Below are positions 1 through 64,000 of a stretch of DNA of 64,000 bases, one piece after another. This DNA is from Chloroflexota bacterium (GTDB lineage Bacteria; Chloroflexota; Anaerolineae; Anaerolineales; Villigracilaceae), in contig JACRLB010000007.1 in NCBI GenBank assembly GCA_016235445.1, positions 124,001 through 188,000 on the forward strand, in the 5' to 3' direction. Numbering within the stretch: position 1 is the stretch's first letter; each line of letters opens with the position of its first letter. The position numbers and the translations under genes were made by a program. A model generated the notes under the pieces. It was not told the DNA's origin. It saw only the letters and a program-made list of their open reading frames with translations, and did no database searches.

Positions 1-927
1 ACTGCGCGGCTCGACAAGGTACGGCAGGAACGTCCATGCAAGAAGAAAATATTGTTTTTTCCAAAGCCCCCATCCCAGCCCGATCAAACGCAACATTGCG
101 AGCACAGGAATAACCCCATCGCCAACGATCATTTTCGTCAACGCAGTCCAAAGCGGAGTCCCGTACGACCCTGTATGCATGGCAGATAAAAATGGCGCAA
201 GCCCATGAAAAGAAATGACGGTCAACCACCACGGAGACGTAACAGCCAATGTACCCGCGCCCACAAGAACAGCGCCCTTGACAGACTGGATTGTCCGCCC
301 GAAGACCAGCCACATAAGGATACAAGTCCACGCTGCATGAATCCCCGCTTCAGGATGACTGAGAACTGTCAGCCCGCAAAAGGCAACAGACGCCCCGACA
401 AATTTCCCCCGTCCCGTTTGGAAGAGCCGTAAAACAAAAAAAATAGAGAGCAGGAAAAACATCGAACCGAAACTACGCGTCAAACCGCCGCCCATCACAA
501 ACCAGCCAAACGCACCCGGAGTCAACGCATAAAAGGCGGAAGCCAGCGCCCCCAATGGTTTTGATTTAAGAAGTTCGCGGGCAAGCATGTAAAAAACAAG
601 GATGGAAAACGAATTCACCAGCGGCGGCGCCCAGCGAAGAAGGTCCACCTCAGAAATGCGAAACAAATCGGAAAGCGCCCTGCCTATGTAAAACCCCAAC
701 GGCGGGTATGCATACGGAATCTGCAATTGATTATAGGAAGTCACTTGCGGAAGGGCATACCCACTGTCCTTTAAATCCCGAATCATTTGCAGGAACATCC
801 CCCCGTCGTTTAATGGGAACCCAGCTTGAAGCCCGGGCAGGAAGCGGACAATACTTCCCAAAACGATGGCGGCCCCTGCAACAAGCTGTACCCACTGCAA
901 ACTGGTCATTTCTTTTTTGTTTGTCAT
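1..927 (-). CDS. polytopic membrane protein, GT-C glycosyltransferase-like, partial
   Basis: An uninterrupted reading frame of 309 codons runs on the minus strand from an ATG at 927 off the left edge, so the C-terminus is missing. The product begins MTNKKEMTSLQW and is strongly hydrophobic, with about seven membrane segments visible. An early loop reads FPLNDGGMFLQMIRDLKDSG, followed by YAYPPLGFYIG. An acidic residue in the first extracytoplasmic loop followed by a YPP motif is typical of GT-C fold glycosyltransferases that use polyprenyl-phosphate sugars. The gene diverges from the GT2 gene at 1041 and belongs with the surface-glycan genes to its right. Function beyond GT-C-like is inference. 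Confidence 0.75.
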   Translation of the reverse strand, partial: MTNKKEMTSLQWVQLVAGAAIVLGSIVRFLPGLQAGFPLNDGGMFLQMIRDLKDSGYALPQVTSYNQLQIPYAYPPLGFYIGRALSDLFRISEVDLLRWAPPLVNSFSILVFYMLARELLKSKPLGALASAFYALTPGAFGWFVMGGGLTRSFGSMFFLLSIFFVLRLFQTGRGKFVGASVAFCGLTVLSHPEAGIHAAWTCILMWLVFGRTIQSVKGAVLVGAGTLAVTSPWWLTVISFHGLAPFLSAMHTGSYGTPLWTALTKMIVGDGVIPVLAMLRLIGLGWGLWKKQYFLLAWTFLPYLVEPRS

Positions 928-975
928 AAGTTGATTGCAATTATCGATTCAAGGAAATGTATGAGATCGGACAGG

Positions 976-981
976 TATAAT
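976..981 (+). promoter_or_regulatory. candidate -10 box for the GT2 gene
   Basis: A perfect TATAAT lies 60 bases before the GT2 start codon, in the 113-bp divergent gap after the partial membrane-protein gene. No convincing -35 is seen at the usual distance, so this rests on the hexamer alone. Confidence 0.35.
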
Positions 982-1040
982 ACGAATATCCTGCTGGGTT
1001 TGCAGGTTGTACTATACCATTTTACCGAAAGGCAAATTCG

Positions 1041-2201
1041 ATGGATTTTTCCAACATAGAGTTGAGCGTTGTTCTGCCATGCTTGAACGAAGAATTAACC
1101 GTCGGAGCTTGCGTGGCAAAAGTGGTTGCCTTTCTGAAAAAACACAATATCGAGGGGGAAGTCCTCGTGGCAGACAACGGCAGTACAGACCGCTCGATTG
1201 AAATCGCCCGAAAAGCAGGCGCCAGAATTGTACATGTAGAGCAAAAGGGATACGGAAGCGCCCTGCGTGGAGGTTTCGATTCGGCGCATGGCAAATATAT
1301 CATCATGGCAGACGCGGACGACAGCTACGACCTTGTCAACTTGATGCCGTTTGTCGAAAAACTCCGCGAGGGGTACGAACTCGTGATGGGAAATCGCTTC
1401 AAGGGTGGCATCAAAAAAGGAGCCATGCCCTGGCATCACCGCTATATCGGCAACCCCATCCTTTCATTTCTTGGAAAATTATTCTTCAAAACCCCCGCCA
1501 ACGATTTCCACTGCGGCTTGCGCGGTTTTAAAAAATCCGCAATCCAAAATATGAACCTGCAAACCACCGGCATGGAACTCGCCAGCGAAATTGTGATCAA
1601 ATCCTCCATTCTCGAAATGAAGGTATGCGAAGTGCCAACCACCCTCTCTCCCGACGGCAGAGACCGCCCCCCTCATTTGCGAAGTTTCCGTGATGGATGG
1701 AGGCATTTACGGTTTTTGCTGATCTATAGCCCGTCATGGTTGTTTTTGTACCCGGGGTTGATTCTTGTAAGCATAGGGATTATAAGCAGTTTTGCCTTGT
1801 TTTTTGGACCGGTAGACATTGGCATTCGTCCGCTTGACTTTCATAGTTTCATTATCGCAGGAACAATTATGATGCTTGGGCTAACCACGCTTTCTTTCGC
1901 ATCCATTACCAGGGTCTTTGCATATAATTTCGGGCTACTTCCCAACCGTCCCTTATTTTTTAATTTATTTAGATTTTTCAATCTTGAAATCGGTTTGGGT
2001 ATTGGCTTTACAACCCTCCTGTTTGGCATATTCCTTATTCTTAGAGCAGTTGTCCTTTCATACTCCCCCGGCTTTGACAGCATTGGCTTTGATAACAGCG
2101 TACGCTTGATTTACGGAGCGTGCCTCGCCATTATGACAGGAGGGCAGATTATTCTTAGTAGTTTTGTTTTAAGTATTTTAGGGATTAATCCAAAAAGGTA
2201 A
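1041..2201 (+). CDS. membrane-anchored GT2 family glycosyltransferase (polyprenyl-P-sugar synthase type)
   Basis: Residues 7-230 form a GT-A fold of family GT2: VVLPCLNEELTVG at the N-terminus, the VADNGSTD nucleotide-binding strand, and a DADD metal/sugar-nucleotide motif at 91-94. The C-terminal 150 residues hold about four membrane helices. This architecture is that of enzymes moving a sugar from a nucleotide donor to polyprenyl phosphate, supplying GT-C enzymes such as those encoded on either side. The ATG at 1041 is preceded by AAAGG at a good distance. A methyltransferase follows 14 bases downstream and is probably co-transcribed. The sugar cannot be told from sequence. Confidence 0.85.
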   Translation: MDFSNIELSVVLPCLNEELTVGACVAKVVAFLKKHNIEGEVLVADNGSTDRSIEIARKAGARIVHVEQKGYGSALRGGFDSAHGKYIIMADADDSYDLVNLMPFVEKLREGYELVMGNRFKGGIKKGAMPWHHRYIGNPILSFLGKLFFKTPANDFHCGLRGFKKSAIQNMNLQTTGMELASEIVIKSSILEMKVCEVPTTLSPDGRDRPPHLRSFRDGWRHLRFLLIYSPSWLFLYPGLILVSIGIISSFALFFGPVDIGIRPLDFHSFIIAGTIMMLGLTTLSFASITRVFAYNFGLLPNRPLFFNLFRFFNLEIGLGIGFTTLLFGIFLILRAVVLSYSPGFDSIGFDNSVRLIYGACLAIMTGGQIILSSFVLSILGINPKR

Positions 2202-2215
2202 AGGGCTACCATCAC

Positions 2216-2935
2216 ATGAAAGATATCCGCGACCCATTGTACAAAAAATATTACTCTGCATTCAAAAAAGGAGAGCCTCGGGAAAAATTCGGCTTTCTAC
2301 ATATCAAACTTTGGTACAACGAAAAGTATCTACCGCTTCTAAAAGGGTATGATCGTAACGCTCCCGTACTCGAACTTGGCTGCGGTCAGGGCTTTATGCT
2401 TCGTTATTTACAATCAGCAGGCTTCACCAACCTCACTGGCGTGGATATTTCCGAGGAGCAGATTGCAATAGCAAAAGAAAGAGGATTTAATGCCATTCAC
2501 GCAAACGCTTTTGATTTCCTGAGTTCGAACGAAGGCCAGTTTGAGATCATATTTGCCATCGATCTTATCGAACACTTTAAAAAAGAGGAACTGTTCGAGC
2601 TTTTGCAGCTTACCCACCAGGCTCTTAAGCCAGGCGGGCTATTTGTGCTGCAAACTCCAAACGGCGAAGGATTAATGCCTGGTTATGTCATCTATGGCGA
2701 TTTAACACATTTTACAATCCTGTCTCCACTATCACTAAAACATATCCTTACAGTTACCAACTTTGACAATATTAAAATCAAAGAACTTGGCCCAGGATTA
2801 TTCGTTCATTTTCCTCTCTTCGTCGTATGGCAAATCATTCGTCTATTCGCCATGTTCATCAAATTCATGGAAATTGGGCGCATTCAAAGACATTGGACAG
2901 AGTCCATTATTGCATCCGCCCGCCGTCCAAAATAA
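2216..2935 (+). CDS. class I SAM-dependent methyltransferase
   Basis: The 239-residue protein has a Rossmann methyltransferase core: motif I VLELGCGQGF at 51-60, the acidic ribose-binding strand LTGVDISEEQI, a post-motif AIDLIEHF and LKPGGLFVLQTPNGEG. These fit the Methyltransf_23 group often found in O-antigen or exopolysaccharide clusters, where such enzymes cap or modify glycans. It sits 14 bases after the GT2 gene and ends 5 bases before the convergent GT4 gene. The methyl acceptor is not predictable. A conserved hydrophobic C-terminal segment may bind membrane. Confidence 0.85.
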   Translation: MKDIRDPLYKKYYSAFKKGEPREKFGFLHIKLWYNEKYLPLLKGYDRNAPVLELGCGQGFMLRYLQSAGFTNLTGVDISEEQIAIAKERGFNAIHANAFDFLSSNEGQFEIIFAIDLIEHFKKEELFELLQLTHQALKPGGLFVLQTPNGEGLMPGYVIYGDLTHFTILSPLSLKHILTVTNFDNIKIKELGPGLFVHFPLFVVWQIIRLFAMFIKFMEIGRIQRHWTESIIASARRPK

Positions 2936-2940
2936 TTTTT

Positions 2941-4077
2941 TTAATCTCCCGCTGATTTTAATTCTGATAATATTTCGCAATACCTCTCACACATTGTTTT
3001 CCAGCTTAATCTCTGAATTGCAAAATCTCTGCACTTAACTCCCAGACTTTTAAGCCGGTCAAAATCAGAAAGAGCATACTTCAGCTTCTCTTCGATGTCA
3101 TTTGTCACCGGCTGAATAGCAAAGAACAAATCACGCACATCTTCATCCAATTCACAAAGCGACTCTTGCGATATCAAGACTGGAGTTCCACAAGCCAGGC
3201 TGTTCGAAACCGTTAATGTCACGCCTTCCCCCACAGATGGATGAACCAAAACATCTGAACTGGCAAAAAGTTTTCGTAATTCGCTTTCGGGCACATCCTG
3301 CAAATGAATCAAATTTGGCGATTTCCAATCAGCAGGATTAAAGTCATCTGGCCTGCCAACAAAAACCCAAAACCAATCCCGATGCTTTTCAATCAACGGG
3401 CGGATCAAATGCACGCCCTTGCGTTCCACAAGCCTCCCAACGAATAAAATAATCGGGGCTGCCTCGTTCCCGCTCAATTGCTTTCTAAACTGAGTTCTTT
3501 CCATCTCCATCATAGGCTTATAAAATTCTGTATCAACACCCAGCGGGACAACTTCAAGATTGGCATTCGGCATTAAATATGCCATGCCAGAGCGCACAGT
3601 CTCGGTAATAAAGACCAGGCGGTCAGCAAAATTAAACATGAACCAGCCGATTGTTCGATAAGCCAATTTTTGCAGAATGCGTTTATAGCGCTGTTCGTAA
3701 GGAATGTTTTTCGCATATTGTGTCAAAAGGATCGATTTACCCAGAAGTTTAGCAAAAATAAACGATAGAATATTAATAGGATACAAGCTATCCTGCAAAT
3801 GTAGCACATCACACCAATGGACAGCGTCCCATATCTTTGGAATCAAATCCAAGCGTGGTATTGGGTGCGGAAAACCGAACTTCTCTTCAGTAATATTCCA
3901 GGCACGAATTGGAACATCCCCATCGTCAACTCTTCGAAAATTAGGTGAAACATCAGCTGCCACCCAACGCACAGAATGTCCAAAAATACGGTAATATTTT
4001 ACTAAATTACAGGAAACTACTTCAACGCCGCCCATGTGCTCGGGGTAATAATAATTGCCTGCGATAAGAATTTTCAT
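2941..4077 (-). CDS. GT4 family glycosyltransferase
   Basis: This 378-residue retaining GT-B glycosyltransferase of family GT4 starts MKILIAGNYYYPEHMGG (the glycine-rich acceptor loop). It carries the donor-domain strand IILFVGRLVERKG and the E-x7-E type signature HPSVGEGVTLTVSNSLACG near residue 290. The start at 4077 is preferred over an in-frame start 33 bases upstream, because the family N-terminus begins with MKIL and an AAAGAG element precedes it. The gene is convergent with the methyltransferase and divergent from the large membrane protein at 4136. It probably acts in surface glycan assembly; the donor sugar is unknown. Confidence 0.87.
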   Translation of the reverse strand: MKILIAGNYYYPEHMGGVEVVSCNLVKYYRIFGHSVRWVAADVSPNFRRVDDGDVPIRAWNITEEKFGFPHPIPRLDLIPKIWDAVHWCDVLHLQDSLYPINILSFIFAKLLGKSILLTQYAKNIPYEQRYKRILQKLAYRTIGWFMFNFADRLVFITETVRSGMAYLMPNANLEVVPLGVDTEFYKPMMEMERTQFRKQLSGNEAAPIILFVGRLVERKGVHLIRPLIEKHRDWFWVFVGRPDDFNPADWKSPNLIHLQDVPESELRKLFASSDVLVHPSVGEGVTLTVSNSLACGTPVLISQESLCELDEDVRDLFFAIQPVTNDIEEKLKYALSDFDRLKSLGVKCRDFAIQRLSWKTMCERYCEILSELKSAGD

Positions 4078-4135
4078 AACGCGCTCTTTGTTCAGATAAT
4101 TTGTCCGCAATTTATACCACTAAAGGGAAGTTAAT

Positions 4136-6226
4136 ATGAAGCCTTCATTTTCAAAAACAAACATCATTTATTCAATTCACGCCATTTGGTTCGCTTTGGT
4201 CGTAGGATTATTCATATTATATTCAGGCAGGACAAGCTATATATATGGTTCATCATTGAACAATTGGGGCAATTTTCTTTCAAAACTCACCAAAATGGAT
4301 GCTATCTCCTTCACAAAAAACCTTTCACTGTCATTTACGGGAATGCTCTGCTTTGTAATTGCCTGTATCCTCCTGGGCAGTATTTTTACAAAAAATATTT
4401 GGCAGGTAAAAAAATTACCGCTAACAGGCTGGCTCTGCAATATAATCACTTCATTCCTCGTCGGAGAAATTATTTACTCATTTATCCTGTTGGGGCTGGG
4501 TATTCCGGGAAAGCTATCGCCGTTTGCCGCCACTGTTGTTGTTTCGATTGGATCTTTGACAGGAGTAGTACATGTAAAAAGGCTTTATCTTGCATATCAG
4601 AAACAAAATAAAAACAAACTAATTAAAAGCAACTTAAAGGCTGAAGATGTAATTTTCTGGATATCAATAACAATTATCCTTTCAACATCCCTGCTGGCAT
4701 CCGCTCGCCTTAGTTACGATTCGGTTGCTCTGTATTTTTCAAACGCCAAGCTTGCAGCCACAAGCCATCAAGTCCAATCATTCATGAACGATTCCTTTGT
4801 TGTTAGCTCGTTCCACATTGGAGTTTTGTACACGGCCATCATTCAATTGTTTGGCGATCAGGCGGCTCGTCTCTTCTCCTGGATGAATGGAGTTTTCATC
4901 ATAATTATATGTATGGGGTTGGCAGAACAAACATCCGTTTCCGATACAGGGAAAACAATCACCATCGCCCTGCTTGCAACATCGACTGCTTTTTTAGATC
5001 TCTTTGGAGATGGAAAAATCGAACTCGCCACTACACTGCCTGCGTTGGCGTCAGTTTATTGGCTCATCAATGCAAAGAAAAGCACACGCGCCAGCGATTA
5101 CCTGTTGGTTGGCATATTTTCCGGTTTTGCAATGATTATGCGACCTTATAACGTAGTTCTTTTGGGCGGGTTTATTGGTATTTATTATATGGCCAACAAA
5201 GGCTCTTTGCTTTCATCCCTAAAATCATTTCTATGGATCGCAAGTCCAGTGACAGCCTTGCTTGTGGCACACCTCATTGCGAACTGGATGATTCTCGGCG
5301 ACCCGATTGCGCCAATCAATAATACTTTAAAGGTCAATACAGATATTTGGCAATGGTCATTTGACCCGCAGCAAATATGGGTAATACGTGCCTTTTATCC
5401 TCTAGTGGCAACCTTTATAAACACCGCCCAAAGCCTTGGGAGCATCTCCCCGTTGATCATTGCATTTTTACCAATGCTCCTCTTGAAACAATCAAGGTTA
5501 ATTGTAAAATTGAATGCGGATTTAAGGAAAACTACCATCATTGCAACATTTGTGTTGGTTGCATGGATTATGGCCTATTTCACCGTGCTCGAAATAAGGT
5601 ATGTTCTTTTTTTATGGGTGATAATATATCTGGCAATCGCAGAAGCAATCAGCGGCAATCTTGAACAGATGAACCCGCTCAACAAAAAAATCTCACAAGG
5701 TATTTTTATCCTTTTGCTTTTATTTGTAATTGGCCGAAATATATTCATCGCAGTGGATGCCTACGCCCCAATTGACAAAAACAACGTCCCTCACTGCGGC
5801 GATTTTATCTTTTGTAATTTCCTTGATCCAGTCAATGAAATAGCGAAACCTGGGGAAAGGGTGTTAGCGTTAAATGCCTTCCGTTATTATCTTCGCCCAG
5901 AATTATTTGCCTGTTCTTCCAAAAACATAGAATATATTGAAATCAGGGATGCATCGCTGATTTCGAATGAAGCTTTTTGGCTTGAGATACATCGTCAGGG
6001 TTACACATATATAACCTATGAACGTAATTACGCTGTTCGCCATTTATATATGAACGTCTCTCCCATCCCGCAAAATACGCCAGCATGGTTGAAATTGGAA
6101 AGGCTTATAGGAGAGGAAAATGGTTCTTTTGTTTCTTATAGAATCCACTACATAAACCCGCCCTATCAAATGGAAAAAATCTGTCTACAAAGCGATGGGG
6201 GCTGGCATGTGCAGGAAATTCCGTAA
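4136..6226 (+). CDS. large polytopic membrane protein, GT39/ArnT-like
   Basis: The 696-residue product has about eleven hydrophobic helices, with a soluble C-terminal region of roughly 130 residues after residue 560. The loop LSYDSVALYFSNAKLAATS and the membrane block FAMIMRPYNVVLLGGFIG resemble bacterial GT-C mannosyl/arabinosyl-transferase-like proteins of the PMT/ArnT superfamily. The catalytic aspartate expected in the first loop is not obvious, so the assignment is by architecture. The ATG has a nearby AAAGGGAAG. The gene closes the polysaccharide block and is followed by a strong palindromic terminator. A flippase or polymerase role is a possible alternative. Confidence 0.7.
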   Translation: MKPSFSKTNIIYSIHAIWFALVVGLFILYSGRTSYIYGSSLNNWGNFLSKLTKMDAISFTKNLSLSFTGMLCFVIACILLGSIFTKNIWQVKKLPLTGWLCNIITSFLVGEIIYSFILLGLGIPGKLSPFAATVVVSIGSLTGVVHVKRLYLAYQKQNKNKLIKSNLKAEDVIFWISITIILSTSLLASARLSYDSVALYFSNAKLAATSHQVQSFMNDSFVVSSFHIGVLYTAIIQLFGDQAARLFSWMNGVFIIIICMGLAEQTSVSDTGKTITIALLATSTAFLDLFGDGKIELATTLPALASVYWLINAKKSTRASDYLLVGIFSGFAMIMRPYNVVLLGGFIGIYYMANKGSLLSSLKSFLWIASPVTALLVAHLIANWMILGDPIAPINNTLKVNTDIWQWSFDPQQIWVIRAFYPLVATFINTAQSLGSISPLIIAFLPMLLLKQSRLIVKLNADLRKTTIIATFVLVAWIMAYFTVLEIRYVLFLWVIIYLAIAEAISGNLEQMNPLNKKISQGIFILLLLFVIGRNIFIAVDAYAPIDKNNVPHCGDFIFCNFLDPVNEIAKPGERVLALNAFRYYLRPELFACSSKNIEYIEIRDASLISNEAFWLEIHRQGYTYITYERNYAVRHLYMNVSPIPQNTPAWLKLERLIGEENGSFVSYRIHYINPPYQMEKICLQSDGGWHVQEIP

Positions 6227-6354
6227 AATATAGCTCACATTCATTTTGTCAAAGGGAAATCATTATGTAGTCAATTACCATATAGAGCATTGATTAGTAG
6301 TATTGGAATTAAAGACATCCCTATACTTCATAGTCGTTGACCTAGGTGAATTTA

Positions 6355-6394
6355 AAACAAATAGATTCCAGCAATTGCTGGAATCTATTTGTTT
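6355..6394. terminator. perfect 40-bp palindrome, bidirectional terminator
   Basis: The left half AAACAAATAGATTCCAGCAA is followed immediately by its exact reverse complement. The palindrome sits between the convergent membrane-protein gene (stop 6226) and the pyrophosphatase gene (stop 6408). A-rich and T-rich ends give a U-run on either transcript. Confidence 0.8.
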
Positions 6395-6407
6395 CTTCTA
6401 AGTCTTC

Positions 6408-8801
6408 TTATTTCCTCTTGCCACTCTTCTTCGGCGTTTCAATTCCCGCAGTCATGGACTGGGCAGGGGCCTTCGAGCGGATCACAGCCCAGGCAAGCAC
6501 ACCCATCAAGGCAAGCGCAACGACCCAAACGCCAATCTTTGCGCCAAGGGGCAAATCGGGTTGGGAATATTGCACCACAATCGGGGCGATGATTACCGCA
6601 ACAAGGTTCACCACTTTAATCATCGGGTTGAGAGCGGGGCCGGCGGTATCTTTGAATGGATCACCGACGGTATCGCCCACCACGCCAGCTTTGTGACGTT
6701 CGGAGCCTTTACCAAGGTTGTTCTTCGGGTCTTTGGGTTCGTCTTCGATCAACTTCTTGGCATTATCCCAGGCGCCGCCGGAGTTGTTGAGGAACACAGC
6801 CAGCAATTGACCTGAAACAATGATGCCCGCCAGGAAACCGCCAAGCGCTTCCACTTGCAGGGTAAGGCCAACCACAATCGGTGTGACAATGCCGAGAAGC
6901 GCAAGAGACACGAGTTCCTTCTGAGCGGCAGTTGTGGAGATACTCACAGCCTGCTTGTAATCGGGTTTAACTTTGCCTTCCAACACGCCCAGTTTGAACT
7001 GGCGGCGGACTTCCAACACAATCAGGGAAGCGGCGCGGGTTACGGCCTGAATGGCAAAGGATGAGAACAACCAGGGCAACGCGCCACCGATGAGCATACC
7101 GACGAACACTTGCGGAACGTCAACGCGGATGCCAATTGCCTGAATTTGCTCAGCAGCGGGGGTTCCAAAACTGGCCTGCGCACGAGACACATCCACAAGG
7201 AAGGAGCCAAAGAGCGAAACAGCCGCAATCACCGCGGAGCCAATGGCAACGCCTTTGGTAATGGCTTTTGTAGTATTACCCACTGCATCAAGGTCGGCCA
7301 TGATCTGCTGGGCATCTTTGGTTGCCTTGTCTGTCTTGCCAGACCAAGACATTTCGCCAATGCCGTTTGCGTTATCTGCGATCGGGCCAAAGGAGTCCAT
7401 TGCCACATTGTTACCGGTCAGGGTCAACATACCGATGCCGGTCATCGCAACGCCATACAACACAAAAGTGGCGCGGATAGTGCCGTCAACGCCAGGGATG
7501 GTGCCGAAGATGAAAATGGAAGCCACAATGGTCACTGCAATCACAAGCACAGACCAAACAGACGACTCGAAACCAACCGAAATACCATTCAAGATCAAAG
7601 TGGCAGGGCCGGTATCCGCGGCTTTCTTGATGTCATTCACAGGAGCGGCATGGGTACCGGTAAAGTATTCGGTCAGGCGGTCAATCACGATGGCAAGCAA
7701 AACGCCAACGCCAACCGCGGCGGGCATACGCCACCAGCCGCCCCACTCGTTCATGGCGGCATTGTTCATATATAAGAAGCCGGCAATAAAGAACATCACC
7801 GCAGAAACCACAGCAGAGGTAAGGAAACCGCTAAAAATCGCCTTCATCGCGTCTTCGCTCTTGCCGGTCTTTCCAGCTTTCACAAAATAAGTACCGATAA
7901 TGGAAGACAACACACCGATGCCGCGAACCATCAACGGGAAGATGATCCACTCCAGGCGGCCGGTCGTGTGCCAGAGGGCCAGACCAAGAATCAGGCCCGA
8001 AACGATCGTCACTTCATAGGATTCAAAAATATCAGCGGCCATGCCTGCACAGTCGCCGACGTTATCACCGACGAGGTCGGCAATCACAGCAGGATTGCGC
8101 GGATCATCCTCAGGGATGCCTGCTTCTACTTTACCGACCAGGTCTGCGCCGACATCAGCCGCCTTGGTAAAGATACCGCCGCCCACACGCATAAACAGCG
8201 CGAGCAGGGTTCCGCCAAAGCCAAAGCCGAGCAGAGCATCCGGGGCCGCAATGCCAAGGATGATGAAGATGATGGTGCCGCCAAGCAAACCCAAGCCATC
8301 GGTGAGCATACCGGTAATGGTGCCTGCGCGATAGGCAATGCGAAGCGCATCGCCGAATGATCTCCTCGAAGCGGATGCAACCCGAACATTGCCTTCAATC
8401 GCCATCCGCATACCGATCTGTCCAACCGTCAGCGAAAAGCCTGCGCCCATCACAAAGGCAAGCGCGCGGGCAATTCCAATAATGAAACGAACCTGATCGG
8501 GGGTTTTATCCGCAAAGCGCTCAAGGGCTTCCGGAGATGGCGGAACAATATAGACGGAAAGGAAAAGTGCGAAAGTGAGCATAACGATCAATGGAACGAT
8601 GGAACGAATTTGCTTTTGCAAATACGCATTCGCACCGTCCTTGATCGCATTCCAAACTTCCTGCATTTTTTCCGTGCCTTTATCTTCACGCAGGATTTGG
8701 TTTCGAAGGAAGATCGCATACAAAAGGCCGACAATGGCAACGCCAAATACAACCCAGATTGCGACCGCTTCAAAATTTTGAAGTCCTTGCATATAATACA
8801 T
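6408..8801 (-). CDS. hppA: membrane-bound ion-pumping pyrophosphatase, K+-independent type
   Basis: This 797-residue membrane pyrophosphatase couples PPi hydrolysis to ion pumping. It has the signature DVGADLVGKVE followed by DDPRNPAVIADLVGDNVGD, and the second acidic substrate loops KPDYKQAV, NSGGAWDNAKK and VVGDTVGDPFKDTAGPA near the C-terminus. About sixteen helices are visible, as in the family. In GNTTKAITKG the position that is Ala in K+-dependent enzymes is Lys, and a Thr follows three residues later; by family rules this marks a K+-independent enzyme, usually a proton pump. The start at 8801 was chosen because GGAGGA lies 10 bases upstream; 29 extra upstream residues have no hydrophobic or conserved character. 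Confidence 0.96.
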   Translation of the reverse strand: MYYMQGLQNFEAVAIWVVFGVAIVGLLYAIFLRNQILREDKGTEKMQEVWNAIKDGANAYLQKQIRSIVPLIVMLTFALFLSVYIVPPSPEALERFADKTPDQVRFIIGIARALAFVMGAGFSLTVGQIGMRMAIEGNVRVASASRRSFGDALRIAYRAGTITGMLTDGLGLLGGTIIFIILGIAAPDALLGFGFGGTLLALFMRVGGGIFTKAADVGADLVGKVEAGIPEDDPRNPAVIADLVGDNVGDCAGMAADIFESYEVTIVSGLILGLALWHTTGRLEWIIFPLMVRGIGVLSSIIGTYFVKAGKTGKSEDAMKAIFSGFLTSAVVSAVMFFIAGFLYMNNAAMNEWGGWWRMPAAVGVGVLLAIVIDRLTEYFTGTHAAPVNDIKKAADTGPATLILNGISVGFESSVWSVLVIAVTIVASIFIFGTIPGVDGTIRATFVLYGVAMTGIGMLTLTGNNVAMDSFGPIADNANGIGEMSWSGKTDKATKDAQQIMADLDAVGNTTKAITKGVAIGSAVIAAVSLFGSFLVDVSRAQASFGTPAAEQIQAIGIRVDVPQVFVGMLIGGALPWLFSSFAIQAVTRAASLIVLEVRRQFKLGVLEGKVKPDYKQAVSISTTAAQKELVSLALLGIVTPIVVGLTLQVEALGGFLAGIIVSGQLLAVFLNNSGGAWDNAKKLIEDEPKDPKNNLGKGSERHKAGVVGDTVGDPFKDTAGPALNPMIKVVNLVAVIIAPIVVQYSQPDLPLGAKIGVWVVALALMGVLAWAVIRSKAPAQSMTAGIETPKKSGKRK

Positions 8802-8968
8802 GTGAGTATATCCTCCGGGGGAAATAAAAAATATGGGCTTTCGCCTTAAAAGCAGACGGATTTTACAGGCGCACCATGAATGTGTCAAGAAATGCGGGTT
8901 ACACGGCAGGGTTTTCTTAAAGCAGGGAGGAGTCCGCTAATCTCCACCCATCTTCTTGAGTCTATTTA

Positions 8969-9436
8969 TCACCCCAACTTCAACACGGCCAGCGTTTCGT
9001 CTCCAAGCATCTCCCCAGGCTCGACAAACCCCAAACTGGCATAAAGTTTTCGCGCGCCTTCATTTTCTGGCTCATAACTGATGCCCACCGCTTTGATGCG
9101 CCCATCAGCGCGAAAAGTTTCAAGCGCCTTCTCCATCCCAAAACGCCCGTAGCCTTTCCCCTGAAATTTTTCATCCACCATCAAGCGGACAATAAAAGCC
9201 TGCTGTTTTGGATGTCCGAAATTAAAGCCATACATCAAAAAACCGACAGCGGTCTCGCCATCATAAATCCCAAACGAATGAAAATCCCAATGCCCATGAA
9301 CGGGTTCGTCGTAACCAAATTGAGATTCCGCTATGGAATGCACATTCGATGCGACAAAATTCTTCTGGTCTTCGCGCACCTGAAGCTTTATCAACTTGCG
9401 CCAATTATCTTTTGTGACTGGTCTAATCTCAGGCAT
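8969..9436 (-). CDS. GNAT family N-acetyltransferase
   Basis: The 155-residue protein has the GNAT core: strand FIVRLMVDEKFQGKGYGR, which includes the acetyl-CoA pyrophosphate loop QGKGYG, followed by the helix ALETFRADGRIKAVGIS and the late element NEGARKLYASLGFVE. Similarity to spermidine/diamine acetyltransferase-like GNATs is possible, but the substrate is not predictable. The start overlaps the hisS stop by 8 bases, so the gene is likely translationally coupled to hisS. Confidence 0.85.
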   Translation of the reverse strand: MPEIRPVTKDNWRKLIKLQVREDQKNFVASNVHSIAESQFGYDEPVHGHWDFHSFGIYDGETAVGFLMYGFNFGHPKQQAFIVRLMVDEKFQGKGYGRFGMEKALETFRADGRIKAVGISYEPENEGARKLYASLGFVEPGEMLGDETLAVLKLG

Positions 9437-10706
9437 TTTTCAACAACTCCTTTATGGATTGAAAAACCGCTTCGCGCTTAACTGTCACCTGCTCGCCGCT
9501 TGCGAGATTCTTTACCGCCACCGAATCATTCGCCGCCTCGTCAGGGCCAACTGTCAGCGCGATCTTCATTTTCATCTTGTCTGCAAATTTGAATTGCTTC
9601 TGCAATTTGACAGGTTCAGGATAGACCATCGCATTAATCCCAGCGCGGCGCAATTGCGCCGCCAGTTCGAATGACTTCATCCACATAGACTCGTCGAACA
9701 CCGTTACCAACACCTCAGCAGGCGTGGGGATAAATTCAGGCAGGAGACCATTTTCCTGCAAAATAATGCCGATCACCACGTCACCCATCGCGAAGCCGAC
9801 CCCAGAGAGCGGCTGTCCGCCCACATCGGCAAGCAGGTTATCATACCGTCCCCCGCCGAGGATGGCGCGCTTCAAGGAACCGCTAGTTTCGAACGCTTCG
9901 AAGACCGTGCCCGTGTAATACAAAAGTCCGCGCATGATGTTCGGGTCGAATTTGACATACTCTTTAACGCCCAGAGCTTCCAGCGCGGCAAAGAGACGGG
10001 TCAACTCGTCGCTTTTCTTCCACAAATCGAAATTGCCGAGAATATCCTTCAAGCCATCCACTTGCTTTTGATCCAGGCCAAACTCGAGCGCGTAGGATTC
10101 CCATTTGGCGGGTTCCATTTTGGAACGACGGTCAACCAGGTTTGAGACTTCGAGGCGTTTATCGGGGGCAATACCCAATGCATCGAATTCAGATTCCATC
10201 AGGCGGCGATTGTTCACGAAAATAGTAGCAAGCTGAGGGTTAAGTCCGACCGAGCGCAGGAAGGTTGCGGCAACGGCTATAAGTTCTGCATCCGCTTCTG
10301 GTGAATTGACTCCCAGCATGTCGATATTCCACTGAAAGAATTCGCGCGAGCGTCCCTTTTGCGGCTGTTCATAACGCCAGAATGGACCGAACGACCACCA
10401 GCGCACGGGGAAGGTTAATTCACCCTGCTTTGCCGCGATCATGCGCGCGAGACTCGGCGTGAGTTCGGGGCGGAGCGTAACGAAATCACCGCCACGATCC
10501 TGAAACGTGAAGGACTGTTTTTTGACGAGTTCCTCGCCAGACTTCGCCGCGTACAAATCAATCGTTTCGATGAATGGCGCATCCCATTCCTGATAGCCAA
10601 AAGCCTGAGACGCCGCGCGCACTTTTTCATAAATGAAATTGCGCAGGGACATTTGCTCAGGGTAAAATTCGCGCGTGCCTTTAACAGATTGTATTTTGCT
10701 CGCCAT
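9429..10706 (-). CDS. hisS: histidyl-tRNA synthetase
   Basis: The 425-residue class II aminoacyl-tRNA synthetase charges tRNA-His. Motif 1 lies around VKGTREFYPE...FGYQEWDAPFIE, motif 2 is FWRYEQPQKGRSREFFQWN, and the histidine-specific loop is LLYYTGTVFEAF. Motif 3 is AILGGGRYDNLL...GVGFAMGD. A C-terminal anticodon-binding domain (VLVTVFDE... to GEQVTVKREAV) completes it. Length matches the family. It is the first gene of a two-gene unit with the GNAT gene. Upstream lies a 651-bp gap full of inverted repeats. Confidence 0.96.
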   Translation of the reverse strand: MASKIQSVKGTREFYPEQMSLRNFIYEKVRAASQAFGYQEWDAPFIETIDLYAAKSGEELVKKQSFTFQDRGGDFVTLRPELTPSLARMIAAKQGELTFPVRWWSFGPFWRYEQPQKGRSREFFQWNIDMLGVNSPEADAELIAVAATFLRSVGLNPQLATIFVNNRRLMESEFDALGIAPDKRLEVSNLVDRRSKMEPAKWESYALEFGLDQKQVDGLKDILGNFDLWKKSDELTRLFAALEALGVKEYVKFDPNIMRGLLYYTGTVFEAFETSGSLKRAILGGGRYDNLLADVGGQPLSGVGFAMGDVVIGIILQENGLLPEFIPTPAEVLVTVFDESMWMKSFELAAQLRRAGINAMVYPEPVKLQKQFKFADKMKMKIALTVGPDEAANDSVAVKNLASGEQVTVKREAVFQSIKELLKNA

Positions 10707-10744
10707 GGTTACTCCAGTGCGCGAATTCTATCATGGGTTAAAAG

Positions 10745-11005
10745 CCTGACAGGTTTCATTATGACTTGAGTCGTAACTACTCAGGCACCTTGCTCCGCCG
10801 TAGGCTAAAGCCTACGGCTATCTTTACAAAGTCCGCTAAAGCGGACTAGTCGCCTTTAGGCGGCTTTGTAAAGATAGCCTGGACGTTTACGTCCAGGCGG
10901 GCAGGGAACGCGCAGGCGCTTGCCTGAGCAGTTACCTTGAGTCGGTCGTAACTCCGGCATGGAAAGAATTCAGAATCGTAAACCGTACTGTGAAAACCTG
11001 TCAGG
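10745..11005. repeat. nested palindromic element with four TAAA/TTTA-centred hairpins
   Basis: The element is bounded by a 12-bp inverted repeat, CCTGACAGGTTT (10745) and AAACCTGTCAGG (10994). Inside is a second pair, GTAACTACTCAGGCA (10773) and TGCCTGAGCAGTTAC (10921), with one mismatch. The core is a 15-bp stem, GCTATCTTTACAAAG (10817) with CTTTGTAAAGATAGC (10864). Short palindromes with TAAA or TTTA centres lie at 10798-10817, 10832-10845, 10851-10862 and 10878-10897. It occupies the first half of the 651-bp gap between hisS and the methyltransferase. No reading frame is convincing, so a MITE/REP-like element is the best reading. Confidence 0.75.
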
Positions 11006-11040
11006 TCTTGCTTCAAAATTCACCCGCTGAATTTTGAATT

Positions 11041-11064
11041 GATTTTTGGTATAATCCAAAAATC
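11041..11064 (+). promoter_or_regulatory. TATAAT presented in the loop of a 9-bp inverted repeat
   Basis: GATTTTTGG and CCAAAAATC flank exactly one TATAAT (11050-11055). This could be a -10 box for the downstream methyltransferase, 300 bases away, or a small hairpin. No good -35 is seen. Confidence 0.35.
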
Positions 11065-11098
11065 ATTTTTTAGTAGTTGCGGCTTTAGTCGTCACTAC

Positions 11099-11338
11099 TT
11101 TGACAATGTCACATTAAGACTGAAACCAAAGTACAAAACCACAAAGGCACGACACTTGCGCCGTGCGCCAGTGCAGGTGAGTGTCACGAAGGAAACCTTC
11201 GTTTTTAGCCTTTTGCTCTCCTCACCTGCACTGCAACAAACGCAGTGCGGCGCAAGTGTTGTGCCCCTTTGCCTGCACCGTGCAGCAGGCACGCGTGTGG
11301 ACTTTGTGGTAAAGGTTTTGAAATGTGACATTGTCAAA
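11099..11338. repeat. 240-bp branched inverted-repeat element
   Basis: The terminal inverted repeats are a perfect 17 bp: TTTGACAATGTCACATT at 11099-11115 and its complement at 11322-11338. Further paired blocks run inward: ACCACAAAG with CTTTGTGGT, ACACTTGCGCCG (11152) with CGGCGCAAGTGT (11248), and CAGTGCAGGTGAG (11169) with CTCACCTGCACTG (11221). The apex holds CGAAGG-aaa-CCTTCG (11187-11201). Unpaired sections themselves form small hairpins, for example around 11270-11290, giving a cruciform with side arms. It ends 19 bases before the methyltransferase start codon. Confidence 0.8.
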
Positions 11339-11357
11339 ATACTTACAGGAGAGACAA

Positions 11358-12182
11358 ATGAAAATTGATTATCAGGAACCCAGCAAAGACCTGCTGATGC
11401 GGATTGACATCCACGAAAAATACGGCTCGGCCAACATCGATGTTTGGACGAACGACCTGCTCAAACCCCAGGCGGGTATGAAAATTTTGGATGTAGGCTG
11501 TGGCGCAGGCAAGTTAAGTTTTCTTTTCAACGAATACACCAAAGGCGGCGCGCAGATCACTGGCGGGGATTTTTCCGAGGAACTTCTCGAAAAAGCCCGC
11601 GCCAAGAATTCGGAAACTGGCTCTACTATTGACTTTCAGTTTTTAGATTTTAACCAGCCCTTCAAGTTTGCGGATAACACCTTCGACCTCTGCACCAGCG
11701 CCTTCGCGATCTACTACGCCTCCGACCTGGACTTTACATTTGGTGAAGCTCATCGTGTGCTTCGTAGTCCCGATGCTGTTTCGGGAAACACTGGCGGACG
11801 GCTTTTCGTCTCTGGCCCATTGCCAGAGAATAAGCAGATGTTCTACGACATCATCAAAGAAGCGACTGGTGCGGCCATCCCTCCCATGCCAGGCTCCTCA
11901 CGATTCAAGGGTGACATTTTCAACACCATTGACAAAATCTTTGCGAAGACAGAATTGCATAAATTCGAGAACCACCTGACCTTCCCCGAGGTTGCGCCAT
12001 TCATTGACTACGTCCGCGCTTCGTTGGGCGAAGACCGCAAGTTGTGGACATCCATGTTCAACGGCAAGGATGAATATGAAGCTCTGATCGGCAAGATCGA
12101 AGCCGTGGCAAAGAAATGGTTCGACCGTGACGGCAAATTGGTGATGACCAAGGTTGTCGGCGGAATATTGGCGACGAAATAG
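11358..12182 (+). CDS. class I SAM-dependent methyltransferase
   Basis: The 274-residue protein has motif I MKILDVGCGAGKLSFLF near residues 37-53, the acidic strand ITGGDFSEELLEKA, and QFLDFNQPFKFADNTFDLCTSAFAIYYA (a variant motif II). It resembles UbiE/Methyltransf_11/25 enzymes that modify small molecules. The start at 11358 has AGGAGAG seven bases upstream; an in-frame TTG at 11325 lies inside the inverted repeat and is unlikely. The C-terminal half after residue 150 is longer than in minimal methyltransferases and may set substrate choice, which is unknown. Confidence 0.85.
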   Translation: MKIDYQEPSKDLLMRIDIHEKYGSANIDVWTNDLLKPQAGMKILDVGCGAGKLSFLFNEYTKGGAQITGGDFSEELLEKARAKNSETGSTIDFQFLDFNQPFKFADNTFDLCTSAFAIYYASDLDFTFGEAHRVLRSPDAVSGNTGGRLFVSGPLPENKQMFYDIIKEATGAAIPPMPGSSRFKGDIFNTIDKIFAKTELHKFENHLTFPEVAPFIDYVRASLGEDRKLWTSMFNGKDEYEALIGKIEAVAKKWFDRDGKLVMTKVVGGILATK

Positions 12183-12190
12183 AGATGTAA

Positions 12191-12233
12191 TTGGTAATTG
12201 GTAATTAAATTCTTGCAAATTACCAATTACCAA
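12191..12233. terminator. 16-bp hairpin between methyltransferase and LmbE genes
   Basis: TTGGTAATTGGTAATT (12191-12206) pairs perfectly with 12218-12233 across an 11-base loop. The TTGGTAA unit is repeated within each arm. There is no clear U-run, so it may be a transcript-stabilising hairpin or a short palindromic repeat rather than a true terminator. Confidence 0.55.
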
Positions 12234-12248
12234 TCACCGATTACAAAA

Positions 12249-12881
12249 ATGAATTTTTTCGGAAAACGAATCCTTTTTCTCGGCGCACACCCTGACGATA
12301 TTGAGTTGGGGTGCGGCGCTTTACTGCATCAGATCGCCCAAAAGACAGAAATCCTGTGCGTGACACTTTCAGATAACCAGAAAAACCCAGACCTGCAAAA
12401 CGTAAAGGGAGAACATCTACGTTCGATGAAAATACTTGGGGTATCCGAGGAAAAGGTTATGTTTGGACCTTTCAACACACGCGTGTTCCCCGACTCGAGG
12501 CAGGACATTCTTGAATATTTTCTTAAACTGCGTAAAGATTTCCAGCCTGATCTGATCTTCACCCACTCGAAGCAGGACGTCCACCAGGATCACAACACCA
12601 TGACCGACGAAGCCCTGCGCGCGTTTCGGGGAATCACCGTGCTGGGGTTCGACGTTGTCCGCTCTTCGTATGGCTTCTTTCCGCATTTTCTCGTGGAAGT
12701 GACTGAGGAAGATGTGAACAAAAAGATCGAAGCGCTCGCGCAATATAAAACCTACCAGGATCGTTATTACTTCAACGCTGAACTGACCCGCTCCATCATG
12801 GTGCGGCACGGCGCACTGGCGGAACGTCCATTTGCAGAGGGATTTGATATTTTGAGAATTGTGGGTACATTTGAAAACTGA
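12249..12881 (+). CDS. PIG-L/LmbE family deacetylase
   Basis: The 210-residue LmbE-like zinc hydrolase carries the metal motif LGAHPDDIELGCG near the N-terminus (AHPDD) and the second ligand set THSKQDVHQDH near residue 105. The family removes N-acetyl groups from GlcNAc-type substrates, for example in bacillithiol, mycothiol or GPI-like pathways, and often appears with glycosyltransferases. Here the neighbours do not name a pathway. The start at 12249 excludes 17 residues encoded by the upstream TTGGTAA hairpin. No Shine-Dalgarno is visible before it. Confidence 0.88.
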   Translation: MNFFGKRILFLGAHPDDIELGCGALLHQIAQKTEILCVTLSDNQKNPDLQNVKGEHLRSMKILGVSEEKVMFGPFNTRVFPDSRQDILEYFLKLRKDFQPDLIFTHSKQDVHQDHNTMTDEALRAFRGITVLGFDVVRSSYGFFPHFLVEVTEEDVNKKIEALAQYKTYQDRYYFNAELTRSIMVRHGALAERPFAEGFDILRIVGTFEN

Positions 12882-12979
12882 AGACTAGCACACACACTTC
12901 CCCTTTTTTCAAGACGCAATAAACCAGAGCACCGCCTTCGCATGGCCTGCTCGTATCTCGAACAAATGAACCGCATCAA

Positions 12980-13252
12980 TCAAGTGATCGTTTCCATTTC
13001 CTCCTCGATCACACGATACACAATGTCATGCACATGAACAGGCCGATTGGTCTTGATGGCAACATTCTCACCAGGTTTGACCCAGAGAACATTATGATGT
13101 TCGATCTCCATCGAAGTGACCCGCTGTGAGAAATCAGTCGCATGGCCGAAAACATGAATGCGATCCCCCAGCTTCAAACTGTCCACCAAAGACAGCGCCG
13201 CCACACCGAGATGGCTGTAATAATTCAACACTCGCCCAACCTCAACTTCCAT
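12980..13252 (-). CDS. EF-Tu domain II-like beta-barrel protein
   Basis: The 90-residue soluble protein begins MEVEVGRVLNYYSHLGVAAL. It contains LKLGDRIHVFGHATDFSQRV, then EIEHHNVLWVKPGENVAIKT. The pattern of a GxxxxFxxxVxSMEIxxxxxxxxxPGxxVAI barrel matches translation-factor domain II, without any GTPase domain. Such stand-alone barrels are known as translation elongation factor-like proteins in several phyla; their role is unresolved, possibly RNA or ribosome binding. It is divergent from the gene at 13442. Confidence 0.75.
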   Translation of the reverse strand: MEVEVGRVLNYYSHLGVAALSLVDSLKLGDRIHVFGHATDFSQRVTSMEIEHHNVLWVKPGENVAIKTNRPVHVHDIVYRVIEEEMETIT

Positions 13253-13294
13253 AGCCTTGCTCCTGCCTGATGGAACAAAACATCAGACACTCAT

Positions 13295-13304
13295 ACTGTA
13301 GCAC
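13295..13304 (-). promoter_or_regulatory. extended -10 for the EF-Tu-domain-like gene
   Basis: On the minus strand GTGCTACAGT gives a TGN-type extended -10 about 43 bases before the start codon at 13252. The same GTGCTA pattern recurs at 15993, 37262 and 14841. Confidence 0.45.
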
Positions 13305-13441
13305 AATTGAGGGTGGATTTACAGCCCCATTCGCTTCCTCCCCCGCCCGGGCCTGCCAGCCCAACGACAAACATTCCCACACCTGATAGTTAATTCCCGC
13401 GGCCACAATTTACGACCGTCACGGGTATACTTCGCCGCATT

Positions 13442-13894
13442 ATGCACAGACGCCTGCAAGGCATCCTCACACGCGGACATCAGGTCGCCTCGCGCCCATC
13501 CAGAGATTATCCATACAGTTCGCTGGAAAAACAAAAGCCGTATTTCAAAGCCCTCGGCCTCGATCTGTACGAGTACTTCAACGGCACGCTGAACATTTCC
13601 ATTGCGCCGCTCAAGTTCAGGATGATTCACCCCGAACTCACCTTCGAGTTGGTCGAATGGACAGACCTGCATCCACCAGAGACCTTTTCCTTTTCTCGCT
13701 GTAAGGCCTTCTTCAAGAATGTTGAATATTCAGGCTGGGTGTATTATCCGCACCCCGAGACGAAGAAAACACATTTCCAAAACCCAGCGCTGATCGAGGT
13801 CATTGCGCGTGAAATTCCGCAAATTCAATACGGTGACGCAATCGAAGTTGAAGTGAATACCAGCGAGGTTTTCATTCACTCTCTTGAAGCGTAA
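13442..13894 (+). CDS. hypothetical protein, possibly CTP-dependent riboflavin-kinase-like barrel
   Basis: The 150-residue soluble protein has no signal peptide. Its middle reads FKALGLDLYEYFNGTLNISI and its end reads ALIEVIAREIPQIQYGDAIEVEV. The spacing of a GTLN-type motif and a late E-IA---GD-VEVEV strand resembles DUF120 riboflavin kinases of archaea (RibK: GTLN binding loop, then LEVIAP...GD). The nucleotide-binding glycine-rich segment is not clear, so an active kinase is not claimed. The start at 13442 has no strong Shine-Dalgarno and the first 20 residues may be non-native. Confidence is high for a real gene and low for the fold. Confidence 0.6.
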   Translation: MHRRLQGILTRGHQVASRPSRDYPYSSLEKQKPYFKALGLDLYEYFNGTLNISIAPLKFRMIHPELTFELVEWTDLHPPETFSFSRCKAFFKNVEYSGWVYYPHPETKKTHFQNPALIEVIAREIPQIQYGDAIEVEVNTSEVFIHSLEA

Positions 13895-14047
13895 AACGTG
13901 TCTGTAGGTCAGCAGGCAGGCATGGGCGCAGACAAGGAAGCGAAACAATGTCAAGAAAATTAAACATCACCCAAAAGTTCTATTTAGGTTGAAAATCTCA
14001 AAATACCCATCGGTCTCGTGTACAATGGTGAAGGAAAAGGGAAGCTG

Positions 14048-14782
14048 ATGCGCATTGCTTTTATATCTGATATTCATGGAAATTTCACGGCGCTGCAAGC
14101 GGTTGTTGCAGATATTAAAACCCAGGGCGCAGACCTGATCATTTGCCTTGGGGATACGGTAAGTCTTGGCCCACAGCCACGGGAAGCGCTGGAGGCTCTG
14201 CGGTCATTTAATGGGATTTATATTAAAGGCAATCATGATGAAGCCGTTCTGGAGCCCGACCATGCCGGGCAGTATGAAATTACCCAGCACTTGATTCCAG
14301 ACCTGTATTGGTGCCGCGAGCGACTCACTTCGGACGATTTGGAATTTATAAAATCTTTTAAGAACACGCATGAATTGACATTTCCAAACGGTGAGCAGTT
14401 GCTGGCGTTTCACGGGTCGCCGCTTTCAGCCACGGATATCATTCAGGCCACTACACCCACGGAAACGCTGGATAAATATTTTGCAGGGCAGAACGCGTCT
14501 GTTTTCATTGGCGGTCACTCGCACATTCAAATGTACCGGCGCTATGGAAAAAAACTGATCTTGAATTCTGGTAGTATCGGCAACGCCTTCGAGTTTGCCT
14601 TCTCGCCGGGCAACCCGCCCCGCCTGTTACCCTGGGCCGAATATACGATCATTGGGCAATCTCATGATTCTTTTGATGTAGACCTGCGCCGCGTTACTTT
14701 TGACATAGACAAACTGGTGGACGCGGTGAAAAAAAGCGGTTTACCAAGCGCGGCCTGGTGGTTGAAACAATATCAAAAATAA
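14048..14782 (+). CDS. calcineurin-like metallophosphoesterase (YfcE/MJ0936-like)
   Basis: The 244-residue phosphoesterase has the ordered metal motifs FISDIHGN (residue 7), CLGDTVSLGP, KGNHDEAV, HGSP and FIGGHSHIQM, which build a two-metal site. The family includes phosphodiesterases and phosphatases on nucleotides or diadenosine polyphosphates. The start at 14048 places the first beta strand MRIAFIS at the N-terminus, with GGAAAAGGGAAG upstream. A TACAAT at 14021-14026 may be the -10. A hairpin at 14809 ends the transcript. Confidence 0.9.
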   Translation: MRIAFISDIHGNFTALQAVVADIKTQGADLIICLGDTVSLGPQPREALEALRSFNGIYIKGNHDEAVLEPDHAGQYEITQHLIPDLYWCRERLTSDDLEFIKSFKNTHELTFPNGEQLLAFHGSPLSATDIIQATTPTETLDKYFAGQNASVFIGGHSHIQMYRRYGKKLILNSGSIGNAFEFAFSPGNPPRLLPWAEYTIIGQSHDSFDVDLRRVTFDIDKLVDAVKKSGLPSAAWWLKQYQK

Positions 14783-14808
14783 AAAGAGGGTCTGCCTGCC
14801 TCCAAATC

Positions 14809-14829
14809 AATGCGGCGTTTTGCCGCATT
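14809..14829 (+). terminator. hairpin terminator after the phosphoesterase gene
   Basis: AATGCGGC pairs with GCCGCATT across a GTTTT loop and is followed by TTTGATT. It lies 27 bases after the stop codon. Confidence 0.6.
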
Positions 14830-14868
14830 TTGATTCCGCGTGCTATACTCGCGCAACATAAATATTTT

Positions 14869-15035
14869 GGCTCATGTGTAAGGAGTGTGCAAGCGATTGG
14901 CATCGTATCAAAATTCTTAATGCGAATGCCGCGAATTCAACGAATTGCGCGAAAAATTCGCGTGATTTGCCTGATTTGCGTATTTCGCGTTTTGCCTTTC
15001 GCACAGATTTACGAGAGAGATATACGATAGCACGA
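14869..15035. repeat. copy of a dispersed palindromic element (family also at 59982-60123)
   Basis: GGCTCATGTGTAAGGAGTGTGCA (14869-14891, given here in two parts: GGCTCATGTGTA plus AGGAGTGTGCA) is nearly identical to the left end of the element at 59982 and, inverted, to its right end at 60101. It is followed by ATCAAAATTCTTAATGCGAAT and several AATTCGCG inversions, as in the other copy. The right end is degraded. The 14841-14849 stretch TGCTATACT just before it may be a promoter for the next gene. Confidence 0.6.
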
Positions 15036-15064
15036 CAGCATTGAAAAGCGAAAGGAGTTTCTCG

Positions 15065-15568
15065 ATGGCATTGCCCCTTATTTTTCAGATTATTTCGACG
15101 AGCGCGGTTATCCTCGGCATTATCTTTGGCATCTTGAACCTGCGGAATTTTCAAGCCATGCGAAAACGCGAGGCCGCCATTCTGATGCTTAATTCCTTTC
15201 AGACCAACGAATTCATCAAAGGCTTGTTGTACGTTCTCGATCTAAATCACAACCCTGCCAAAGAGGAAATAGACAATCTTCCACAGGATCAGTACCTGGC
15301 GTTCTACATGCTGTTGGGAACCTGGGAAAGGCTGGGCATTCTTGTATACCGCCGCGAGATCGAAATCTCGATGGTGGAGGATGCCTACAGCGGCCCCATT
15401 TTGCTTTCATGGGACAAACTGGAAAATTATGTTTCAGAGATCCGCGCGGCATGGAATCGCGACTCTGCTTTCGAGTGGTTTCAATGGCTGGCAGAACGGG
15501 TACGCGAACGTGACCACAAATTAAAACCACCGCCCGCATATCAACTTTATAAAAACTGGAAACCGTAA
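15065..15568 (+). CDS. DUF4760-like protein with one N-terminal membrane helix
   Basis: The 167-residue protein starts MALPLIFQIISTSAVILGII, a single membrane helix, followed by a charged helix FQAMRKREAAILMLNSFQ and a mixed helical domain ending with AERVRERDHKLKPPPAY. The layout (one N-terminal helix, conserved acidic/aromatic core WERLGILVYRREIE) matches DUF4760/YfiR-adjacent hypothetical proteins of unknown role. The ATG at 15065 follows AAAGGAG; an upstream TTG in frame is less likely. No function is claimed. Confidence 0.75.
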   Translation: MALPLIFQIISTSAVILGIIFGILNLRNFQAMRKREAAILMLNSFQTNEFIKGLLYVLDLNHNPAKEEIDNLPQDQYLAFYMLLGTWERLGILVYRREIEISMVEDAYSGPILLSWDKLENYVSEIRAAWNRDSAFEWFQWLAERVRERDHKLKPPPAYQLYKNWKP

Positions 15569-15600
15569 ACGGGTGTGGTCTAAAGTTTCGGAAATGTGGC

Positions 15601-15637
15601 GCAAGTCTCCGACTTGCGAGGCAAGTCGGAGATTTGC
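15601..15637. repeat. 17-bp inverted repeat GCAAGTC
   Basis: GCAAGTCTCCGACTTGC and GCAAGTCGGAGATTTGC, separated by GAG, are complementary with one mismatch. The stem is GC-rich and could fold in RNA; there is no U-run. Such GCAAGTC hairpins look like small mobile palindromes. Confidence 0.65.
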
Positions 15638-15728
15638 CCTACAGGGTACGCCGAAAAAATATTCCACACCCCCATAAACGAGCCTGTTGTAAAAAGGTCT
15701 TCAATAGAACTTAAACTACATACGCTCA

Positions 15729-15795
15729 CGCCGCCGTCCTCGGCGGCGTTTTACAAATAAATCTTGCGCCGAAAACAACGCAAGGAGCAATTTAC
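15729..15795. repeat. dispersed repeat, copy 1 (related to 55346-55405)
   Basis: CGCCGCCG-TCCT-CGGCGGCG (15729-15748) is followed by TTTTAC, AAATCTTGCGCCG and CGCAAGGAGC. The order and spacing match the copy at 55346, with substitutions spread along the length. Confidence 0.65.
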
Positions 15796-15866
15796 ATTTT
15801 TTCTCGTATTTACATGGTACAGAAGCGGGGGGACAAACATTGGGTCAAATACCTGCCCAAGACCAC

Positions 15867-15928
15867 TAACGCCAACTCGCAAAGATGCGAAGTTTTGATT
15901 CGCTTTGCGCCGTTGCGGCCTGGCGTTA
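15867..15928. repeat. 62-bp inverted repeat
   Basis: TAACGCCA (15867) and TGGCGTTA (15921) bound an inner pair, CGCAAAG (15878) and CTTTGCG (15903). It has no evident relation to flanking genes. Confidence 0.5.
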
Positions 15929-15992
15929 AAATTTTCTGCAAGAAACTCACCCTTGCGCAAGACAATCGTAACGATTAACTTCGCCCCGCCTG

Positions 15993-16001
15993 TGCTATAC
16001 T
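15993..16001 (+). promoter_or_regulatory. extended -10 TGCTATACT for the cyclase-like gene
   Basis: TGC-TATACT lies 30 bases before the ATG at 16032, giving a short leader. The -35 region is poor, as expected for an extended -10 promoter. Confidence 0.5.
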
Positions 16002-16031
16002 AATTTGGACATTTCTTATCAGGATTTATCC

Positions 16032-17126
16032 ATGACAGAGACCAAACACGGCTATCTCGTACTGGCAGATATCAGCGGCTACACAAGCTACCTCGCGCAG
16101 GTGGAGTTGGACCACGCCCACGGGATCCTCACCGATTTACTGGAAACCATCGTCGGGCAATTCAAAACCATCTTCACCATCTCGAAACTCGAAGGCGATG
16201 CCGTCTTCGCAAACGTGGACGCAGAGAGAGTCATTCGCCCAGAATCCCTGCTAGAGTTAATCGAAAATACATACATTGCATTTCGCCGCAAACGCGATTC
16301 GTCCCAACGCGCCACCACCTGCACCTGCCGCGCCTGCCAAAACATCAGCGCCCTTGAACTCAAATTTTTCCTCCATCACGGCGATTACATCGTTCAAAAT
16401 ATTTCAGGCATCCGCGAACTCGTCGGCTCGGACGTCAACCTCATCCACCGCCTGACAAAAAACCACATCACCGAAAACACCGGCTGGAAAGCCTACGCGC
16501 TTCTCACGCAGGTTGCCGTCGAATGCCTCAACATGCAATTCGATGGACTCCATCCACAGGACGAAACCTACGAGCACCTCGGCACGGTTCCCACCTGGAC
16601 CTTCGACCTGATTCCCCGCCATCAGGCATTGACCTCCGCCCAAAGAGTCACCATCCCGCCCGAAGAAGCAGACGTAATCACCAGCCGCGAAATCAACGCA
16701 CCCCTCGCCAGCTTGTGGGATTGGATGATGGATATACAAAACCGCAACAAAACCATGGGCGGCATGGGGCATTGGACGGCCATCTCACGCGGCAAAGGCG
16801 ATCGCTCTGGAGTTGGCTCCATCAATCACTGCGCACACGGCAAAGGCATCTCACAGGAAACCATACTGGATTGGCGCCCCTTTGAATATGCCACCGTCGA
16901 AACTGTGGACGGCCAGGCCATGTTCCGTGAAATGCTCATGTTTGAACCAACGGATGAAGGCAGGCGCACAAAACTGGAAGTCCGCGTCAAAATGCTCAAA
17001 CCCAGGCCCGTATTTCTGGCTCGTCTCATGGTGAAGATGGAATTCCGCAAGAAAAATCCATACAAAATGTGGTTCGAAATCATCGAAGAACTGCTTGCAG
17101 AAGCAGACCGCCCCAGCCTTTTGTGA
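16032..17126 (+). CDS. DUF2652 class III cyclase-like domain fused to SRPBCC domain
   Basis: The 364-residue cytosolic protein has two parts. Residues 5-165 follow the class III nucleotide-cyclase fold: LADISGYT with D13, KLEGDAVF with K52 and D56, LHHGDYIV, then GSDVNLIHRL with N136 and R140. In active cyclases the two Asp bind metals, and the Asn and Arg four residues apart stabilise the transition state; all are present. An inserted CTCRAC motif (97-102) may bind metal. Residues about 210-355 are an SRPBCC/START-like ligand-binding domain (SREINAPLASLWDWM). The next gene starts inside its stop codon. Cyclase activity is an inference; the family is formally of unknown function. Confidence 0.8.
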   Translation: MTETKHGYLVLADISGYTSYLAQVELDHAHGILTDLLETIVGQFKTIFTISKLEGDAVFANVDAERVIRPESLLELIENTYIAFRRKRDSSQRATTCTCRACQNISALELKFFLHHGDYIVQNISGIRELVGSDVNLIHRLTKNHITENTGWKAYALLTQVAVECLNMQFDGLHPQDETYEHLGTVPTWTFDLIPRHQALTSAQRVTIPPEEADVITSREINAPLASLWDWMMDIQNRNKTMGGMGHWTAISRGKGDRSGVGSINHCAHGKGISQETILDWRPFEYATVETVDGQAMFREMLMFEPTDEGRRTKLEVRVKMLKPRPVFLARLMVKMEFRKKNPYKMWFEIIEELLAEADRPSLL

Positions 17127-20068
17127 TCAACAAACTCGCCTCCCTCCTCAACATCCGCAGTGAAGAAAACAAAACCGCCGCCCTGCTCACTGGCATCATG
17201 CTTCTGAGCGCGGCAGGATACAGCCTCGGCGGCACGGGCATCGAGGCGCTGTATTTCGCACGCTACGGCACAGACCTTCTGCCCTATCTTTACATGGGGC
17301 TGGGCATCCTTTCTTTAATCACAACACTGCTTATCACAGGCCTGCTCGGCAGGGTCAAACGCGAGCGGATGTACACCCTCATCCCTTTGGCCGCAGTACT
17401 ATTTCTCGTGGCCGCATGGGTTCTGCTTTTCAGCGCATCCAAACTTGTTTACCCCGCCTTGTGGCTCGGCAAGGAATCACTCAACACCATCATCAGCATG
17501 ATCGCATGGAATACCGCAGGCGCGGTTTGCGATGCGCGGCAGGCGAAAAGGCTGTTCCCAATTTTCAACGCCGCGCGGATTCTTGGCGCCGTGCTCGGCG
17601 GAATCAGCACCGGCACACTGGTCAACCTGATCGGGACGCAAAACCTTGTGCTCGTGTGGGCCGCCTGCATGGGAGCGGCGTTTGGGATGACGCGAATGCT
17701 GATGGGTGGAAAAAGCAATTTAACAGCAACCAGCCCAAAGCGGCGACCAGATGCGAGGCGCGTCAAACGGCGTTCCCCGGCCTTCATCGAAGAAATAAAA
17801 AAAGGCTGGCGCTACGTACGCGGGTCGGCGCTCATGCGTTGGGCCTCTGCGGCGGCTGTTCTTTTTTCAGTTTTATATTTTTCCATCGCCCTGCCATTTT
17901 CAAGATCCGCCGCCGCGCGATACACCGACGAAAACGAACTCGCCGCCTTCCTCGGTTTATTCAACGGCCTGAGCACAGCCGCCGCTTTCGCTACTTCCAT
18001 ATTTTTTGCAAACCGCCTATATGCCCGCTTCGGAATCATGAATATGATTTTGGTATTCCCGCTCATTTATTTGCTGGGCTTCGGCGCGCTCTCGTTTTCG
18101 AATATTTTTTCCGTCATCGTGGTATTTCGATTCGCGCAAACGCTCTGGCTTTCAGGCATCGCAGACGCGGCCTGGCAAACCATGTTCAGCGCGGTGCCGC
18201 CCGAAAAGCGCGATCAGGTGAATGCATTTCTCAACGGCGTGCCCGAACAGGCGGGCGTATTTCTGGCGGGCGGCATTCTGATCATCGGCGAGCAAAACTT
18301 CACCACGCAACAACTTTACCTGGTTGGGCTGGCCGCCGCGGCAATCACCAGTTTCATCATCCTGCGCGCATCATCTGCCTATCGCGGCGCGCTGGTCAGT
18401 TCACTGCGCGAAGGCCGCCCAACCATTTTCACCGGGCGCGCAAGCCCATACGATTCAACCTCCCACACTGTGGCGTTGGAAAACACAACCAACCCCGACC
18501 CATCGATACGGCGCGTTGCCGTGGAAATGCTGGGAGAAATGAACACCCCTGAAACTCTCGTCCGCTCTTTGCAGGATGAAGATTTGAATGTGCGCCTTGC
18601 CGCCCTAAGAGGATTGACTCATCACACACCTGCCATGCTCGAAGTTTCCACGCTTCTTGACGACCCCGAACCTGCCTCCCGCCAACAAGCCATTCTCACG
18701 CTGAGACATTTATCCCCCTACCCGCGCGGCCTGGGCATTTTGCTCGAACCCAAATTACAGGATGAAAACGCGCATGTCCAAATTGAAGCCGCACTGGGGT
18801 TGTTGAAAATCCACGAACATGAATATGCCCGCGAATTAATTCGCCGCACCTGTGTGGATGGCGCCCTTGCCGAGCGCGTTCATGCGTTGAATGCCATGTC
18901 TGAACTGGGCGACATGCCAGCCTACTCACTGATCGCGGAGCAACTGGACGATAAAGCCGCATCCATTCGCCGCGCCGCCGCGCTTGCCCTGGCATCCTGC
19001 GGAGAGGATGCAATCCCAACCCTGATCGGTTCTCTCAACGATGAAGATTCATCTGCCCGCGAAGGCATTGCGCTTGCGCTCGCACAGATTGGCAAAAAGT
19101 CAACCCGCCATGTAATTCAAGCAATGAACAACCCTGCATACTCCGAAGGCGCATTGACCGCTCTCGAGCATTTGCCCATTCATGGGCGCGAGGGTGAAGT
19201 TAAATCCTTTGCCGCCAAAAAGATCGAATCAGCCCTGCGCTATCATCGCCTTGGCAGTGACTTGATCGGAGAGAGCGGAGAGCGTATTGCCCTGCTGAGG
19301 GCATTCATTTTTCACCAATCCCACAAATTCGGTTTGCAAGCCCTGCGGGCATTGGGTCTGTTGCACGACCGCGAGAGCATACATGTGGCAATCGAGAACC
19401 TGCAAAGCAAATCACCCACGCAAAAAGCCAACGCGCTCGAAACACTCGAAGCAGTGCGCGACTGGCGCTTAATCAAGCCGCTTCTTCAAGTATGGGAATC
19501 CCCTGACCAGCAGTATCCCCATACTGGTTACACGCAAGAAATTGTTGCCCAACTTCTTCAAGACCCCGATGAATGGATGCGCGGGTGCGCCCATTTTGTA
19601 TTGGAAGGTAAACCTATGAATACACACGCATCACTTTCAACGATGGAGCGGGTTTTATTGCTGAGAAAAGTGCCGCTCTTTGGCGACCTCTCCCCTTCAG
19701 ATTTGCAACACATGGCGGCGCTGGTCAGCGAACATCATGTCGAAAAAGATGGGGTTATCTTTGAACAGGGCGAATCAGGCGAAGAAATGTTCGTGATCGT
19801 GCATGGCGAAGTGAAAGTAATGATGCAAAACTCGGAAGAACATGAAAGAGAAGTGGCAAGGCGCGGAGCGGGCGATGTAGTTGGCGAGATGTCCATTATC
19901 AGCGGTGAGCCTCGCATCGCTTCCCTGATTGCCGTGGAGGATTCTCACTTCCTTTGTTTCGATAAAAAATCATTCGAGGGACTTCTTCGTGAACGGCCAG
20001 AAGTGAGCCTTGCGATCATGCGGGTTTTGTGCGCGCGCCTGGAAGAAGCCACAAAGCAACAGCCATGA
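17123..20068 (+). CDS. Npt/MFS-like transporter fused to HEAT repeats and a cyclic-nucleotide-binding domain
   Basis: The 981-residue protein starts at GTG 17123, overlapping the previous stop as GTGA. Residues about 10-415 form some twelve membrane helices resembling the ATP:ADP antiporter/MFS group (GYSLGGTGIEALYFARYG, EEIKKGWRYVRGSALMRW, SAVPPEKRDQVNAFLNGV). Residues about 450-800 are HEAT/PBS-lyase-like repeats (NPDPSIRRVAVEMLGEM, DEDLNVRLAALRGL). The C-terminal 140 residues are a cNMP-binding domain with the phosphate cassette GEMSIISGEPRIASL, keeping the key Glu and Arg. Together with the cyclase-like gene it suggests a cyclic-nucleotide-gated membrane protein. Transported substrate is unknown. 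Confidence 0.87.
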   Translation: MINKLASLLNIRSEENKTAALLTGIMLLSAAGYSLGGTGIEALYFARYGTDLLPYLYMGLGILSLITTLLITGLLGRVKRERMYTLIPLAAVLFLVAAWVLLFSASKLVYPALWLGKESLNTIISMIAWNTAGAVCDARQAKRLFPIFNAARILGAVLGGISTGTLVNLIGTQNLVLVWAACMGAAFGMTRMLMGGKSNLTATSPKRRPDARRVKRRSPAFIEEIKKGWRYVRGSALMRWASAAAVLFSVLYFSIALPFSRSAAARYTDENELAAFLGLFNGLSTAAAFATSIFFANRLYARFGIMNMILVFPLIYLLGFGALSFSNIFSVIVVFRFAQTLWLSGIADAAWQTMFSAVPPEKRDQVNAFLNGVPEQAGVFLAGGILIIGEQNFTTQQLYLVGLAAAAITSFIILRASSAYRGALVSSLREGRPTIFTGRASPYDSTSHTVALENTTNPDPSIRRVAVEMLGEMNTPETLVRSLQDEDLNVRLAALRGLTHHTPAMLEVSTLLDDPEPASRQQAILTLRHLSPYPRGLGILLEPKLQDENAHVQIEAALGLLKIHEHEYARELIRRTCVDGALAERVHALNAMSELGDMPAYSLIAEQLDDKAASIRRAAALALASCGEDAIPTLIGSLNDEDSSAREGIALALAQIGKKSTRHVIQAMNNPAYSEGALTALEHLPIHGREGEVKSFAAKKIESALRYHRLGSDLIGESGERIALLRAFIFHQSHKFGLQALRALGLLHDRESIHVAIENLQSKSPTQKANALETLEAVRDWRLIKPLLQVWESPDQQYPHTGYTQEIVAQLLQDPDEWMRGCAHFVLEGKPMNTHASLSTMERVLLLRKVPLFGDLSPSDLQHMAALVSEHHVEKDGVIFEQGESGEEMFVIVHGEVKVMMQNSEEHEREVARRGAGDVVGEMSIISGEPRIASLIAVEDSHFLCFDKKSFEGLLRERPEVSLAIMRVLCARLEEATKQQP

Positions 20069-20137
20069 TAACTACTCATGAATGGCAATCAGGCCAAGGC
20101 GAAGTCTGAAGCGGGTTTGTCATCCAGCCTTAAAAAG

Positions 20138-20172
20138 TTGCAAGTTTGTTGCAAATGAATATCGGGTAAAAT
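20138..20172 (+). promoter_or_regulatory. two TTGCAA sites one helical turn apart plus a -10-like box
   Basis: TTGCAA occurs at 20138-20143 and 20149-20154, each self-complementary and 11 bp apart, with TAAAAT at 20167-20172 and AGGAGG at 20203. This may be the promoter/operator of the four-gene cassette that starts at 20218; it shows the cassette need not depend on the upstream promoter. Confidence 0.4.
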
Positions 20173-20217
20173 CATCCAATCAAGTCCTAATTTATTGAAC
20201 GCAGGAGGTAAGGCCGT

Positions 20218-21630
20218 ATGTTTGCTACAAAGAACCTTTACCAGAACGATGAAGCATGGAAGTCTACTGCGCTTGGGCACTCGAAGGAAACCATTGGCGG
20301 CTGGGGATGTTTGCTCACATCTGTGACCATGATGCTGAATGGGATTGGCTATAACGAAACCCCCGTAACCGTCAACGACAAAATGAAAAATGCCGGCGGT
20401 TTTCAGGGGGCGTTTTTTATCCCCAGTGTCCTGCCATACATCTGGCCGAATTGCGCCTACCGCGATATGCAGCCATGCGAGACCTCGCCCGCGCCGATTT
20501 CGTTGATCGACTCGGCTGTGGCGCAAGGCAAACCCGTCATCCTGCAAGTGGACTGGAACAAGCAGGCGGGCATCCAAACCCATTTTGTTTTGGTAAAAGA
20601 AAAAAAGGGTGACGATTATTCGCTTTACGATCCATACAAATACGGCGGCGATGCTCCAGGCAAAGATGTTTTGCTGACAACACGCTATAAATATAACGGC
20701 GCGAAAATCGCATCCGAGATCAGCGCCGTTTTATGGTTTGATTCGATCAGCGCCACCCCACCCGAACCTCCCAAAGTGACAAAGGTGGCAGTGCCTGCTG
20801 AAAAATTTATTTTGTATGCCGCCGAAGATGATCTTTCCCTGCGCGCCGAACCCTCTGTGAACGGCTACTTGTGGAAACGCATGGCGGCAGGCACGGAACT
20901 GATCTGCCTCGAGTCGAAGACACAAGCCAGGTCGAAGATCGGCGTGCAAGGCCAGTGGATTCAAGTACAAGACCCCGCGGGCGATCAGGGCTATGTGGCC
21001 GCGTGGTATGTCTCTGAGCAAAAAGGCAAGCCCGCTTCTTCCTCCCCCGTGCCTGTTCCTTCCCCTTCGACAGCTCCCGCCCCGAAACCGGGTGGCAGTC
21101 CTGCTTCCCCTGCGCCATCCCCTGCCGCGGCTCCCGTTCCGCCTGGCGCGCTGGCATTTTACCCAACCGAAGAATTATCCCTCCGCAGTAAACCTGTGAT
21201 TTCAGCCGAAACATTGATCCGCCGCGTACCCACCACAGAACAACTCATCAGCCTCGAGCCTGCCAACCAAACGATCCCGAAGATTGGCATCCAAAATCAG
21301 TGGCTCAAAGTGCGGGACGGCAATAAAAAGGAAGGCTATGTTGCGGCCTGGTATCTCAAATACGCCGGCGGCTCCACCGCGCAATCAGCAAGCACATCTG
21401 CGCCAGCTTCGGGCGGCATTGTCAAAGTGCGGACGACCGCAGAGGCCGTCTCTCTGCGCAATCAGCCTGTCGTCAGTGACGCGAGCCTGATCAAACGTGT
21501 GCCAGTCGGCTATGAATTTACCGTCACAGAAACAGGCGGCGAAGCAAAGATCGGCGCGAACAATCAATGGCTTAAGGTCAAAGACGCCACACACGAGGGG
21601 TACGTTGCCGCATGGTTTGTTGCGCGGTAA
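20218..21630 (+). CDS. cytosolic C39-like cysteine protease with three SH3b domains
   Basis: The 470-residue protein has no signal peptide or membrane helix. Residues 5-185 are C39-peptidase-like: the nucleophile region GGWGCLLTSVTMML (C31), then THFVLV (H122) and YDPYKYG (D138) make a plausible Cys-His-Asp triad. Three SH3b repeats follow, each starting with a SLR motif and ending GYVAAWYV or GYVAAWFV (residues about 200-268, 305-380, 395-470). Pro/Ala/Ser linkers separate the first two. The ATG follows AGGAGG. The TIR-WD40 gene begins 15 bases after the stop, so they are probably one operon. SH3b proteins are usually secreted; the lack of an export signal is notable. Confidence 0.85.
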   Translation: MFATKNLYQNDEAWKSTALGHSKETIGGWGCLLTSVTMMLNGIGYNETPVTVNDKMKNAGGFQGAFFIPSVLPYIWPNCAYRDMQPCETSPAPISLIDSAVAQGKPVILQVDWNKQAGIQTHFVLVKEKKGDDYSLYDPYKYGGDAPGKDVLLTTRYKYNGAKIASEISAVLWFDSISATPPEPPKVTKVAVPAEKFILYAAEDDLSLRAEPSVNGYLWKRMAAGTELICLESKTQARSKIGVQGQWIQVQDPAGDQGYVAAWYVSEQKGKPASSSPVPVPSPSTAPAPKPGGSPASPAPSPAAAPVPPGALAFYPTEELSLRSKPVISAETLIRRVPTTEQLISLEPANQTIPKIGIQNQWLKVRDGNKKEGYVAAWYLKYAGGSTAQSASTSAPASGGIVKVRTTAEAVSLRNQPVVSDASLIKRVPVGYEFTVTETGGEAKIGANNQWLKVKDATHEGYVAAWFVAR

Positions 21631-21645
21631 AAATAAAGAGCAGGC

Positions 21646-24600
21646 ATGGCTGAATCAAACACTGCGCGCAAAACAAAAATATTCATCTCTTATTCACGCA
21701 AGGATAAGGCATTCGTCCGCAAATTGAACGATGCCATCGATGCCGCCGGCATCGACGCCTGGGTGGATTGGGAAGGCATCCCCCTCAGCTCAGACTGGAT
21801 GTCGGAGATTCAAGGCGCCATCGAGAGCGGAGACGCGTTTGTGTTTGTCATCAGCCCTGATTCGCTGAAATCCCAAATCTGCCAGAACGAACTGGAATTG
21901 GGGATTAAGAACAACAAAAAGATCATTCCCGTTCTGTATCGCGACCCTGAAAAAAGACAAAAGATGCACCCCAAACTGGCTTCCACCAATTGGGTGTATC
22001 TGCGCTCCCGCAAGGATGATTTCAGGGCAACCATTCCAAAGTTAGTGGATGCGATTCAAACCGACCTGGGCTGGGTACAGCAACACACCCGCCTGCTCGA
22101 ACGCGGCACAGAATGGGAGCGAAAGAACAAGAGTAAAAGCTACCTCCTGCAGGGCGAAGACCTGGAGAACGGCGAAAAGTGGATGACCGAATCCACCGAG
22201 CAAACAGGCCGCGAGGTTGTCCCCGTTCAAGCCGAATACATCAGTTCCAGCCGAAAAAATGCGGTTCAACGGCAGAGAAATCTCACCATCGGCATCGGCC
22301 TGGTTATGATCTTGAGCATCTTCCTTGGGATTTTTGCATTGCTTCAATGGAATTCGGCTGAAGAAAATGCAAACCTCGCCCGTAGAAGCGCAGAAGCCGC
22401 CGCGGCCAGTGAAAAAGTTGCGCTCACCCAGCAGGCAATTGCCGAGGAAAAACAGGAACTGGCGCTTAAAAATGAAAACGAAGCAAAAGCCCAACGCAGT
22501 GCGGCGCAAGCCGGGGCGTACAGAGAACGGCCCGGGCAATTAAACACCAGCACATTACTGGCGCTCGAATCATTAAGCCGCCAGCCTTCCACCGAGGCGG
22601 AAGATGTACTGCGTCACAACCTGAGCATCATGCCAATCCCTGCGGCGCAGGTGAAACACAATGGACGGATATGGAATCTCCACATCAGCGAGGACGGGCA
22701 ATACATCGTCTCTTCCAGCGCGGATCATACCGCCTGTGTGTGGACATGGCAGGGAGAGCGCGTCCTTTGCGTACAGCACGAAAGTGACGTGACCGACGCC
22801 ATGCTAACCAACGACAACAGCCTTCTCGTCACCGCCAGCCTGGATGGTTCTGTGCGGCTTTGGGATTTCAAGAACGGCTCCCCGCTGGAAGCATTCAACT
22901 ACGAGGCAAATGTTCTGGATATTGACCTCAGCCCCAATGGAAGCCTGCTCGCCGCCGGGCGCAAGGATGGATTCGTCTCCATTGTCAACATCGACATTCG
23001 ACAAAATGTCTACAACTACAACTTTTCAAAAGGCCCTGTGAGTATCGTCCAATTTCACCCCGGCGGAGAATGGCTGGGCGTTGGCACAAAAACGGGCGGG
23101 GTTCGCATCTGGAAGGCAATGACCAGCCTTGTAGAAGCCGGCCCCATCCACGAAGCAGAAATATTCAACCTGGCCTTCAGCCCGGATGGAAAACTCCTCG
23201 CCTCCGCAAGCGAAGACAGTTCCGCACGCATCGCGCGCGCAGAGACCGGACGAGAGACTCTTGCCATCCAACATCCGGACTGGGTGGAGGATGTTGCCTT
23301 CAGCCCGGACAGTTCCTGGTTCGTCACCGTTTCAGACGACAAAATCGTCCGCGTGCTGGATTCGGAAAGCGGGCGTGAAAAACTACGCATGTCCCATGGC
23401 AGTTTTGTCCAACGCGTGGAAGTCAGCCCAAACGGGGAATGGATTCTCAGCACAGGCTACGATCTAACCGCCAGACTCTGGGATTCCCAAACGGGCGCGT
23501 TAATGTTCGAAGCATCCATAGATGGAGTTGGCTCCGCCCTGACGTTCAGCCAGGATGGAAGCCAGATCATCATTGGCGACCGCAATGGCAATATCACCAT
23601 TTGGGACGTTTCCTTATTGAAGGCAAGAGTTGGCTACATCGGCTTTACGGAATTCGTGAACAAGGCAAAGTTCGACCCTGCCGGCCAGTGGATGCTGATC
23701 AATACCGACGACAAAAATCTTTGGCAAATTCCCACAGACCAGCTCACCACCATCCACGACGGCACGTTGGGGACGAACGTGCTTACTTTCGATGAGCTTA
23801 CCGCGCAATTAAAGGTCAGCCCGGATTCAAAATGGATCGCCATCTCAGTCAACTCAGAGGTCTCCAACTCCAGGGCGGTTTTGTACAACCTGGAAACAAA
23901 GGTTTTACATTCCCTGCCCCACAGTTCAGACATCAGCGGACTGGCCATCAGCCCAGAAGGCAAATTCCTCGCGACAACCAACGAAGGCAATACCAGCGTC
24001 TTCATTTGGGAGATCGAATCGGGTCAGCAGATAAATGAACTTCAATTTACGGATGTGGCCTTCACTTCCGCGTACAGCCCCAAAGACCCAATTTTAGCAA
24101 TCGGCTTTGCAAACAAAACCGTTCTGTGGGACACAACTTCCAACACCGAAATTGCCACGCTCGATCAGGTCGGCGATATCAGGTCGCTTACATTCAATCT
24201 TGAAGGGAACTGGCTGGCCACCACAAGTTCCGATGGCAGTATCTTTGTTTGGGATATGAACAAAAAGGATTATTCCCAGCCCGCCTACCAATTCTTGCAG
24301 GACGGAAGAATCACCTCACTGGACTTTAATTCCAAAATGGGCTGGCTCGCCTCCGCCGGCGCGGACGGCTACGTCTACCTCTGGGATCTTAACACTGGCG
24401 AAGAAATCGTCCGCATCCCGCATGGAGATTTTGTTTCAGGAATCAACTTTTCACCGGATGGCCGCCTGCTTTCCTCCGTCTCCCGAAAAAGCCTGCAAAT
24501 CTGGGATGTCAACCTGCTCGTTCCAATTTCAAAAGACCAACTCGCAGAAGCGGCCTGTTCGCGCCTCGTCAGAAATTTAACACCAAGCCAGTGGAGCTTC

Positions 24601-24654
24601 TTCTTCCAGGAAGAGGAATACCGCCCGCTTTGCCCCAACCTACCCCAGCAGTAA
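21646..24654 (+). CDS. TIR domain - transmembrane - WD40 propeller protein
   Basis: This is a 1002-residue protein. Residues 8-140 are a TIR domain: KIFISYSRKDKAFVRKL, AWVDWEGIP, FVFVISPDSLKSQICQNELE with a candidate catalytic Glu (E82), and KKIIPVLYRD. A membrane helix lies at about 213-234 (ITIGIGLVMILSIFLGIFAL), followed by a coiled coil (235-290) and the segment LNTSTLLALESLSRQPSTEAE. About twelve to fourteen WD40 repeats fill 320-960, enough for two beta propellers. The end motif RLVRNLTPSQWSFFF...YRPLCPNLP is shared with many bacterial WD40 signalling proteins. There is no P-loop NTPase, unlike STAND relatives. It likely senses a ligand or partner via WD40 and acts through TIR NADase or scaffold activity. 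Confidence 0.92.
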   Translation: MAESNTARKTKIFISYSRKDKAFVRKLNDAIDAAGIDAWVDWEGIPLSSDWMSEIQGAIESGDAFVFVISPDSLKSQICQNELELGIKNNKKIIPVLYRDPEKRQKMHPKLASTNWVYLRSRKDDFRATIPKLVDAIQTDLGWVQQHTRLLERGTEWERKNKSKSYLLQGEDLENGEKWMTESTEQTGREVVPVQAEYISSSRKNAVQRQRNLTIGIGLVMILSIFLGIFALLQWNSAEENANLARRSAEAAAASEKVALTQQAIAEEKQELALKNENEAKAQRSAAQAGAYRERPGQLNTSTLLALESLSRQPSTEAEDVLRHNLSIMPIPAAQVKHNGRIWNLHISEDGQYIVSSSADHTACVWTWQGERVLCVQHESDVTDAMLTNDNSLLVTASLDGSVRLWDFKNGSPLEAFNYEANVLDIDLSPNGSLLAAGRKDGFVSIVNIDIRQNVYNYNFSKGPVSIVQFHPGGEWLGVGTKTGGVRIWKAMTSLVEAGPIHEAEIFNLAFSPDGKLLASASEDSSARIARAETGRETLAIQHPDWVEDVAFSPDSSWFVTVSDDKIVRVLDSESGREKLRMSHGSFVQRVEVSPNGEWILSTGYDLTARLWDSQTGALMFEASIDGVGSALTFSQDGSQIIIGDRNGNITIWDVSLLKARVGYIGFTEFVNKAKFDPAGQWMLINTDDKNLWQIPTDQLTTIHDGTLGTNVLTFDELTAQLKVSPDSKWIAISVNSEVSNSRAVLYNLETKVLHSLPHSSDISGLAISPEGKFLATTNEGNTSVFIWEIESGQQINELQFTDVAFTSAYSPKDPILAIGFANKTVLWDTTSNTEIATLDQVGDIRSLTFNLEGNWLATTSSDGSIFVWDMNKKDYSQPAYQFLQDGRITSLDFNSKMGWLASAGADGYVYLWDLNTGEEIVRIPHGDFVSGINFSPDGRLLSSVSRKSLQIWDVNLLVPISKDQLAEAACSRLVRNLTPSQWSFFFQEEEYRPLCPNLPQQ

Positions 24655-24667
24655 AAGAGGAACCTTT

Positions 24668-25966
24668 ATGGAAACACAACCTCAACAACCCACGCCCATC
24701 CTTGAAATCGCATGGACGCGCTACGCGCAAATGGATACCTACGCAAAAAAGAGAACCAAAGCCCATTTGCGCTCCCGCCGCTGGATCGCCGCGCTCAGTG
24801 TGCTGGCAACGCTCCTCGCCATTCTCACCACAGTCTTCCCCGTGGAGTTATTTTCACTGCTGGGGGTTGTACTTAAATTCCTTTTGATCCTCACACCCAT
24901 CCTCGCATCTGCATTGGCCGCTTATGGCAGTAAATTTCTATCGAGCGGCGATTGGCTGATCGCGCGCGCCGGGGCGGAAGAAATTCTCAAGGAAATATAC
25001 AACTATCGCACCGTCCTGAAAAACGCACCCACACGCAACGCCTGGCTGGAGAAACGCCTCGCGGAAATTCAACGCTCGGTCTTTCGCGGCATGAACGGCG
25101 AATTGACCATGCCGCCATACGCAGGGCCATTACCCCCCAATTACTCACCGGATAATCCATACAGCGACCCCGGCTTCGACGACCTGGCCGGCGACGAATA
25201 TTTCAAATACAGGCTGGAGTCTCAACTTGGCTGGCACGTAGAAAGGGTAAATAAAAGACAGGCTGAACGCACCCGCCTGCAAGCCTTTATCATTCTCTCC
25301 GGCGTTTTCGGCGCCATGTTCGCTGTGTTCCTCCCATTATGGACAGCCCTGGCCGCCTCCTTAACCGCAGTATTCATCGGCTGGCAGGAATTGCGCAATC
25401 TTGATTCCATCGTCCGAAACTACAGCAAAGTCATCGTCGAATTGAGCATCCTCTTCGACCACTGGAAAAACCTCGGCGGCAGGGAAAAAAACTCCACCGA
25501 GTTTTTCAAGATCGTACGCTCCACCGAAGATATTCTCTGGAGCCAGAACGTCGAATACATCAAAGCCATGCAGGAAGCCCTCAAAGAATCCGACCTGGAA
25601 GAAGAAGCCAACCTCATCAACCGCGTCATCAAAGAAGCCCGCGAATCAGACCGCAGGCTCAAACAATCCATGGAAGACGCAGTCGTCGAATTCACCAGCG
25701 AAAAACTTGGCGAAGCAGAGGAAACCCTCAGCGAAGCCTTTGAAACCGCGCTGAACACCCTCGCAGAAGAAGCCTCTTCGGATATCGTGAAGGCCGAACT
25801 CGAAGCCATGCAAAAAGGCATTCAAGAGCGAATCGCCGGGCTTAAATCCACACTCGAAGGGCTGGCCGAAGAATTCTCAGGCGTGGATATTGGCCGCAAC
25901 ACCCCGCCCGCCGTATTGAACAACCTGCTATCCCGTTACCCCAAATCTCAGGAAACCAAGGGATAA
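24668..25966 (+). CDS. tandem SLATT/DUF4231-like 2TM membrane protein
   Basis: The 432-residue protein holds two helical-hairpin modules. Module one is residues 14-118: charged helix RYAQMDTYAKKRTKAHLRSR, membrane helices about 39-57 and 64-86, then a conserved amphipathic helix ARAGAEEILKEIYNYRTVLK. Module two is residues 178-275, with membrane helices about 204-222 and 224-241 and a following helix NYSKVIVELSILFDHWKN. This is the SLATT/DUF4231 pattern, predicted in the literature to form membrane pores as the effector of nucleotide-sensing conflict systems. A long acidic coiled coil follows (280-415). RBS AAGAGGAA precedes the ATG; the gap to the TIR gene is 13 bases. Confidence 0.8.
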   Translation: METQPQQPTPILEIAWTRYAQMDTYAKKRTKAHLRSRRWIAALSVLATLLAILTTVFPVELFSLLGVVLKFLLILTPILASALAAYGSKFLSSGDWLIARAGAEEILKEIYNYRTVLKNAPTRNAWLEKRLAEIQRSVFRGMNGELTMPPYAGPLPPNYSPDNPYSDPGFDDLAGDEYFKYRLESQLGWHVERVNKRQAERTRLQAFIILSGVFGAMFAVFLPLWTALAASLTAVFIGWQELRNLDSIVRNYSKVIVELSILFDHWKNLGGREKNSTEFFKIVRSTEDILWSQNVEYIKAMQEALKESDLEEEANLINRVIKEARESDRRLKQSMEDAVVEFTSEKLGEAEETLSEAFETALNTLAEEASSDIVKAELEAMQKGIQERIAGLKSTLEGLAEEFSGVDIGRNTPPAVLNNLLSRYPKSQETKG

Positions 25967-25983
25967 CCCAAAGGATATTAATC

Positions 25984-28326
25984 ATGACTGACGATCAAAA
26001 CGCCGCCCCCGCACCAAAGGAAAACACCCCCTCCGCTTCCCCCTCAGCGACGCCTGCCGCAACACCAACGGCCACCGCCCCCGCTGACGCATCCACTGCC
26101 ACAGCGGCGCAGACTGCCCCAGTCGTGGAATCAGCTGAAAGTCCCAGCCAGACGCGGCCGTTAATTCTTCCACATGCTTTTGTGGTGATGCCCTTCGGGA
26201 AAAAGAAAGGCGCCGACGAGTCGCCCTACGACTTCAACGCCATTTACGAGCTGATGATCAAACCCGCATTGAAAGCGGCGGGCTTCCAACCCTTCCGCGC
26301 AGACGAAGAGAAATCCTCCGGCGATATTCTGACCGACATGTTTCAGGAGCTTTTGCTTGCAGACCTCGTCCTCTGCGACCTGAGCATAGACAACGCCAAT
26401 GCTTTCTATGAATTGGGTATCCGTCATGCGTTTCGCAAACGCGGCGTGGTGCATATCCAGGCGGGGCGCGCCTACATGCCCTTTGATATTTTCAACGTGC
26501 GCACCTTGCCGTATCACATCACCCCCGAAGGCGTGCCCGACCCTGCATTCCTGAAAAACGATATCCAGGCCATTGCGCGCATGACCAAAGACACTTGGGC
26601 CTCCGACCGCGATGCAGTCCACAGCCCGATCTACAACCTGCTTTCCGGGCTGGTGGAACCGGATCGAAAAACACTGCGCACGCCCCTGGCAACAGGTTTT
26701 TGGCGCGAATACAACGAATGGAAACAACGGGTGACGGTTGCCCAGCGTCAAAAGCGCATCGGTGATATTCTTCTGCTCACCGAGGAAATCCGTAACCCGC
26801 TCATCAAGGAAGAGGCCATTGGCGAAGCCGGCAATGCGCTTGCCAACATGGGGCGCAATGAACTGGCGTTGGAACAATATCGCAAAGGGCTGGATGCGAA
26901 CCCAACCAACCATGCCTTCCGCCGTGAAGAAGCCTTTCACCTCAACCGCCTTGGCCGCGTGGACGAAGCCATCGTAAAGATCGAAAGCCTGCTGACCGAT
27001 TTTCCCAACGATAGCGAAGCCATCTCTTATTTGGGACGGATCTACAAGGAGATGTGGGCTGAATCCTGGAAGGATATTCCAGACAAGGCCAAACGCCTCA
27101 AGGCCGCCTTCGATTCGTATCACTGGCTGATCAAGGCCATCGATATTTATCTCAAAGGCTATCGCATCGACCTGAACAATTATTATCCCGGCGTAAACGC
27201 ACTCACGCTCTCCACGATTGCAATCCACCTGGCAGACCGCTTCGACGATAAAAAAGACCCAGACCCGGATATTGCAAGGATTCGCGGGGAATTGCCCGAA
27301 CTCAAAGGCGCCCTGATCTTTGCGCTGGAAACAAAAGTGGATGATGACAACGTGGATTATTGGACATTGATCTCGCTCGCCGAACTGCGCGCCCTGACAG
27401 CCGATAACACCGCCAATGTCATTCGCTCGTACCGCAAAGCGCTGACAGCCTCGCGGCGCAGTCTGTTCTTCCTGCAAGCCTCCCTTTCTCAACTGGAGAT
27501 TTTACGCGCCCTGGAACTGCGGGGTGAATATGTGCAGGCCGCCATTGGCATCCTCGAAGAGGAAATGGGCCGCGTTGGCAAAGATGATGTACACCAATCC
27601 CCGGGCAAAATCAAAAAAGGAAAGAAAACAACAACCGCCTCCGAAGGACAGGTCTTTATTTTCGCAGGGTACATGGTGGATTACCCCAGCAAGGAAAAGA
27701 AAACCTTCCCGCCCGACAGGGAGGATGATATCCGCGGCGAGATTCTCAAAAAGCTCGAAAAATACAACGCAGGGCCAAATGACATTGCCATTCTGGCCGG
27801 CCTTTCATCGGGCAGTGAGATCATCTTCGCCGAGGTATGCGCCGAGAAGGGCATCCACGTGGACGCGCACCTGCCCCTCCCTGAAGCAGGATACATTCGC
27901 GAATTTGTATCCCCTGGTGGTGAAAGCTGGATCGACCGCTTTTACAAGATTCGCAGTCACCCGCTTGTGGATGAGTACTATCAGGCGGAGAATATCGGCG
28001 AAGTGAAGGAAGGAGACGACCCCTACGAACGCAACAACCGCTGGGCGCTCTATTCATCCCTCATCCGCAGTGTAGACAAAGTAACCTTGATTGCCGTCTG
28101 GAACGGTCTCGGCGGCCGTCCCAAAGACCGCGACGCGCGCCTCACCCGCCACATGGTGGAATTGATGCGTGAAACAGGCGGAAAGATCGAGATCATCAAC
28201 ACCGCCAAATATATTCAAGGATTCATCGCCGGGGCGATTGACGGTCTCCCGGATTTGAGCAAACCAGCCCCGGGAAAATCAAGAATTCAAAAACGGAGCG
28301 TGAAAGTCCCTGCAAAGGGTAAATAA
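25984..28326 (+). CDS. deoxyribosyltransferase/TIR-like domain - TPR (TRAFs-binding type) - SLOG-like protein
   Basis: A Pro/Ala/Thr-rich leader (1-60) is followed by a Rossmann-like domain (62-190): HAFVVMPFG, ILTDMFQELLLADLVLCDLS and DNANAFYELGIRHA, where E143 sits at the place of the catalytic Glu of nucleoside deoxyribosyltransferases and DRHyd/TIR-like enzymes. Residues about 220-520 are TPR-like helices of the MAP3K TRAFs-binding (DUF4071) type. Residues about 545-765 form a second Rossmann-like domain (DIAILAGLSSGSEIIFAEVC, GIHVDAHLPLPEAGYIREFV, KVTLIAVWNGLGG) resembling SLOG ligand-sensing domains. The gene starts 17 bases after the SLATT gene and ends the cassette at a terminator. 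Domain names are by motif reading; the reaction is unproven. Confidence 0.8.
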   Translation: MTDDQNAAPAPKENTPSASPSATPAATPTATAPADASTATAAQTAPVVESAESPSQTRPLILPHAFVVMPFGKKKGADESPYDFNAIYELMIKPALKAAGFQPFRADEEKSSGDILTDMFQELLLADLVLCDLSIDNANAFYELGIRHAFRKRGVVHIQAGRAYMPFDIFNVRTLPYHITPEGVPDPAFLKNDIQAIARMTKDTWASDRDAVHSPIYNLLSGLVEPDRKTLRTPLATGFWREYNEWKQRVTVAQRQKRIGDILLLTEEIRNPLIKEEAIGEAGNALANMGRNELALEQYRKGLDANPTNHAFRREEAFHLNRLGRVDEAIVKIESLLTDFPNDSEAISYLGRIYKEMWAESWKDIPDKAKRLKAAFDSYHWLIKAIDIYLKGYRIDLNNYYPGVNALTLSTIAIHLADRFDDKKDPDPDIARIRGELPELKGALIFALETKVDDDNVDYWTLISLAELRALTADNTANVIRSYRKALTASRRSLFFLQASLSQLEILRALELRGEYVQAAIGILEEEMGRVGKDDVHQSPGKIKKGKKTTTASEGQVFIFAGYMVDYPSKEKKTFPPDREDDIRGEILKKLEKYNAGPNDIAILAGLSSGSEIIFAEVCAEKGIHVDAHLPLPEAGYIREFVSPGGESWIDRFYKIRSHPLVDEYYQAENIGEVKEGDDPYERNNRWALYSSLIRSVDKVTLIAVWNGLGGRPKDRDARLTRHMVELMRETGGKIEIINTAKYIQGFIAGAIDGLPDLSKPAPGKSRIQKRSVKVPAKGK

Positions 28327-28331
28327 AAAAA

Positions 28332-28357
28332 AGACCCGCTGGCTATTCAGCGGGTCT
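28332..28357. terminator. bidirectional terminator
   Basis: AGACCCGCTG pairs with CAGCGGGTCT across GCTATT. It closes the cassette on the plus strand and overlaps the stop codon of the convergent minus-strand gene. A-rich sequence upstream and ATTATTT downstream support both directions. Confidence 0.8.
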
Positions 28358-28813
28358 CATTATTTCATTGGCCTTTTCCAGCGGATACGCCCAAATCTCC
28401 CCTTTTACCCCTTTGGCTAAATAGAAGTCCCCGGCGCGCACGGTCTCCACCCCTTCCAAAGTATTGACTGCCACCATGCGATCCGCGTCGCCTTCGGTAA
28501 CATCGGTGAGAGGCACAAGCAGGGTAACCGCGCGTTTGATGCAAACTCCGGGTTCGAGCATCATATAACTTGCGTCAAATATCTCCGCATCCACCGGCCA
28601 GACGTCGTTCGGCTGGTCCAGTTCAAACACGAGCATATCCCCATTTTTTGCAATCAATTGAGCGCCCCAGGGGGTCGAAATCTGTTTTGTCTGTGGTTCA
28701 TTCTTTGCAGGGGAAAAAGAAAATACGCCGCGTTTGACCATGCTTCGATACGGCCTGAAATTCAACGAGGCGATGATGGGATCATCTGAAGTTAGACTAA
28801 TTGGCTCTTTCAT
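28343..28813 (-). CDS. conserved hypothetical protein
   Basis: The 156-residue soluble protein has a mainly beta composition, with repeated segments WGAQLIAKNGDMLVFELD and GVETVRAGDFYLAKGVKGEIWAY, each an (A/G)GD(M/F)L(V/A) turn reminiscent of a PGDYLV barrel seen in several bacterial families of unknown function. The ATG at 28813 follows a GGAG element. It converges on the TIR/SLOG cassette and shares its terminator. No function is claimed. Confidence 0.7.
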   Translation of the reverse strand: MKEPISLTSDDPIIASLNFRPYRSMVKRGVFSFSPAKNEPQTKQISTPWGAQLIAKNGDMLVFELDQPNDVWPVDAEIFDASYMMLEPGVCIKRAVTLLVPLTDVTEGDADRMVAVNTLEGVETVRAGDFYLAKGVKGEIWAYPLEKANEIMRPAE

Positions 28814-28885
28814 AATTCTCCTGGCTCATATTATACCCAGCGAAACTCTCATGTTAAATAGTCCATAAGTACGTCACATCATCTC

Positions 28886-28914
28886 TTGTACGGCGCAGAC
28901 TGCCATGCTATAAG
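28886..28914 (+). promoter_or_regulatory. promoter TTGTAC-17-TATAAG with extended TGC
   Basis: TTGTAC (28886) and TATAAG (28909) are 17 bp apart, and TGC precedes the -10. The kinase-like gene starts 34 bases downstream. Confidence 0.5.
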
Positions 28915-28947
28915 TGGCGGATACTCCACCATGGCACAGGAAAATAC

Positions 28948-29565
28948 ATGAACAGACTCATCGTCATCGTCGGCGCGAGCGGGGTTGGCAAAACCACTCT
29001 GGCGCGCACGCTCGGCAAAAAAGGAAATTTTGCAACCGCCTTCGAGCAACACACCGAAAGACCGTTTCAGGCGCTCTTCAAACAAGATGCAAAATACGCG
29101 CTCGCCAATCAAATGGACTACCTGCTCTATCGCGCCGAACAGGAACGCGAACTCCGCCAAAGCGACCTGCCCGCCTTAATGGACGGCGGCCTCGACCTGG
29201 ATTTTCACGGCTTCACCCACCTCTTCCATACCCGTGGATTGCTCAACAACGCCGAGTACGATCTGTGCCGCCGCTTCTATTTTCATACCCGCAACCTGCT
29301 CCCGCCCCCAGACCTGATCATTGCCCTGAGCGCGGATTCACAAACCATCAGCGAAAGATTGGCCGCTCGAAACAGGATCAACATTGCGTCCAGTGAAGAT
29401 GCGGGGTTGTTGGAGGGCTATGTCAACGAGTGGCTGGAATCCATCCCTGAGTCGAATATCCTTAAGTTGAACGTCTCACGGGAAAATGCGGAATATTCTC
29501 ACAGCCTCCCAATTATCCTTGATAAAATTTTGCTACCGTACATTTTCCTCGCAAAGAAACCCTAA
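28948..29565 (+). CDS. deoxynucleoside-kinase-like P-loop kinase
   Basis: The 205-residue protein starts MNRLIVIVGASGVGKTT (Walker A), then FATAFEQHTERPF (a base-binding Glu region), LMDGGLDLDFHGFTHLF in place of the ERS/DRY motif of deoxynucleoside kinases, and a lid-like SERLAARNRINIA. Family members phosphorylate deoxynucleosides; the altered central motif leaves substrate open. The last ten residues (LPYIFLAKKP) and the stop codon are encoded by the MITE-like element at 29533, so the native C-terminus was probably replaced by the insertion. Confidence 0.75.
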   Translation: MNRLIVIVGASGVGKTTLARTLGKKGNFATAFEQHTERPFQALFKQDAKYALANQMDYLLYRAEQERELRQSDLPALMDGGLDLDFHGFTHLFHTRGLLNNAEYDLCRRFYFHTRNLLPPPDLIIALSADSQTISERLAARNRINIASSEDAGLLEGYVNEWLESIPESNILKLNVSRENAEYSHSLPIILDKILLPYIFLAKKP

Positions 29566-29632
29566 AGGTCTTTTCGGTGAATTGAGAATCTGCGAGGGAA
29601 AAAGAGACCTTTAGGGTTTGTGTGTACGGTAG
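29533..29632. repeat. 100-bp MITE-like element, copy A
   Basis: Terminal inverted repeats CTACCGTACA and TGTACGGTAG enclose a second inverted pair, AAACCCTAAAGGTCT (29557) and AGACCTTTAGGGTTT (29605). The same element, reversed, is at 43503-43601 with most positions conserved. Its left end supplies the kinase stop; the next gene starts 18 bases past its right end. The hairpin with flanking T-tracts could also act as a terminator. Confidence 0.85.
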
Positions 29633-29650
29633 AGAAGATAAAATAAGAAA

Positions 29651-30451
29651 ATGATTCATTTGCGTTCTGTTCAGAAAAAAGAAATTCGTGAAGCGGATAT
29701 TTTTCCATTCAACGTGCCTGCCATTCGTGTGTTGAAAGAAATTGAATTTCATGCGCCTGTCACTTTTTTTGTCGGTGAGAATGGCTCGGGCAAATCGACG
29801 TTGATGGAAGCGATGGCCTGCGCGATTGGTTCTGTGACGGTGGGAAGTGAAAGCGTAAACACCGATCCTTCCCTCGCACATGCGCGCAAGCTCGCGAAAT
29901 ATTTCCGCCTCACGTGGACGAAACGCACGCGCAAGGGATTCTTTTTACGCGCCGAGGATTTCTTTGGCTACGCAAAACAGATCGCGCAAACGAAGCGGGA
30001 ACTGGAAGACGAACTGCAAAATGTGGACAGGGAATACGCAGGCCGCTCACAGCTTGCAAAAGACCTTGCAAAGATGCCGTACAAAAATGAAGCGGGCGCA
30101 CTCCAACGCCGCTATGGAGACGGCCTCGATGCGCGCTCGCATGGCGAGGGGTTTCTGGCTTTGTTTCAATCGCGCTTCGTGCCAGGCGGCTTGTACCTTT
30201 TGGACGAACCCGAAGCCCCGCTTTCTCCACTGCGCCAACTTTCATTTCTTTCCGCATTGAAGCAAATGCTCACTGAAGATTCGCAGTTCATCATCGCCAC
30301 GCACTCACCCATCATCCTGGCTTTTCCAGATGCACAGATATTGAATTTTGAAAATGGAGAAATCCGCAAGGTCGGCTATGATGAATTGGAACACGTGGCA
30401 TTGACAAAAGAATTCCTGAACAACCGTGATGCATATCTCAGAAATTTATAA
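29651..30451 (+). CDS. AAA/ABC-type ATPase (COG3910-like)
   Basis: The 266-residue stand-alone nucleotide-binding protein has Walker A FFVGENGSGKSTLMEA near residue 40, a short helical insertion (QTKRELEDELQNVDREYAG), ABC-signature-like RSHGEGFLALF, Walker B GLYLLDEPEAPLS and an H-loop FIIATHSPII. The layout matches predicted ATPases of the AAA_23/COG3910 group, related to SMC/ABC heads and not linked to a membrane permease. A DNA- or RNA-linked role is possible but unproven. The gene lies directly after the MITE-like element. Confidence 0.88.
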   Translation: MIHLRSVQKKEIREADIFPFNVPAIRVLKEIEFHAPVTFFVGENGSGKSTLMEAMACAIGSVTVGSESVNTDPSLAHARKLAKYFRLTWTKRTRKGFFLRAEDFFGYAKQIAQTKRELEDELQNVDREYAGRSQLAKDLAKMPYKNEAGALQRRYGDGLDARSHGEGFLALFQSRFVPGGLYLLDEPEAPLSPLRQLSFLSALKQMLTEDSQFIIATHSPIILAFPDAQILNFENGEIRKVGYDELEHVALTKEFLNNRDAYLRNL

Positions 30452-30489
30452 CCTTGTAATACATCCCACCCACAAATCGTCCAACCCAC

Positions 30490-31332
30490 ATGACCAGCAG
30501 AAGCATCTCCCACATTATCGAACCGCAACTCGTTATCGAAGGCGCGGGCGTTTTATTGAAGCGCTCCATCTCACCGCGCGCCAGCAACAATTACGATCCC
30601 TTCCTGCTCTTCGATCATTTCGCGTTCAACAACCCCCTTGAAGGCCCCAGCCGCGGCTTCCCCACCCACCCGCATCGCGGCATCGAAACCGTCACCTACA
30701 TGCTCGAAGGCTCCGTCAACCACCGTGACAGCCTCGGCAATACGGGCAAAATCGGCTCGGGCGACGTGCAATGGATGACCTCAGGCCGCGGCATCCTGCA
30801 CGAAGAAATGCCGCGCCGCGGCGAAAGCGGAAACATCTATGGCTTCCAGCTTTGGGTCAACCTGCCCGCCGCGCAAAAAATGAGCCAGCCCCGCTATCGG
30901 GAAGTGAGCGCGGGAAGCATTCCCATTGTGGAAAAAGACGGCGCGACCATTCGACTCGTGGCAGGAGAAGTGGATGGGATTCGCGGCCCCGTGACAGAGA
31001 TCACCGCTTCGCCTCTTTACATGGACGTGAAGCTGGCTCCTGCTTCGAAATTCATTCTCCCCATCCCAAGCGGACACACCGTCCTCGCGTATGTTTTTAA
31101 CGGCGCGGGTGAATTTTCAGGTGAGGTGGTTGAATCTGTCAGCATGGCAGTTTTCAACGACGATGGCGACCAGGTCGAGGTCAAGACAGATGCGGGCGTT
31201 CAATTCATGCTCATCGCAGGCGCACCGTTCAAAGAACCCATCGTCCCCTACGGGCCTTTCGTCATGAACACAGTTGAAGAAATTCAACAAACAATTGCAG
31301 AGTTACAAAATGGAACATTCATCAGACAATAA
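30490..31332 (+). CDS. pirin family protein
   Basis: The 280-residue bicupin has the pirin N-terminal domain with metal ligands in HPHRGIETVTYMLEGSV, NHRDS and GILHEEMP (three His and one Glu), and a C-terminal cupin (APASKFILPIPSGHTVLAY). Some pirins are quercetin 2,3-dioxygenases and others are redox-sensitive regulators; which applies here is unknown. No strong Shine-Dalgarno precedes the ATG. It may be co-transcribed with the ATPase, 38 bases upstream. Confidence 0.9.
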   Translation: MTSRSISHIIEPQLVIEGAGVLLKRSISPRASNNYDPFLLFDHFAFNNPLEGPSRGFPTHPHRGIETVTYMLEGSVNHRDSLGNTGKIGSGDVQWMTSGRGILHEEMPRRGESGNIYGFQLWVNLPAAQKMSQPRYREVSAGSIPIVEKDGATIRLVAGEVDGIRGPVTEITASPLYMDVKLAPASKFILPIPSGHTVLAYVFNGAGEFSGEVVESVSMAVFNDDGDQVEVKTDAGVQFMLIAGAPFKEPIVPYGPFVMNTVEEIQQTIAELQNGTFIRQ

Positions 31333-31412
31333 CAAAAAAAAAAGGGAGTATCGCTAACGCTCAGGGTGACATGGAAAAGCAAGATTGAGAGAAAATTCCT
31401 GAATATATTTTG

Positions 31413-33023
31413 TCAGACAATTCCCATCTCTGCCAGGGCTTTTATCATGACCCCGACCCCAATCACGGAAACAATCAGCGCGCTCAATACTGGCAAGAGG
31501 CGAATAACCTTACCTTTTGATACAAATCGATCAAAGAGCCGTCCCGCATAAATAAACATCATCCCGATGGCGGTCAGTGCGCCTGCCAACCCCAAACTAA
31601 AAGCCAGCACCAATACCAAACCAAAGCCGATCCGATTCAATGCTATCGCGCCCAGCAATACAACCAAAGCAGAAGGGCAGGGAATTATTCCGCCTGATAT
31701 GCCTAGCGTTAGCAAATTGCGCCATGTGACAGGTGAGCCGTCTGCGCCGGGAGGCAGGTGCGAATGATCGGCATGGTCGTGATCATGCTGATGATCATGG
31801 GCGTGAGGATGCGCGTGCGCGAGATCACGGGTATGTGAGTTTCCATGCGAAGCATGAAGCGCGATTCTGTACGAATGACCGATCTGCGCGGGGCGCGCTT
31901 TTTTCACAAGAGGTTGAATTGATGAAAACGCCGCAACAGGAGCTGGTGTTTTCTTTTTGAGAGTATTAAAAAATTCCTTCAATCCTGATGATTTGAATCT
32001 TTCGACCAAAATGTTGATGCCGATACCAACGATAAACAATCCCGAAAGCAGGCTCATCCAGGGATATAACTTTTCTGGCACAATATATTGCGCCGCGAAC
32101 AGTGTGATCAATCCCAACGCAAAAACGCCGAGCGTGTGTGTAATGGTGGTGGTCAACCCTAGATAAACAGCATGTTTAATAGTGCCGCGCGAACCTACTA
32201 AATACGCGCCGACAATCGTCTTGCCGTGACCGGGTGTCATGGCGTGCATTGCGCCCCAAATGAAGGAGACCAGAAGCCCGAACAGAATAGTGGGAAGTGT
32301 GAGATTCTGCAATGTGATGAGTTGAGTAAACGCATCGTTGCGATTGCCGCCAATCGCAACGATTGGCTGAGCGGCATCCGCCGAATTGTTCTGCATGGTC
32401 AGGGCGAGAGAGTCAATGCCAAGTGTGATCTGCCGCTGATCCAACGGATTCGACAAAAGGTTTTGAGGATAAGAAGTGAGGCGGTTGCTGATACTCGCGG
32501 AGGAAAAGTCACCGCTCAATGTAACATCCTCTGCGGCAATAACAATCTCGCGCCAGCCAATGCGTTCACTGTATGAATTATCAGCGAATGACAGGCTGGT
32601 CATTTGCGTTATGTTTGCAGTCGAGGCCTTGAATTCACACGTCAGGCGCAGGGTGGGCAAACCGCCTGCCCCGGCGGGGAAATCAACGGAGGAAGACCCT
32701 AAGGTTAAGCCTAGCGGTTTATTGTTCAGGAGCAGGCTCAGGTGCGGTTGAAGCGATTTGCATTTGTCCGCGTGATAAGCCTCGGCCTCCGAAGAATCTG
32801 CTTGACCATTTCCATTTGCGTCGAATGTCGTTATCTCCTGAAAAGCAGGGATCTCCGCCATGTCGAGCACAAAGTCAATGCCAATCGCATCACGGCTCAC
32901 ATCCAAGCCTGTGTAATGATTGATCGTGAAATTTCCCAGCGGGTGGGCAAAAGCAGCGGAAGTAACTGTTAGCGATATCAGCAAGGTGAGCAGTGCAGTG
33001 GAAATACGGCGAATTGTTTTCAT
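31413..33023 (-). CDS. nickel/cobalt exporter, RcnA/NicO-like, with periplasmic N-domain
   Basis: This 536-residue protein has a signal peptide ending SAAFA, then an extracytoplasmic domain starting HPLGNFTINHYTGLDV that includes an EF-hand-like DANGNGQADSSEAE loop. A NicO/RcnA membrane domain follows, with GAMHAMTPGHGKTIVGAYLVG, a His/Asp-rich cytosolic loop (about residues 395-430) and GGIIPCPSALVVLLGAI. The HAxxPGHGKT and GG-xPCP motifs are family hallmarks of divalent-metal efflux. It is the last gene of the minus-strand block with TPR and DUF4331 genes. Ni2+ or Co2+ is the probable substrate; others are possible. Confidence 0.88.
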   Translation of the reverse strand: MKTIRRISTALLTLLISLTVTSAAFAHPLGNFTINHYTGLDVSRDAIGIDFVLDMAEIPAFQEITTFDANGNGQADSSEAEAYHADKCKSLQPHLSLLLNNKPLGLTLGSSSVDFPAGAGGLPTLRLTCEFKASTANITQMTSLSFADNSYSERIGWREIVIAAEDVTLSGDFSSASISNRLTSYPQNLLSNPLDQRQITLGIDSLALTMQNNSADAAQPIVAIGGNRNDAFTQLITLQNLTLPTILFGLLVSFIWGAMHAMTPGHGKTIVGAYLVGSRGTIKHAVYLGLTTTITHTLGVFALGLITLFAAQYIVPEKLYPWMSLLSGLFIVGIGINILVERFKSSGLKEFFNTLKKKTPAPVAAFSSIQPLVKKARPAQIGHSYRIALHASHGNSHTRDLAHAHPHAHDHQHDHDHADHSHLPPGADGSPVTWRNLLTLGISGGIIPCPSALVVLLGAIALNRIGFGLVLVLAFSLGLAGALTAIGMMFIYAGRLFDRFVSKGKVIRLLPVLSALIVSVIGVGVMIKALAEMGIV

Positions 33024-33047
33024 AAGAACCTCATTGAAATATTGCTG

Positions 33048-34373
33048 CTATTTCGCCTGCGCGAGTTGCAGGGATTGCAAAGTCTTTTTGGCCTGGCCGG
33101 CGGATAAAATAGAAAAGTGTGGGTTGATCTCCAGCGCGCGGGTGAGATATTCCTGCGCCTTGATTTTGTCGCCCAGTTCCAGCGCGATCATTCCCGCGTG
33201 ATAATACAGGCGGGCATCCTGTGTGCCGAGCGCCATGGCATTCTCCATAAAGGTTTGCGCTTCTTTGAAGTTGCCGTTCTTATATTCGGCCCAGGCCGCG
33301 GCATCATAGCCATAGATATCCTTGCGAGACTTTAATTCAGATAGCGCCAGGCGCAGGGCATCCTGCACATGCAAATCGTGATCAGAATAAAAGTTGGCGA
33401 GTTGGCGGTTATAGATTTGCTGGTTGATTGCGGCCAGTTTTCCAATGTATTCGACAGTGTTATATTGAACCTTGGCCTGATCGGGTTGCCCTGTGATCTT
33501 ATAAAGATCACCCAGCGCGGCGAGAAAATCCGGTTGAGGAATAATGTTGATCGCCTGTTGATAATATGCAATGGCTTCGTCATATTTCCCTTCGGCGGCG
33601 CGCACCTTGCCCAGTCCCGCCAGAGCGAGATGATAATGATCGAAGATCCTCAACGAGGCTTGATAATAATTGCCAGCCTGTTTCACTTCCCCCATATTGA
33701 AATAAACATCGCCCACACGCAAAACATACCAGGCCACACTTTCGCGCGTGCCGCCGGAGCGCAGCGCTTCACCTGCGGCGCGGCTGATGAGGTCCAGCGC
33801 GTCTGTCGGGTTGCCTTTGGCTTCCTCCAGCGCAGCGAGACGCGCCAGCACAGGAGGCGTGGCATTCTCTTTGAGCAGTTCGTTATAAATGGTCTCAGCA
33901 TCTTGATAATTTCCAAGCGCAAGCTGTGTGTCGGCCACAATTACCAGCGCGGAGATGTTCCTGGGGTTGCTTTCATAGACTCGTTGTGCCAGATCCAGCG
34001 CATGTTCGAAATCATGCTGGGCATAATACGCCGAAGCGAGGGAGGCGCCGGCAGGCGAATAACCCGGGATCAACTCAAGCGCTTTATTCAAACTTTCCTG
34101 CGCCCGTTGATACCCGGCCACATCGCCGGTTTCACGCGCCTGGCGCATATATAACTCGCCTAACATGCTGTAGCTTACAGCATCGGCAGGGTTTTGCTTG
34201 ATCCTGTTCTGAAAAACCGTAATTGCATGATCCACCGGTGGAATATCTGCCAGCATGCTTCCGTCAATATCCCTGGCGGCTGGGAGGGCGGCAGGGTTGA
34301 CCGCGGAGATGCGGGAATAAGCCAAAAGGGAAATAATGGATAATAAAAATAAAATTGCTTTACGGTTCTTCAT
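33048..34373 (-). CDS. exported TPR-repeat protein
   Basis: The 441-residue protein has an N-terminal membrane/signal helix (KAILFLLSIISLLAYSRISA) and then about ten tetratricopeptide repeats across residues 50-435, for example AVSYSMLGELYMRQAR, AGASLASAYYAQHDFEHALDLA and AALGDLYKITGQPDQAKVQY. TPRs bind partner proteins. The start at 34373 has GGAG seven bases upstream and replaces a start 18 bases earlier. It lies 24 bases before the exporter gene and after the DUF4331 gene, so it likely scaffolds a membrane or cell-surface complex. Confidence 0.88.
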   Translation of the reverse strand: MKNRKAILFLLSIISLLAYSRISAVNPAALPAARDIDGSMLADIPPVDHAITVFQNRIKQNPADAVSYSMLGELYMRQARETGDVAGYQRAQESLNKALELIPGYSPAGASLASAYYAQHDFEHALDLAQRVYESNPRNISALVIVADTQLALGNYQDAETIYNELLKENATPPVLARLAALEEAKGNPTDALDLISRAAGEALRSGGTRESVAWYVLRVGDVYFNMGEVKQAGNYYQASLRIFDHYHLALAGLGKVRAAEGKYDEAIAYYQQAINIIPQPDFLAALGDLYKITGQPDQAKVQYNTVEYIGKLAAINQQIYNRQLANFYSDHDLHVQDALRLALSELKSRKDIYGYDAAAWAEYKNGNFKEAQTFMENAMALGTQDARLYYHAGMIALELGDKIKAQEYLTRALEINPHFSILSAGQAKKTLQSLQLAQAK

Positions 34374-34401
34374 TGTCAAACTCCATTTCATAAATCAGCA
34401 T

Positions 34402-34437
34402 ATAAGTATGGAGGCGGGTCGCCGCCTCCATACTTAT
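34402..34437 (-). promoter_or_regulatory. intercistronic 16-bp hairpin between DUF4331 and TPR genes
   Basis: ATAAGTATGGAGGCGG pairs perfectly across GTCG with 34422-34437. No U-run follows on the minus strand, so it may protect the 3' end of the DUF4331 transcript or reduce read-through into the TPR gene. Confidence 0.65.
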
Positions 34438-34450
34438 TATTGAATACCTG

Positions 34451-35494
34451 CTAGTTGGCAGGGGCGAGATACGGGAAGGTGTTTGTGAAGGCAGAGTCGT
34501 TTGCAACACAGTCTGTAGTCACAGCCCCATTCGTCACGAGGCCGAGTTCGATGTCGATCACATCATCGGCCAGGCCGCGTCCGTTGGGGAAGCCGGCGGC
34601 GGAGGAAGTGTCCACAGTAAGAATATCCGGGAGCAGGAAATCAGCCAGCGCATCCACAGTGGGATCGTTCGTGCCGTAGAATATCTGCAGGGTATCCACA
34701 ACTTCACCGCGGAAATCGCGCTGATCGTTCTTCGGCTTGCCCGCATTGAAGGCATTCTTCTGTGAAGGCTCAGAGCCATTGGGTTCGAATGGGTTGTTGG
34801 GAATGAACACAGTGTTGATCGCGGGTCGGCCCATGCGGTCAATTTGTTTGCCCTTGAGCACGGTGCGTGCCCAAACGCCGACGTTATTCGAACCAAGCCA
34901 GGAACTCGGCACTTCCAGCACAATGGAGGAAACATTCAATCCATTGAAGAAATTTGCGCCGGGAGCGCAGAAGTTCACGCTCAGGAAGGCGTTGAGGTCG
35001 AAGAAGAACGGGTCATCAAACACACCCGCGCGTAGCATACCGCCGCCAGGAATCGAGATGTTTTGGCCGGTCATACCTTTGGCCAGCACATGCCTGCCAT
35101 CGCCATCGGAAAGGCGCAGTGTGACACTCTGGTTGAGGGAGGCATCGGCTGCGCCGAAACTGAGCTTGTAGGTGAGGGTCTCAACTTCAGTTTCGCCTTC
35201 ATCGTCTGCTTGATTCCGCTGAACCTTGATCTCATACGAAGCGCCAGGACGGAACGTACCGTCATTCAACACACCAGCCAATGGGTTGACGTTCAAGATC
35301 AGCACCGTGTTGGCTGAATTGCTCGGGGATTGAAACGCATATATATCGGTGATATCGAGTCGTGTATCGCCGCCCGGAGGGGTAAGCCCGGGAGCATCCA
35401 GATGATCTGCCGCTTTTGCAGGCATGGCAACCAAGCCAAATACTAAAGCCAGGGACATTAGGCTGTATAGCCCAACTGTCGAAATCTTTTTCAT
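34451..35494 (-). CDS. DUF4331 family exported protein
   Basis: The 347-residue protein has a signal peptide (LMSLALVFGLVAMPAKA) followed by ADHLDAPGLTPPGGDTRLDITDIYAF, the opening of the DUF4331 family. Later motifs are VLILNVNPLAG, LRDLSDGDG-like turns and DVIDIELGL near the end, all typical of a large beta-rich domain. The function of DUF4331 is not established. Its place downstream of an ECF sigma/anti-sigma pair suggests induction by an extracytoplasmic signal. RBS GAGGAG precedes the ATG. Confidence 0.88.
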   Translation of the reverse strand: MKKISTVGLYSLMSLALVFGLVAMPAKAADHLDAPGLTPPGGDTRLDITDIYAFQSPSNSANTVLILNVNPLAGVLNDGTFRPGASYEIKVQRNQADDEGETEVETLTYKLSFGAADASLNQSVTLRLSDGDGRHVLAKGMTGQNISIPGGGMLRAGVFDDPFFFDLNAFLSVNFCAPGANFFNGLNVSSIVLEVPSSWLGSNNVGVWARTVLKGKQIDRMGRPAINTVFIPNNPFEPNGSEPSQKNAFNAGKPKNDQRDFRGEVVDTLQIFYGTNDPTVDALADFLLPDILTVDTSSAAGFPNGRGLADDVIDIELGLVTNGAVTTDCVANDSAFTNTFPYLAPAN

Positions 35495-35714
35495 GTTTTT
35501 CTCCTCTAAAATTTGGATTCGCTTTTTTATTTTTCAACAATATACCAATCAAATAAAATTGAGACAGTCTGCCTCCTTTCCTCAGAAATGGTCAAGCCCG
35601 CGGGGTTTCTATCTATTCATACGCAGGCTCATTCATTTTGCATCTCTCGAAAGCGGGGCAATTTGACGTAGCGCTTAAATGCTTATTTTGTTGCCAGCCC
35701 GCAAGTTAAAACAA

Positions 35715-35751
35715 AAAGGAGTATTGCGACTGACCGTCGCAATACTCCTTT
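35715..35751 (-). terminator. terminator after the anti-sigma gene
   Basis: AAAGGAGTATTGCGAC pairs perfectly across five bases with GTCGCAATACTCCTTT. On the minus strand it is followed by a TTTTTGTTTT tract. It lies 19 bases beyond the anti-sigma stop, so the DUF4331 block needs its own promoter in the 275-bp gap 35495-35769. Confidence 0.85.
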
Positions 35752-35769
35752 GGCGGAACAAAATAAATC

Positions 35770-36579
35770 TTACAAATCGCTAAGAACCACAATATCGCCT
35801 GTCGGCTGTTGACTGCCTTGTTCAGGCTCAATCGAAATACCCAATGCATCGAACGACCCAATCACCGATTCAGAATTCAGGATCAATATCGCCTGCCCAT
35901 GCACATCCATAGCCAAAAAGCCCGCACTCCTGGGCGTGCTTCCTTCGATCAACCAAACCTGATAAACCTTACCCGCCTCCAACGGGGCGAGGCCGGCGAT
36001 CACCAATACAGCAGAGCGGCTGTTCGGGTCAGCGATCAACTGTCCCTGAGCCTGAGGCCGCGTATCCGTCCCCTTCAGGGAAACCGTAATCACGTTAGAC
36101 GGATTCACTTTGGGAGTATTCGCGTTGATTTGATTCACCGAATTGTTAAGCTGATCAATCGAATTGGATTGGGCTACCAAAGCCGTGCCAAGCGCCGACA
36201 CTTCCTTCCGTAATTGTGAAAGCTGGGAATTCAAAACAACTGCCCAAAGGATGGCGGCGATAGCAGCCCCCAAGCTAAACATTTGGAATAAATTCTCCAA
36301 CCGCATCACTCGCGGACGGGACGGCTGTTCCTGTTTCGAGGAGCCGCGCACACGCTGGTCTGCCGCGACACGCGCCATCAACGCATCCTTCGAGCGACGC
36401 GGAGGCTCCATCAGCGTTATTCCATAAGGCAGGGCCAAAGCCGCAGATCGCATTTCTTCCATTTGCGCGCGCGCTTCCGGGCGCTTGCGCAAATAAACTT
36501 CGACCTGTTCCCGTTCCTCATCGGTCAGGGCGTCAAGCGCATAAAAGGGAAGCAATTCTTCGATCTGCCTTATATCCAT
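35770..36579 (-). CDS. membrane anti-sigma factor (RskA-like)
   Basis: The 269-residue protein starts MDIRQIEELLPFYALDALTD, an ASD-like helical domain without the zinc HxxxCxxC motif. One membrane helix at about 98-116 (MFSLGAAIAAILWAVVLNS) follows, then a coiled segment, and an extracytoplasmic RskA C-terminal domain (GLAPLEAGKVYQVWLIEG). It would hold the neighbouring sigma factor inactive at the membrane. Its ATG lies two bases after the sigma-factor stop. Confidence 0.88.
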   Translation of the reverse strand: MDIRQIEELLPFYALDALTDEEREQVEVYLRKRPEARAQMEEMRSAALALPYGITLMEPPRRSKDALMARVAADQRVRGSSKQEQPSRPRVMRLENLFQMFSLGAAIAAILWAVVLNSQLSQLRKEVSALGTALVAQSNSIDQLNNSVNQINANTPKVNPSNVITVSLKGTDTRPQAQGQLIADPNSRSAVLVIAGLAPLEAGKVYQVWLIEGSTPRSAGFLAMDVHGQAILILNSESVIGSFDALGISIEPEQGSQQPTGDIVVLSDL

Positions 36580-36581
36580 TC

Positions 36582-37181
36582 TTATCCTTCAAACTCTTCT
36601 CTATCGAGTTCATCGCGTAATTTTTGCAAGCCTAAGCGGGCGCGTGTGTGAATCGTCCCAAGCGCCTCCCCGGTTGCTTCTGCAATTTCCTGCCGCGTCA
36701 TTCCATAAAAATAAGCCATCTCGATTACCTGCCTTTGCACCTGCGGCAGTGACTTCATGGCAGCGCGAACCTGGCGGCGGACAAATACCGATTGAGCCTG
36801 CTGCGGCACATCCATTCCCGGGTCAGGCATCTGCTCCAGCGCCGAGTCGGTATCGTCCATATCAGGCACAGCCTGCGGACGGGTGTTCTGTCTGCGATAG
36901 GTATCAATGGCAAGGTTGCGCGCAATCCGGAAGAGCCAGCTTGTAAAAGAGCCTCGCTGGGCTTCATAGGTAGCGGCGCTGCGCCACACGCGCCAGAAGG
37001 TTTCCTGAAGAATATCCTCTGCTACGGCCCGATCACCTGTCACTTTCAAGGATATACCCAACACGGTCGAGGCATGTCGGTCATAAAGGGTTTCAAGCGC
37101 GGCGCTATTGCCTCGAGCCACCTGGGCCGTGAGGATTTCGTCACTGGCTTGCTCAGGAGTTACCAATTCACGTGAACGCAA
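36582..37181 (-). CDS. ECF-type RNA polymerase sigma factor
   Basis: The 199-residue sigma-70 family protein has region 2 (ALETLYDRHASTVLG, DILQETFWRVWR, SWLFRIARNLAIDTYRR) and region 4 (LPQVQRQVIEMAYFYGMTRQEIAEATGEALGTIHTR). It has no regions 1 or 3, as in ECF factors of the SigK group. The start is a TTG at 37181 after AAAGGAG. It is paired with the RskA-like gene and likely controls that operon and the DUF4331-TPR-exporter genes downstream, by analogy with SigK-RskA. Confidence 0.93.
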   Translation of the reverse strand: MRSRELVTPEQASDEILTAQVARGNSAALETLYDRHASTVLGISLKVTGDRAVAEDILQETFWRVWRSAATYEAQRGSFTSWLFRIARNLAIDTYRRQNTRPQAVPDMDDTDSALEQMPDPGMDVPQQAQSVFVRRQVRAAMKSLPQVQRQVIEMAYFYGMTRQEIAEATGEALGTIHTRARLGLQKLRDELDREEFEG

Positions 37182-37197
37182 AAGACCACTCTCTCCT

Positions 37198-37262
37198 TTA
37201 ATACGTATTAAGGCTTTGTTTGCATCTCTGTTTCAAATTAATCGGGTGGCATAATTGTAGCA
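37198..37262 (-). promoter_or_regulatory. extended -10 and 14-bp palindrome upstream of the sigma-factor gene
   Basis: On the minus strand TGCTACAAT (37262-37254) is an extended -10, putting the start about 66 bases before the TTG start codon. TTAATACGTATTAA (37198-37211) is a perfect palindrome in the leader and may be an operator. Confidence 0.45.
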
Positions 37263-37269
37263 CACCCTC

Positions 37270-37962
37270 TTATGTTTGTTTCCACCACACACCCGTACAC
37301 TCAGGCAAAATCACCCAGTTATTTTTCTTCACTTTATCTCCCAACTCATCGCCAAAGAAAAAGCGCGATAAATATTCCGCTTCTTCGAGTGACTCAAATT
37401 TATAGTCCGTGCGGATCCATTTATTTTGGAAACCGACTTCGTCCAGCCAGGGATAGTAATCCTTGAGATGTTCAAGTTTGATCGGCGACTCATTCCCCGT
37501 ACCCAGCGATTCAAACAGGACGATATGGCCGTTCGGTCTTAAGACGCGTTTCATTTCGCCCAGCCAATTCTCGAGTTCTCTCCTCCACGTATCTGGGTTC
37601 CACACTGCAAGATAACTCACGCTCCAGCCAGAGATAACCAGATCGGCGGAGTGGTCCTCCACAGGTAGTTGACGGTGGTCGGCGACATCCACCTGCCAGT
37701 TGGCGAATTTGCTGGCGGTGAATTTCTCGCGGCAGACCCTCAGCATTTCTTCTGAAATATCGAAGGCGCAGACGCGTTCAACGTGCGGGGCGAGCATACA
37801 GGCCAGTCGTCCAGTGCCAGCTCCGAGGTCCAGAACGAGGCGGTTTTCCAGAGGCGTAATCTCGCGCAGGGATTTGAGAATATTTTCCTGATAATCCTCG
37901 CGCGCGATCAAGGCCTCATACTTATCCCCTTCGGTTTTGTAGATTTCTTCTTGTGTGGGCAT
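37270..37962 (-). CDS. class I SAM-dependent methyltransferase
   Basis: The 230-residue protein has motif I NRLVLDLGAGTGRLACMLAP, strand VERVCAFDISEEMLRVCREK, motif II VDVADHRQLPVEDHSADLV and motif III KRVLRPNGHIVLFESLG. It is a small-molecule type (Methyltransf_11) enzyme with unknown acceptor. The ATG at 37962 is seven bases after a -10 box, so its transcript may be leaderless; no Shine-Dalgarno is seen. It is divergent from the YbaK-domain gene across a 20-bp gap. Confidence 0.85.
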   Translation of the reverse strand: MPTQEEIYKTEGDKYEALIAREDYQENILKSLREITPLENRLVLDLGAGTGRLACMLAPHVERVCAFDISEEMLRVCREKFTASKFANWQVDVADHRQLPVEDHSADLVISGWSVSYLAVWNPDTWRRELENWLGEMKRVLRPNGHIVLFESLGTGNESPIKLEHLKDYYPWLDEVGFQNKWIRTDYKFESLEEAEYLSRFFFGDELGDKVKKNNWVILPECTGVWWKQT

Positions 37963-37965
37963 TCG

Positions 37966-37979
37966 CCAATTATAATTGG
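37966..37979. promoter_or_regulatory. symmetric bidirectional -10 palindrome CCAATTATAATTGG
   Basis: The 14-bp palindrome contains TATAAT on both strands. Each TATAAT ends exactly seven bases before an ATG: 37983 on plus and 37962 on minus. This spacing predicts leaderless transcripts both ways. No good -35 is seen on either side. Confidence 0.6.
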
Positions 37980-37982
37980 CTG

Positions 37983-38462
37983 ATGCAACCACTTTCCCCC
38001 TCCGCTCAAAAAATACAGGATTTACTTAATTCACTCGGTTATGAATATTTCGTGGTCGAACATGCCGAGTCCACGCGCACGGCGCAGGAAGCGGCAGACC
38101 GCGCAGGATGCGAGCTTGGACAAATCGTCAAGTCGCTTATTTTTCGGGGCAAGGCAAGCGGCAAGCCGATTTTGGTTTTAACCAGTGGCGCAAACCGCGT
38201 GGATGAGAAACACATCGGCAGTTACGCAGGAGAAACTATCAGCCGCGCAGATGCCGATTTTGTCCGAGCAGTTACCGGCTACGCCATCGGAGGCGTGCCG
38301 CCCATCGGTCACACTGAAAAAATGGAGACGTACATCGACGAGGATTTCCTATCATACCCAACCATCTGGGCGGCGGCAGGCACGCCCAACGCGATCTTTG
38401 AATTAAAGACAGAAGACCTGCAAAAGATGACGGGCGGGAAGGTCGCGCAGGTCAAACTGTGA
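37983..38462 (+). CDS. YbaK/aminoacyl-tRNA deacylase domain protein
   Basis: The 159-residue YbaK/ProX-type editing domain has QIVKSLIFRGK with a likely substrate-binding Lys, AVTGYAIGGVPPIGH (the GGxPPxG loop of the family) and IWAAAGTPNAIFELKTEDL. Such proteins hydrolyse mischarged aminoacyl-tRNAs in trans. A second YbaK-type gene is at 60200. The ATG at 37983 has no Shine-Dalgarno, in keeping with leaderless transcription. Confidence 0.88.
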   Translation: MQPLSPSAQKIQDLLNSLGYEYFVVEHAESTRTAQEAADRAGCELGQIVKSLIFRGKASGKPILVLTSGANRVDEKHIGSYAGETISRADADFVRAVTGYAIGGVPPIGHTEKMETYIDEDFLSYPTIWAAAGTPNAIFELKTEDLQKMTGGKVAQVKL

Positions 38463-38642
38463 AACGGATTTTTCCACCGAGATCATGTGGGAGTTTTTTG
38501 TGAGCCAGCCACAAAAGTGAATATCCAACATTTCAACTTCATAATGGACCAGCCATATACCTCCGTCTGCTTATAGAATTTGGTTGAGCAAAATCGTTAC
38601 CTCACAAAAACATCAAAAGATTCATCGACTCAAGGAGAACTC

Positions 38643-41285
38643 ATGCACAGACGCATCTTCAATCTATCGTTGCTTGTTGTAATTCTCCTCGCCAGTTGCA
38701 ATCTGCCAGCCTCTCAAACCCCCGCGCCTACGCAACAATCGCAGAACGTTGAACCAGCCGAACTAATCCTGCTCATCACCGAACCCGCCGGCGGATCGGA
38801 ATATCCCGCGCTCGCTTCCGTTCCGGTATCCGTGCAGATCACGGGCGACGCAAAGATCGTCGAACTGCTGATTGACAATGAGCCATTCGAAGAGAGCCAG
38901 TCGCCCAAATACAACCGCGCGCACTGGGGTTGGGCGTCAACCGACCCCGGTATGCACACCCTGCAAGCCCGAGCAACGGATAACGAGGGCAACGTCTACA
39001 CCTCGAACTCCATTATCGTCTGGACTTCGGAAGCAGTCGAAACCTCCACCACGCTGATACAATCGGAAGAGGGCGACACCCTCAACGGACTCGCCGAACG
39101 CTTCAACACAACCCCGCAGTTGATCCACGACCTGAACCCGTATCTCCCTTCCGACTTCTTCGCTCCGATCCCGCTCAATAGTCCGATTAAAATCCTCAAT
39201 GCCTACCAGGCCGAGATTCAAAGTCAATTCCCAAACCTGGATTTCGACCTGCCGCACTCAGACGAAGCGCAGGGAAGTTCAGCGCCGCAAATTAACTTTC
39301 AACCCAACGCCGATATCCCGTTTGAAAGTAACTCACCTCTTTCATCCGATCTCGTGTTCGTGGACCGAACCTATTACTACCTCTCGCTCGATAACGGACC
39401 GTGGAGCCGCGTGCCGAGAAATCAGGGCGAATTCCTCACTCCAAAAAATGGATTCTTCGACCTCGAGGAAGTCCTTGCCCCTCTACTGACATCCGCCCCA
39501 TCCAAAGATATTCACGTCACCGTAGATGCCTGGGGCTGGCAAGGCGGCGCGCTGGTCTTCATCGGACGCTTCGAACGCATTGTGGAAGCCAGCGAAAACG
39601 GGGAACCATGGGCGATCCTGCCGGGATTTCTCGAAATTTGTTCAAATGGGACAAACTGCACAACGGGAGAGGTGACAGCCGATTTCACACAACATGTCGT
39701 AAGTTCTACCGGGGGAAAACACACCTTGCGCTGGCAGTTACCGCCCGGCATCACCAGCGGATTGTGGCAGACCTCCACACAGCCGTTCGGCAGTTCCTGC
39801 GAATTGGAACCGGCGTATCTTTACACGAACGGCACTGTATCCAGTGAAAACGAAAGCACAACCTTCACCGTCGAATTTCCGCCTTTCTATGGCGAAGAGA
39901 TGATTTTCCATGCGCGCGTCCTGCCGCTTGTGAATGGGCAACCCGACTGCACTCCCTCCAATACCATCACGCTGACATTGAAAACGCAGGAGGGAGTCGT
40001 TATCTCCGAGCTGGAAAAACCGCCCGCGCCGCCTGTTGCCTACGATATCGAGATCACCGATTTCAGGCCCATTCACTTCCCGGATTACAAATACAAATAC
40101 TGCGTGACCATTGTGGAAAATCCGTACTATGGGACGACGTATCTTGACTTTCTCGGAGTGGCTCCCATTTGGTACGAAAAGCCGGTCGGTACGAATATTT
40201 GCCCCACGCCTTATCAATATCAGGAGCCTTCCACGTGGGATCAGATCACCGGCTTCCTGAAAGACGCGGTCAATTTCGTCTCGAATGCCTATAACACACT
40301 CAAGGGTTTCGTAGTGGATATTATCGCCGTATATAACCCGATATGTCTGCAAGCCAATCTTGTCACCGAAAGCCAGTTTGTGAAAGATGCCTGCCACGCC
40401 GCGGCGGAAGTTGCCGTGAATGCCGCGCTGACGTATGTAGGCTTGCCGCCCTCGCTCCCGAATTACGATCAGTTGATCGAAACCGGCAAGGGCGAATTGA
40501 CCGAATTGCTCGCCCAACAACTCGAAGAACAAACCGGCATCCCTTGCACCGACGAATGTAAAGACCTGATCCGCGATGGGATCGACGCGGCAGTGGAGGA
40601 GATCGGGAAACAAGCTGGAAACTCGGCTTGCATGAGCGTATACGAGGCGCACGATAAAAATATCGAACCGTTATGTATTCCGCCCGCGATCAAGGTCAAG
40701 CCGATGCACGAGGGGCAACTCGAACCCGCGCTGGTCACCGTGCAACTCACGCGCAAGGCGGATGTTCCCGATTCAGCCTTCCCCGACGCGCAGTTATTTG
40801 ACACTTCCTGCAACATCAATGTCAGCGGATTCGCCCAGAATGATTCATGGATCGGTCAGGAGATTTTCATTGGGCAGGATTATCAATCCGGCGATCTCGT
40901 CTATTGGCAGGGCGCGCCCATCAACGGAAATCTGTTCGATCAGATTCACGTCTCTGCGCCTGTGCTTGCGCCGGGCGAATCCACCGCGCTTACGTTCGCG
41001 CTCAAAGATAAACGCGGCGTCTTTCCGCCCGGTGGGAGCGGCTTCTGGCTTCCGGGCCGCGAACAGATATACGCCGATACCTATTACGGCTCGCAACTTG
41101 AAAATTATTACGGCGATGCCTACGACGACTGGCAATATCTTTATTTTGGCTCGCACACTACCATCACCGCGTCGGCAACCTGCTCGACGACATTCATTTC
41201 CCCACCCGCCGGGGCGGCTCCGGGCGGTTCATCCAGTTCCACCAGCGACGAGTGGACCGAGATCATTCCACAGCAAGGCGAATAG
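38643..41285 (+). CDS. large lipoprotein with Ig-like and LysM-like domains
   Basis: This 880-residue protein has a lipobox signal LLVVILLASC near residue 18, so it is probably anchored to the outer face of the membrane. After a Pro/Thr/Gln neck, residues 40-130 look Ig-like (PAGGSEYPALASVPVSVQI, the same layout as the next gene). Residues about 135-180 resemble LysM (EEGDTLNGLAERFNTTPQLI). The rest is a mix of beta-rich segments and a helical part (510-640) with several Cys. The start at 38643 fits the signal peptide and has an AGGAG upstream. No enzyme motif was found. It is five bases from the next lipoprotein gene. Confidence 0.8.
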   Translation: MHRRIFNLSLLVVILLASCNLPASQTPAPTQQSQNVEPAELILLITEPAGGSEYPALASVPVSVQITGDAKIVELLIDNEPFEESQSPKYNRAHWGWASTDPGMHTLQARATDNEGNVYTSNSIIVWTSEAVETSTTLIQSEEGDTLNGLAERFNTTPQLIHDLNPYLPSDFFAPIPLNSPIKILNAYQAEIQSQFPNLDFDLPHSDEAQGSSAPQINFQPNADIPFESNSPLSSDLVFVDRTYYYLSLDNGPWSRVPRNQGEFLTPKNGFFDLEEVLAPLLTSAPSKDIHVTVDAWGWQGGALVFIGRFERIVEASENGEPWAILPGFLEICSNGTNCTTGEVTADFTQHVVSSTGGKHTLRWQLPPGITSGLWQTSTQPFGSSCELEPAYLYTNGTVSSENESTTFTVEFPPFYGEEMIFHARVLPLVNGQPDCTPSNTITLTLKTQEGVVISELEKPPAPPVAYDIEITDFRPIHFPDYKYKYCVTIVENPYYGTTYLDFLGVAPIWYEKPVGTNICPTPYQYQEPSTWDQITGFLKDAVNFVSNAYNTLKGFVVDIIAVYNPICLQANLVTESQFVKDACHAAAEVAVNAALTYVGLPPSLPNYDQLIETGKGELTELLAQQLEEQTGIPCTDECKDLIRDGIDAAVEEIGKQAGNSACMSVYEAHDKNIEPLCIPPAIKVKPMHEGQLEPALVTVQLTRKADVPDSAFPDAQLFDTSCNINVSGFAQNDSWIGQEIFIGQDYQSGDLVYWQGAPINGNLFDQIHVSAPVLAPGESTALTFALKDKRGVFPPGGSGFWLPGREQIYADTYYGSQLENYYGDAYDDWQYLYFGSHTTITASATCSTTFISPPAGAAPGGSSSSTSDEWTEIIPQQGE

Positions 41286-41290
41286 CGACC

Positions 41291-42112
41291 ATGAAGCGTC
41301 AACTTACCACACTCATCCTGATCGGCATAGTCCTTGCCGCGTGCAGCGGCAATGCAACCAGCGCGCCTGAACCCCAAATCGAGAGCGTGCCCACCGCGTG
41401 GATCGATTCTCCGCTGGACGGATCAACCTTCCCCTTGGGCGAGATCGAGATCATCTCCCACACAACAGACTTATCGGGAATCGCCCGGGTGGAATTATCC
41501 GCCAATGGCGAGGTGGTCCGCACGGATGAAAACCCCGATTCATCCCTGACTTTGTTTGTGATCAGTCAACCGTGGACTCCCTCCCAGCCCGGGGAATACC
41601 TCATCCAAGTACGCGGGCAAACGACGGGCGGCGAGTGGAGCAATTATGCACAGGTCAACATCACAGTGCTTGGCGTCACTGCCACGCCGACCACCGTCCC
41701 CACAGAAACTCCGATACCTACTCTCACACTTACGCCTACGCCTGTGGCTCCTCCAACCCTCACGCTGACGAAGAACGCCTTCTGTCGCAAAGGACCGAAC
41801 ACAGCCTTCACTGAACTCACCGCCATACCCGCAGGCGACACGGTGGACATTCTCAACATCAGTTCAAACGGATTGTGGTATTTTGTTTTCTGGCAGAAAT
41901 TCAATGCGCAATGCTGGGTAACGGCATCTTCCGGCAATGTGAGCGGCAATCTCAGCGGCGTGGCAGTGGAGGCGGGTCCAACCCTGCCGCCAGGTTTAAC
42001 CAGCATCGCACCGACCGCGCCCGCCTGCACATTGGTCTGCCCTTCCGATTGTCAGCCCGACCCAACGTGTACAGTCTGCCAAACCAGCGGCGGGAGCGCC
42101 TGCAAGCCATAG
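41291..42112 (+). CDS. lipoprotein with Ig-like and SH3-like domains
   Basis: The 273-residue protein has signal MKRQLTTLILIGIVLAACSG with lipobox Cys at about 18. Residues 35-130 are Ig-like (WIDSPLDGSTFPLGEIEI, similar to the gene before). A Thr/Pro neck follows, then an SH3-like domain FCRKGPNTAFTELTAIPAG...QCWVTA, whose Cys pair may form a disulfide. The tail is Cys-rich (CTLVCPSDCQPDPTCTVC). Likely surface exposed. It is co-transcribed with 38643 and ends at a strong terminator. Confidence 0.82.
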   Translation: MKRQLTTLILIGIVLAACSGNATSAPEPQIESVPTAWIDSPLDGSTFPLGEIEIISHTTDLSGIARVELSANGEVVRTDENPDSSLTLFVISQPWTPSQPGEYLIQVRGQTTGGEWSNYAQVNITVLGVTATPTTVPTETPIPTLTLTPTPVAPPTLTLTKNAFCRKGPNTAFTELTAIPAGDTVDILNISSNGLWYFVFWQKFNAQCWVTASSGNVSGNLSGVAVEAGPTLPPGLTSIAPTAPACTLVCPSDCQPDPTCTVCQTSGGSACKP

Positions 42113-42136
42113 TGTTTTCGAAAAAGATTCACATCC

Positions 42137-42171
42137 AAACCGTGAGAGCAATTTCATTGCTCTCACGGTTT
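42137..42171 (+). terminator. rho-independent terminator
   Basis: AAACCGTGAGAGCAAT pairs perfectly across TTC with ATTGCTCTCACGGTTT, then TTCATTT follows. It ends the two-lipoprotein operon. Confidence 0.88.
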
Positions 42172-42230
42172 TCATTTGCGCTCAAACTCTCTTTGTCGTA
42201 GAATCCCTCCATCTCACCCAAGGAGGCTCA

Positions 42231-43358
42231 ATGGCTACAACCGCGAAACCCGAAGAACGCCCGATGACCGAGGAAGCAGACTTCCTCCAAATCAAATCTG
42301 TTGACCACGTTCACTTCTACGTGGGAAATGCAAAACATGCCATGTATTACTGGTGGAAGGCCTTCGGCTTCAAACCCGTGGCCTATTCCGGGCTTGAAAC
42401 TGGCAACCGCGACTTCGCCTCATATGTGCTCGAATCGGGGCAGGCGCGCTTTGTTGTTTCCGCTCCCTACTCCCCCTCCAGCCCGCTCGCCTCGCACCAC
42501 ATGCTGCATGGTGACGGGGTCAAAGTGATCGCCATGGAAGTGGACGATGTGGAAAAAGCCTGGCAGGCCACCACATCCCGCGGAGGGAAATCCGCATGGG
42601 CGCCGCGCGAAGAAAAGGATGATTATGGCATTTATCGTACCTCTGCCATTTACACCTACGGCGAAACCCTGCACGTCTTTGTAGACCGCGCCGATTACAA
42701 AGGCGTATTCGCCCCAACCTACAAACCGCTCAATTACGAAACTGAGTCTACGGGCCTCGCCGCCGTTGACCATATCGTCGGCAACGTACAACTTGGCAAA
42801 ATGAATCATTGGGTCAACTTCTATCATCAGGTGATGGGCTTCCGCCAGCTCATGCACTTCGACGACAAAGACATCTCCACCGAATATTCCGCGCTTATGT
42901 CCAAGGTGATGCAAAATGGAAACGGCCGCGTCAAGTTCCCGATCAACGAACCCGCCGAGGGCAAGCGCAAAAGCCAGATCGAAGAATACCTCGATTACTA
43001 CCTCACCCCCGGCGCACAGCACGTTGCCATCATCACCGGCAACATCCTCGAAACCGTGGACAAACTCCGCAAGAACGGCGTGGAATTCCTGCGCGTGCCA
43101 GACACCTACTACGAAGCCCTCCCCGACCGCATCGGCAAAATTGACGAAGATTACAAAACCATCCACGATCTCGGCATCCTCGTGGACAAGGACGACGAAG
43201 GCTATCTCCTGCAAATCTTCACCCGTCCCATCCAGGACCGCCCCACCATGTTCGTTGAGATCATCCAACGCCACGGCGCGCAGGGATTCGGCAAAGGCAA
43301 TTTCAAAGCCTTATTCGAATCGCTGGAACTGGAACAGGAACGGCGCGGCAATTTATAA
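42231..43358 (+). CDS. hpd: 4-hydroxyphenylpyruvate dioxygenase
   Basis: The 375-residue two-domain VOC enzyme converts 4-hydroxyphenylpyruvate to homogentisate. The N-half starts SVDHVHFYVGNAKHAMYYW. The C-half carries the iron ligands in AAVDHIVGNV (His), GAQHVAIITG (His) and TMFVEIIQRHGAQGFGKGNF (Glu), with the family's C-terminal gate helix. Length matches bacterial HPPDs. AAGGAGG precedes the ATG. The next pathway enzyme, homogentisate dioxygenase, lies 1.8 kb downstream on the same strand with three other genes between. Confidence 0.94.
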   Translation: MATTAKPEERPMTEEADFLQIKSVDHVHFYVGNAKHAMYYWWKAFGFKPVAYSGLETGNRDFASYVLESGQARFVVSAPYSPSSPLASHHMLHGDGVKVIAMEVDDVEKAWQATTSRGGKSAWAPREEKDDYGIYRTSAIYTYGETLHVFVDRADYKGVFAPTYKPLNYETESTGLAAVDHIVGNVQLGKMNHWVNFYHQVMGFRQLMHFDDKDISTEYSALMSKVMQNGNGRVKFPINEPAEGKRKSQIEEYLDYYLTPGAQHVAIITGNILETVDKLRKNGVEFLRVPDTYYEALPDRIGKIDEDYKTIHDLGILVDKDDEGYLLQIFTRPIQDRPTMFVEIIQRHGAQGFGKGNFKALFESLELEQERRGNL

Positions 43359-43502
43359 CAAACGACGATCGAAACTGAATATTACGCCAATCCAAATAGT
43401 TACTTTGGGTCCTGTGACAAAATCCCATATCCGCGCTACATTCATGTGTTGGATGCTGAACTGGATATTGCAACCGTTAATAAAAAAATGAAATACAATT
43501 CT

Positions 43503-43601
43503 CTACCGTACATCCAAACCCTAAAGGTCTCCATTCCCTTCGCAAATTCCTGATTGGCAAGAAAGACCTTTAGGGTTTTTTACGAGGAAAATGTACGGTA
43601 G
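43503..43601. repeat. 99-bp MITE-like element, copy B
   Basis: This is the inverted counterpart of the element at 29533. The ends are CTACCGTACA and TGTACGGTAG, the inner pair AAACCCTAAAGGTCT (43516) and AGACCTTTAGGGTTT (43564). It occupies the middle of the 279-bp gap between hpd and a lipoprotein gene. The rest of that gap shows no gene. Confidence 0.85.
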
Positions 43602-43637
43602 CAAAAAATACAAAAAAACAGCCGGAGGGAAGAAGGA

Positions 43638-44501
43638 ATGAATAAAAAGTTTTTAATTTTGGCGGGGTTTTTATTTTTTGCACTGGCCTGCGGGCTGGCA
43701 ACCCCAGCCACGCCAATACCATCACAACAGAGTGTGGAAACAATTGTGGCAGCCACGTTCAATGCGTTGACAGCAAGCGCTCCCCCAACCATGGAAGCCA
43801 CACAGGAAAACGCGCAACTTACACCTGATGGCGCTCCTGTTAACACTGCTGAAGTTTCATTCGTTATCCCGAATGGGATTGCCAACGATTCAACAGCAGT
43901 CACGAACACTGATGTTGAATATCCATACATCAATCCTTCCAACGGGGCCATGCCGCAGCATGTGAAGCTCACACTTAATCTTTACGCGTTGAACGGGACG
44001 CAGTTCGAGCCTCACATCATGATATTCCGTTCTGAGGAATACTCACAATATACTGAAAATACCGCAGGCATTATCAGCGCAATGCAATCCCTGCAATATG
44101 TGGACGGCCAGCCGCTCCAAGAAGTTTTAGGCAGTGATTTCAGCGCACAGTTCCATGCGGTTAATTTCAAAAACGGGCACGGCGTTCGCTACCTTACACA
44201 GATATTCACAAATTTCCAGACGGTGAATAACAAAGACCTGTTTTACTATTATCAGGGACTGACGGACGATGGCGAGTATTATATTCAGGCGATCCTGCCC
44301 ATCAACGCGCCCTTCCTGACAGCGGATGGCGATCCAAACGCCGCACTGCCTGCGGACGGGATTCCATTCAACCAGGATGACTTTTCAGGTTACCTTGATG
44401 CCGTTGCCCAACGGCTGAACAGCGCCGATACTTTTTCCTTCACGCCCTATCTGGAACATCTGGACGCAATGATCGAATCGATCCATGTGACTGGATTTTA
44501 A
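43638..44501 (+). CDS. lipoprotein of unknown function
   Basis: The 287-residue protein begins MNKKFLILAGFLFFALACG, a lipoprotein signal with Cys 18. A Thr/Pro/Ala neck (to about 70) is followed by a soluble beta-rich domain (QHVKLTLNLYALNGTQFEPHIMIFR, LTQIFTNFQTVNNKDLFYYYQGL, EYYIQAILPI). No catalytic motif was recognised. It sits just after the MITE-like element and is separated from the upstream dioxygenase gene; it may start a new transcript. Confidence 0.78.
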   Translation: MNKKFLILAGFLFFALACGLATPATPIPSQQSVETIVAATFNALTASAPPTMEATQENAQLTPDGAPVNTAEVSFVIPNGIANDSTAVTNTDVEYPYINPSNGAMPQHVKLTLNLYALNGTQFEPHIMIFRSEEYSQYTENTAGIISAMQSLQYVDGQPLQEVLGSDFSAQFHAVNFKNGHGVRYLTQIFTNFQTVNNKDLFYYYQGLTDDGEYYIQAILPINAPFLTADGDPNAALPADGIPFNQDDFSGYLDAVAQRLNSADTFSFTPYLEHLDAMIESIHVTGF

Positions 44502-44531
44502 TCGCCCTGGAAATCCCACGGGTTATTATCA

Positions 44532-44630
44532 ATGGAAACAAAATATAGTGAGACAGAGGAAGTAATCGCCGTGATTGCCCACAATGACCCAAACAAACAG
44601 GAAAGCGTTGTGATCTATAATCCACAATAA
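44532..44630 (+). CDS. possible 32-residue small protein
   Basis: ATG to TAA encodes a hydrophilic peptide (METKYSETEEVIAVIAHNDP...). It lies in the 142-bp gap between the lipoprotein and the GGDEF-like gene, 13 bases before the latter's start. No good Shine-Dalgarno is seen. It may be chance. Confidence 0.3.
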   Translation: METKYSETEEVIAVIAHNDPNKQESVVIYNPQ

Positions 44631-44643
44631 ACAGAGAGCCCCA

Positions 44644-45129
44644 ATGAAAAAAATGATTTCACGCGGAAAAGAATTGTACGGCAGAGAAGTATTCGATATC
44701 TTGTTCGAGTACGAAGTCTCCCGTTCCCAGCGATACCCCGCGCCGCTTGCATTACTCAAAATCGAAATGACCTCATCCATACTGGGCAAAGACCCCCGCC
44801 CCGACGCATCCGCAATCTTCGCGGCGGAAATCAACGCCCACATCCGCTCTGTGGATATCCCCACCGGCGCAGGCAACCGCCTGAATATCCTGCTCCCCAC
44901 CACAGACGCGGCCGGCGCGCGCACCGTATGCGAGAGACTGCTTGCAATCTTCACGAACAAGTTCGACGGGGAAAACAATGAAACCGTAGCCTTCTCCCTG
45001 CAAATTGGGGCAAGCGCCCATCCCGGCGGATCGTCGCTCTCCAACGAATACCTCCTCCAAAAATCGGAAGAAGCCCTATCCCAGGCAAAACTTAAAGGCC
45101 CGCACACATACGTCCTAATCTCAAAATAA
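44644..45129 (+). CDS. degenerate GGDEF-type domain protein
   Basis: The 161-residue protein follows the GGDEF/cyclase-like fold order: REVFDILFEYEVSRSQRYPAPLALLKIEM, then helix ASAIFAAEINAHIRSVD, the loop GAGNRLNILLP where GGDEF would be, and SLQIGASAHPGGSSLSNEYLLQKSEEALSQAK. The catalytic GG(D/E)EF is replaced by GAGNR, so diguanylate cyclase activity is unlikely; it may bind nucleotide or act by interaction. It lies 18 bases before hmgA. Confidence 0.7.
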   Translation: MKKMISRGKELYGREVFDILFEYEVSRSQRYPAPLALLKIEMTSSILGKDPRPDASAIFAAEINAHIRSVDIPTGAGNRLNILLPTTDAAGARTVCERLLAIFTNKFDGENNETVAFSLQIGASAHPGGSSLSNEYLLQKSEEALSQAKLKGPHTYVLISK

Positions 45130-45147
45130 TTTAGAGCAGGAGTCAAC

Positions 45148-46311
45148 ATGCCCTTTTATCACAAGCTCGGCAACCTTCCCCACAAACGCCACACCCAATT
45201 CAAAAAACCAAACGGCAAACTCTACCGCGAAGAAGTCATGGGGCTGGAAGGCTTCTCCTCCATCCAATCCATCCTCTACCACCACTTCCTCCCTCCGCGC
45301 GTTAAGATGACAGAAGACCTCGGCCCCGCCAAACCAGACTATGTAGACTTTGGCCCCATCCGCCACCGCGCCTTCAAAACCGCTCAAACTCCGCCCGGGC
45401 CTGATCCACTCACCGCACGGATTCCACTCCTCGGCAACTCCGACGTCATCCTCGGCATCTCCCACGCCAAAGACAGCATGGACTTTTTCTACCGCAACTC
45501 ACAAGCCTACGAAACCTGGTGGGTACATGAAGGCGAAGGAGTTCTCAAAAGCCAGTTCGGCAACCTGCCCTTCCGCAAAGGAGATTACATCGTCATCCCA
45601 TTTGGCGTCACCTGGCAAATGCACCTCGACGGCGAAGCGCGCTTCTTCACCATCGAAAATCCATCGCAGATCGAACCCCCCAAACGCTACCGCAACAATT
45701 ACGGTCAACTGCTCGAACACTCCCCGTATTGCGAACGCGACATCCGAGTCCCGGAAGAATTGGAAACCCACACCGAACGCGGCGAATTCGAAGTCCGCGT
45801 GAAAGTGCGCGACAGATTATCCCGCCATATTCTAGACTACCACCCCTTCGACGTGGTCGGCTGGGACGGCTATCTTTACCCGTGGATATTCAACATCGAA
45901 GATTTTGAACCCATCACAGGCCGCCTGCACATGCCGCCACCCATCCATCAAACCTTCGACGCCCACAATTTCGTGGTGTGCTCCTTCGTTCCACGCCTCT
46001 TCGACTATCACCCCGAAGGCATCCCCGCACCGTACAACCACTCCAACATCCAATCAGACGAAGTGTTGTTCTACGCCGAAGGCAACTTCATGAGCCGCAA
46101 AGGCATAGACCGCGGCGACATCAGCCTGCATCCTTTTGGCCTGCCGCATGGCCCCCAACCCGGCATGACCGAAGCCAGCATTGGCAAAGCAGAAACCCAG
46201 GAACTCGCCGTGATGGTGGATACCTTCCATCCCTTGCAAATTACCGGGCAGGCCATGGAAATGGAAAAACCCGAATACATGTCCACATGGCTGGAAGGCG
46301 ATGGGGAATAG
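45148..46311 (+). CDS. hmgA: homogentisate 1,2-dioxygenase
   Basis: The 387-residue cupin-type iron enzyme cleaves homogentisate to maleylacetoacetate. Hallmark segments are GDYIVIPFGVTWQMHL, the HPFDVVGWDGYLYPWIFNIEDFEPI block, PPIHQTFDAHNFVVCSFVPRLFDYHPEGIPAPYNHSN with the metal His/Glu ligands, and EGNFMSRKGIDRGDISLHPFGLPHGP. It is slightly shorter than mitochondrial homologues, as in bacteria. GGAG precedes the ATG. It completes the first two steps of tyrosine/phenylalanine breakdown with hpd; the later isomerase and fumarylacetoacetase are not in this window. Confidence 0.93.
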   Translation: MPFYHKLGNLPHKRHTQFKKPNGKLYREEVMGLEGFSSIQSILYHHFLPPRVKMTEDLGPAKPDYVDFGPIRHRAFKTAQTPPGPDPLTARIPLLGNSDVILGISHAKDSMDFFYRNSQAYETWWVHEGEGVLKSQFGNLPFRKGDYIVIPFGVTWQMHLDGEARFFTIENPSQIEPPKRYRNNYGQLLEHSPYCERDIRVPEELETHTERGEFEVRVKVRDRLSRHILDYHPFDVVGWDGYLYPWIFNIEDFEPITGRLHMPPPIHQTFDAHNFVVCSFVPRLFDYHPEGIPAPYNHSNIQSDEVLFYAEGNFMSRKGIDRGDISLHPFGLPHGPQPGMTEASIGKAETQELAVMVDTFHPLQITGQAMEMEKPEYMSTWLEGDGE

Positions 46312-46335
46312 CGAAAGCATCATCGGAGAAAGCGT

Positions 46336-47055
46336 ATGAAAAAAATTCATGGCCTCGCGCTTGCGGCGGGAATCATAATTTCATCCTGCAACCTGCCTGT
46401 CACAAACACGCCAAATCTACAGGTCGCCACCGCCGCCGCGCTCACCGTGCAGGCGGCGATGGTCAATTCATCACCCAGCGCGGAGCCGCTCGCAAGCCCA
46501 ACGACAAACTCAGGCAATGTGGAAACAGCAACACCCACGTATTCCAAACCAATGGTCAGCGTAGGCGATGTAACAAATTGCCGAACAGGCCCAGGCGTAA
46601 ATTATGAACGAGTGACTCAAATCCTGCCATCCGACTCGGTGGAGATCATCGGCTTCTTCCCGCCCAATTACTGGATCGTATCCACCTCCGCTGGGAACTG
46701 TTGGGTGTCTGGCGAATTCGCCACGCCTGTTGGCAGTTACGCAACCGTGCCGACCATGGCCGCGCCGCCCACGCCGCAGGGAGGCGAGCCGGAAAAGGTC
46801 AGCCTGCAAAAATGGGATGTGCAATGCAACTACGCGACGGACGAAGCCAACATCGCCATCCTCTGGACGGACAAGGATGGCGAAAGCGGATACCGCGTTT
46901 TGCGCAACGGCGAGAAGGTGGCCGAACTGCCTGAAAACAGCGCGCAGTTTATCGAAACCATTACCCTGCTTTCCGGGCAAAACGTGGGATATACCATCGT
47001 GGCCTTTAATGCCATCGGCTCGACAAGCAGTTCAACAGTCACCCTAACCTGCTGA
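46336..47055 (+). CDS. lipoprotein with SH3-like and fibronectin-like domains
   Basis: The 239-residue protein has a signal ending GIIISSC (lipobox Cys about 17). The neck contains TAAALTVQAAMVNSSPSA, then an SH3-like domain VTNCRTGPGVNYERVTQILP...GNCWVSGEF with the same Cys pair seen at 41291. The C-terminal 85 residues look like a fibronectin-III-type strand set (ANIAILWTDKDGESGYRVLRNG). It is surface located by inference. It ends at the terminator shared with typA. Confidence 0.8.
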   Translation: MKKIHGLALAAGIIISSCNLPVTNTPNLQVATAAALTVQAAMVNSSPSAEPLASPTTNSGNVETATPTYSKPMVSVGDVTNCRTGPGVNYERVTQILPSDSVEIIGFFPPNYWIVSTSAGNCWVSGEFATPVGSYATVPTMAAPPTPQGGEPEKVSLQKWDVQCNYATDEANIAILWTDKDGESGYRVLRNGEKVAELPENSAQFIETITLLSGQNVGYTIVAFNAIGSTSSSTVTLTC

Positions 47056-47066
47056 TCGATGAAAAT

Positions 47067-47098
47067 AAAAAACCTCACAATAATTGTGAGGTTTTTTT
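47067..47098. terminator. bidirectional terminator
   Basis: CCTCACAAT pairs with ATTGTGAGG, flanked by an A6 tract on one side and a T7 tract on the other. It separates the convergent lipoprotein and typA genes. Confidence 0.9.
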
Positions 47099-47111
47099 AT
47101 TGAAAAATTTA

Positions 47112-48971
47112 TTACGATTCGCCGAGTTGTTCTTTCACTTTTTTTGTTTGCTTGCCGCGTTCGTCGGTGGAAAGAAGGCGTTTGCGAATACGATAGCTTT
47201 CAGGGGTTACTTCCAGCAGTTCATCGTCAGAGAGGTATTCAATCGCTTCGTCCAGGGACATTTGTCGGGGCGGGGTGAGGCGGATTTCCATGTCGCCGCC
47301 GGATGCGCGCATATTCGTCAGGTGCTTCTTTTTACAGACGTTGATCGGGATATCCTGTCCGCGGGCATTTTCGCCAACCACCATGCCTTCATAAACGCTC
47401 ACGCCGGGCCCCACAAACAACATGCCGCGCTCTTCTGCACTCTTGAGTGAGTATGCGGTGGTCGTGCCTGCTTCCCAGGCGACAATCGAACCTCTCGGGC
47501 GTGAAGCCATTGGCCCCGCCATTTCATCGTAGCCGCGGAAGATTGTGTGCATGACGCCTTCACCGCGGGTGGATGTGAGGAACTGATAGCGGAAGCCAAG
47601 CAGGCCGCGCGTTGGGACAATGTAAACGATGCGCGTCATGCCCTGACCTGCATCATGCATCTCGGTCATTTTGCCGCGCCTGCTCCCCAGCATTTCCACC
47701 ACCACACCGACAGTTTCTGCGCTGGTCTCGATATGTACTTCTTCAAAAGGTTCAAGCACGGCGCCATCTTCGGCTTTGTGATAGATAACCTCGGGGCGTG
47801 AAACCTGGAACTCATAGCCTTCGCGGCGCATGGTTTCGATCAAAATACCCAGATGCAGTTCGCCGCGGCCAGAGACTAAAAAGTTTTCAGCCGAGTCGGT
47901 TTCTTCCACACGCAAAGACACATTGGTGCGGAGTTCTTCGAATAGACGTTCGCGCAATTTTCGTGAAGTTCCCCAGGTGCCTTCTTTGCCGGTGAACGGG
48001 GATGTGTTCACGCCAAAGGTCATGCGGACGGTTGGTTCTTCCACTTTGATGGTGGGCAACGCGACCGGGTTGGCGGGGTCTGCAAGGGTTTCGCCAATGG
48101 CGATCCCTTCCAGGCCTGCCAATGAAACAATATCACCTGCTTTAACTTCGTCTACTTCAACCTTATTAAGTCCTTTAAAAGTGTAAAGATAACGCGCAGT
48201 TTCAGGTGAATTGGTTCCGTCTAATTTCATGCGTGTCAATTTCTGGCCTACTTTGATCGTGCCTGCAAAGACACGTCCAATGGCGGTTACGCCGCGATAA
48301 TCATCGTAACCAAGGGCAGTGATGAGCATTTGTAACGGAGCATCGGGTTCCACTTTGGGAGCCGGGATATGCTTGAGGATCGTATCGAACATGGGTTGCA
48401 GATCAGGGCTGAGGTCTGCGGTGAGGCCGGCTTTCCCGGCAGTCGCCTGGGCATACACAACAGGGAAATCCGCCTGTTCTTCTGTTGCGCCAAGTTCGAT
48501 AAACAAGTCAAAGGTCTCGTTGAGCACACGCGCAGGTTCGGCGTCTTTGCGGTCGACTTTATTAATCACCACGATGGCTTTGTGCCCCATGGAGAGAGCC
48601 TTCTTTAACACAAAGCGTGTCTGCGGCATGGGGCCTTCAGCCGCGTCGACAAGCAACAATACGCCATCGACCATGTTCATCACGCGCTCGACCTCGCCGC
48701 CGAAATCGGCATGTCCGGGTGTGTCCACAATGTTGATTTTTATAGGCGCTTTGGTTTCGGGGTCAACAAGTGTGATGGCGGTGTTCTTGGCAAGAATGGT
48801 GATGCCGCGCTCGCGCTCGAGATCGTTAGAGTCCATCACGCGTTCTTCGACATGCTGGTTTTCACGGAAGGTGTGAGATTGGCCCAACAATTCATCCACG
48901 AGTGTGGTCTTGCCATGATCTACATGGGCAATGATGGCAATATTACGAAGGTCGGTTCTTTCAATTTGCAT
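47112..48971 (-). CDS. typA: ribosome-associated GTPase TypA/BipA
   Basis: The 619-residue translational GTPase has G1 AHVDHGKTT, the switch region [11 protein letters not shown]3 [11 protein letters not shown]4 NKVDR, then EF-like domains II and III and the TypA-specific C-terminal domain ([43 protein letters not shown]). BipA helps ribosome assembly and stress adaptation. The start at 48971 gives the usual [10 protein letters not shown] opening; an in-frame TTG 15 bases earlier is not favoured. Transcription is toward the terminator at 47067. Confidence 0.96.
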
Positions 48972-49042
48972 GGTTTCTTCTTTCAATAAACATTTTAATT
49001 ATTCGAGGGCAAAGAAAAATTTTCTTCACTTACACACAAAAA

Positions 49043-49064
49043 CCCCCGACGGGAAAGCCGAGGG
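49043..49064 (-). terminator. terminator after the GT2 gene
   Basis: On the minus strand CCCTCGGC-tttccc-GTCGGGGG forms an eight-pair stem (two G-T pairs) followed by TTTTTGTGTG. It lies 75 bases past the stop of the GT2 gene at 49139. Confidence 0.7.
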
Positions 49065-49138
49065 CTTGAAGTCAATGGGTCGGCGTGCGGCTCGTATATT
49101 ATCAGAGAGTGTTGGTTTTGGGTAGGGAGCGAATGACC

Positions 49139-49879
49139 CTACAATCTTGCAGACTTGCCCGCCTGCCGAAGATCGCGATAATTCCACCACACCTGCCAGA
49201 TGCGAAGCGCCGCCTCCACTTGAATCTTCAGCGACATCTTCGATTTTCCCCAGCGCCGGTCCGCAAAATGGATGGGGGATTCTCCGATCTTGAATTCCAG
49301 GCAATGGGCAAGGTATGCCATTTCCACGAGAAATACATAACCGCTTGAATGAATGCGCTCGAACGGCATTTGCCTGAGGGCATCACTGCGCCACATTCTA
49401 TACCCGGTTGTGACGTCGCGCAAAGGCAGTCCCAGAATACTGCGCGCATAAAAATTACCAAAAGCGGAAAGGCTTTTTCGCCAGGCAGGCCAACGTTGAT
49501 CCACAGAGCCGCCCTGCATATAGCGGGACCCCAGCACAACATCACAGGTTTCGAGGAGTTTGGTCATCTCCACCAGCGCAGACGGATCGTGGGAAAAATC
49601 CGCATCCATCTGAACGATGGCCTGGGCGTCGCCATCCAGAATTTTCTGAAACCCATTCAGATATGCTGAGCGCAGTCCCATCTTCCCCGGGCGGTGAAGA
49701 ACCCCAATTCGTCCAGGGTGTTTCAGCGCAAGTTCATTGGCAATCTGGCCTGTGCCGTCCGGGCTGTTATCGTCCACAATGAGGAGATACAAATCGAGAG
49801 GGAGCGAAAATAAAGCGGAGACCAGTTTGGGCAGGTTCTCCGCTTCGTTATAGGTGGGTGTAATAACTGTAATATGCAA
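49139..49879 (-). CDS. polyprenyl-phosphate mannose/glucose synthase-like GT2
   Basis: The 246-residue GT2 lacks membrane helices and starts MHITVITPTYNEAENLPKL. It continues with VDDNSPDGTG, the QMDADFSHDP metal motif, DVVLGSRYMQGGSVDQRWPAWR, the conserved DVTTGYRMWR and FADRRWGKSKMSLKIQ. These match Dpm1-type enzymes that make polyprenyl-P-mannose, the donor for GT-C enzymes and lipoglycans. It starts 7 bases after the response-regulator stop, an unusual partner for signalling genes. Confidence 0.9.
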   Translation of the reverse strand: MHITVITPTYNEAENLPKLVSALFSLPLDLYLLIVDDNSPDGTGQIANELALKHPGRIGVLHRPGKMGLRSAYLNGFQKILDGDAQAIVQMDADFSHDPSALVEMTKLLETCDVVLGSRYMQGGSVDQRWPAWRKSLSAFGNFYARSILGLPLRDVTTGYRMWRSDALRQMPFERIHSSGYVFLVEMAYLAHCLEFKIGESPIHFADRRWGKSKMSLKIQVEAALRIWQVWWNYRDLRQAGKSARL

Positions 49880-49886
49880 TCAAGAC

Positions 49887-50741
49887 CTATTTCTTGTTTC
49901 GCAACAACTCCGCTTTTATTTGATCCACCGTTGTAAATTGGGTCTTAAGCGAGGGAATTTCAACGATCTTTGCGCCTAATTTATCGGAGCGTTTTGCCAT
50001 TTGATCGCGATCTTTGATGGGATAAAAATATTCCATGGATTGATCGAGCCGTGTGTGTAATTTCTCGCCCAAAGCAACAAGGTTGGATGGGGGTAAAACA
50101 AGCACAAAGTCTGTGCCGCTTAAGTGGCCGAGAAAATCCTCAGGGCGGCTGACTTCACGCATGGTATTGACGATCATTAAACTGATCGCCCGCAGAACAT
50201 CGTCTGATGCCACAAAGCCGTAGGCTTCGCGGAAGGAATCCATGTTGTTGAGCAGGACGAACAATAAAGCCGAGCCATCCCTGCCAATGACTTCGGAGAG
50301 TTTTTCGTCCACCAGGGCGCCTTCGGGCAGGCCGGTGACGGGGTTGGTCAGGGACCCCTGGCTTACTCTTTTTAGGGCGTTACGAACGCGCAGGCGTAAT
50401 TCTTGAACATCAAAGGGCTTGGTGATGTAGTCGTCAGCGCCAATTTCGAGGCCCTGGAGCTTGTCGGAACGGTCGCGCTTTTCGGTGAGGAAAATGATGG
50501 GAATATCGGCGGTGCGGCGGTCGGCGCGCATCCGGCGGGCTACTTCGTATCCGTCAATGTCCGGCAGGCGGATATCAAGGATGACCAGGTCTGGGTGGTC
50601 TTGCAGGGAGGAGCGGACTCCATCTTCGCCCCAATTGACGGTAAACACTTCATAGCCCTGAACGCGGAAATATGCATTCAGCATTTCAGCCACGTCAAGG
50701 TCGTCTTCAACGATGAGTATTTTGGACTTGGTGTCTGTCAT
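49887..50741 (-). CDS. response regulator with degenerate GGDEF domain
   Basis: The 284-residue protein has a receiver domain at residues 7-122: ILIVEDDLDVAEML, phosphoacceptor LVILDIRLPDIDGYE, then FLTEKRD and DDYITKPF. A GGDEF-like domain follows (PVTGLPEGALVDEKLSEVIGR, LLFVLLNNMDSFREAYGF). SGTDF stands in place of GGDEF, so cyclase activity is doubtful. The start at 50741 places the first strand properly. It is in the run of roadblock, V4R, regulator and GT2 genes. No histidine kinase is in the window. Confidence 0.87.
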   Translation of the reverse strand: MTDTKSKILIVEDDLDVAEMLNAYFRVQGYEVFTVNWGEDGVRSSLQDHPDLVILDIRLPDIDGYEVARRMRADRRTADIPIIFLTEKRDRSDKLQGLEIGADDYITKPFDVQELRLRVRNALKRVSQGSLTNPVTGLPEGALVDEKLSEVIGRDGSALLFVLLNNMDSFREAYGFVASDDVLRAISLMIVNTMREVSRPEDFLGHLSGTDFVLVLPPSNLVALGEKLHTRLDQSMEYFYPIKDRDQMAKRSDKLGAKIVEIPSLKTQFTTVDQIKAELLRNKK

Positions 50742-50757
50742 GCCAGGTTCTTTTCGG

Positions 50758-51393
50758 TTATGAAATTGGTTCTTTTTGTACGATGAATTCGCAGACGCTG
50801 TCTCCGATTGCAACGCACTTGGATTCGTTTACGCGGAATTCATTGCCGCCAGATACCCATTTAAGGGCTTCCTGCAATAAACCTGTTGAAATAAAACAAA
50901 CGGGCTTATCCACGCCTGTGCGTCCCCAACAGCATGGACATTTGTGGATGGTCCAGACCCATTCGGTGTCCTTTTCTTCGACGGTTGTTTGTTGATCACT
51001 CAGCTGGGAAAATATTTTGGCGAAAGCTGGCAGGCCAATTCTCAGTTTGGATTGAAGCGGGAGAACGACGAAGGCTAAATCTGCCGCGCCGGCCAACGCT
51101 CCGAAATTCTTGAGCGCATCGGAAAAAGTCGCACGTCCGGCCCGCAAGGCAAGTCCGCGCCCGCCGCGAGGCCCGTACATTTCTTCGAGTGCGGAACCAA
51201 TGGCGGAGAGCTCGACAAAATCAAAACCTTTATCCAGGTTGTCGGGCGGGTAATTTTCAACATAATGATTCAAGCCGCCGAGGTTCAGGATGGCGTTCAA
51301 GCCATTCTTGCCCATTACCTCTTCCAGCGATTTGATGGTGATCAATCCAAATTTATTAGGGTAATACAATCCACTTTTTTGAAGGGGGGCCAT
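50758..51393 (-). CDS. V4R-domain protein
   Basis: The 211-residue protein opens PNKFGLITIKSLEEVMG. It has the V4R pattern in its C-terminal half: EWVWTIHKCPCCWGRTG, KPVCFISTGLLQEALKWVSGG and ESKCVAIGDSVCEFIV. V4R domains bind hydrophobic or small ligands, and the Cys cluster may bind metal. It lies 10 bases after the roadblock gene and 16 before the response regulator, a pairing also seen in other bacterial roadblock loci. Confidence 0.83.
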   Translation of the reverse strand: MAPLQKSGLYYPNKFGLITIKSLEEVMGKNGLNAILNLGGLNHYVENYPPDNLDKGFDFVELSAIGSALEEMYGPRGGRGLALRAGRATFSDALKNFGALAGAADLAFVVLPLQSKLRIGLPAFAKIFSQLSDQQTTVEEKDTEWVWTIHKCPCCWGRTGVDKPVCFISTGLLQEALKWVSGGNEFRVNESKCVAIGDSVCEFIVQKEPIS

Positions 51394-51403
51394 AAAAACT
51401 CCA

Positions 51404-51775
51404 CTAGATCAACTTCGCCAGATCTTCGGCGGCGCGACGCATATCAAGGAAGATCAGGCCAAGTTTGGCCTGTTCGCGTGCCAGCGCGGTGAGAACTGCC
51501 TCTTCACCAACTGACATCAAAACAACATACCCTTTCAAGCCCTTGATGTAAACCTGCTCAAGAGAGCCACGCCCCAATTCGCCTGCAATACGTTCACCTA
51601 ACGAAAGCATCGCCGCAGACATGGCAGAGACGCGATCTTCTTCCACGCCTTGCGGAAGAGCAGATGCGATGCTCAAGCCATCAACGCTAACCACCGCTGA
51701 TGCTTCGATATCTGGCGAGGATGCCTGTAATTGGCGCAGGCGGTCCACCATTTGTTGCGTACGGTTTTTAGACAA
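51404..51775 (-). CDS. roadblock/LC7 domain protein
   Basis: The 123-residue protein has the roadblock fold signature: MVDRLRQLQASSPDIEASAVVSVDGL, ISAMSAAMLSLGERI-like helix, YIKGLKGYVVLMSVGEEAVL and LDMRRAAEDLAKLI. Roadblock proteins dimerise and often bind small GTPases such as MglA. It leads the four-gene minus-strand operon with V4R, response regulator and GT2. The 180-bp gap upstream separates it from the Cache-HAMP gene. Confidence 0.88.
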   Translation of the reverse strand: MSKNRTQQMVDRLRQLQASSPDIEASAVVSVDGLSIASALPQGVEEDRVSAMSAAMLSLGERIAGELGRGSLEQVYIKGLKGYVVLMSVGEEAVLTALAREQAKLGLIFLDMRRAAEDLAKLI

Positions 51776-51955
51776 GCCAGCCCTCCTGGGGGAAATTTAA
51801 CGCTCAATTTTCACTTGAAACGTCGGTTTTTTAGATCGTGAGACTATTTTAGAACATGGCTTTCATTGTGTCAAGTTCGGTATGTAGAATGGGTTTTTGG
51901 AAAATCTTTTTAAACGCAAAGTATACGAAGTTCACAAAGGGGGAAAGGATGCAAA

Positions 51956-53029
51956 CTATTCTTCCTTCTTGAAGCGGTTGCGCATTCCCTGTACTTTGGA
52001 TTGCAAATCCTGGAAGAAATCGCTTTCGACGATTTCCTGCACCTGCTTGTCCAGCTTGGAGCGATCTACCATGATCTCGAGTTGTTGGACGCGGGCACGC
52101 AATGTCTTTTCGCGCTGGGCTACTTTATCGACCATGACCTTGAACACTCCTGTAAGGGTGTCAATTTCGTCACGGAAGTTTCGCGGGTTGCCGCTATCTT
52201 CCTGCCATTCATAGCTATAATCCCCTTCTGCGATCTGCTTTGCAACCCCCGCCAGGCCGATAATGGGACGGGTGAGAAAACCTGAAAGCCAAAAAACCAG
52301 GAGGAAAATAAGGATGTAGCTTATGATGAATGCGATTGCTCCACTACGAAGAATGTTCGCGCGGACTTCTTCTACGTAGCTTGCTTCGATATCCACACCG
52401 ATGGCGCCAATGGCATTGCCATTATCGTCAATGATGGGGGCATACGTGGTGATCCACCTGCCAAAGTCATCCTTGTAAGGCTCCCAGGCATCCACCTGGG
52501 CTGTCAAGCCATTGTAAATATTGGACGATGTGGAGGTGTAACGCTGGCAGAACCTAAACCCGCCGCGCGGCTCGCGGAAATAGCCGGTACTTCCAATGGC
52601 TATGATCTCGCCTGTTTCAATTCCTTTTATGTAGGTATACATACGAGTCTGCGGCTCGATCTGCTGAACTGCCTTCAACCAGTATTCGTGTTCCATGTAA
52701 AGCGGATTGTCTTCCGGATAATATCCATTTTTATCCTTGGGGGTATCGGCGCTGGGTTTCTCCGGCGGACAGGCTGGGTTATCCGCGCTTTCCTCTTTGT
52801 AAAGCTGTACGAAGCCCTCTTTATCCATCCCCTGGATGGCGCCTTGAATAGTCTCTTGAAGATCGTCGGTAATGGTCTGAAAAACACGGTCTGATGTGTA
52901 TTGATAAAACCAGTAATAGCTGGCGACAAATACCGGGGTGAAAATAAGAATAAAACTAATCCAGATTTTCAGGCGCAGGCTGAAAAAACGACTGGTGGGT
53001 TTGGCAGGCTCAGTTGTTTGTTCGTTCAT
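51956..53029 (-). CDS. membrane sensor with Cache-like ectodomain and HAMP, no kinase
   Basis: The 357-residue protein has a first membrane helix (IWISFILIFTPVFVASYYWFY), an extracytoplasmic domain of about 190 residues of PDC/Cache type (TRMYTYIKGIETGEIIAIG, WITTYAPIIDDNGNAIGAIGVD), a second helix (AIAFIISYILIFLLVFWL), HAMP (TRPIIGLAGVAKQIAEGD) and a coiled coil ending in basic residues. No histidine kinase, GGDEF or methyl-accepting tip follows. It may signal through a partner such as the roadblock/V4R proteins. ATG 53029 follows AGGA by seven bases; GTG 53035 and ATG 53032 are alternatives. Confidence 0.83.
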   Translation of the reverse strand: MNEQTTEPAKPTSRFFSLRLKIWISFILIFTPVFVASYYWFYQYTSDRVFQTITDDLQETIQGAIQGMDKEGFVQLYKEESADNPACPPEKPSADTPKDKNGYYPEDNPLYMEHEYWLKAVQQIEPQTRMYTYIKGIETGEIIAIGSTGYFREPRGGFRFCQRYTSTSSNIYNGLTAQVDAWEPYKDDFGRWITTYAPIIDDNGNAIGAIGVDIEASYVEEVRANILRSGAIAFIISYILIFLLVFWLSGFLTRPIIGLAGVAKQIAEGDYSYEWQEDSGNPRNFRDEIDTLTGVFKVMVDKVAQREKTLRARVQQLEIMVDRSKLDKQVQEIVESDFFQDLQSKVQGMRNRFKKEE

Positions 53030-53038
53030 CATCACATC

Positions 53039-53755
53039 CTATGGATTAATGGTTTCGAGAACTTCGAGAACGGCGGGGTGTTGTTCGGGTAAACCGTAGT
53101 GGTCCACCAAAAACGCCATTACGAAATCAGAGATCATTTCGCGGGTATATGCTTCCACTTTTACTTCGGGGTTTGGCAAAAAACCGATATGCATTGGCGA
53201 AAAACGAGTGATTGCGAGTTCCTCCTGGCGGCTTCGGCCTTCCACTTCTGGAGGGAAAACAGGTTCGACATATTTTAACGGCAATTGCACCAAACCATTA
53301 CGCATGTAGTGCTCCATCAGGCGGTCTGGCTCCACTTCGTTGGCGATCCCAAAAACAGGCGGATCCCCTTTTTGTTGGGCATCTCGAATGACCTGGGCAA
53401 GACACTCATAAATAATGAATACCGCCAGCCTGTGATTTTCAACCATCATTTCACGAAAGGAAGGCTCGACAGCCAGAGCATGAGCCAGGCCGCAGCGCCG
53501 CCCGCGGACGTAGCGAAATGTGCGCACTCCTGCTGGTTGACCGTTCACCTCGACCAGCCAATAATGGAGGATGTGTCCCTCGCGATGTTCATTGCCGAAC
53601 TGAGCGCGCCGCCTCATTCTCGTGACGTAATGCTGGTAGCGCGGAAAGAGCCTGGTATAAAGCCCAAGCATTTTTTCGATTCGCTCTGTTTCGCCTGAAC
53701 CAAGCAGATCGTAGATTGCGACATTTTCAACCTGCTTCACCAAACACGCAGGCAT
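53039..53755 (-). CDS. GNAT-like acyltransferase
   Basis: The 238-residue protein has a GNAT-like core: EGHILHYWLVEVNGQPAGVRTFRYV, the strand GLAHALAVEPSFRE, helix MVENHRLAVFIIYECLAQVI and PVFGIANEVEPDRLMEHYMRNG. The usual QGxGxG loop is not clear, so it may belong to the looser acyl-transferase fold group. Its start overlaps the transporter stop by one base (TAATG), and the sensor gene begins 9 bases after, so all three are probably one operon. Substrate unknown. Confidence 0.65.
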   Translation of the reverse strand: MPACLVKQVENVAIYDLLGSGETERIEKMLGLYTRLFPRYQHYVTRMRRRAQFGNEHREGHILHYWLVEVNGQPAGVRTFRYVRGRRCGLAHALAVEPSFREMMVENHRLAVFIIYECLAQVIRDAQQKGDPPVFGIANEVEPDRLMEHYMRNGLVQLPLKYVEPVFPPEVEGRSRQEELAITRFSPMHIGFLPNPEVKVEAYTREMISDFVMAFLVDHYGLPEQHPAVLEVLETINP

Positions 53756-55098
53756 TACTTGTCATCCTCCCCAAAATCCAGCTTGTCTAACACGCTGGCC
53801 CCGCGGGTGCGGCGTTTCAATTGCCAGCTCAACATGCTTTGCTCATACGTGGCGCGGACGCGGAAAGCCGCATACACAGCCACCAAAGCAAGCGCAATCC
53901 CAACGCCCAGATAGACCAACGTGTACTGCCCGCGGGTAAACCCAAACTGCAAACCCAGTGTGATAATGGCGAAGGCTGTCAAACTCCCGATGATGGTTCC
54001 AGCGGAGGGCAGGTAGCTGTCAATGAATATGCTGACGCGCCCGCGCTTTTCGTTGGGAACCATGGCCTGAAATGCCTTTCGAGCGGAGAGGTCCACGGTG
54101 TCGTAGGTTGTGCGCGAAACGCCCTGGGAAATTGAACTACCCACATAGCCGGGAATGAAAAAATTCGCGATGACCGAGCCAAGCATGACAAAAGGTTGAA
54201 TGAGAAAACTGCGTTTCAAGGAAATGCGTTCGATGAGCTTTGCAGAAATGCCTTGCACAAAAATGGACGCGAAGGCAATCGCAAGGTTGTATTGAGCGTA
54301 AAAGGATTGAAAGCCGCTTCCGAGGTTTAGCTTTGCATCGGAGAGGGCATCATACAGGAGAATGGTCATCACACTGCCTGCGGCCAGCATCCCCAATGCA
54401 GACCATGCAAATGCAGGGATGGTTTTGATGAACTCCCACCCTTCTGAAAGAGTTTCCTTCATCGTAGTTTGTGTGCGAACAGGCGGAGCGAGCTTAACCG
54501 TCCGCAGACCGAATTGGGCTGTCAGGCAGGCGAGGAAAAATATCGAGGCGTTGAGCAATAACAATTTGACGGGACCAATTTCCAGCTTGGCGTCGAGCGC
54601 CCCAATCCCCAATCCAATGATGGCGCCGAGGAATGCAAAAATCGCAATGATCGGCATTACACGGCGGCCTGTCGCAGGTTCGTAAATGTCGTTGACGAGG
54701 ATCCAGAAAACGACGGGAAAGAAGCGCCATTGCTGGTCGTTCAAGAGGTAGATAAGGGTGTAGCTGATGGAGGCGGGGAAGGATTTTGAAAGAAAGGTCA
54801 AAGGCAGTGCGGCATACAGAATTACAAAAACGAGCAATACGCCGCCAAGGAGTTTTACGCGGTCGAAGCGATCTACGATGAGGGATTGAATTCCCGTTGC
54901 GAGAATCAGCAAGACCATGTCGATTGCCCAAACCAGCAAAATATAATGATCTTTAACTTCAGCCAAAAATCCGCTGACGGAGACTACCTTGGTGATGCCC
55001 ATGGCGGCGTAATTTGCAAATAAAATAAAGCCGAGGGAAAAAACCAGCCTCGACTCTCCAGGGCGTAAGGGCACCCGCCGTTTTAGCCATTCGATCAT
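53755..55098 (-). CDS. Npt/MFS-like membrane transporter
   Basis: The 447-residue protein has about twelve membrane helices (LVFSLGFILFANYAAMGIT, EGWEFIKTIPAFAWSALGMLA, SARKAFQAMVPNEKRGRVSIF). The last segment resembles the PxEKRxxV loop in the transporter domain of the gene at 17123, so the two are probably related within the ATP:ADP-antiporter-like group. It has no cyclic-nucleotide domain. The substrate is unknown. It heads the transporter-acyltransferase-sensor run. Confidence 0.78.
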   Translation of the reverse strand: MIEWLKRRVPLRPGESRLVFSLGFILFANYAAMGITKVVSVSGFLAEVKDHYILLVWAIDMVLLILATGIQSLIVDRFDRVKLLGGVLLVFVILYAALPLTFLSKSFPASISYTLIYLLNDQQWRFFPVVFWILVNDIYEPATGRRVMPIIAIFAFLGAIIGLGIGALDAKLEIGPVKLLLLNASIFFLACLTAQFGLRTVKLAPPVRTQTTMKETLSEGWEFIKTIPAFAWSALGMLAAGSVMTILLYDALSDAKLNLGSGFQSFYAQYNLAIAFASIFVQGISAKLIERISLKRSFLIQPFVMLGSVIANFFIPGYVGSSISQGVSRTTYDTVDLSARKAFQAMVPNEKRGRVSIFIDSYLPSAGTIIGSLTAFAIITLGLQFGFTRGQYTLVYLGVGIALALVAVYAAFRVRATYEQSMLSWQLKRRTRGASVLDKLDFGEDDK

Positions 55099-55132
55099 GA
55101 AATATTTTTACTCGAATTGAATTTTTATTATT

Positions 55133-55285
55133 TCAGGATTCGGCTTGTGCGTATTTTTCGGGTTCCTTGTCAAACGAAGCCTTACAGCCAGGGGAGCAAA
55201 AATAATAGGTCTTCCCTTTGTATTCGGATTTCCATTGGGCGGTGGCGGGGTCAACTTCCATTTTACAGACGGGGTCTATTTCCAT
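55133..55285 (-). CDS. YHS domain mini-protein
   Basis: A 50-residue protein, [18 protein letters not shown] then [20 protein letters not shown], has the YHS domain pattern: DPVCKMxV, then YxFCSPGCKxxFxxxPxKY. YHS domains bind metals and occur with copper or nickel transport. GGAGAGAG lies upstream of the ATG. It is 34 bases from the transporter gene start. Confidence 0.88.
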
Positions 55286-55345
55286 GAGGCTCTCTCCTTT
55301 TGAAATGTAGGGCGAGTATAACCGATAAGATTACTCCAGGCTCAA

Positions 55346-55405
55346 GCGCCGTCCCCGGCGGCGATTTACGAGGAAATCCTGCGCCGGGGACGGCGCAGGG
55401 AGCGG
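55346..55405. repeat. dispersed repeat, copy 2 (related to 15729-15795)
   Basis: GCGCCGTCCCCGGCG (55346) and CGCCGGGGACGGCGC (55382) are perfect 15-bp complements, with GCGATTTACGAGGAAATCCT between. The order GGCGGCG-TTTAC-AAATC-TGCGCCG-CGCA-GGAGC matches the 15729 copy. It fills the gap between the YHS and YkgJ genes. Confidence 0.75.
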
Positions 55406-55412
55406 TTTGCGA

Positions 55413-55949
55413 TTACTCTTCCGCTTGTTTGTCGACCAGGTCTTTTACGCCGAATTGTTTTTCATACAGACTCAATAACTCGCGAGCTTTCCGCCGAAAT
55501 TCCAGATCTGCATTTCCAAGTGCCATGGATTCGTCCAGGTACTCCATGTGAGCGACCAAACGCTCACGAAAATTATTGACTGGCGAAACAGGCAAAAGCG
55601 CTTTCAGTTCATTGATCAATCTCTTTGCCTGCTCAACAACAGCCAGCGCATCGGAGAGCGGAGTGCTTTCGTCAATAACCTGTTTGAGCAGTTTGCATTT
55701 ATAAGTGCGGCAGGCATGTGGATAGTCGGGCGAGGTGTGGATGGGGCACTTGCCCGCCCAAAGCGGACAAGGCAAACCAAAGCCGCGATTTTCAGGTTCG
55801 ACCCCAAGCACATTCAAGCCCAGTCCGCGAACTGTTTCCACTTCAACGGATTTGAGCTTTGCCCAGAGAAATAAATGTCCACTGCAACACAAGCCGCAGG
55901 TGGTACATAAAACATCTGCTGGAGATAGGTTTTCATCTGTATCGGCCAT
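55413..55949 (-). CDS. YkgJ-type cysteine-cluster protein
   Basis: The 178-residue cytosolic protein has the cluster CTTCGLCCSGHLF near residue 15, a second set CPLWAGKCPIHTSPDYPHAC and C-KLL. This CxxCxxCC...C-C...C layout is the YkgJ/DUF3109 zinc- or iron-binding family of unknown function. The C-terminal half is helical (VEQAKRLINELKALL). The start is at 55949. Confidence 0.85.
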   Translation of the reverse strand: MADTDENLSPADVLCTTCGLCCSGHLFLWAKLKSVEVETVRGLGLNVLGVEPENRGFGLPCPLWAGKCPIHTSPDYPHACRTYKCKLLKQVIDESTPLSDALAVVEQAKRLINELKALLPVSPVNNFRERLVAHMEYLDESMALGNADLEFRRKARELLSLYEKQFGVKDLVDKQAEE

Positions 55950-55980
55950 GATGGGAATAGTATCCTAGATCGATTAAGAA

Positions 55981-56015
55981 AAGAGCGCGAGTCAAACTAT
56001 CTGACTCGCGCTCTT
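55981..56015 (-). terminator. terminator after the aldehyde ferredoxin oxidoreductase gene
   Basis: AAGAGCGCGAGTCA pairs perfectly across seven bases with TGACTCGCGCTCTT. On the minus strand it is followed by TTCTTAA. It lies 13 bases past the oxidoreductase stop. Confidence 0.8.
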
Positions 56016-56028
56016 ACATAGCAAATCC

Positions 56029-57852
56029 TTAATTCGGCAACCCCAACTCGATCAACTTCTCCTTCGTCGGCACACCCTTCTCATCCCAGCCGCGCAACTT
56101 ATAAAACTCAGGCAGCATCTTATCGAGTTCAACAACCTTGCCTTTGGCGGGCCCATCGGGAAGCGGTTCATGCAACATGCGGTGCGGAAGGGTATCTTCA
56201 ACAGAGCCAGCCTTGAGCAGGAACATGCGCTCCAAGTTATACACGCGCTCGGCAGCTTTCAACGCTTCTTCGGGAGTGTAGCCCGCGCCCGTGGAAAGGT
56301 TCATCATCTCGGCGAGGCGCTGAGGCAGAATCATGCGGTCTTTGCTGAAAGCATAACGAATGGCGACGAAGACGCACAAGCCAGAACTATCCATCAGCGC
56401 AAACGAATCTTCAAAGTGCTTGACGAGTTCAGGCTTGCCTTCAGTCATCAGCGGATTCTCTTTGACAGGCACGCCGAAGACTTCTTCGTAGGCCACATCA
56501 CCTTCCATATGAGACGCGCCTTTGTTGGATGTGGCATACAACAAGCCCATGCCCTGTGAGCCGCGCGGATCGTAGCCCGGGAATTCCTGTTTGCGTGTGG
56601 TGACTGCAATTTCAGGATGACCATATTTTTCCGCGAGACGATAACTGCCCTGCGCGAGATCATTTCCAAAGCCTTCACGATATGCCATCTTTTTTATCAT
56701 CTCGATCATCGCGTCGTGGTCGCCGAACTTCAACGGCATCCCAATTATTTCTTCCGAGATATAACCCTTCTCATACATTTCCATTGCGGCGGCAATCGTC
56801 ATGCCTGTTGTGATCGTGTCCATGCCGAATTCATTGCACAGATAATTCGCCTTCACCAACGCGGCAAGGTTGCTCACCCCACAACCTGTTCCCAGTGATG
56901 AAATGGTTTCATATTCAGGACCTTCACCCTTGCCCTTATATTTTCCATCGGGCACTTCGGTCAGTCGTCCGCATGAAAGCGGACAGCGATAGCAAGGCGT
57001 GTGTCGAATCAAATATTGATTCTTGAGCGCATCGCCGTCAATATTATTCACGCCCTCAAACGTGCCTTGCAAAAAATTTCGCGTCGGCAAAATGCCAAGC
57101 GTATTCGTCACCTGCGGCACATACGACGTGCCGTAAATTCGCATGTTCGAGCCCTTCTTCACATCCGCGCCCACATTCTTGGACGTGTCCACGCTCAACG
57201 CGCGCATCTCATCGGGTTTATACAGCGCGGGATTTTTATTTCCCATCGCCACAACCGCCTTGAGATTTTTCGACCCCATCACCGCGCCGACTCCAGAACG
57301 AGCCGCCGCGCGATGTTTGTCATTCATAATCGCCGCCATCAACGCAAGATTTTCTCCCGCCTGCCCGATACATGCGACTCTCGCTTCGGTGGATGTTTCA
57401 CCCTTCAAGATGTCCGTCGTCTCATGCACATCCTTCCCCCAAACATGCGCCGCAGACCTGACCTCGACCTGATCCTCGTTTACGAAGAGATATACCGGCT
57501 CTGACGATTTCCCCTCGAAGATGAACATATCGAATCCCGTGCGCTTCATCCAGGTTGGGAATTCACCGCCCGAGTTGGAGTGCGCCAGCGCCCCCGTCAG
57601 CGGGGACTTGGTGACGACCATGTAACGGTTGCCAGTTGGCGCGGGGGTTGCGGTCAGCGGGCCTGTGGCGAAGATCAAAATATTTTCAGGCGAAAGCGCA
57701 TCCGCCATCGGATTCATCTCTTTATAAAGATAATGGATCGCCCATCCGCGCCCGCCGAGGTAATCGCGCGCGATCTTCGGGTCAACGTCTTCCTGGGTGA
57801 CTTTTTTGGTGGTGAGGTTTACACGTAAAATTCTGAGGTGCCAGCCGTACAT
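56029..57852 (-). CDS. aor: tungsten-containing aldehyde:ferredoxin oxidoreductase
   Basis: The 607-residue protein oxidises aldehydes to acids with ferredoxin as acceptor, or runs in reverse. The N-terminus has YLGGRGWAIHYLYKEM. The iron-sulfur motif is RHTPCYRCPLSCGR (CxxCxxxC) with a later Cys in DSSGLCVF; tungstopterin regions are ASGNRYMVV-like and GCGVSNLAALVKANYL. It reads as AOR rather than FOR or GOR by length, but subfamily is not certain. A MoaD-like gene lies 115 bases upstream. A terminator follows. Confidence 0.94.
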   Translation of the reverse strand: MYGWHLRILRVNLTTKKVTQEDVDPKIARDYLGGRGWAIHYLYKEMNPMADALSPENILIFATGPLTATPAPTGNRYMVVTKSPLTGALAHSNSGGEFPTWMKRTGFDMFIFEGKSSEPVYLFVNEDQVEVRSAAHVWGKDVHETTDILKGETSTEARVACIGQAGENLALMAAIMNDKHRAAARSGVGAVMGSKNLKAVVAMGNKNPALYKPDEMRALSVDTSKNVGADVKKGSNMRIYGTSYVPQVTNTLGILPTRNFLQGTFEGVNNIDGDALKNQYLIRHTPCYRCPLSCGRLTEVPDGKYKGKGEGPEYETISSLGTGCGVSNLAALVKANYLCNEFGMDTITTGMTIAAAMEMYEKGYISEEIIGMPLKFGDHDAMIEMIKKMAYREGFGNDLAQGSYRLAEKYGHPEIAVTTRKQEFPGYDPRGSQGMGLLYATSNKGASHMEGDVAYEEVFGVPVKENPLMTEGKPELVKHFEDSFALMDSSGLCVFVAIRYAFSKDRMILPQRLAEMMNLSTGAGYTPEEALKAAERVYNLERMFLLKAGSVEDTLPHRMLHEPLPDGPAKGKVVELDKMLPEFYKLRGWDEKGVPTKEKLIELGLPN

Positions 57853-57873
57853 GGGAGGTTCTCCTTGAAGGAT

Positions 57874-57965
57874 GAATTATGAAGGATGAAGGATAAAGAA
57901 AGTCGAAGGTCAAAAGTCGAAAGTTTTTTTTGCTTCGTGTTTCTTCGTGTCCTTCGTGGATTAAG
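57874..57965. repeat. direct repeat flanking the MoaD-like gene, copy 1
   Basis: The stretch GAATTATGAAGGATGAAGGA, then AGTCGAAGGTCAAAAGTCGAAAG, then TTCGTGTTTCTTCGTGTCCTTCGTGG, is 92 bp and resembles 58240-58330 in order and spacing. It consists of diverged AAGG and TTCG runs. It ends three bases before the MoaD-like gene's stop. Confidence 0.6.
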
Positions 57966-57967
57966 AA

Positions 57968-58207
57968 TCAACCGCCAGCAATCGCGGAAAATGCTGTGAC
58001 CATATCGCCTTCAACAAGGCGTGTGTTCATATCTACAGTGAGGCCGTTCAACACGATGACGCTTGTGTCGTCGAGCGGGATGTCAAATTTTGAAATCGCG
58101 TCGTAGACCGTCGTCCCGTCTGGGACATCCATCTCCACCACGCCGTTTATTGCCTGAGGTGGAAGAGCTTCGCGGTAGTTGGCAATCAACTTGACATAGA
58201 TCATCAT
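57968..58207 (-). CDS. MoaD/ThiS-like sulfur-carrier protein
   Basis: The 79-residue ubiquitin-like protein has LTVDMNTRLVEGDMVTAFSAIAGG, ending in the diglycine needed for thiocarboxylate or adenylate transfer. It is next to aor, whose tungstopterin cofactor needs MoaD-type sulfur delivery, so a role in cofactor supply is inferred. The start is 58207. It is flanked by the two 57.9/58.2 kb direct repeats. Confidence 0.9.
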   Translation of the reverse strand: MMIYVKLIANYREALPPQAINGVVEMDVPDGTTVYDAISKFDIPLDDTSVIVLNGLTVDMNTRLVEGDMVTAFSAIAGG

Positions 58208-58239
58208 TTGCGAATTCTAGCATGAAAAAGACGAATGAT

Positions 58240-58330
58240 GAAATATGAAGGATGAAGGAGGAATAAAGGTCGAAGGTCTAAAGTCAAAGGTCTTTTCCTT
58301 CGTACCTTCGTGCCCTTTGTGGTTAAATAG
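58240..58330. repeat. direct repeat flanking the MoaD-like gene, copy 2
   Basis: GAAATATGAAGGATGAAGGA, AGGTCGAAGGTCTAAAGTCAAAGG and CCTTCGTACCTTCGTGCCCTTTGTGG match the order of copy 1 at 57874. It ends five bases before the thioesterase start codon and contains no Shine-Dalgarno for it. Confidence 0.6.
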
Positions 58331-58334
58331 AACC

Positions 58335-58775
58335 ATGAAAAGACAACTCCCCTATCACGGCTGGTGCTTCGTGTGCGGACATGACAACCCGCACGGCATT
58401 GGACTCACCTGGTTCGTGGACGATGACGGCATTATGACCTCAGAGTTCACCTTGAACGAAGCACAGCAGGGGCCGCCCGGTCATGCGCACGGCGGAGCAT
58501 CTGCAGCGATATTGGATGAAGCCATGGGGCTGGTCGTTTGGGCGGCGGGACATAAAGTGGCGGCGGTCAATTTGGAGATCAATTATCATAAGCCGCTTCC
58601 GCTACATCAACTGCTGAAACTCGAAGCGCGCATCACTCAAAGGGATGAGCGGAAAATATTCTCGACAGGCGAAATCAAACTGACAGATTCAACCGTCGCC
58701 GTGAGTGGACGCGGAATCTACGTCGCCGCGCCGAAGCTGTTTGAAAATGTCAGGTTAAAGGCGGACGAGTCGTGA
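58335..58775 (+). CDS. PaaI-type hotdog thioesterase
   Basis: The 146-residue single-hotdog protein has CFVCGHDNPHGIGLTWF, GHAHGGASAAILDEAMGLVVW (the HGG and acidic catalytic-helix motif) and AVNLEINYHKPLPLHQLLKLEARI. The family hydrolyses acyl-CoA thioesters. The start at 58335 fits the family N-terminus; 30 extra upstream residues would fall in the repeat. The next lipoprotein gene overlaps its stop. Confidence 0.9.
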   Translation: MKRQLPYHGWCFVCGHDNPHGIGLTWFVDDDGIMTSEFTLNEAQQGPPGHAHGGASAAILDEAMGLVVWAAGHKVAAVNLEINYHKPLPLHQLLKLEARITQRDERKIFSTGEIKLTDSTVAVSGRGIYVAAPKLFENVRLKADES

Positions 58776-59242
58776 AAATAATCCAATTGAAGCGCGGCAT
58801 TTTCATCCTCCCGATTCTGATTTTAACTTCCTGCATTGTCGTTCCCACCCCTGCGCCAACTTCGGCCATAGCCGTGCCTGTGATAATTCTGGTGGAGGAA
58901 AATCCATACAGGCCGCAATCGAAAGATGTCGGTTTGAGGCTGGCGAGTGCCATCGTCAACAACGCCAGCCTGTTGGAGCGCTTTGACCTCGACCCCTTTC
59001 GCGTGGAGTTGAAGATCGCAGGCTCATTGCCAAGCGTGTGCAACGAATTGCGAATTGATGTGGCGCCGCCCAACGCAAGTTTTCAAATCTTTATTGAGGT
59101 GTACAGCCTGATCAACACAGACATCGATTGCGATAATGTCTTCCAGCAATTTGAAGCCAGCCTGCTTTTGGGCGTTTACTCCGATGGGCGGTATACGGTT
59201 TGGGTGAACGAAAGTTTTGCAGGGGATTTCATTACCTATTGA
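58772..59242 (+). CDS. lipoprotein, paralogue 1
   Basis: The 156-residue protein starts at GTG 58772, overlapping the thioesterase stop (GTGA). Signal FILPILILTSC gives lipobox Cys about 21. The mature part has two Cys (SLPSVCNELRIDV and DIDCDNVFQQFEAS) and ends DGRYTVWVNESF. The pattern GSLP-C-LR-V...YS...C...FE...G-YTVWVN is shared with the next gene, so they are tandem paralogues. Function unknown. Confidence 0.8.
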   Translation: MKIIQLKRGIFILPILILTSCIVVPTPAPTSAIAVPVIILVEENPYRPQSKDVGLRLASAIVNNASLLERFDLDPFRVELKIAGSLPSVCNELRIDVAPPNASFQIFIEVYSLINTDIDCDNVFQQFEASLLLGVYSDGRYTVWVNESFAGDFITY

Positions 59243-59287
59243 CGGAACTTTTCATCCACCTGAAACGTTGGGTAAAAAAGGAGACCC

Positions 59288-59731
59288 ATGAAAAAAATTT
59301 TGATTATATTAACCGCCCTTCTCTTCGCCATAAGCGCGTGCGCCCCTGCAATGGATGAGCCTGTCAACAGCGAAACCCCCTCTGCGCCTCAGCCAGACGG
59401 CTATGCTCCCAGCCCATCCGATTTAACCCTGACGCGCGGCGAAGCATACGTGGATGAAATCAATATGCTCGCGCTCGAAAGCTATCCCCTGCAATTCATG
59501 CTAAACCTCAAAGGCAGTCTGCCTACACCATGCCACCAGTTGCGTGTTGCAGTGAGCGCCCCAGATTCAGAAAACAAAATTCTTGTGGATGTATATTCTG
59601 TTTCGTCACCCGATTCAATCTGCATTCAGGTTCTCGAGCCGTTCGAGGTCAACATCCCGTTTGGAAGTTTCCCCACGGGGCATTACACCGTTTGGGTGAA
59701 CGGCAAACAAGTCACTGAATTAGATTCGTAA
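59288..59731 (+). CDS. lipoprotein, paralogue 2
   Basis: The 147-residue protein starts MKKILIILTALLFAISACAP with lipobox Cys about 18. A Ser/Pro neck is followed by GSLPTPCHQLRVAV, DVYSVSSPDSIC and GHYTVWVNGKQ, matching 58772 in order and spacing. GGAGACCC precedes the ATG. Function unknown. A long repeat-rich gap follows. Confidence 0.8.
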   Translation: MKKILIILTALLFAISACAPAMDEPVNSETPSAPQPDGYAPSPSDLTLTRGEAYVDEINMLALESYPLQFMLNLKGSLPTPCHQLRVAVSAPDSENKILVDVYSVSSPDSICIQVLEPFEVNIPFGSFPTGHYTVWVNGKQVTELDS

Positions 59732-59755
59732 GCAGGAAAGAAGAAAGAATAGGGC

Positions 59756-59865
59756 TTACGCAGTTCAAAATCTTTAGCCGCGAATTTCGCAAATTCACGC
59801 GAATTATTCAAGAAATTCGCGAAAATTCGTGTAATTCGCGGCAGGTCTTGTGGTCTTGCGTAAGA
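59756..59865. repeat. palindromic block with AATTCGCG arms
   Basis: CTTACGCA near 59756 and TGCGTAAG near 59858 bound GCCGCGAATT (59777) and AATTCGCGGC (59833). AATTCGCG units also occur at 14930-15000. Confidence 0.6.
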
Positions 59866-59908
59866 GAGCGTTTCTTAAATCCGAAAATTGAAAAAGAAAA
59901 GAATATTA

Positions 59909-59971
59909 ACCACAGAGAACACGGGGGCTTTTTTAAGGTTTTTTCTCCGTGCTCTCTGTAATCTCTGTGGT
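59909..59971. repeat. ACCACAGAGA inverted repeat
   Basis: ACCACAGAGA (59909) pairs with TCTCTGTGGT (59962), and ACACGG pairs with CCGTG inside. Sequences of this ACCACAGAGAACACGG kind are seen scattered in many environmental genomes. Confidence 0.6.
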
Positions 59972-59981
59972 AAAAAAGCCT

Positions 59982-60123
59982 GGCTCATGTGTAGACTCTG
60001 TGCAATAGATCAAAATCTTTTAACGCGAATTTTTTCGCGTCATTCGTCTCATTCGAAAAATTCGCGTTAAGTTTTTTTTTGAAAGTCCGAGTGTTCAGCC
60101 TGCACACTCTTTACACATGAACC
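59982..60123. repeat. 142-bp palindromic element, complete copy (partial copy at 14869)
   Basis: Left end GGCTCATGTGTA plus GACTCTGTGCA; right end TGCACACTCTT plus TACACATGAACC, an imperfect inverted pair. Inside, TTAACGCGAATTTTT (60020) pairs with the last bases of CGAAAAATTCGCGTTAA (60054-60070). The partial copy at 14869 shares the left end and the ATCAAAATCTT segment. Confidence 0.75.
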
Positions 60124-60154
60124 AAAAGCCTTCAAGAAACAGTTACTAAGTTCT

Positions 60155-60188
60155 AAAGAAGAAAGATTCGAATTCCTCTTTCTTCTTT
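60155..60188 (-). terminator. AT-rich hairpin after ybaK
   Basis: AAAGAAGAAAGA pairs with TCTTTCTTCTTT across ten bases, 12 bases past the ybaK stop on the minus strand. The stem is weak in GC, so a terminator is only a possibility. Confidence 0.4.
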
Positions 60189-60199
60189 CTTCTCAGTAT

Positions 60200-60676
60200 T
60201 CACTCCACCCTGCTGACCGCCCCGACCTTCGCGTTTACCAACTTCACCAAATCAGCCACGCCTAATTGAATATCCAATCCGCGTTGACCACCTGAGATAT
60301 AAATTTCAGCGAAAGATTGCGCGGCAGAATCGAGCGCCACCTGAAAGCCTTTGTTGATCAACGCCAGCGGGGAAATACCCCCAGCCTGCAATCCCGTCAA
60401 CGCTTCGGCTTCGCGCTCGCTGGGCAGGTGCATTTTTTTCTCACCCAGAAAAGACGCCAGCAATTTCAAATCCACCACGCACGGAGCGGGGATCACCGCC
60501 AGCACGGGTTTGCCTTTTTCCCGCACGGTGACGATGGTCTTGAAAACCTGTTCCGCGGGCACGCCCATCAAACGCGCAACTTCCACCGCGCCCAGTTTTT
60601 CGGCGGGAACTTCGTGCGCCGTGTATTTCACCTTGCGCGCATCCAAAAATCTTGTAACATTATTCGTGATAGCCAT
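60200..60676 (-). CDS. ybaK: Cys-tRNA(Pro)/Cys-tRNA(Cys) deacylase YbaK
   Basis: The 158-residue protein follows the YbaK family: KYTAHEVPAEKLGAVEVARLMG, EQVFKTIVTVREKGKPVLAV with the catalytic Lys in FKTIV, then GGISPLALINKGFQVALD (GGISPxG-like loop) and YISGGQRGLDIQLG. It clears Cys mischarged on tRNA-Pro. The start at 60676 fits the MAITNNV opening. It is divergent from the membrane-protein gene at 60721. Confidence 0.93.
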   Translation of the reverse strand: MAITNNVTRFLDARKVKYTAHEVPAEKLGAVEVARLMGVPAEQVFKTIVTVREKGKPVLAVIPAPCVVDLKLLASFLGEKKMHLPSEREAEALTGLQAGGISPLALINKGFQVALDSAAQSFAEIYISGGQRGLDIQLGVADLVKLVNAKVGAVSRVE

Positions 60677-60720
60677 GCGATATAAAATCCTGTACAATTA
60701 TAAACACAAAGGAGGCAGAC

Positions 60721-61071
60721 ATGTCCAACCATGAACAGGAAAGACTAAAACGACTCCGTGAAAAACAACTTCAAGCGCGCGACCCGCTCGTCAAACAGCG
60801 CAACTTCCAACACAGCAGTTCCGTCAAAGAAAAACGAATGCGCAAACCCTTCTCCATGTCCAAAGCGTGGAAGGATATTCCCCACATCATCAAAGCCCCA
60901 TTTTACGCCCTCATCCTCGGCGTCATCCTCGTCTTCATCCTGCCAATGTTCTGGAACTCGCCCTACGCCATCATCGCCGCCGCAGGCGCAACCCTCGTAT
61001 TTATTTTATTTGGAGTCGTCTTCGGAAGTTCGCTCGACCTGCGCGACGATATCAAAGACCACATCAAATAA
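60721..61071 (+). CDS. small two-helix membrane protein
   Basis: The 116-residue protein has a basic N-terminus (LKRLREKQLQARDPLVKQRN) and then two membrane helices, about 60-78 (APFYALILGVILVFILPMF) and 82-103 (YAIIAAAGATLVFILFGVVFG). AAAGGAGG precedes the ATG. It is conserved in style but unrecognised; no function is claimed. The cyclic-nucleotide-domain gene follows 84 bases later. Confidence 0.75.
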   Translation: MSNHEQERLKRLREKQLQARDPLVKQRNFQHSSSVKEKRMRKPFSMSKAWKDIPHIIKAPFYALILGVILVFILPMFWNSPYAIIAAAGATLVFILFGVVFGSSLDLRDDIKDHIK

Positions 61072-61155
61072 TTGGATGAAAAGCATCGCCTCGTTCTTAA
61101 CTGACAACTGACTCAGCAAACAAACATTTTCCACCCCCAATCACCCGGAGGCAAA

Positions 61156-61608
61156 ATGATCAGCACAGAAATCTTAACCCAGTTCGGCCTGTTCAACGGA
61201 CTCCCCGAATCACTGCTCGAAGAGATCGCCGCCATCAGCAGGGAAGAGTTCTGCAAAAAAGGTGAGTTTGTCTTCCACGAAGGCGAAAGAGCGGATAAGT
61301 TACATTTCCTCATCAATGGCAGTGTTGCCTTGCTTGTAAATCTCACCTCACGGCCTGAAAGCGTCACCGTCTCTTTTGTATCCACGCCGTTTCAAAGTTT
61401 CGGCTGGTCTGGCGTGGTGCCGCCCCACCATTACACTTCCAGCGCCAAATGTGACGAAGACTCGAACCTGCTCGTCATCCCTGCCGAACCTTTCATGAAC
61501 CTGCTGGAAAAAAATCCCGAAGCAGGTTTCAAGGTCATGCAGCGCATCACCGTCATCATTGCAGATCGTTTGCGAAACAGCCGTCAGGCGTTGATCAAAA
61601 CCATGTAA
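61156..61608 (+). CDS. stand-alone cyclic-nucleotide-binding-like domain
   Basis: The 150-residue protein is a single CAP_ED/cNMP-like barrel: LFNGLPESLLEEIAAIS, KKGEFVFHEGERADKLHFLINGSV and the helical C-terminus GFKVMQRITVIIADRLRNS. The phosphate cassette is changed: FGWSGVVPPHHYTSSAK lacks the GE and the key Arg, so cAMP binding is doubtful. No helix-turn-helix is attached. It may bind another ligand. It precedes relA by 145 bases. Confidence 0.8.
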   Translation: MISTEILTQFGLFNGLPESLLEEIAAISREEFCKKGEFVFHEGERADKLHFLINGSVALLVNLTSRPESVTVSFVSTPFQSFGWSGVVPPHHYTSSAKCDEDSNLLVIPAEPFMNLLEKNPEAGFKVMQRITVIIADRLRNSRQALIKTM

Positions 61609-61611
61609 TTC

Positions 61612-61643
61612 CTGGAGCCCATCAGCAAGCTGATGGACTCCAG
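61612..61643 (+). terminator. hairpin after the cyclic-nucleotide-domain gene
   Basis: CTGGAGCCCATCAGC pairs with GCTGATGGACTCCAG (one C-A mismatch) across AA, three bases past the stop. There is no U-run. Confidence 0.45.
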
Positions 61644-61680
61644 AGTCAATTCCAGTGTTGTAAAAACCATCAGGAAACAG

Positions 61681-61730
61681 AAGCAGGCATGGGCGCGGTA
61701 AGAAGCGTCTGTGCCTGCTTTGATTTTTTA
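61681..61730 (+). terminator. GCAGGCA stem with T-run before relA
   Basis: AAGCAGGCA (61681) pairs with TGCCTGCTT (61712) and is followed by TGATTTTTTA. It probably ends the upstream transcript. A GCAGGCATGGGCGC string also occurs at 13914. Confidence 0.6.
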
Positions 61731-61740
61731 TCCCGCGTAG

Positions 61741-61746
61741 TACAAT
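61741..61746 (+). promoter_or_regulatory. -10 box giving a leaderless relA transcript
   Basis: TACAAT ends eight bases before the relA ATG at 61754 and no Shine-Dalgarno is present. TTGATT at 61720 is a possible weak -35 at 15 bp. If used, transcription starts at or next to the start codon. Confidence 0.45.
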
Positions 61747-61753
61747 TATCCGA

Positions 61754-63979
61754 ATGAAAACAGCATCCGCGGCAATTCCTCTTGAAAAACTTTTGGATCA
61801 ACTTCCAGAAACCTACAGCGTCACAGACCGTGAGCTGGTGCAACGCGCATACATTGTGGCAGAGCAGGCGCATCGCGAACAGAAGCGGCATTCGGGGGAG
61901 CCGTACATCAATCACTGCATTGCGGTTGCCAGCATCCTCGCGGATTTGAAAGTGCCGTCTGAGGTGGTGGCGGCGGGGTTGTTGCATGATACGGTGGAAG
62001 ATACCACCATCACCCTGGCAGACATCCGCCGTGATTTTGGGGATACGGTAAAAATTTTGGTGGACGGCGTGACCAAGCTCACCCACCTGCCGCGTGTTTC
62101 GCGCGGCGACCAGCACGCCGAAAATGGCAACAATGGAAACGAAATCGAAGAGCCTCTGACCGAACCCGCCCTGCTTGGCCGCAAAGAGGATATGATCTCG
62201 GAGACCCTGCGAAAGACTTTCCTTGCCATGGGCGAGGATGTGCGCGTGGTATTGATCAAACTGGCGGATCGTTTGCACAACATGCGTACGCTTGGGTATA
62301 TGCCCGAACACAAGCGCAGGCGCATCGCGCAGGAGACGCTGGATATTTTTGCCCCGCTCGCAAACCGACTGGGCATCTGGCAGATCAAGTGGGAATTGGA
62401 AGACCTCGGCTTTCGGCATATGCACCCTGATAAATATAAGGAAATTGCGGAACTGCTGGCTGAAAAAAGACCAGACCGTGAAGTGCAGTTGGAAAACATA
62501 AAAGAAGGCCTGATCAAACTGCTCGAGAAAAATAATATCAAAGCCGAGATCAGCGGGCGGCCCAAACATATTTATTCGATTTTTAAAAAGATGCAAAAGA
62601 AGGGCAAGCCCTTCAATATGGTGCATGATGTGCGCGCCGTGCGTTTGATTGTGCCAGATGTGCCATCGTGCTACGCCGCGCTGGGGGTCATCCACACCAC
62701 CTGGCGGCCCATCCCTGGCGAGTTCGATGATTACATTGCCGCGCCGAAGGATAATTTTTATCAGTCCCTGCATACGGCTGTGGTGTACGAAGACAAACGT
62801 CCGCTGGAAGTGCAGATCCGCACGACGGAGATGCACCTGAACGCGGAATATGGCATCGCCGCGCACTGGCGATATAAGGAAGGCACGAAGCATTCCGATA
62901 AGAATTTCGAACAGCGCATCAATTCCCTGCGCTCGATGATGGAATGGCGTTCGGATGTGAATGACGCCGCCGAATTCGTGGAATCCATGCGCAGTGATGT
63001 GTTTCAGGACCGCGTGTACATCTTCACCCCGCGCGGCGACATCATAGACCTGCCCGCTGGCTCCACCCCCATCGACTTCGCCTACCACGTTCACACGGAT
63101 ATTGGTCATCGCTGTCGCGGGGCGCGGGTAAATGGCAAGCTCGTGCCTTTGTACCAGGAATTAAAGACGGGCGACCAGATTGAGATACTCACCACCAAAC
63201 GCGGCGGACCCAGCCGTGACTGGTTGAATCAAAACCTCGGCCTCATACGAACCTCCCGCGCGCGCTCGAAGATCAAGGTCTGGTTCAAGAAGCAGGAGGA
63301 TGAGCAAAACCTGGCGCAGGGACGCGATACGCTGGAACGCGAACTGCAAAGGCTTGGCATCACCGAGATCAACTTTGAAAAGCTGGCGCGCGATCTCGGG
63401 TATAAAACTCCAGATGAGTTGTTTATTGCACTCGGTTGCAGTGACTTGTCCATCAGCAAGATCATCAAGCAGTTTGCAGAGGACGAAGTAACGGAAGATA
63501 TTCTTTCGGTAAACGCGCCTGTCAGGCCAACGATATCCACAGACGTGGTGGAAGTGGTTGGCTTGAAAGGTATGCTTTCCAGCATGGCGCGCTGTTGCAA
63601 CCCCATGCCAGGTGATCAGATCGTGGGTTTCATCACTCGCGGACGCGGCGCAACCATCCACCGGCAGGATTGCCCGAATATTTTGCAAACCAAAGACCGC
63701 GAGAGAATTTTGCAAGTGGGCTGGGGGCATGTGGAACGGACGTATCCCGTGCCTGTCAATATCAAAGCCTATGATCGTCAGGGGCTGGTGAGCGACATCT
63801 CCAACCTGCTTTCGGATGAAAATATCAATATCGCGAACGTGACGGTGAATGTCAACCGCAGTATTGCCGATTTGCGGCTGATTATCGAAGTAAAAGATAT
63901 TGCCCAGCTCAGCCGTATCCTCACCCGCATCGAAAATCTGCCTAATGTAATGGAAGCGCACCGCACGAATCCGGGGTGA
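61754..63979 (+). CDS. relA: bifunctional (p)ppGpp synthetase/hydrolase, RelA/SpoT
   Basis: The 741-residue Rel protein has an N-terminal HD hydrolase (HSGEPYINHCIAVASIL, GLLHDTVEDTTIT, KLADRLHNMRTLG). A synthetase domain follows (GRPKHIYSIFKKMQ, DVRAVRLIV, FDDYIAAPKDNFYQSLHTAV, EVQIRTTEMHLNAEYGIAAHW). TGS (YIFTPRGDIIDLPAGSTPIDF) and ACT (VPVNIKAYDRQGLVSDISNLL) domains complete it. Both catalytic sites look intact, so it probably makes and degrades the alarmone. The start at 61754 lies right after the -10; nothing recognisable follows before the window's end. Confidence 0.96.
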   Translation: MKTASAAIPLEKLLDQLPETYSVTDRELVQRAYIVAEQAHREQKRHSGEPYINHCIAVASILADLKVPSEVVAAGLLHDTVEDTTITLADIRRDFGDTVKILVDGVTKLTHLPRVSRGDQHAENGNNGNEIEEPLTEPALLGRKEDMISETLRKTFLAMGEDVRVVLIKLADRLHNMRTLGYMPEHKRRRIAQETLDIFAPLANRLGIWQIKWELEDLGFRHMHPDKYKEIAELLAEKRPDREVQLENIKEGLIKLLEKNNIKAEISGRPKHIYSIFKKMQKKGKPFNMVHDVRAVRLIVPDVPSCYAALGVIHTTWRPIPGEFDDYIAAPKDNFYQSLHTAVVYEDKRPLEVQIRTTEMHLNAEYGIAAHWRYKEGTKHSDKNFEQRINSLRSMMEWRSDVNDAAEFVESMRSDVFQDRVYIFTPRGDIIDLPAGSTPIDFAYHVHTDIGHRCRGARVNGKLVPLYQELKTGDQIEILTTKRGGPSRDWLNQNLGLIRTSRARSKIKVWFKKQEDEQNLAQGRDTLERELQRLGITEINFEKLARDLGYKTPDELFIALGCSDLSISKIIKQFAEDEVTEDILSVNAPVRPTISTDVVEVVGLKGMLSSMARCCNPMPGDQIVGFITRGRGATIHRQDCPNILQTKDRERILQVGWGHVERTYPVPVNIKAYDRQGLVSDISNLLSDENINIANVTVNVNRSIADLRLIIEVKDIAQLSRILTRIENLPNVMEAHRTNPG

Positions 63980-64000
63980 AATGTATATCCACTATTGCAT

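What the first reader, a model, noticed from the sequence alone, without database searches (positions are those of the whole stretch)
16032..20068. Possible cyclic-nucleotide circuit: DUF2652 cyclase-like gene overlapping a transporter-HEAT-cNMP-binding gene
The DUF2652 domain keeps the residues expected in class III cyclases (D13, K52, D56, N136, R140), although DUF2652 is listed as of unknown function. The next gene overlaps by 4 bases and ends in a cNMP-binding domain whose phosphate cassette keeps Glu and Arg. A source of cyclic nucleotide and its membrane target may thus be translationally coupled. The SRPBCC part could bring ligand control.
Basis: partly seen in the sequence, partly recalled or inferred. 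Interest (0 to 1): 0.7.

Follow-up and report, generated by a model that had tools for sequence, protein, structure and literature searches.

The report
Cyclase-like gene paired with nucleotide transporter
In some environmental Chloroflexota bacteria, a gene that looks like an enzyme making a cyclic-nucleotide messenger sits directly in front of a gene for an ATP-carrier-like membrane transporter with a built-in messenger-binding domain; the pairing recurs, so the idea that such transporters are messenger-controlled can now be tested.

Summary
Gene A (16032-17126) is DUF2652 plus an SRPBCC domain. Its predicted structure matches class III nucleotide cyclases (CyaC and Cya2, Z 19.7), and D13, K52, D56, N136 and R140 line up with cyclase positions. 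Gene B (17123-20068) is not a generic transporter: its membrane domain belongs with the ATP/ADP carriers (NTT; AtNTT1 Z 33.8, NTT1 proteins the only PDB sequence hits), followed by HEAT repeats and a cyclic-nucleotide-binding domain with an intact Glu/Arg cassette. A pattern-based scan of one genome per 84,980 species gave 23 gene B loci, all Chloroflexota; a DUF2652 gene lies directly upstream on the same strand at 17. Other flanking gene families are shared by at most 4 of 17 loci. The 4-base overlap is seen in 5 of 17 pairs. Both halves were known separately: DUF2652 was proposed as cyclase-like in 2016, and NTT-HEAT-cNBD was described in 2017 with the suggestion that cAMP tunes it. The link between them is the new part; the searches made found no paper on it. 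Enzyme activity, ligand and transport substrate are untested, and the host has other cyclase genes.

The parts
16032..17126 (+). gene A: DUF2652 (class III cyclase-like) + SRPBCC protein, 364 aa
   Evidence: AF2 model pLDDT 85.3, pTM 0.83
16032..16631 (+). cyclase-homology domain (residues 1-200)
   Evidence: VIA-align Z 19.7 to CyaC 1wc1 and Cya2 2w01; Foldseek
16068..16070 (+). D13, predicted metal Asp 1
   Evidence: aligned to the first metal-Asp stretch of CyaC 1wc0; Asp in 50 of 51 rows, gap in one
16185..16187 (+). K52, predicted base-reading residue
   Evidence: aligned to the Lys of the CyaC K..GDa stretch
16197..16199 (+). D56, predicted metal Asp 2
   Evidence: aligned to the Asp of the CyaC GDa stretch; 51 of 51 rows
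16320..16337 (+). C97-x-C99-x2-C102 motif, role unknown (possible metal or redox site)
   Evidence: CCC in 47 and HCC in 3 of 50 rows with residues there
16416..16418 (+). E129, predicted second base-reading residue
   Evidence: 52/129 is K-E in 17 and Q-Q in 2 of 19 paired rows
16437..16451 (+). N136...R140, predicted transition-state pair
   Evidence: GxxVNxxxRL aligned to CyaC in a second, low-scoring stretch; N136 in 19 of 19 paired rows
16671..17048 (+). SRPBCC (Polyketide_cyc2) domain, residues 214-339
   Evidence: profile and fold match to 1xuv
16827..16841 (+). invariant H266-C267-x-H269-G270 in the SRPBCC domain
   Evidence: invariant in the 19 rows of alignment A3
17123..17126 (+). 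GTGA overlap, gene B start / gene A stop
   Evidence: 4-base overlap also in L066, L072, L075, L085
17123..20068 (+). gene B: NTT-HEAT-cNBD protein, 981 aa
   Evidence: AF2 model pLDDT 82.5, pTM 0.54
17123..18412 (+). NTT-type nucleotide-carrier domain (residues 1-430)
   Evidence: only PDB sequence hits at E<=1 are NTT1 carriers; Z 33.8 to AtNTT1
17531..17569 (+). NTT signature stretch, residues D137-N149
   Evidence: aligned to the AtNTT1 stretch that contains DEAKKFYPLFG; Q140 falls on its Glu, K142 and R143 on its two Lys
18455..19612 (+). HEAT repeats (about residues 445-830)
19658..20056 (+). cyclic-nucleotide-binding domain (residues 846-978)
19883..19921 (+). phosphate-binding cassette G921-E922 ... 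R931-x-A933
   Evidence: Glu and Arg in 19 of 19 rows that reach it, window included

Best explanation
The two genes form a conserved two-part module. Gene A is a soluble class III-type nucleotide cyclase (DUF2652 subfamily) with a C-terminal SRPBCC ligand-binding domain. Gene B is a nucleotide carrier of the NTT superfamily whose cytoplasmic tail (HEAT solenoid plus cNBD) reads a cyclic mononucleotide. In the likely working order, a signal sensed by the SRPBCC domain and perhaps the Cys motif sets cyclase output; the cNMP, probably cAMP or cGMP, binds the cNBD; and a rearrangement relayed by the HEAT arm opens or closes the carrier, matching nucleotide exchange to cell state. Shown here: gene anatomy, predicted fold, catalytic-site residues, cNBD cassette, NTT kinship and recurrent adjacency. 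Inferred: enzyme activity, messenger identity, SRPBCC control, gating and transported substrate.
For: [quoted passage not shown] Catalytic residues: the profile aligns D13, K52, D56 and the VNxxxRL motif with CyaC, and both Asp are kept in 50 of 51 rows. Base-reading pair: sites 52 and 129 tend to change together, K/R with E/D in 36 and Q/N with a non-acid in 13 of 50 rows, 1 exception. Pairing: DUF2652 lies directly upstream of gene B at 17 of 23 loci in otherwise different surroundings, no other neighbour family being shared by more than 4 of 17 loci. Persistence: the gene B tree needs 5 changes of the paired label, against 9.9 on average in shuffles, 1 of 500 being as low. Two distant DUF2652 groups, the main clade and L085/L088, both sit upstream of gene B. 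In two genomes without adjacency a gene A of the main clade persists elsewhere (L155, L158). Gene B: NTT kinship and intact cassette.
Against: The parts read of the two papers that name DUF2652 report no enzyme assay. Pfam's cyclase model PF00211 is not among the matches of 18 family members at E<=10, though the filters drop most matches above 0.1, and CyaC is found only at E 0.054, so sequence kinship to known cyclases is remote. The host has conventional class III cyclase genes (9 PF00211 matches in 6 open frames) and 14 cNMP-binding matches, gene B among them, so the cNBD may read a shared pool. Gene B relatives without gene A next door keep the cassette. Two genomes of the phylum sample (G248, G290) have a gene B relative and a DUF2652 gene on different contigs. 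A Glu in AtNTT1 aligns with Gln140 here, so ATP transport cannot be assumed. The 52/129 co-change has exceptions: five further proteins have Gly52 with Glu129, and the test ignores phylogeny.
Confidence: 0.55

Rival explanations
1. Gene A is a working cyclase, but there is no private circuit: it adds to the general cAMP pool, gene B reads that pool, and the two genes are only co-expressed.
For: 9 PF00211 matches in 6 open frames and 14 PF00027 matches (gene B among them) in the same genome; cNBD cassette kept in gene B relatives without gene A alongside; a gene A of the main clade present but unlinked in two genomes.
Against: Adjacency at 17 of 23 loci while the other neighbours turn over is more than a shared pool needs.
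Confidence: 0.25
2. Gene A keeps the cyclase fold but is not a cyclase: it is a nucleotide- or ligand-binding regulatory partner (SRPBCC being the main sensor) that acts on gene B by contact.
For: I found no assay for the family; PF00211 does not recognise it; residue 52 varies, for example Gly in five relatives; invariant Cys motif and HCxHG motif of unknown role.
Against: Both metal Asp and Arg140 are almost invariant (50 and 49 of 51 rows), which a dead enzyme would not need.
Confidence: 0.13
3. The pair is a Pycsar-like immune module: infection triggers a pyrimidine cyclic nucleotide, and the carrier dumps or depletes nucleotides.
For: Same two-gene logic, class III cyclase plus a receptor that is a membrane or TIR protein (Pycsar as described in passages of PMC11224242); the window has TIR-WD40 and SLATT genes nearby.
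Against: Gene A matches no PADLOC model at E<=0.01; gene B matches Pycsar models only through its cNBD. In the flanks of the other 16 pair loci the only homolog of these neighbours found is a WD40 open frame in L072, at a different place.
Confidence: 0.05
4. The adjacency is an accident of a conserved chromosome region.
For: All pairs found are in one phylum, and several loci have short flanks.
Against: Flanks differ: the most widely shared neighbour family occurs in 4 of 17 loci; gene B proteins down to 38% identity to the window's keep the pair (L085).
Confidence: 0.02

Closest known systems
DUF2652 cyclase-like proteins (Ramakrishnan et al. 2016, PMC4886424)
   Same: Same Pfam family, same kind of predicted class III residues (D, D; K-E pair; Arg). 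One DUF2652 + polyketide-cyclase fusion (Bradyrhizobium U1IMS0) and cNBD gene neighbours in mycobacteria are listed there.
   Different: That set covers Actinobacteria, Bacteroidetes and Proteobacteria; 'Chloroflexi' does not occur in the main text. Their mycobacterial set has Ile where the paired members here have Asn136. No NTT partner is described in the parts read.
NTT-HEAT-cNBD fusions (Major et al. 2017, PMC5381601)
   Same: Same domain order; the authors already suggest that the cNBD could bind cAMP and adjust ATP uptake.
   Different: No dedicated cyclase gene is reported in the section and passages read; only 2 Chloroflexi sequences are in their table.
Class III adenylyl/guanylyl cyclases CyaC, Cya2, CyaB
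   Same: Fold (Z 19.3-19.7); metal and transition-state residues align with CyaC.
   Different: About 15% identity; Lys-Glu in place of the usual Lys-Asp (usual pair as described in PMC4886424); added Cys motif and SRPBCC domain.
Pycsar (PycC + PycTM/PycTIR)
   Same: Class III-type cyclase gene paired with a gene for a cyclic-nucleotide receptor.
   Different: Gene A has no PADLOC match and the membrane part of gene B is an NTT-type carrier. The base-reading residues quoted for PycC were not compared by alignment.

Membership tests
Class III nucleotidyl cyclase | cyclase-homology fold | tested here: met
   predicted model, (Z 19.7, 181 and 186 residues aligned)
Class III nucleotidyl cyclase | two metal-binding Asp | tested here: met
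   D13 and D56 align with CyaC; both kept in 50 of 51 rows
Class III nucleotidyl cyclase | transition-state Asn/Arg | tested here: met
   N136 and R140 (the CyaC alignment of this stretch scores low)
Class III nucleotidyl cyclase | base-specifying residue pair | tested here: inconclusive
   K52-E129 resembles but is not the canonical Lys-Asp; Q-Q in L085/L088
Class III nucleotidyl cyclase | sequence match to PF00211 (a recogniser, not a defining feature) | tested here: not met
   not among the 8 families listed for 18 members at E<=10
Class III nucleotidyl cyclase | dimer and catalytic activity | not testable with these tools
   needs biochemistry
DUF2652 (PF10851) | profile match above cut-off | tested here: met
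   85.8 bits against cut-off 22.1
NTT nucleotide transporter | sequence-profile kinship | tested here: met
   only two PDB sequences at E<=1, both NTT1 (9e-7, 3.3e-6); TLC PF03219 in 16 of 20 rows of A4, but not listed for the window protein itself
NTT nucleotide transporter | NTT fold rather than another MFS | tested here: met
   AtNTT1 Z 33.8, best non-NTT (LacY) 29.4
NTT nucleotide transporter | substrate-binding charged residues (recalled from AtNTT1 mutants) | tested here: inconclusive
   Q140 aligns with the Glu of DEAKKFYP; K142 and R143 align with its two Lys
NTT nucleotide transporter | nucleotide transport | not testable with these tools
   needs an uptake assay
NTT-HEAT-cNBD architecture | three domains in this order | tested here: met
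Pycsar | PycC profile match of the cyclase | tested here: not met
   0 PADLOC families for gene A at E<=0.01
Pycsar | PycTM or PycTIR effector | tested here: not met
   gene B matches Pycsar models only by its cNBD, has no TIR match in Pfam, and its membrane part is NTT-type

The most novel reading that the evidence does not exclude
A private second-messenger loop in which a DUF2652 cyclase with its own sensor domain gates a nucleotide carrier: an ATP/ADP-carrier relative under direct cyclic-nucleotide control. The cyclase's substrate pool and the carrier's cargo could be the same nucleotide, giving a self-tuning loop. The Q-Q branch (L085, L088) might use a different nucleotide from the K-E branch.
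Probability: 0.3. Interest if true: 0.78.

Novelty: new variant of a known kind. Interest (0 to 1): 0.56.

Why it matters
The cNBD on NTT-HEAT carriers has had no identified messenger source in the papers seen, and DUF2652 no identified target. The recurrent pair connects the two, so one operon can test whether DUF2652 is a cyclase, which cNMP the tail reads, and whether a nucleotide carrier can be gated by a second messenger. It would also suggest a role for NTT-type proteins in environmental bacteria with multi-megabase genomes, where dependence on a host's ATP is not an obvious explanation.

Tried and rejected
Pycsar membership: not met by PADLOC for gene A. Generic MFS permease: replaced by NTT. 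Chromosome-wide synteny as the cause: disfavoured because flanks turn over. A constant partner for unpaired DUF2652 genes in Chloroflexota: none seen by reading the nearest open frames by eye (not a profile search; L035 and L036 share a MerR-like neighbour). Plasmid relatives: 2 records, both alphaproteobacterial, with no NTT-like gene in the annotated stretch. Asn136 as a mark of pairing: 19 of 19 paired against 7 of 31 unpaired, but the gene A tree shows that kinship confounds this, and unpaired proteins added later also have Asn. PDB profile searches of gene A had de novo helical proteins among or above the cyclase hits, judged compositional. A profile that mixed in full-length gene B rows (A6) was uninformative for the carrier and was redone with the carrier part alone (A7). 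Distances inside the models could not be measured, since no coordinates were available. The count of 281 of 301 genomes was not used, because cNBD matches make up many of its rows. Papers: outline, two whole-text parts of six, section 9 and passages of PMC4886424; section 4 and passages of PMC5381601; passages of PMC11224242; one passage of PMC12828279; the rest as search listings.

Rows dropped or short: L087 (gene A identical to L077); L034 is a fragment, blank at late columns; L088 is gapped at D13 and was left out of the gene B tree; the gene A tree leaves out L087, L034, L159, the second copies of L067 and L077 genes (L162, L170) and any unpaired row under 150 aa. L075 and L085 are taken to be the same records as L033 (G216) and L041 (G163), by equal contig length and scores. 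Some loci end close to the gene, for instance L053 and L081, so adjacency there is undecided.
Full report
What is there. Gene A (16032-17126, 364 aa) and gene B (17123-20068, 981 aa) lie on the + strand and overlap by the four bases GTGA. Pfam finds DUF2652 and Polyketide_cyc2 (SRPBCC) in A, and HEAT repeats, a cNMP-binding domain and a weak MFS match in B. The window lies in a 4.13 Mb assembly of 55 contigs; the relatives found are titled as Chloroflexi, Anaerolineales and the like, so I take it to be Chloroflexota.

Is A a cyclase by structure? An AlphaFold2 model was made without templates from 19 family members (pLDDT 85.3, pTM 0.83) and then compared with the PDB. [quoted passage not shown] the same entry matches residues of that half by profile). 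VIA-align gives Z 19.7 to both Cya2 and CyaC with 186 and 181 residues aligned, model residues 1-196 lying on CyaC 1005-1198. A profile of the N-terminal domain finds CyaC at a weak E of 0.054, but the alignment puts D13, K52 and D56 on the CyaC D...K...GD positions and, in a second and low-scoring stretch, the VNxxxRL motif on its counterpart. That profile's better-scoring hits are de novo helical proteins, which I take as compositional noise; PF00211 is not among the Pfam matches.

Are the residues kept? In 51 Chloroflexota DUF2652 rows both Asp are present in 50, the other having a gap at D13; Arg140 is present in 49, with one gap and one Gln. Sites 52 and 129, the expected base-reading pair, tend to change together: K/R with E/D in 36 rows, Q/N with a non-acid in 13, Q with an acid in 1 (Fisher 4e-11, not corrected for kinship). 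A further set includes a charge-swapped pair (Asp52-Lys129 in L163) but also five Gly52-Glu129 rows that break the simple rule. Asn136 is present in 19 of 19 paired and 7 of 31 unpaired rows, but the gene A tree shows strong kinship effects.

What is B? The carrier-domain profile matches only two sequences among 177,635 PDB sequences at E<=1, Chlamydia pneumoniae NTT1 (9e-7) and Arabidopsis NTT1 (3.3e-6). The model's best structural matches are the same two proteins (Z 33.8, 32.5, 31.9), above LacY at 29.4. Pfam TLC is found in 16 of 20 rows of alignment A4, though not in the window protein. B is therefore an NTT-HEAT-cNBD fusion of the kind described by Major et al. 2017. A Glu of AtNTT1 in DEAKKFYP aligns with Gln140 here, so the cargo is open. 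The cNBD keeps Glu922 and Arg931; the same Glu and Arg are in all 19 rows that reach the cassette, paired and unpaired. By hand alignment against a recalled CRP sequence (not a tool result), 10 of 13 paired proteins with a readable end have Thr or Ser near the place of CRP Ser128 (ends); PMC11224242 links Ser or Thr there to cAMP. The others, including Ile in L075, differ or end early.

Is the pairing real? A pattern-based scan of genome contigs with gene B gave 144 candidate stretches and 23 confirmed loci, all Chloroflexota by title. A DUF2652 gene lies directly upstream on the same strand in 17 of 23 (16 of 22 if L087, whose gene A equals L077's, is dropped); the six others are L068, L070, L078, L080, L081 (contig edge) and L086. 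L082 and L083 carry two tandem gene A copies, both with the key residues. In the set of 17 pairs (window plus 16 loci), 5 share the 4-base overlap and the rest have gaps from 0 to about 300 bases depending on the start chosen. Among the flanks of these 17 loci no other gene family is shared by more than 4; flanks are short in several loci and open frames were called crudely. From the DUF2652 side the picture is reversed: of 35 DUF2652 sites in 26 of 301 Chloroflexota genomes, 3 adjoin gene B, with at least one site (L053) at a contig edge. In that sample five genomes have the strongest gene B matches (over 600 bits): three are paired (G000, G216, G163), and two (G248, G290) have gene B of a sister group and DUF2652 on another contig. 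The pair is one specialised use of a broader family.

History. In the gene B tree the paired rows need 5 changes of label, shuffles 9.9 on average with 1 of 500 as low; one gain and four losses inside a 22-row clade would fit (quick method). In the gene A tree 17 of 19 paired rows fall in one 23-row clade, but L085 and L088 fall in a distant group, so either the association arose twice or it is old and A diverged. In the genomes of L068 and L080 a gene A of the main clade remains, unlinked (L155, L158). Of the other four without adjacency, two have only distant DUF2652 genes (L070, L078), one a broken copy on another contig (L081), and one none found (L086); these are draft genomes.

How it probably works. 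Signal to SRPBCC and cyclase, cNMP to the cNBD, HEAT relay to the carrier. Each functional step is inference from family knowledge. The host has other cyclase and cNBD genes (9 PF00211 matches in 6 open frames; 14 PF00027 matches including gene B), so a private circuit is not shown.

What is known and new. The cyclase reading of DUF2652 is from 2016 (PMC4886424), including one DUF2652 + polyketide-cyclase fusion and some cNBD neighbours. NTT-HEAT-cNBD, and the guess that cAMP tunes it, are from 2017 (PMC5381601). I found no paper joining them: searches for DUF2652 (two papers), for NTT/HEAT/cyclic-nucleotide terms (seen as listings apart from PMC5381601) and a combined search (none) cover only the held open-access library. 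I therefore rate it a new variant of a known kind.

Noticed in passing
window 21646-28326: Three consecutive same-strand genes: TIR_2 + WD40 repeats, SLATT_1/DUF4231 protein, and TPR-S/MAP3K_TRAF_bd protein; looks like a predicted nucleotide-driven conflict cluster.
   Followed up: partly
window 16320-16337 and 16827-16841: CxCxxC in the DUF2652 domain (first Cys is His in 3 of 50 rows) and HCxHG invariant in 19 rows of the SRPBCC domain; possible metal or redox sensing.
   Followed up: partly
L082:2512-4703 and L083:2569-4953: Two tandem DUF2652-SRPBCC genes ahead of the NTT gene, both with the key catalytic residues: a possible heterodimeric cyclase.
   Followed up: partly
L069:300-7889: A DUF2652 gene lies between two different NTT-HEAT-cNBD paralogs.
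   Followed up: no
L163:5178-6413: DUF2652 protein with Asp52-Lys129, a charge-swapped version of the Lys-Glu pair.
   Followed up: no
L079:962-3745: A conventional class III cyclase (PF00211) + AAA/TPR gene sits directly upstream of the DUF2652-NTT pair.
   Followed up: no
L154:4749-5483: In one of two alphaproteobacterial plasmids the DUF2652 gene is preceded by a Crp/Fnr regulator; the other plasmid (L153) has a transposase there.
   Followed up: no
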